From the NCBI GenBank assembly GCA_003242675.1, contig QGVE01000049.1, positions 1 to 17,498 of the forward strand: 17,498 nucleotides of DNA, in the 5' to 3' direction. Within the stretch, counting starts at the first letter, position 1; every line of letters begins with the position of its first letter. The translations under genes and the position numbers were made by a program. Source of the DNA: Bacillota bacterium. Its GTDB lineage: Bacteria > Bacillota_E > Symbiobacteriia > Symbiobacteriales > Symbiobacteriaceae. Below, in pieces: positions 1-17,498 of this stretch. The notes under the pieces were generated by a model, which was not told where the DNA came from, made no database searches, and saw only the letters and a list, made by a program, of their open reading frames with translations.

Positions 1-707
1 TCCCAGCGGAAGGTCAGGACGGCCACAGCGAGAATCCCCGCCGTAAACCCGAGCAGAATCGCCAGCGGCCGGACCATCGCACCCGGGTCGCCCGCTGCGG
101 CCGCCTGCAGGGCGGCGACCAGGTGGGTGAGCGGCATGGCCTCGGAGACCAGCTGTACCCAGCGCGGTGCGGCGTCCAGGCTGTAGAACACCGGGCTGGC
201 GAACGTCATCGGCAGGATGAAGAGGTTGTTGATCCCCGCCACCTGGGTCTCGGTGTTGCCCAGGTTGCCCAGGATGAAGCCGAGCGCCGTGAAGCACGCG
301 GTCCCCAGCAGCAGGGGCGGCAGCATGAGCAGAAGGCCCGCAGGGGCGACGCCGAAGCCCAGGGAGAGCGCGCCGCCCACGTAAACCAGCAGCGTGCAGA
401 TCAGGGCAATCAGGCCCCGGGCGGCGGTCAGCGCCGACACGAAGGCGCCGGTGGAAAACGGCGTGGCCCGCAGCAGCTTGTAGACGCCGCGCCGGCGCTG
501 TCGCATGACCTCGAAGCCGGTGCCGCTCATCGTGAAGAAGAAGCCGCCGAGGGCGGTCTGGCCCACCAGCAGGTGCCTGCGGTAGCCCGGATCCTCGAAG
601 AAGAAGGCGAGCACCGCCAGGGTGACTGCCGGGAAGATCAGCGCGTAGAACAGGGAGATCCGGTCGCGCAGCGCGCCGGCCAGGAGCCCCCGGAAGACGA
701 TCCACAT
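1..707 (-). CDS. ABC-2 type transporter permease (C-terminus cut by window edge)
   Basis: Membrane subunit of an ABC exporter, acting with the ATPase encoded 2 nt upstream. I translated it directly: it is open from an ATG at 707 to base 1, about 235 residues. Hydrophobic segments lie near residues 19-37, 46-66, 86-118, 125-148, 158-176 and 213-232. The stretch with GNLGN, an NN-x-FILPMTFASPVFY core and later PLTHLV matches the ABC-2/DrrB-type permease signature. The N-terminus is short and cytoplasmic. Stop-to-start spacing with the ATPase is only 2 nt, so the two are very probably translationally coupled. Order is padR, ATPase, permease, typical of drug or bacteriocin exporters controlled by PadR; the substrate cannot be read from sequence. 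The family is usually about 240-260 residues, so little is missing. Confidence 0.88.
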   Translation of the reverse strand, partial: MWIVFRGLLAGALRDRISLFYALIFPAVTLAVLAFFFEDPGYRRHLLVGQTALGGFFFTMSGTGFEVMRQRRRGVYKLLRATPFSTGAFVSALTAARGLIALICTLLVYVGGALSLGFGVAPAGLLLMLPPLLLGTACFTALGFILGNLGNTETQVAGINNLFILPMTFASPVFYSLDAAPRWVQLVSEAMPLTHLVAALQAAAAGDPGAMVRPLAILLGFTAGILAVAVLTFRW

Positions 708-709
708 GG

Positions 710-1417
710 CTACACCGCCTCCTCCGCGGTCAGGCTGAGGTAGAGTTCATCCAGGCTTGCGGCGCCGTACCGCTCCAGCAGCGCCGCCGGGGTGCCCTCC
801 GCGCGCACCCGCCCGTCCACGATCAGCACCACCCGGTGGGCCAACCTGCCCACCTCCTCCATGTCATGGGAGGTGAACACCACCGCCGTCCCTTCACGGG
901 CCAGCTGCTGGATGAGGCCGCGGATCTCGCTCCGGGCCCGGGGATCCAGGGCGGCGGTGGGCTCATCCAGGAAGAGCACCCGCGGCCGGTGCACCAGGGC
1001 CACCGCGATCGCCAGCCGCTTCTGCTCCCCGCCCGACAGCCGTGAGGCCTCCGTGCGGGCGGCGTGCTGCAGCCGGCACCGGGCCAGCAGGTCCAGGACC
1101 TCCTCCCGGCTCAGCCGCCTCCCGTAGAACGCGGCGAAGACCCGCAGGTTCTCGGCGGCCGTGAGCCCGGGAAAGAAGGGGGTGGACTGGAGCTGCACGC
1201 CGATCTCCCGCCGGGGCTCGGCGCACCAGTAGCGCACCTCGCCGCCATCCGGCTTGCGCAGCCCCAGGATCATCTCCAAAGTGGTGGACTTGCCGGCTCC
1301 GTTGGGGCCGATCACCGCCACCACCTCGCCCGGCGCCACCGACAGGCTGACGCCGTCCACCACAGCGCGGTCGCCGTAGCGCTTCACCAGGTTCCGGGCA
1401 TCGATGAGGAGGGTCAT
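710..1417 (-). CDS. ABC transporter ATP-binding protein
   Basis: Cytoplasmic ATPase of an ABC-2 exporter, 235 residues. Visible motifs in order: Walker A GPNGAGKS (about residues 37-44), Q-loop region GVQLQ (about 73-77), signature LSGGEQKR (about 127-134), Walker B VLFLDEP, D-loop ALDP and switch histidine in TSHD. All key residues are present, so it should hydrolyse ATP. It is a short single-domain ATPase of the DrrA/CcmA type with no extra C-terminal domain. The ATG is preceded by an AAAGGGG ribosome site about 8 nt upstream. It lies 18 nt after the padR stop and 2 nt before the permease start, so the three form an operon. Confidence 0.95.
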   Translation of the reverse strand: MTLLIDARNLVKRYGDRAVVDGVSLSVAPGEVVAVIGPNGAGKSTTLEMILGLRKPDGGEVRYWCAEPRREIGVQLQSTPFFPGLTAAENLRVFAAFYGRRLSREEVLDLLARCRLQHAARTEASRLSGGEQKRLAIAVALVHRPRVLFLDEPTAALDPRARSEIRGLIQQLAREGTAVVFTSHDMEEVGRLAHRVVLIVDGRVRAEGTPAALLERYGAASLDELYLSLTAEEAV

Positions 1418-1435
1418 CCCTACTACCCCTTTCGA

Positions 1436-1972
1436 TCACTCGGATTGGGCGATCTGGTCGAGCAGCCGGCGCAGGAACCGGAGGTCCGCCTCCATGTGTT
1501 CCCGGCCGTTGTCAAAGGCCGCCGCGACCAGCGGGGGGAGGCCGCCCATGGCCGCCGCCTTGGCTGCCCGGCCCCCCTCCCACTGCTGCAGCCGCTCCTC
1601 CAGCCGGGCGATCAACTCCTGCAGGGCAGCCTCCAGTTCGGCGCGGGGCATGTCGTCGGCGAAGGAGAGCAACAGGTAGAAATCCCCCGGCAGCGAGCGG
1701 GGCAACTGCCGCCAAGCCTCCCGGAGGAGCCGCCGGTACTCGGACCGTCCGCTTTCGGTGATCCGGAAGATCGCCTTGGTGCGCATGCCGGTCTGCTCGG
1801 TGCCGGCGAGCGCCACCAGCCCCTCCTCCGCCATCTTCTTCAGGGCGTGATAGATCGATCCGGGGAGGATGTCCGACCACTGGTCAATCCGGCTGATCTG
1901 CAGCATCTGCTGGATCTCGTACCCGGACATCGGCCGCTGGTTGAGCAGGCCGAGGATGACGAGCCTGACCAT
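1436..1972 (-). CDS. PadR family transcriptional regulator
   Basis: 178-residue winged-helix repressor of the PadR family. The N-terminal wHTH is clear: LVILGLLNQRPMSGYEI starts helix 1, and the PGSIYHALKKMAEEGLV recognition region and wing (ALAG..Q..MRTKAIFRIT) follow. Residues from about 90 on form the helical C-terminal domain (Vir_C-like) used for dimerisation. It is first in an operon with an ABC exporter, so it most likely represses its own operon until a ligand binds; that is the usual arrangement for PadR/LmrR-type regulators. The promoter in front carries a 16-bp palindrome over its -10 box, which is strong support for autorepression. The ATG at 1972 follows a G-rich ribosome site. 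Confidence 0.93.
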   Translation of the reverse strand: MVRLVILGLLNQRPMSGYEIQQMLQISRIDQWSDILPGSIYHALKKMAEEGLVALAGTEQTGMRTKAIFRITESGRSEYRRLLREAWRQLPRSLPGDFYLLLSFADDMPRAELEAALQELIARLEERLQQWEGGRAAKAAAMGGLPPLVAAAFDNGREHMEADLRFLRRLLDQIAQSE

Positions 1973-1993
1973 GGGCTTACCCCCAAACTTGTT

Positions 1994-2009
1994 TACTCAA
2001 CGTTGAGTA
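1994..2009. promoter_or_regulatory. Perfect 16-bp palindrome, probable PadR operator
   Basis: TACTCAACGTTGAGTA reads identically on both strands. It overlaps the -10 box (2006-2011) and the expected transcription start of the padR operon. Its length, symmetry and place immediately in front of padR fit an operator for a dimeric PadR protein that blocks polymerase. The palindrome is seen directly; the binding protein is inferred from context. Confidence 0.72.
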
Positions 2010-2034
2010 TATGCGCGCGGGGCGCGCGGGTCAA
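2006..2034 (-). promoter_or_regulatory. Sigma-A-type promoter of the padR-ABC operon
   Basis: Read on the minus strand, TTGACC (2034-2029) is followed by exactly 17 bp and TATACT (2011-2006). Both boxes are near consensus for a housekeeping sigma factor. Transcription would start near 1998-2000, giving a leader of about 27 nt before the padR ATG at 1972. Confidence 0.75.
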
Positions 2035-2057
2035 GGGAAAATGGGCCCCGGACAGGG

Positions 2058-2087
2058 AAAACCGCCCGGGGTTCCATCCCCCGGGCG
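2058..2087 (-). terminator. Intrinsic terminator after the UPF0316 gene
   Basis: A perfect 9-bp GC stem (2063-2071 paired with 2079-2087) with a 7-nt loop is followed, on the minus strand, by G and four T residues (2061-2058). It lies 17 nt past the stop of the gene ending at 2104 and before the padR promoter. The T-tract is short, so strength is uncertain. Confidence 0.6.
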
Positions 2088-2103
2088 TTGACCATCCCTG
2101 TGC

Positions 2104-2637
2104 TTATCCCTTCAAGATCTTTTGTATGAAGCCGCCCTTGTACCAGGAGGCGTCCAGCTGCACGACGAAGGCCTGGGGATCCAGCTCCTCCAGCAGCCGC
2201 ACGACCTGAGGTCCGTGCTTGCGGCGGGCGACGACCATGAGCACCTCCCGCTCGCCCATGCGGCCCTCTGCCCGCCAGTCGGTGACGCCCAGCCCGTGCT
2301 CCCGGAGTTGCGGGGCCAGCTGGCCGATGCGGGTCGTGATCACCTGGAACAGCACGTACCCCAGCGCCAGCCGCTCCTCGATCTTGCTCCCCACCAGCGA
2401 GCCCACCGCATAGCCCAGGGCGTATGTGACCACCTTCCAGGGATTGGACAGCTGGGAGACCACCAGGCCGAGGGCGTACACCCACAGGATGACCTCGAAG
2501 AAACTGATGACCGAAGCGAGGAGTCGCCCGCCCTTGACGAGGATGATCCACCGCACCGTCGTGATCGACACGTAGGTGGCCTGTGCGAGGAAGATGATGA
2601 GCAGGTCCAGAGTTCCTTCCCCCTTCGCCAGACGCAT
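2104..2637 (-). CDS. UPF0316 family membrane protein (DUF5698 + DUF2179)
   Basis: About 177 residues. The N-terminal half has three membrane segments (near residues 11-28, 40-60 and 67-84), with the family pattern LLIIFLAQ, RWIILVKG and FFEVILWVYALG. The C-terminal half (about 120-170) is a soluble DUF2179-like domain (EVLMVVARRKHGPQVVRLLEELDPQAFV). Relatives are B. subtilis YebE-like proteins of unknown function. The start is uncertain. An ATG at 2637 has a poor ribosome site. A CTG at 2610 has AAGGGGG 8 nt upstream and gives a protein beginning MDLLIIFLAQ, which fits the usual family N-terminus and length better. Longer in-frame extensions to 2793 are low in hydrophobicity and unlike the family. 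Confidence 0.85.
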   Translation of the reverse strand: MRLAKGEGTLDLLIIFLAQATYVSITTVRWIILVKGGRLLASVISFFEVILWVYALGLVVSQLSNPWKVVTYALGYAVGSLVGSKIEERLALGYVLFQVITTRIGQLAPQLREHGLGVTDWRAEGRMGEREVLMVVARRKHGPQVVRLLEELDPQAFVVQLDASWYKGGFIQKILKG

Positions 2638-2670
2638 TCGGCGGACGTGGGCCGGCGTCCTCTCGGCGCG

Positions 2671-2699
2671 TTGACGAATTCCCCCGGAACCGGTAGAAT
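2671..2699 (+). promoter_or_regulatory. Sigma-A-type promoter upstream of the DUF4256 gene
   Basis: TTGACG (2671-2676), a 17-bp spacer and TAGAAT (2694-2699) make a good housekeeping promoter on the plus strand. The next plus-strand gene starts at 2934, so the transcript would have an untranslated leader of about 230 nt. The 2638-2933 gap holds no convincing ORF or repeat array; it is GC-rich with several short inverted repeats. Confidence 0.5.
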
Positions 2700-2933
2700 G
2701 GCAGGAACCCCCACAGGTCTTGTTCGTGCCGGACAGGCAGACCGCCATCGAGCCCCTGAGGCAGGTCCAGGGCGGCGTTGCCGGTTCCGGCACCGCTGGA
2801 TGACGGGCCCCGTACCACCGGCTGGGGTTCGGCGTCGCGCCGTTCCACCGGCAGGGATCGGCGGGGCCGCCGGAGGTTACCCTACCCTCGGATCCGCGCA
2901 GCGCCAGGCTTACGATAAGGTGATGGGAACGTC

Positions 2934-3500
2934 ATGGACAACCCGGCCCGCGAGATCACGCCCGAGCAGCGCGAGGAGCTGCTTCGCACGCTAAAGGCCC
3001 GCTTCGAGCGGAACATGAACCGCCATCCCGGCCTGGACTGGGCCGAGGTGCAGGCCCGGCTCGAGGCCCGCCCGGACAAGCTGTGGTCGCTCTACGAGAT
3101 GGAGCGGACGGGCGGGGAACCGGACGTGGTGGGATTCGACAGCCAGACCGGCGAGTACATCTTCTACGACTGCTCGCCGGAGAGCCCCAAGGGCCGCAGG
3201 AGCCTCTGCTACGACCCTGAGGCCCTGGAGTCGCGCAAGGAACACAAGCCCGCGGGCAGCGCGGTCGGCATGGCGGAAGCCATGGGCATTGAGCTGCTCA
3301 CCGAGCAGGAGTACCGGGAGCTGCAGAAACTGGGCGCCTTCGACACGAAGACCTCAAGCTGGGTGAAGACGCCCCCGGAGATCCGGAGGCTCGGGGGCGC
3401 GATGTTCTGCGACCGCCGCTACAACACGGTCTGGACATATCACAACGGCGCGGAGTCGTACTACGCCGCCAGGGGCTTCCGCGGCTCGCTCAGGGTATGA
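2934..3500 (+). CDS. DUF4256 family protein
   Basis: 188 residues, soluble, no signal peptide or membrane segment. The whole protein matches the DUF4256 family in length and motifs: LLRTLKARFERNMNRHPG near the N-terminus, WSLYEMERTGGEPDVVGFD, YIFYDCSPESPKGRRSLCYD, MAEAMGIELLTEQEYRELQ, and a C-terminal FCDRRYNTVWTYHNGAESYYAARGFRG. The function of the family is unknown; the pattern of conserved charged and aromatic residues suggests an enzyme or ligand-binding fold, but that is only an impression. The ATG at 2934 follows AAGGTG by about 11 nt. It is a single-gene unit between a promoter at 2671-2699 and a hairpin at 3507-3547. Confidence 0.9.
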   Translation: MDNPAREITPEQREELLRTLKARFERNMNRHPGLDWAEVQARLEARPDKLWSLYEMERTGGEPDVVGFDSQTGEYIFYDCSPESPKGRRSLCYDPEALESRKEHKPAGSAVGMAEAMGIELLTEQEYRELQKLGAFDTKTSSWVKTPPEIRRLGGAMFCDRRYNTVWTYHNGAESYYAARGFRGSLRV

Positions 3501-3506
3501 CGGAAC

Positions 3507-3550
3507 GGGGCCGTCCCGTCGGAGCAGATCGCTCCGGGGACGGCCCCTTT
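3507..3550 (+). terminator. Long-stem intrinsic terminator after the DUF4256 gene
   Basis: An 11-bp perfect stem (3507-3517 with 3537-3547) encloses a second 6-bp stem (3520-3525 with 3531-3536, loop AGATC), separated by a 2-nt bulge, and is followed by TTT. It starts 7 nt after the stop codon. The gene on the other strand ends at 3569, so the hairpin may also stop minus-strand transcription, though there is no T-run on that side. Confidence 0.65.
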
Positions 3551-3568
3551 GGCATCCAGCCGGACCCT

Positions 3569-4093
3569 TTACTTGATCGTCGCAGGATCGGCCAGGTAGA
3601 TGTGCTGCCTGTACACGGGGCCGAGGCCGGGCAGCTCCACCGGCTGGCCTTCGGGCTGATCGAACCACGGGAACCAGCCGGCGCCGGCCGGAGAGACCAG
3701 TGCAAACCCCGGCACATTCCCTGCGGAGTCGACCAACACGGTGAGATGGGGTCCCGAAACGCCGTAGTGAACGCCCATGTTGGGCGCGAACCCGGAGATG
3801 GGCCCGTAGTGGGACACCGCGGGGTTCAGCTGCCGCAGCCACTCGAAGGAGATGGGCCCGGCCGCGACCGTGCCCGTTGCAGTCCGCGTGGCGTCATCCC
3901 AGGCGACCTGGCCCTCCAGCAGCTCTACCGCAGGGCGCAGAGGGATGTACAGCTCCTCCCCCACCATGTGCCCCTGCAGTTCGTAATCGGTGCTCAGATC
4001 GCGTCCGCCCACGGTCACCGGGATCCCGCCCGGCTCCGGCAGCAGGCCGGCCGGAGGCGGGATGTAGGTGTGCTGGGTATAGACCTCCCCCAT
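3569..4093 (-). CDS. Copper-amine-oxidase-N-like / TTHB210-like domain protein
   Basis: About 174 residues from an ATG at 4093. Residues about 25-75 (IPVTVGGRDLSTDYELQGH... YIPLRPAVELLEGQVAWDD...) resemble the copper amine oxidase N-terminal-like 'stalk' domain, which usually sits on secreted Firmicute proteins. The C-terminal half (NMGVHYG, PHLTVLVDSAGNVPGFALVSPAGAGWFPWFDQPEGQP) resembles the TTHB210-like domain of unknown function. A short motif occurs at both ends: VYTQHTYI near residue 4 and VYRQHIYL near the C-terminus. No signal peptide is visible in the start chosen or in the upstream frame, odd for a stalk domain. The ribosome site is weak and the start uncertain. The gene begins about 45 nt after the Nudix stop on the same strand, so the two are probably co-transcribed. 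Confidence 0.68.
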   Translation of the reverse strand: MGEVYTQHTYIPPPAGLLPEPGGIPVTVGGRDLSTDYELQGHMVGEELYIPLRPAVELLEGQVAWDDATRTATGTVAAGPISFEWLRQLNPAVSHYGPISGFAPNMGVHYGVSGPHLTVLVDSAGNVPGFALVSPAGAGWFPWFDQPEGQPVELPGLGPVYRQHIYLADPATIK

Positions 4094-4137
4094 CCCTGGG
4101 CGTGACAGGTAGAACCCCCATCGTCCCTCCGGGCACG

Positions 4138-4617
4138 CTATCGGCCCAGTCCCATCGCGGCTTCCAAGGCCCGCTCCAGCATGCGGTTCCACCGATGATG
4201 CAGCCGCCGCGCCTCGTCGGGTGCGACAAAGATCCGGCGGGCCGATTCGAACGCTGCGCCGAAGGGCAGCACCTCGGTGATGTCGACGCGGTAGAAGGCC
4301 TGGTAGCCGATCCTGGGGTACTTGCCCCCAGGACGCCACTGGTCGTTCTCGCTGTGGTCCACCTGGACGAGCCCGACGAGGGTGGGCACGCCCCGGACGT
4401 AGCCCTCCTCCATCGTTTCCCGCAGTACGCATGCCTCCGGCGACTCGCCGGGCTCGCGGTGGCCGCCGGGGATGTCCCATCCGCGGTGGTTCAGGTCGAC
4501 CAGCATCAGCTTGCCGTGCAGGAAGCAGAGGCTGTGCACGCTGGTGATCAGCTCAACCGGCGGCAGCTCGGCCGGGCGCCCCAGCCACTCCAGCCGGATG
4601 CGTCCGGCCCAGTTCAC
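4138..4617 (-). CDS. Nudix hydrolase
   Basis: 159-residue cytoplasmic Nudix protein, expected to cleave a nucleoside diphosphate linked to another moiety using Mg2+; the substrate is not evident. The Nudix box spans about residues 52-74. It has the spacing G-x5-E-x7-RE-x2-EE with catalytic E58, R66, E67, E70 and E71 present, but the canonical glycine after the EE pair is Tyr73 and the preceding residue is Gly. The start is the GTG at 4617; an in-frame stop lies 24 nt upstream, so no earlier start of note is possible. The ribosome site is poor. It lies upstream of the amine-oxidase-N-like gene. Confidence 0.88.
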   Translation of the reverse strand: MNWAGRIRLEWLGRPAELPPVELITSVHSLCFLHGKLMLVDLNHRGWDIPGGHREPGESPEACVLRETMEEGYVRGVPTLVGLVQVDHSENDQWRPGGKYPRIGYQAFYRVDITEVLPFGAAFESARRIFVAPDEARRLHHRWNRMLERALEAAMGLGR

Positions 4618-4750
4618 GTACTCGACGTCACCGATGCCCGTTCACCCCCCACAGGCCCGATGCCATCCGACGTGCGGTGCCGCGGAGCCCGCCTTCCGCC
4701 ACCCCAGGGCAGGGCGTACCCGGTGCGGAACAGCCGTCTCGGGCGAAGAG

Positions 4751-4873
4751 TCACGGCCCTCCGGAGGCAACCGTTGTCCCCGGCGAACGGTCAAGGCCCG
4801 CCCGGAGGGCCCCCGTCGGTCCCGGCAAACGGTCACTGCCCATCCGGAGGGCCACCGTCGCCCCCGGCGTCCG
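4751..4873. repeat. Tandem array, three diverged ~41-bp units
   Basis: Units at 4751-4790, 4791-4832 and 4833-4873 each start TCA followed by a GGCCC- or GCCC-like block, then CCGGAGG(G), a CCGT core and CCCGGC, and end near CGG or CCG. Lengths are 40, 42 and 41 bp, so no reading frame is kept across the array. The last unit abuts the stop codon of the lipoprotein gene at 4874. The rest of the 4618-4750 gap shows nothing further. Confidence 0.6.
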
Positions 4874-6322
4874 TCAGCGGGTCCACTCATCCACCGGAAC
4901 GACCACCACACGGTCCCAGCCCGAGCCGTAGATGCGCCCGTCCGCGCCCGCGGTCAGTCCCCACACCGGGTCCGGCAGCCAGGTCCTGGCCAGCACGTTC
5001 CCGGACCGGTCCAGCCGCACCAGGTGCGACTCGGGTTTGCCCCTCGCGCCGGTGCCGATGGAGGCGTAGAGGAACCCGTCGCTCCCCCAGGCCAGCCCGG
5101 TGATGGGCGCGACCTCCTCGCCGCTCTCCTGCCCGAACTCGGGAATCGGCCTGCCCCACATCTCCGCCTGACCGGTGGCGGGGTCCCAGAGGAACAGCGA
5201 ACCGAACATGTCCGTCGCCCCGACGAAGCGGCCTTCATCGTACGGCAGCAGGGCGCTGACCGAGCCGCCCCGCGGCGTGCCGTCGATGTACTCCCGCACC
5301 TCGCCGGTCCGCACGTTCACGGCCTTGAACGGCACGTTGTAGACCCAGCCGTCGTCCGCCGGTGCGTGCCAGGGGCCGAATCCCTGCACCGCGATCTCAC
5401 GCACCTCGCCGCTGTCTACATCCACCACGGCGAGGCCCCCGTCGAACCGGGCGACGACCCGGCCATCCAGGCTGGCGAAGGGCTCCAGCCCCGGGTGGCC
5501 CAGGAGCCGGAATTCCTTGGCCGCTGCGTCGAAGAGGAAGAGCTGCTCCCGCCGCACGAGGGCGTAAACGCTCCGGTCCGACAGCCGCGTGACGGCCGCC
5601 TCCACGCGGCCCCGGAACGCCTCCTCCAGATCCGCCCGGTGGCGGTTCGTCAGCCCTTCGGTGCCCTGCATCACCGCGGAGGTGAACTCCCGCACCGGCT
5701 GCGGCCCCTCATCGTCCCACCTGTACCAGTGGCCCAGCTCGTCCCGGAGGTGCACCTCGCCGTCCCGCCGATCCATGTAGGCATACGGCGCGCCGGCAGG
5801 CGACCGGGCCGGGCCGAGGTCCGTCACCTGGCCGTCAGCCGTCCGGCGCATCAGGTGGAGGGTCTCCACCCTCCCCACAAGCCGGCCTTCCGCCACCCAG
5901 ACCAGGTCCCCGAGCCAGACCGCGGCCGGGTCGGGCCGCCCGTAGGTGATGCGGCCGTAGGTATAGTCGTAGTCGTGGAGGCGGAAGTGGAAAAGCTCGC
6001 CGTCCTGCCCGCCCCACACGCCGGTCACCGGATCGATCACGAGCCGGCTCACGGCGGGATCCGTGCGCCTCTCCGCCCAAACGGGCAAATCCGGGCTCTC
6101 GCTGATCACGTCGCCGGTGGTATCGACACGCACCCGCGGCGCGCCGGGTTCCGCACGCCACTCGGCTGCGCCCGCCGACGGCGCCGCCGCCACGGCAGCG
6201 CCTCCGTCCTGCGGGGGCAGGGCCGCATCGGGGCCGCCTCCGTCCCGCGGGGGTGAGGCAGCGCCGGCGCATCCGGCCAGGGCCAAAGCCGCGGCAATCA
6301 GGATCGTGCAGGCCCATCGCAT
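4874..6322 (-). CDS. Predicted lipoprotein with beta-propeller-like repeats
   Basis: 482 residues. The N-terminus is a lipoprotein signal: positive start MRW, hydrophobic ILIAAALALA, then lipobox LAGC with Cys18 as the predicted lipidated residue. A low-complexity Ala/Gly/Pro linker runs to about residue 55. The rest is rich in short strands and turns of the type DxxTGxVxxxxxG (WDPATGQAEMWG, VDVDSGEVREIAVQG, VNVRTGEVREYIDG, GAGADGRIYGSG-like), which suggests a secreted beta-propeller. No enzyme motif is recognised. The start at 6322 has a GGGAGG site 7 nt upstream. It follows pflA by only 50 nt on the same strand with only a weak 5-bp hairpin between, so some transcription from the pfl operon is likely, although no functional link is known. 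Confidence 0.82.
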   Translation of the reverse strand: MRWACTILIAAALALAGCAGAASPPRDGGGPDAALPPQDGGAAVAAAPSAGAAEWRAEPGAPRVRVDTTGDVISESPDLPVWAERRTDPAVSRLVIDPVTGVWGGQDGELFHFRLHDYDYTYGRITYGRPDPAAVWLGDLVWVAEGRLVGRVETLHLMRRTADGQVTDLGPARSPAGAPYAYMDRRDGEVHLRDELGHWYRWDDEGPQPVREFTSAVMQGTEGLTNRHRADLEEAFRGRVEAAVTRLSDRSVYALVRREQLFLFDAAAKEFRLLGHPGLEPFASLDGRVVARFDGGLAVVDVDSGEVREIAVQGFGPWHAPADDGWVYNVPFKAVNVRTGEVREYIDGTPRGGSVSALLPYDEGRFVGATDMFGSLFLWDPATGQAEMWGRPIPEFGQESGEEVAPITGLAWGSDGFLYASIGTGARGKPESHLVRLDRSGNVLARTWLPDPVWGLTAGADGRIYGSGWDRVVVVPVDEWTR

Positions 6323-6372
6323 GGAGGATCCCTCCCGTCAGGTCTATGACGGTCGGGACTTCTTCCCGGTTT

Positions 6373-7143
6373 CTAGGTCACCCTGAGCCCCCGCCGCTCC
6401 AGCTGCGCCCGGATGCGCGCCATCGTATCCGCGGAGGGCGGTTCCACCCCTTCCAGGGTGTAGCGGATCCCCAAGGCCTCCCACTTGTGCTTGCCCAGCA
6501 GGTGGTAGGGCAGGAGCTCCACCCGCTCCACCCCCCGCAGGGTCCGCACAAAGTCCGCCAGAGCCTCCACGTCCTCCGGCGCGTCGCTCCAGCCGGGCAC
6601 CACGACGTACCGGATCCAGAGCGGGATGCCGCGCGCGGAGGCGTAGCGGGCGAAGGCCAGGGTGACCGCGTTGTCCTGGCCGGTCAGCGCCCGGTGCTTG
6701 TCCGGGTTGAGCTGCTTCAGGTCCAGCAGGATCAGGTCGGTGTGATCCAGCACCGGCGCCGCCCGCTCGGGCGTCGCGAACCCGTTGGTGTCGAGGGCGG
6801 TGTGGATCCCGATCTTTTGCGCCTCTTCGAAGAGGCCCGCCACGAAGTCCGCCTGCAGCAGCGGCTCGCCCCCGGTCACCGTCAGCCCGCCTCCGGAGGC
6901 CTGCAAGTACGGCATGTAGGAGCGCATCTCCGCCACCAGGCTCGCAACCGTTCGCTCCTCCCCGCCCCGCGGGTCCCAGGTGTCGGGGTTGTGGCAGTAC
7001 CGGCAGCGGTACAGGCAGCCCTGCAGGAAGACCACGAAGCGGAGGCCGGGGCCGTCCACCGCGCCCATCGAGTCGATCGAGTGCACCCGGCCCACCCGCT
7101 GGGCCGCCGGGAGATCCAGTTGCCTGTATTCGCAGACCAGCAC
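6373..7143 (-). CDS. pflA: Pyruvate formate-lyase activating enzyme
   Basis: 256-residue radical SAM enzyme that installs the glycyl radical on PflB under anaerobic conditions. The 4Fe-4S binding motif C-x3-C-x2-C is CLYRCRYC at residues 43-50, directly after the typical GRVHSIDSMGAVDGPG and RFVVFLQG. VTGGEPLL is the SAM-binding GGEP motif, and LDTNGF, LLDLKQLNP and YHLLGKHKWEALG are the usual later motifs. Length matches the family (about 245-260). The start is the GTG at 7143, with GGGGAGA 6 nt upstream, 12 nt after the pflB stop, so pflB and pflA are co-translated from one mRNA. Confidence 0.96.
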   Translation of the reverse strand: MLVCEYRQLDLPAAQRVGRVHSIDSMGAVDGPGLRFVVFLQGCLYRCRYCHNPDTWDPRGGEERTVASLVAEMRSYMPYLQASGGGLTVTGGEPLLQADFVAGLFEEAQKIGIHTALDTNGFATPERAAPVLDHTDLILLDLKQLNPDKHRALTGQDNAVTLAFARYASARGIPLWIRYVVVPGWSDAPEDVEALADFVRTLRGVERVELLPYHLLGKHKWEALGIRYTLEGVEPPSADTMARIRAQLERRGLRVT

Positions 7144-7155
7144 GTGCTTCTCCCC

Positions 7156-9408
7156 CTACAGGCACTGGTGGAACGTCCGGTTGATCACCTCGAGCTGCTG
7201 CTCCCGGGTGAGCTTGACGAAGTGGACGGCGTAGCCCGAGACCCGGATCGTGAGCTGCGGGTACTGCTCGGGATGCTCCATCGCGTCGAGCAGCGTCTCC
7301 CGGTTGAGGCAGTTGACGTTGATGTGGTGCCCACCGGACATGGCGTAGCCGTCCAGGAGGCCGATCAGGTTGGACACTTGCTCCTCCGTGGTCCTGCCCA
7401 TGGCTCCGGGCACCATCGAGAAGGTGTAGGAGATGCCGTCCAGGGCCGAGGCGTAGGGGATCTGCGCCACGGAGGTGCAGGAGGCGAGGGCCCCCTTGAC
7501 GTCCCGCCCGTGCATGGGGTTGGCCCCGGGGGCGAACGGCTCGCCGGCCTTCCGGCCGTCGGGCGTCGCACCGGTCTTCTTGCCGTAGACGACGTTGGAC
7601 GTGATGGTGAGCACCGAGAGCGTGGGGATGGCGCCCCGGTAAGTCCTGTGCTTGGCCAGCCGGGCGGCGAACTCGTCCACCACCCGGGCGGCGATCTGGT
7701 CCACCCGGGGGTCGGCGTTGCCGTAGGCGGGGTAGTCGCCCTCCCGCTCGAAGTCCACGGCGATGCCCTGCTCGTTGCGGATCGGCCGCACCTTCGCGTA
7801 CTTGATCGCCGAGAGCGAGTCCGCGACCACGGAGAGGCCGGCGATGCCGCAGGCCATCGTGCGCAGGATGTCCCTGTCGTGCAGCGCGAACTGCAGCCGC
7901 TCGTAGTTGTACTTGTCGTGCATGTAGTGGATGATGTTCAGCGTGTTGATGTAGAGCCGCGCCAGCCAGTCCATCATGAGCAGGAAGCGCTCCCAGACCT
8001 CCTCGAAGTCCAGGATCTCGCTTGTGAGGGGCGGCAGCTTCGGCCCCACCTGGATGCCCAGCCGCTCATCCACGCCGCCGTTGATGGCGTAAAGCAGACA
8101 CTTGGCCAGGTTGGCCCGGGCGCCGAAAAACTGCATCTGCTTGCCGATCCGCATGGCGGAGACACAGCAGGCGATGCCGTAGTCGTCGCCCCAGTAGTGG
8201 CGCATGATCTCGTCGTTCTCGTACTGGATGGCGCTGGTCTCCAGCGATACCTTCGCGGCGAAGCGCTTGAACCCTTCCGGCAGCCGCGGGGACCAGAGCA
8301 CCGTCAGGTTCGGCTCCGGCGCCGGGCCCAGGTTGTAGAGCGACTGCAGGATGCGGAAGCTGGTCTTGGTGACCAGGGTCCGGCCGTCGACGCCCATGCC
8401 GCCGATGGACTCCGTCACCCACGTGGGGTCCCCGCTGAAGAGCTCGTTGTACTCGGGCGTGCGCAGGAAGGCTACCATCCGCAGCTTGATCGTGAGCTGA
8501 TCGATGAGCTCCTGGGCATCCTGCTCGGTGATCTTGCCCTGCCGCAGGTCGCGCTCGATGTAGATGTCCAGGAACGTGGAGATGCGGCCGAGCGACATCG
8601 CCGCGCCGTTCTGCTCCTTGATGGCCGCCAGGTAGCCCATGTAGGTCCACTGCACCGCCTCGCGGGCGTCCATCGCCGGCCGGCCGACGTCGCAACCGTA
8701 GCGCGCGGCCATCTCCTTCAGCTCGTGCAGGGCCTTGATCTGCTCGGCCAGCTCCTCCCGCAGCCGGATGGCGTCCTCGTCCATCACGTCCGGCTCGGTC
8801 CAGGCCAGCTCCAGCTCTTTCGCCCGGATCAGGTTGTCCACGCCGTAAAGCGCCACCCGCCGGTAGTCGCCGATGATGCGCCCCCGTCCGTAGGCGTCGG
8901 GCAGGCCGGTGATGATGCCGCTCTTGCGGGCCAGGCGCATCTCGGGGGTGTACGCGTCGAACACGCCCTGGTTGTGGGTCTTGCGGTATTGGGTGAAGAT
9001 CTTGCGCAGCTCTGGATCGGGCTCCTGGCCGTAGGCGGCCAGCGAGGCCTCCACCATCCGCCACCCGCCGTAGGGGTAGATGGAGCGCTTGCCGGGCTTG
9101 TCGGTCTGCAGGCCGACGATGATCTCCAGATCCTTGTCCAGGTAGCCCGGGCCATAGGCGAGGATCGACGACGGGGTATGCGCGTCGATCTCCAGCGGGG
9201 CACGGGTGGCCTGCTCTTGCTTCAGGATCGCGAAGAACTTCTCCCACAGCTTCTTGGTGCGCTCCGTGGGGCCCGTGAGGAAGGAGCCGTCGCCTTCGTA
9301 GGGGGTGTAGTTGCGCTGGATAAAGTCCCGGACGTCGATGCGCTGCCGCCACAGCCCGGGAATGAAACCTTCCCATGCAGGGTGGTCTGCGAACTCGATG
9401 CGGAACAC
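7156..9408 (-). CDS. pflB: Formate C-acetyltransferase (pyruvate formate-lyase)
   Basis: 750 residues; converts pyruvate and CoA to acetyl-CoA and formate by a glycyl-radical mechanism in the cytoplasm without oxygen. The catalytic cysteine pair is Cys414-Cys415 (in [10 protein letters not shown]) and the radical glycine is Gly725 in RVSGYAVHF, both at the expected places relative to E. coli PflB (418/419 and 734). Substrate-site features such as [12 protein letters not shown] and [15 protein letters not shown] are present. The start is the GTG at 9408, with GGAGGAGG 7 nt upstream, giving MFRIEF. The reading frame remains open to 9603, but that extension crosses a repeat array and does not look like PflB. 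It leads the pfl operon with pflA 12 nt downstream. Confidence 0.97.
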
Positions 9409-9480
9409 CGGGCATCCTCCTCCGTGGGATCTGCGTTCCGTAGGTAGGGTGCCGCGGTTTGCACGCCACCAATCGGATGC

Positions 9481-9660
9481 AGGAGGGGAGTGCATGGGTG
9501 CTGGGACCACATGACGGAGGCGCCTGGACGGGACGCCCTGCACGTAGGCAGCCTGGAGCGCTGGGGCAAGATGTGGTAGGCACCCGGGCTGGACGACCTG
9601 CACGTAGGCAGCCCGGGGCGCTGGGGCAAGATGTGGTAGGCACCCGGGCTGGACGACCTG
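9481..9660. repeat. 60-bp tandem repeat (two near-identical units plus one diverged)
   Basis: Positions 9541-9600 and 9601-9660 are identical in 58 of 60 bases, differing only at two transitions (T/C and A/G). The preceding 60 bp (9481-9540) align as a third, strongly diverged unit (shared CAGG-CGTCC, CCT..., CCCAGC when read on the minus strand). In the 9601-9660 unit, AGCCCGGG and CCCGGGCT are inverted arms that can form an 8-bp stem. It lies in the leader region of pflB, 73 nt before its start. The rest of the 9409-9874 gap holds no clear promoter; a 10-bp inverted pair (CACGGATTGC near 9686, GCAATCCGTG near 9784) is visible. Confidence 0.85.
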
Positions 9661-9874
9661 AACGCTGGGAGTCTAGACCCTTGCGCACGGATTGCCGACC
9701 CGCTTGCCTCACACAAGCTTTCTTTCCTCCGCTCCTTGGTGGCCTGACCTGCGAATCTGTTGTCCCGCAGCCCGGCCCTAACGCGCAATCCGTGGGAGTT
9801 TCACTGCCTGGCGCCCAGGAAACAGCCTCGCTCACCTGGACCGGGGCAAACCCGTTTCGGAGATCCGGCACCAG

Positions 9875-10054
9875 ATGAGCGCCAGATACGCAGGCGGCGC
9901 GAAAGTCCTCCTGCCCGAGGCAGAGAGGAAGCCGGCTCTGCGCCGTTGGCCCATGACCATCGCCGACGTTTACCTGCCCGATCAACCGCAGGGAGCTGCC
10001 GCCCGCGTCAGGGCATGGGCAGCGTCGATCCGGGCGGAACTGTCCCGTGAGTAG
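9875..10054 (+). CDS. Possible small protein, 59 residues, unrecognised
   Basis: ATG at 9875 to TAG at 10052-10054. Third codon positions are mostly G or C (roughly three quarters by eye), as in the real genes here, and the residue mix looks protein-like: MSARYAGGAKVLLPEAERK, then a block around RRWPMTIADVYLPDQPQG and a C-terminal amphipathic helix ending ELSRE. No family recognised. The frame continues open upstream of the ATG, so it could be longer, or be the surviving end of a decayed gene. A GGAG lies about 12 nt before the ATG, which is weak. It is convergent with the nuclease gene ending at 10089. Confidence 0.35.
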   Translation: MSARYAGGAKVLLPEAERKPALRRWPMTIADVYLPDQPQGAAARVRAWAASIRAELSRE

Positions 10055-10088
10055 AAGCGGCCGGAAACACTCGGGCAAGACAACAGGG

Positions 10089-11171
10089 CTAGACGGCCAT
10101 GTGTTCTTCGCGCAGAGCTTTGAAGCGGTACGCGTCGGCATAGCGGCGCAGCGCCTGATAAACGTACCGCTTCTCGTCCGGAACCGGCCTCAGGGGAACG
10201 CCCATCCGGACAAGCAGCTGGTCGATGGACTCGAAGCTCAGACTGCGCGCGTCGATCTCGACCAACGTGAAGCCAGCCTGGGCGCTGAGCACCCGCTTTA
10301 GCCGGTCGCGTTCCTGCTGTTGCAGCAGTTGGTCCTCGCTGGGGTAGAGACCGGTAACCCTGTAGTGCTGGGGACCTTGAAACTCTAGCGCAATCTTGTA
10401 CTCGGGGAGCAGCACGTCATACTGCAGCCGGGCGCCGGTCTTGCGGTTTACCAAGCAGTTCAGTTCACCGTTCTCAACCACGTACGTCCCCGTGCGAAGC
10501 TCGACCTTCCGGGCCATCAGGAACTGGCCAAAAGAGTACCCCGCTTTGTGTTCCACTCGGGCCTTGTCCATCTCAAAAAGCGCGAGCTCCTGGCGCCGCT
10601 TGTCCTCCGCGGGATTGCCGGCCCTGAGCGCGAACTGCTTCCGGCGCGAGGCGCGCCGCACCTCGCCCTCCAAGTAGCCGCTCTCCGTCAGCACGCGGAG
10701 GTACTTGATGAGGCTGTTGCGCGAATATCCCGTTCGCTCCATCAGCACCTGGTAAGTAAACGGTTCCTCAAGCATGCGGATGACGCCCCAGACCCAGCGG
10801 GCTGCATGGGGCAGAGTGTGATCCAAGAGGATGTCGTCCTGCAGTTTCAGGGCGGCACTCGCGGCTGGCCAGATCAGGCGCGCTTCAATCGTGCGCCCGG
10901 TCCGGACGTACTCCAGCCACCCCCGCTCTTTCAATTTCTGCAGATAGCTGCGCAGACTGCCCTGGGAGAGCCCGGTGAGGTCGCGCAGGTCAGCGAAGGT
11001 AAACCCCCTGCCGACCGCGCGGAGCATCCTGAGGACGGCCCATAAATACCGGGCGCCCTCCGGCAGGGTCCGATCCTTCCACAAGAGCTCGGGCACATGG
11101 ACTTCCATCGGTTGCCGCAACTCCAATCGCACGTCGGCAAGCTTCTCCCTCGCACTGCGGCGCTTCGGCAC
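10089..11171 (-). CDS. Double winged-helix protein with C-terminal PD-(D/E)XK/Vsr-like nuclease domain
   Basis: About 360 residues. Residues about 30-97 and 108-180 are two copies of one winged-helix module. Each starts with a [K/L]D-x-TLP-x-[G/A]ARYLW-like helix (ARYLWAVLRML; ARWVWGVIRML), then a helix-turn-helix (LTGLSQGSLRSYLQKLKERGWLEY; RTGYSRNSLIKYLRVLTESGYLEG). Residues about 240-310 resemble EDxHD/Vsr-type PD-(D/E)XK nucleases: YDVLL with D252, IALEFQG with E263 and Q265, PQHY with H269, an ERDRLK helix with D289, then FTLVEID. A DNA-binding nuclease or homing-type function is inferred, not shown. The start is uncertain: GTG at 11171 has GGGAGGGG 6 nt upstream; GTG at 11204 would add 11 residues. 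A strong AGGAGG upstream points instead to an out-of-frame ATG at 11211. Confidence 0.8.
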   Translation of the reverse strand: MPKRRSAREKLADVRLELRQPMEVHVPELLWKDRTLPEGARYLWAVLRMLRAVGRGFTFADLRDLTGLSQGSLRSYLQKLKERGWLEYVRTGRTIEARLIWPAASAALKLQDDILLDHTLPHAARWVWGVIRMLEEPFTYQVLMERTGYSRNSLIKYLRVLTESGYLEGEVRRASRRKQFALRAGNPAEDKRRQELALFEMDKARVEHKAGYSFGQFLMARKVELRTGTYVVENGELNCLVNRKTGARLQYDVLLPEYKIALEFQGPQHYRVTGLYPSEDQLLQQQERDRLKRVLSAQAGFTLVEIDARSLSFESIDQLLVRMGVPLRPVPDEKRYVYQALRRYADAYRFKALREEHMAV

Positions 11172-11187
11172 GGAACTCCCCTCCCGC

Positions 11188-11225
11188 TCAGTGGAGTTCG
11201 CCACCGATCATATGTTTTCCTCCTG
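11188..11225 (-). promoter_or_regulatory. Strong ribosome site with out-of-frame mini-ORF before the nuclease gene
   Basis: On the minus strand AGGAGG (about 11224-11219) is followed 7 nt later by ATG at 11211, which opens a 7-codon frame (MIGGELH) ending in TGA at 11190-11188. That is 16 nt before the likely GTG start of the nuclease gene at 11171. It could be a leader peptide for coupled translation, or mark a frameshift near the true start. Confidence 0.4.
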
Positions 11226-11264
11226 TTCTGTCAGATAATCCCATCCAATAGCTGGCTTGGTTCG

Positions 11265-12260
11265 GAGCCAAGACGAAGACGTAGTTCTGTCCGCTCGCTT
11301 CGGCAGGAGCCCCGAGACTTCTTTCCAGTTGCCCATGCCTTGCCACTCACGCCATGCGTTCTCACAAACTGCGTGAACGTCCACCGAAAAGGGGTTTCTC
11401 GAAGAGCTTCCCCGGTTCTCCGGCTGCCCGCGCGTTTGCACTGGCGCCGTGTATTCTCGCAAACCATGTGAACGTCATCCGGAAAGAGCTCTTCGGAGAG
11501 CCCCGTCCGCTTCCCCTAAGGAGGCCTCACGCGGGGGATGTACCCATTCTCCCACCCCATGCTTCTCCCACTCAGCCGCTCTCGCAAGAGATGGAAACCT
11601 TATCCCTAGAACGCCTACCTCCTTTGCGCCTGTGCGCCGAAGGTGGCCCAAATGTGCCACGCTTTCTCACTAATGCCAGGCGGTCTCGCAAGACACGTAA
11701 ACGTTGTCCGAGAAGGGCTCCCTCAGAGAGCTTCCTCGCTTTTCCAACCGCGCACACCCTACCACTCACCCCATGCCTTCTCACAAACAACGTGAACATC
11801 ATCCGAGATGAGCTTTGTCCGGGAGCTTCATCGGGCTTGCAGTTGCCCACGCCATCCCACCCACGCCATGAGTTAGCGCAAACCAGGTGAACGTCGGCCG
11901 AAAAAGGCTCTTTCGGAGGGCTTCATCAACTTCCCCAAGCAAGGCCTCACGCCGGGGATACACGCATCCTCCCAGGCCATGCTGCTCGCGCCAGCTGTAC
12001 TCGCAAGAGAGGGGAACTTTATCCCTGAAACGCCTGCCTACTTTCTCCGGGAGCGCGCCTGGGCGCCGAAGGTGGGGTTCGAGGCTGCCACGGTTCCTCA
12101 CGAATACCCTGCGTTCTCGCAAGACACGTGAACTTCATGCCGGAAGAACTCCACCGGTCTTGTCACAGAGCACCATCCCATGCCGGGACACGCCCAGTCT
12201 CGCCCCACCACGCTGCTCCGGCCACCACGTCGTGCGAACTTCGGGCCAGAAACGCTCATC
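11265..12260. repeat. 1-kb degenerate tandem array, ~95-125-bp monomers in a ~420-bp higher-order repeat
   Basis: A core resembling TTCTCGCAAACCACGTGAACGTC recurs in at least ten degenerate copies, with the GTGAACGTC part near 11281, 11373, 11468, 11592, 11697, 11792, 11887, 12012, 12128 and 12232. Spacings are about 92, 95, 124, 105, 95, 95, 125, 116 and 104. The series from 11373 and from 11792 match copy for copy at offsets of 419, 419, 420 and 431, so a four-monomer block of about 420 bp is duplicated. Several monomers carry an inverted pair after the core (CCGAAA...TTTCGG at 11898-11916). It fills the gap between the divergent nuclease and LiaF-like genes; no ORF is kept through it. Confidence 0.82.
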
Positions 12261-12348
12261 GCCAGAGGATTCTCGTGCGCGTGAAGGGGCCCGCACCGGG
12301 CCGACGTCCAACCCAGTAGACGAGGCGAATCCAGAGGAGAGGTGACCC

Positions 12349-13752
12349 ATGGACCAGCGAGATCCGCGCGCCGATCTGCGCCCCGAGCCGGACGACCAGC
12401 CCCGCGGGACTCCGGAACCGACCACGCCGCCGCCTCCGGTCTCGCCGGTGCCCGCATACCGGCCGCCGCGCACCGCGCCTTTCCGCACGTCGGCGCTTGG
12501 AGAAGAGGCAACGTCGAGTCAGGACAGCGCTGCATCCGAGGACCGGCGCGGCGCGCGGGAGGGTACGCACGAGCCGGCCGCTACCGACACCCGTTCCAAA
12601 ACCAGTGACGCCGGCCCGGCCAGCCCCGGAAAGCCTGGCAGTGGACAAGGCGGGGCGGAAACGCCTAGCGGCGATCCGGAGGCCGGGTCTCTCGGCCCCG
12701 GGGCCGTCCCCGGTGCTGCCCCGGACCGTTCGGGAGATCGCGGCGGGGCTGCCGCATCCCCGATCCGCCGGCCGTCCTGGCCGCAGCACAGCCCGCCACC
12801 GCCCCGGCGCAGCAAGCACCGGTCCCTCGCCGGGCCGCTCGTCCTCATCTTCGTGGGCCTGTTCTTCTTGGGGCAGAGTTTGGGCCTGATTCACTGGTCC
12901 TTCTGGGAGGTCATCTGGCGGCTCTGGCCGATCTGGCTCATCGCTGCAGGCCTGGACATGCTTTTCGGCCACCGGGGCACGTGGGGCAGGCTTGTCGTGG
13001 CTGGGATCACCATAGCCCTGGTGGCAGGCATCGTACTGGGCGTACAGCCCATGTGGTCCGCCGAGCAGGGACCTGAGCGGGTCGCGGTGCAACGGGCGGA
13101 ACCTGTGCCCATCGCCCAACCGCTGGAAGGGATCACGTCGGCGGAGGTGCGGATCGAGTCCACCGTGTCGTCCCTGCGGCTCCGGGGCGAGGCCATGACA
13201 GATCACCTGATCATGGGAACGGTCTTGCCGCTGACGGGTGAGCAGGTCCGGTGGACCTACGACACGGCAGGGGACCGGGGCTTGTTCCGGCTCTATTCTG
13301 AGCCGCCCACCGGGCCATCGGGATCGCACCAGGGGCACTGGGACCTCGTGCTCACCGACAGGATCCCCATCACCCTGCGGATCAGCACGGGTGTGGGGGA
13401 AAGCGACATTGACCTGTCCGAGCTCACGGTCCCGGACCTGGACGTAGACGCGGGAGTCGGCCGCGTCGCGATCACGCTGCCGGAGCAAGGGGCTGTGACC
13501 GGCCGGATTCACGCCGGGGTCGGCGAGGTCACCCTTCGGGTTTCGGCTGACCGGCCGGCCCGGATCCGGGTCGACACCGCACTGGGAGGCCTCAGGGCCG
13601 ACGCCGGCTTCCTGAGGCAGGGCGACGCGTACGTGACGCCGGCATATGCGGAGCGAACCGCCGCGCTAGAGACCGACGCCGTAGACACCGACGCGATAGA
13701 TTTGGTGGTCTACGGCGGGGTGGGTTCCGTGCATCTCATCCTGCTCGACTGA
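12349..13752 (+). CDS. LiaF-like toast-rack membrane protein with long disordered N-terminus
   Basis: 467 residues. Residues 1-157 are Pro/Gly/Ser-rich and probably disordered. Three membrane helices follow (about 161-181, 186-206, 213-233), resembling the LiaI/LiaF-type membrane region (FVGLFFLGQSLGLI, WPIWLIAAGLDMLFG). From about 265 to the end is a beta-solenoid 'toast-rack' domain with repeated GVGESDIDLSEL, GVGRVAITLP, GVGEVTLRVS, GLRAD and GGVGSVHLILLD motifs, as in DUF2154/LiaF C-termini. Relatives sense or damp cell-envelope stress through two-component systems, but no such system is beside it here, so that role is only a family-level suggestion. The ATG at 12349 has a strong GAGGAGAGGTGA site upstream. 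The charged tract RRSKHR before helix 1 favours a cytoplasmic N-terminus. Confidence 0.85.
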   Translation: MDQRDPRADLRPEPDDQPRGTPEPTTPPPPVSPVPAYRPPRTAPFRTSALGEEATSSQDSAASEDRRGAREGTHEPAATDTRSKTSDAGPASPGKPGSGQGGAETPSGDPEAGSLGPGAVPGAAPDRSGDRGGAAASPIRRPSWPQHSPPPPRRSKHRSLAGPLVLIFVGLFFLGQSLGLIHWSFWEVIWRLWPIWLIAAGLDMLFGHRGTWGRLVVAGITIALVAGIVLGVQPMWSAEQGPERVAVQRAEPVPIAQPLEGITSAEVRIESTVSSLRLRGEAMTDHLIMGTVLPLTGEQVRWTYDTAGDRGLFRLYSEPPTGPSGSHQGHWDLVLTDRIPITLRISTGVGESDIDLSELTVPDLDVDAGVGRVAITLPEQGAVTGRIHAGVGEVTLRVSADRPARIRVDTALGGLRADAGFLRQGDAYVTPAYAERTAALETDAVDTDAIDLVVYGGVGSVHLILLD

Positions 13753-13848
13753 GCGGAGCCCAAAGATGCACCCAAGACCCCTCCGCCTTCCAAGTGTCCG
13801 AGGAAAAGACGGGTACCACACGGCGGGCACACAAGCACCCCTGGCCCT

Positions 13849-14128
13849 CACCCACGGGAATGGACGTCCAGCCAGGAAGATGCAGAACCCCACCCTTCAC
13901 CCAAGGGCCGGGTCGCACGTCCTTAGGCCACGCAGAGTCAGAATGCCCCGCCTCGCACCCCAAGGGCCGGGATACACGTTCCCCGGCCATGAAGACGCAG
14001 AACGCCCGACCCTTCACCGAAGGGTCGGGATATACGTTTCTCAGGCCACGAACACCCAGAATGCCCCACCCCACACCCAGGGGCCGAAGTGAACGCAGAA
14101 CGCCCCACCCCTCACACAGGGGTGGGGC
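13849..14128. repeat. Tandem array of ~57-bp hairpin-forming units with a dimeric higher-order repeat
   Basis: Units begin at about 13849, 13898, 13954, 14015 and 14072 (lengths 49, 56, 61, 57 and 41), with a partial unit from 14113. Each runs CACCC..AGGGCCGGG..ACACGT..., then GGCCA, then CAGAAC or CAGAAT and CCCCACC. Units 1, 3 and 5 carry CAGAAC and units 2 and 4 carry CAGAAT with GGCCACG, so the real period is a dimer of about 117 bp. Unit junctions form hairpins: CGACCCTT/AAGGGTCG at 14007-14027, and a perfect 11-bp stem with 5-nt loop at 14102-14128. Indels between units exclude a reading frame. It lies downstream of the LiaF-like gene. Confidence 0.8.
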
Positions 14129-14130
14129 TT
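14102..14130 (+). terminator. Strong hairpin ending the 57-bp array, possible terminator
   Basis: Bases 14102-14112 pair perfectly with 14118-14128 (11 bp, loop CACAC). It is followed by TT then ACATCTT rather than a true T-run. It may terminate the LiaF-like transcript about 350 nt after its stop, or simply be the last repeat hairpin. Confidence 0.3.
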
Positions 14131-14162
14131 ACATCTTACATGTGCGTGGCCTCTGCCTTCTC

Positions 14163-14421
14163 CACCGCGCCGGGATCGGCCGCCTTTCTCCCCGCAACAG
14201 GGTCCCGCTGTTCCTGAACTATTCCCTCTCCGCCGCAGCGGGACTCGCCGCCTTTCTCCGAACGGCAGCGTTCCACTGTTCCCGGCCCATGCCCGCAGCG
14301 GATTTCGCCGCCTTCCTCCAGCGGCAACGTTCCACTGTTCCTGGCCCCGGCCTCCCCGTCCCAGCGGGACTCGCCGCCTTCCTCCCCACAGCACAGTCCC
14401 GCTGTTTCGCCACTTCCCTCA
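14163..14421. repeat. Tandem array of four ~60-68-bp units
   Basis: Anchored on GCGGGAC-TCGCCGCCTTCCTCC, units begin near 14170, 14238, 14298 and 14364 (offsets 68, 60 and 66). Each ends with a (GT)TCC(C/A)(G/C)CTGTT block and a C/T-rich tail. In the last unit AGCGGGAC (14363-14370) and GTCCCGCT (14396-14403) are perfect 8-bp inverted arms; units 2 and 3 have the same arms with mismatches. Units 1 and 4 share GTCCCGCTGTT and an ACT(A)TTCCCTC tail, while 2 and 3 share CGTTCCACTGTTCC, hinting at a three-unit higher-order period of about 194 bp. It overlaps the end of the minus-strand gene ending at 14419 by a few bases. Confidence 0.75.
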
Positions 14422-14739
14422 CCGCCGCCCCCGGAGACCGCCGGGGATGACCCGCAGCCGGGGCGGGTGCCGCACGCGCCACCGGGCGTATCCCACCGCC
14501 GCGCCGACCACCCCGCCGGCGACGTGGAGAGCCCCCAGCAGTGCAATCAGGTTCAGCGGCCGGGAGAAGTAGCGCATGGCGACCCGCGCGTCGAGCAGGG
14601 TACCGTCCACCAGCAGGATCGTCAGCAGGCAGACCTCAAACAGGGGCATGGCCAGGCCAAACCCCAGCAGGGCACCTACCAGGGTCGAACGACCGAATCG
14701 CACACCCTCGCGCGCCGGGGGCGAATGGCTGATTCGCAC
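14419..14739 (-). CDS. Small two-helix membrane protein, unrecognised
   Basis: About 106 residues from a GTG at 14739; a further in-frame GTG at 14754 adds five residues but lacks a ribosome site, while the 14739 start has GGGGGG about 8 nt upstream. Two hydrophobic helices: STLVGALLGFGLAMPLFEVCLLTILLV and PLNLIALLGALHVAGGVVGAAVGYA, followed by a very basic C-terminal tail rich in Arg. No family recognised. It follows the DUF420 gene by about 50 nt on the same strand, so it may belong to the ctaB operon. Candidate roles in oxidase assembly would rest on that position alone. Confidence 0.65.
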   Translation of the reverse strand: MRISHSPPAREGVRFGRSTLVGALLGFGLAMPLFEVCLLTILLVDGTLLDARVAMRYFSRPLNLIALLGALHVAGGVVGAAVGYARWRVRHPPRLRVIPGGLRGRR

Positions 14740-14787
14740 GTTTAAGCCCCCCACGAACCGCCGGCACGGCCCCCTGCTCCGAAGTGC

Positions 14788-15216
14788 TCAGGCTGGGTAC
14801 GGGAAGCGCAGGAGGCCGTACACGAGCACCCCGGTTGCCGACACGTACACCCAGATCGGCCACGTTACCCTGCCCAGCCGCCGGTGGGCGGGCAGGGCGC
14901 CCCTCAACCCCCTCCAGACCGTGACCACCACCAGGGGCGTCTGCACCATGGCCAGCGTCAGGTGGCTGAAGAGGATCGCGAGGTAGATCGGCCGCAGCCA
15001 GCCGGGACCGGTGAAAGGGGTCAACCCGCCCAGGGAGACACGGATGACGTACAGGATGAAGAACAGCGCCGCCAGGGTCGTGGCCGTCAACATCGCCCGC
15101 ATGTGCCCGTCCCGGTCGCCCCGCCGGATCCGCCGGATCCCCAGGAGAATGAAGACGCCGCTGACCGAAATCAGGATGGCGTTGACCGTAGGCAGCACGG
15201 CCAGGATGCGATCCAC
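14788..15216 (-). CDS. DUF420 family (CtaM/YozB-like) membrane protein
   Basis: 142 residues with four membrane helices: AVLPTVNAILISVSGVFILLG, MLTATTLAALFFILYVIRV, PIYLAILFSHLTLAMVQTPLVVVTV and VTWPIWVYVSATGVLVYGLL. Histidines in GHMRAM, FSHLTLA and AHRRLGR fall where DUF420 proteins keep theirs; in S. aureus the family member CtaM is needed for haem-copper oxidase activity, and B. subtilis YozB belongs to the same family. The start is the GTG at 15216, with GGAGGAGA 6-8 nt upstream; the frame is open to 15291 but that extension is not family-like. It follows ctaB on the same strand, which fits a role in cytochrome oxidase maturation. Confidence 0.88.
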   Translation of the reverse strand: MDRILAVLPTVNAILISVSGVFILLGIRRIRRGDRDGHMRAMLTATTLAALFFILYVIRVSLGGLTPFTGPGWLRPIYLAILFSHLTLAMVQTPLVVVTVWRGLRGALPAHRRLGRVTWPIWVYVSATGVLVYGLLRFPYPA

Positions 15217-15338
15217 TGCATGCTCTCCTCCCCGCCCCACCCGCGGCCTCGGACCGGTCTCAGGGTTCACCGGACAGGCCACGGCAGGCATGGTCGTCAG
15301 GTGCTGCGTGAATTACGCGGAACGGCCGGCACTTGCCG

Positions 15339-16235
15339 TCACGCCCGGGTCACGTCCAGCATCATCGCCAGGAAGACCGCGAACAGGTAGAGCAAGGACC
15401 AGCCGTACGTGCGGTGGGCCCAGTCCATCTGCGGCGGCCTCTCCCGCAAGAGGCCGATCGCGGCTGCGACCATGGCGGCCCCGAGCAGCACGGAGGTCCA
15501 GAGGTAGAACCGGCCCACGGCGCCGGTCCAGTACAGCAGGGCCGCCGAGGGAACCAGGAGCACCGAGTAGAGCAGGATCTGCCACTTGGTCACCCGCTCC
15601 CCCCGCACCACGGGCAGCATGGGGACGCCGGCGCGCGCATAGTCCTCGCTGCGGAACAGTGCCAGGGCCCAGAAGTGCGGCGGCGTCCAGACGAAGACGA
15701 CCAGGAACATGATCACGGCGGCCCAGTCGAGCCTCCCGGTCACCGCGGCCCACCCCACCAGCGGAGGGGCCGCGCCCGCTGCGCCGCCTATGACGATGTT
15801 ATGCGCCGTCGAACGCTTCAACCACATAGTGTAGACCAGGACGTAGAACAACAGCCCGGCGGCGGCCAGCAGGGCCGTGAGCAGGTTGACGGTGAGCAGG
15901 ACCAGGAAACTGAGCACCCCCATGACCACGCCGAAACGCAGGGCCTGCTCGGGGGCCAGACGTCCGGCCGGCAGCGGCCTGCGCCGCGTGCGGGTCATGA
16001 TCGCGTCGATGTCCCGGTCGTACCACATGTTGATGGCGTTCGCCGCGCCGCAGGACATCGCCAGGCCGGTCAGGGTGACGATCGTCAGACCCAGCGGCGG
16101 CAGCCCCCCGGCCGCCACCCACATGGCGGCGAAAGCGGTGATGAGGAGTAGGATGACGATGCGCGGCTTGGTGAGCGCCACGTAGTCGCGCAGCACCTGG
16201 CCAACCTGAACGCGCTCGCGCACCTGTGCGAACAT
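15339..16235 (-). CDS. ctaB: Protoheme IX farnesyltransferase (haem O synthase)
   Basis: 298-residue UbiA-family membrane enzyme that adds a farnesyl group to haem b to make haem O for haem-copper oxidases. The first Asp-rich motif is N69-x3-D73-x3-D77 (NMWYDRDID), followed by the typical MTRTRRRPLPAG. The second conserved region is YTMWLKRSTAHNIVIGGAAGAAPPLVGW, then WTPPHFWALALFRSEDYARAGVPMLPVV. About eight to nine hydrophobic helices are visible. The ATG at 16235 has a GGGGG-rich ribosome site 6 nt upstream. It heads a minus-strand group with the DUF420 gene and a small membrane protein, and is divergent from the SCO1/SenC gene. The intervening 775 bp contain the 36-bp array. Confidence 0.97.
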   Translation of the reverse strand: MFAQVRERVQVGQVLRDYVALTKPRIVILLLITAFAAMWVAAGGLPPLGLTIVTLTGLAMSCGAANAINMWYDRDIDAIMTRTRRRPLPAGRLAPEQALRFGVVMGVLSFLVLLTVNLLTALLAAAGLLFYVLVYTMWLKRSTAHNIVIGGAAGAAPPLVGWAAVTGRLDWAAVIMFLVVFVWTPPHFWALALFRSEDYARAGVPMLPVVRGERVTKWQILLYSVLLVPSAALLYWTGAVGRFYLWTSVLLGAAMVAAAIGLLRERPPQMDWAHRTYGWSLLYLFAVFLAMMLDVTRA

Positions 16236-16352
16236 GGGCCGCCCCCTTTTCTTTCTTCGGTGTTCCCCAGTTGGTTTTCTGAGGTGACCCTCCGGACCGG
16301 GTCCCGCGCCGGGATCGGGCCCAGTCTACCGAGAGGCCCCCCGGTCCCGACT

Positions 16353-16377
16353 CCGTGGCTTCCAACTTCCGCCACGG
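16353..16377. other. 7-bp perfect inverted repeat upstream of ctaB
   Basis: CCGTGGC (16353-16359) and GCCACGG (16371-16377) are perfect arms around an 11-nt loop. It sits between the 36-bp array and ctaB with no T-run on either strand. Role unknown; it could be a transcript structure or a diverged end of the array. Confidence 0.35.
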
Positions 16378-16400
16378 TTGAGGGCGGGTCACGCCTTGAA

Positions 16401-16854
16401 CTGGACTCCCAGGGAGTGCCTGTGCCACGCCCCCCACTGCGCTCCCGAGGCGCGGGCGTACCATGCCCCAACTGCACACCCGAGGGGTGGACGTGCCACG
16501 CCTCCAACTGGGATCCCAAGGAGTGCCTGTGCCACGCCTCCCACTGCGCTCCCGAGGGGTGGGCATGCCATGCCCCACCGGCACATCCGAGGGCTGGACG
16601 CGCCAAGCCTCCAACCGCGCTCCCAAGGACTGCATGTGCCACGCCGCCTACTGTACTCCCGAGGGGTGGACATACCACGCCCCAGCGGCACACCCGGGGG
16701 GTAGACGTCCCACACCCCCAACTGCAATCCCAAGGAATGCACGTGCAACGCCCCGAGCTGCGCCACCCAAAGAAGGGACACGCCACACCCTGACCGCACG
16801 ACGTGCCAAGCCCCCGGACTGCGCTCCCAAGGAGTTCACGTGCCACGCCCCGGT
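16401..16854. repeat. 36-bp tandem array, 13 units, with 107-bp three-unit higher-order repeat
   Basis: Units begin at 16401, 16437, 16472, 16508, 16544, 16579, 16615, 16651, 16686, 16722, 16758, 16795 (24 bp, deleted) and 16819. Lengths are 35-37 bp apart from the short one. Consensus is CTGCGCTCCCGAGGGGTGGA followed by CGTGCCACGCCTCCAA. Units 1-3, 4-6 and 7-9 align as three copies of a 107-bp block (first members share CCCA.GGA.TGC.TGTGCCACGCC; third members carry GCACA.CCGxGGG). Each unit can form a hairpin, GAGG-G-GTGG paired with CCAC-G-CCTC around a 5-nt loop. There are no unrelated spacers and single-base length changes break any reading frame. Confidence 0.9.
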
Positions 16855-17010
16855 AGGTCACCGAAATTTGACGGCCCCCTGCACAATTCCTCCCGCTTTT
16901 CTCACTTTTTCGATGCCGATATTACGAAACGCGCCCGGATGAGCAGGAATCATCTGAGTTCACGGATAATAAATGCACCTCACAGCACTCCCACGTGGGG
17001 GGTCGTTCCT
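16855..17010 (+). promoter_or_regulatory. AT-richer leader of the SCO gene, promoter region probable but not pinned
   Basis: Composition drops sharply in GC after the array, with tracts such as GAAATTTGACG (16863), CACTTTTTCGATG and GGATAATAAATG (16962). This is the only AT-rich stretch near the divergent ctaB and SCO genes, so a promoter is expected here. TTGACG at 16866-16871 and GATAAT at 16963-16968 are tempting boxes but do not pair at a usual spacing. Confidence 0.3.
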
Positions 17011-17498
17011 GTGGTGCAGGATGCTTCGCTGCCGAAGAGCATCCGGATCGGCCTGGCACTGAGCATCAGCCTCGTCCTCCTGTCGGCGTCCTGCCTCCTC
17101 GTGCTGCGCGCCGCTGCGCGCCAGACGGCCCTGCCGGTCTTCGGCCAGGTCCCGGATTTCAACCTGGTCGACCAGGAGGGCCGTCCCTTCACGGACGAGG
17201 ACCTGGCCGGGCGAGTCCACGTCATCGGCTTCATCTACACCACCTGTACCGACATCTGCCCGGCCATCACCGCCCAGATGCGAACCCTCCAAACCGAGCT
17301 GGCCCGTGCCGGGCTGACCGACCAGGTTCACCTGGTTTCGCTCACCGTGGACCCGGAGCACGACACGCCGGAGCGCCTGGCCGCCTACGCCCGGATGTTC
17401 GGCGCGGACACCACGTCCTGGCACTTCCTCACCGGCCGGCCCCATCACGTGCGCGCCGTCGTGGAGAAAGGCTTCCTCGTCGGCATCGAACGGGTCGA
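17011..17498 (+). CDS. SCO1/SenC-family copper chaperone (C-terminus cut by window edge)
   Basis: About 162 residues visible; runs off the window. A short N-terminal anchor (about residues 11-33) is followed by a thioredoxin-like domain: FGQVPDFNLVDQEGRPFTDEDLAGRVHVIGFIYT, then copper-binding C79-x3-C83-P (TCTDICPA), and LVSLTVDPEHDTPERLAAYARMF. The conserved distal histidine would lie beyond the window edge. The sequence SASC near residue 28 is not a good lipobox, so a membrane anchor is more likely. The protein delivers copper to the CuA site of cytochrome oxidase on the outer face of the membrane. The start is the GTG at 17011 (a second GTG follows at 17014), with GGGGGG 8 nt upstream; the ATG at 16973 is out of frame. 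Confidence 0.9.
   Translation, partial: MVQDASLPKSIRIGLALSISLVLLSASCLLVLRAAARQTALPVFGQVPDFNLVDQEGRPFTDEDLAGRVHVIGFIYTTCTDICPAITAQMRTLQTELARAGLTDQVHLVSLTVDPEHDTPERLAAYARMFGADTTSWHFLTGRPHHVRAVVEKGFLVGIERV

What the first reader, a model, noticed from the sequence alone, without database searches (positions are those of the whole stretch)
4751..16854. Six unrelated-looking tandem arrays fill most intergenic gaps of one 17-kb segment
Arrays of about 41, 60, 105, 57, 64 and 36 bp monomers occupy six of the larger gaps. Each has its own sequence, yet they share a style: diverged head-to-tail units, hairpin potential and, in four of them, higher-order periodicity. Bacterial genomes usually carry one or two dispersed REP/BIME-type families, not a different local satellite in nearly every gap. 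This could reflect a mutational process (slippage or unequal recombination followed by drift) or selected RNA/DNA structures, and I know of no named element that covers it.
Basis: partly seen in the sequence, partly recalled or inferred. Interest (0 to 1): 0.85.

Follow-up and report, generated by a model that had tools for sequence, protein, structure and literature searches.

The report
Local DNA satellites in Symbiobacterium gaps
Many gaps between genes in this bacterium and its close relatives hold short DNA units repeated side by side, often a different unit in each gap, and one such array sits just upstream of a gene for a predicted DNA-binding nuclease whose relatives examined here also have an array in that place.

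Summary
The observation largely holds. All six arrays exceed dinucleotide shuffles (z 14-119, 0 of 200 reach). They fill five gaps, as two share one. The DNA is from an unnamed Symbiobacterium relative whose genome is not held. Related genomes show the same style: 26 of 216 gaps (>=150 bp) in 760 kb of G005 (likely S. thermophilum), 9 of 76 in G004, 5 of 12 in G001, 0 of 12 in two more distant genomes. Presence and unit differ between species at the same gap. Hairpins beyond composition are seen only in W4.

Two points go further. Hairpin families S1 and S3 recur as arrays at many loci; at two orthologous loci the S1 hairpin is kept while period and spacer are replaced. Array W3 lies upstream of a predicted winged-helix/Vsr-like nuclease gene; all six members in the DNA held (four independent loci) have an array 78-162 bp upstream, against 19 of 1709 other genes. 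Best reading: locally amplified minisatellites, a subset being cis-arrays of this protein family. Binding and cutting are untested.

The parts
4742..4869 (.). W1: about 3 copies of a 41-42 bp unit, gap 4618-4873
   Evidence: TRF score 151; z 14.5, 0 of 200 shuffles; no match in sampled genus DNA
9500..9680 (.). W2: about 3 copies of a 60 bp unit upstream of pflB, beside a truncated DUF5946 gene
   Evidence: z 45.9; gene remnant 9827-10051
11322..12170 (.). W3: 6-7 copies of a ~95 bp unit in a ~420 bp higher-order block, upstream of the winged-helix/nuclease gene
   Evidence: z 35.0; homologous 200-bp array upstream of the orthologous gene in G001
13878..14135 (.). W4: 5 copies of a 58-59 bp unit (last two short) with a hairpin of up to 10 bp
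   Evidence: z 21.6; fold z -2.2; two compensated pairs
14165..14418 (.). W5: 4 copies of a 60-68 bp unit in the same gap as W4
   Evidence: z 14.7
16384..16852 (.). W6: 11 copies of a 36 bp unit, the first ten in ABC trimers of 107 bp, in the cyoE-sco1 gap
   Evidence: z 119; identity matrix; 0 of 5 genus/family genomes match
10089..11204 (-). 371-aa protein: two winged-helix domains plus a Vsr-like nuclease domain (predicted); W3 lies upstream of its start
9827..10051 (+). 3' remnant of a DUF5946 gene, intact next to the orthologous nuclease gene in G001
   Evidence: tblastn 77% over residues 73-147; PF19371 hit of the intact copy
16849..16989 (+). sco1-proximal stretch conserved in G005 and G001 that W6 leaves intact
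   Evidence: 141 bp at 77% to G005, 136 bp at 71% to G001; aligned, more weakly, in G004

Best explanation
The arrays are intergenic minisatellites of the genus Symbiobacterium. SHOWN: they are real, and at the gaps compared they differ between species in presence and unit. In two relatives some units centre on hairpin families that recur at many loci. One window array (W3) is conserved between two species directly upstream of a gene for a protein predicted to have two winged-helix domains and a Vsr-like nuclease domain, and each of the six family members in the DNA held has an array in that place. INFERRED: units are multiplied and homogenised by unequal recombination or replication slippage (higher-order trimer in W6; spacers replaced while within-array identity stays high). 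For the gene-linked class I infer that the protein binds its own upstream array through the winged helices, as iteron-binding initiators bind iterons, so that the array acts as an autoregulatory operator cluster, and that its nuclease may nick or cut repeats and so drive amplification and homogenisation. For the other five window arrays no function is shown; I take them as tolerated by-products, or arrays of relatives of this protein elsewhere in an unseen genome.
Confidence: 0.5

Rival explanations
1. All arrays are neutral VNTR-type minisatellites made by slippage and unequal recombination in slack intergenic DNA; the neighbourhood with the nuclease gene is coincidence or a side effect of long gaps there.
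For: W1, W2, W4, W5, W6 have no convincing match elsewhere; 31 of 45 units scanned hit nothing outside their own array; W6 trimer; arrays spare a conserved sco1-side stretch; W2 sits where a gene has been truncated; one locus shows 3 vs 4 copies.
Against: 6 of 6 genes against 1.1% background; hairpin kept while spacer is lost; S1 sits in 0 of 15 divergent and 8 of 15 convergent gaps, against 100 and 34 of 336 G005 gaps (the 16th locus was not classed).
Confidence: 0.33
2. The arrays are selected RNA or single-strand DNA structures, for example 3'-end hairpins acting on mRNA.
For: S1: 9 cells changed on both sides, 0 of 500 shuffles reach; S1 avoids divergent gaps; W4 two compensated pairs; 12 of 45 unit consensuses with fold z < -2 (which includes one mis-picked 15-bp unit in coding sequence at window 12364-12479).
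Against: Copy by copy, only W4 of six window arrays folds beyond composition; the number of S1 pairs changed on both sides (3) is reached by 199 of 500 shuffles; S3 no covariation beyond shuffles; no Rfam match in the arrays of the window or of six G005 stretches. Array gaps as a class are more often convergent at >=150 bp (p 0.016) but not at >=400 bp (p 0.42).
Confidence: 0.1
3. They are REP/BIME elements moved by a RAYT transposase.
For: S1 is a dispersed palindrome in clusters, in convergent or unidirectional gaps, as REPs are.
Against: No PF01797 match in G001, G004, G005, while 5 of 14 control genomes ring; S1 steps are 74-172 bp and mostly head to tail.
Confidence: 0.03
4. Artefacts: coding repeats missed by the gene caller, or assembly errors.
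For: In Streptomyces 6 of 7 high-z gaps have periods divisible by three, so miscalled coding repeats do occur.
Against: In the first G005 sample 15 of 26 gap arrays have lags not divisible by three, near the two thirds expected of non-coding DNA; G005 is a single 3,566,135-bp contig; units differ between copies.
Confidence: 0.04

Closest known systems
Bacterial minisatellites / VNTR loci, including mycobacterial MIRU (recalled; seen as listings only)
   Same: intergenic head-to-tail units of tens of bp, locus-specific sequence, copy number that changes
   Different: here some arrays share a hairpin with a locus-specific period, and one class is tied to a protein gene
REP/BIME with RAYT (PMC2817692 abstract and outline; PMC3733652 passages)
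   Same: dispersed extragenic palindromes in clusters, mostly in convergent and unidirectional gaps, gene next to its repeats
   Different: no Y1 transposase family in three genus genomes; the linked gene is a winged-helix/Vsr-like protein with the array on its 5' side; S1 copies mostly head to tail
Borg tandem repeats (PMC9879509, abstract and passages)
   Same: many independent, fast-evolving tandem repeats, intergenic units not bound to multiples of three
   Different: Borg repeats are perfect, about half lie in ORFs, and the element is extrachromosomal
Iteron plasmid initiators RepE and pi
   Same: tandem winged helices by predicted fold; repeats next to the gene (iteron arrangement recalled)
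   Different: units of 86-250 bp rather than about 20 bp (iteron length recalled), an added nuclease domain
Vsr / I-Bth0305I (EDxHD) nucleases
   Same: fold of the C-terminal domain and conserved D, H, D (motif name recalled)
   Different: fusion to two winged helices; Glu at residue 235 in 16 of 23 only

Membership tests
VNTR / minisatellite | head-to-tail units above chance | tested here: met
VNTR / minisatellite | copy number varies between strains | tested here: inconclusive
   3 vs 4 copies of a 127-bp unit at one S1 locus, but identity jumps at the array and chimeric assembly is possible; no strains of the window's species held
REP/BIME | RAYT (Y1 transposase) in the genome | tested here: not met
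   PF01797 0 of 3 genus genomes; the window's own genome is not held
REP/BIME | dispersed palindrome avoiding divergent gaps | tested here: inconclusive
   met for S1 in G005, 0 of 15 divergent; S1 is not in the window, whose W3 and W6 lie in divergent gaps
CRISPR array | near-identical repeats with unique spacers | tested here: not met
   the whole unit repeats head to tail; CRISPR-DR23 in the window only far below its cut-off and outside the arrays
Iteron/initiator module | tandem winged helices | tested here: met
   predicted model only
Iteron/initiator module | protein binds the repeats and starts replication | not testable with these tools
   needs binding and origin assays
Vsr/EDxHD nuclease | fold and catalytic residues | tested here: inconclusive
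Borg tandem repeat | perfect units without mismatches | tested here: not met
   W6 copies 39-91% identical to each other

The most novel reading that the evidence does not exclude
A genus-specific, Rep-like protein with a Vsr/homing-type nuclease domain recognises hairpin or core motifs in tandem arrays upstream of its own gene and, by cutting them, drives local amplification, homogenisation and spread of satellite DNA: a bacterial satellite driver unrelated to RAYT transposases, with each paralogue tied to its own repeat family.
Probability: 0.25. Interest if true: 0.87.

Novelty: new variant of a known kind. Interest (0 to 1): 0.6.

Why it matters
Bacterial genomes are usually thought to keep little satellite DNA. 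A genus in which a fifth to a third of the large gaps sampled hold tandem arrays, which are replaced while a hairpin core survives, gives a natural system for watching satellite birth and concerted evolution in a small genome. If the array-linked nuclease proves to act on the arrays, it would be a protein driver for bacterial satellites other than RAYT and would make the origin of local repeats directly testable.

Tried and rejected
Terminus enrichment: in the first G005 sample arrays looked enriched at 1.0-2.75 Mb (12 of 19 against 2 of 19 stretches, counted by eye); a fresh sample gave 4 of 9 against 2 of 11, p = 0.22, so I do not claim it. Mismatch-repair loss: MutS1 over cut-off in 5 of 5 genomes. 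SbcD loss: over cut-off in G001, G004, G005. Rfam: no plausible family in the arrays searched. S1 in the window: only a short GC-rich stem match, E 0.0055. W2 pieces match an Arg-decarboxylase-like coding motif in three relatives: one orthologous gene, probably chance or captured coding DNA. W4/W5: one 31-bp match in G003, E 0.0035. W6: nothing in five genomes (the tool notes that an empty answer without a positive control shows nothing). W1 was not sought in whole genomes, only in sampled DNA.

Controls that weaken the claim of a special genus: the first comparison with 59 control gaps (2 at z >= 6, 0 at z >= 10) was too kind. A larger control gave 7 of 68 Streptomyces and 4 of 40 Dictyobacter gaps at z >= 10, 0 of 25 Sphingopyxis, 0 of 8 E. 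coli, against 7 of 120 in the second G005 sample. By TRF score >= 150 Streptomyces has more arrays per Mb than G005 (91 against 44), and with periods not divisible by three about as many (15.2 against 14.7; G004 25, G001 66, window 171). Only the stronger class (score >= 300, period not divisible by three) separates them: 19 in 1.54 Mb of genus DNA against 1 in about 1.22 Mb of other DNA.

The genome-wide hairpin searches scored only 150 of thousands of first-look candidates per genome. Literature: no account of these arrays in the listings of ten paper scans, which cover open-licence papers only; the S. thermophilum genome paper is not held. PMC2267715 was looked at in passages only. In the alignment of the protein family one homologue, the 225-aa P0040, was left out.

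Full report
Check of the observation. Six arrays exist at the stated places. Scored by ungapped self-match at one lag against 200 dinucleotide shuffles, z is 14.5 to 119 and no shuffle reaches any of them. The monomers are 41-42, 60, 95, 58-59, 60-68 and 36 bp. W4 and W5 share a gap, so five gaps are filled. W6 is built of ABC trimers: among its first ten copies those three apart are 75-91% identical and neighbours 44-78%. W3 repeats at 95 bp inside a block of about 420 bp. Folding each copy against its own shuffles supports a hairpin only in W4, where two pairs are compensated among five copies; a test on unit consensuses also favours W3 and W6, so hairpins there stay open.

Where it comes from. 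No whole genome is held for the window. CyoE and LiaF-like proteins place it in or next to Symbiobacterium: CyoE is 89, 88 and 86% identical in G005, G001 and G004, 67 and 62% in G002 and G003, and the named LiaF-like hits are S. thermophilum and S. terraclitae. G005 is one contig of 3,566,135 bases.

Is the style genus-wide. With a simple codon-model gene caller, gaps of 150 bp or more with z >= 10 number 26 of 216 in 760 kb of G005, 9 of 76 in G004, 5 of 12 in G001, 5 of 7 in the window, 0 of 9 in G002 and 0 of 3 in G003; among gaps of 400 bp or more, 23 of 73 in G005 and 8 of 23 in G004. A second G005 sample of 400 kb gave 7 of 120, and 7 of 33 at 400 bp or more. Controls are not empty: Streptomyces 7 of 68 (3 of 20 at >=400 bp), Dictyobacter 4 of 40 (3 of 18), Sphingopyxis 0 of 25, E. 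coli 0 of 8; six of the seven Streptomyces periods are divisible by three, which points to missed coding repeats. By TRF at score >= 150 and a period not divisible by three, Streptomyces (15.2 per Mb) equals G005 (14.7); at score >= 300 there are 19 arrays in 1.54 Mb of genus DNA and 1 in about 1.22 Mb of other DNA. So the genus stands out for strong arrays, not for weak ones, and the window is a dense spot even for the genus.

Private or shared units. Profile searches of about 1.1 Mb and then 1.5 Mb of sampled genus DNA find no relative of W1, W2, W4, W5 or W6; W3 matches an array in G001. Of 45 units scanned, 14 had a hit outside their own array. One G005 hairpin family, S1, was modelled and sought in five genomes: it lies at 16 places in G005, 13 with two or more copies at locus-specific steps (74-172 bp; one pair is inverted), on six contigs of G001, and was not found in G002-G004. 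S1 sits in 0 of 15 divergent and 8 of 15 convergent gaps; the 16th place was not classed. A second family, S3, keeps a step of 114-117 bp at 5 of 6 G005 loci and 7 of 16 G001 loci, the rest being single copies.

How arrays evolve. In the cyoE-sco1 gap the window and G005 carry unlike arrays while G004 and G001 have a short gap; about 140 bp next to sco1 is conserved in the window, G005 and G001, more weakly in G004. In a second gap G005 has an 80-bp array between a gene end and a conserved stretch, absent from G004 and G001. At two orthologous S1 loci in G005 and G001 the periods differ (117/127 and 86/126 bp), the hairpin is 69 and 72% identical, and the spacers are no more alike than shuffled ones, although each array is internally 86-97% alike (one G001 unit only at the second locus). 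Two-sided changes in the S1 stem exceed all 500 shuffles in cells but not in number of pairs, and related copies inflate such counts; S3 shows none beyond shuffles.

Reading. Shown: real, species-variable arrays in the genus, homogenised within arrays where compared; shared hairpin families in two relatives; a conserved array-gene link. Inferred: amplification by unequal recombination or slippage; operator function; a nuclease-driven process. For W1, W2, W4, W5 and W6 a neutral origin is as good as any, and W2 sits where a DUF5946 gene has lost its front half.

Noticed in passing
window 9827-10051 (+): Remnant of a DUF5946 gene whose intact copy stands beside the orthologous nuclease gene in G001 (L152 8679-9125); its front half is missing where W2 lies.
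   Followed up: partly
L231 (G001 contig C99) about 3000-3600: Identity to G005 drops from ~100% to ~88% around an S1 array; either recombination at the array or a chimeric contig.
   Followed up: partly
L159 9613-10238, L127 2184-2955, L124 11686-12082 and loci: S3, a hairpin with a 17-bp stem, in arrays of constant 114-117 bp step although spacers at different loci look unlike by eye.
   Followed up: partly
L170 10652-12174: A long ~75 bp array in G005 with an imperfect GCGCAGAA..TTCTGCGC palindrome seen by eye, not searched genome-wide.
   Followed up: no
L107 216-511, L108 16681-18465: Group II intron matches in the G005 sample, a second source of large gaps.
   Followed up: no
L151 10568-12787 and L153/L152: G001 carries pflB-like matches 78 and 94% identical to the window's; the 94% one is split over two contigs.
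   Followed up: no
window 4501-5250, 11251-12250, 14001-14500, 16501-17000: Negative GC skew coincides with W1, W3, W4/W5 and W6.
   Followed up: partly
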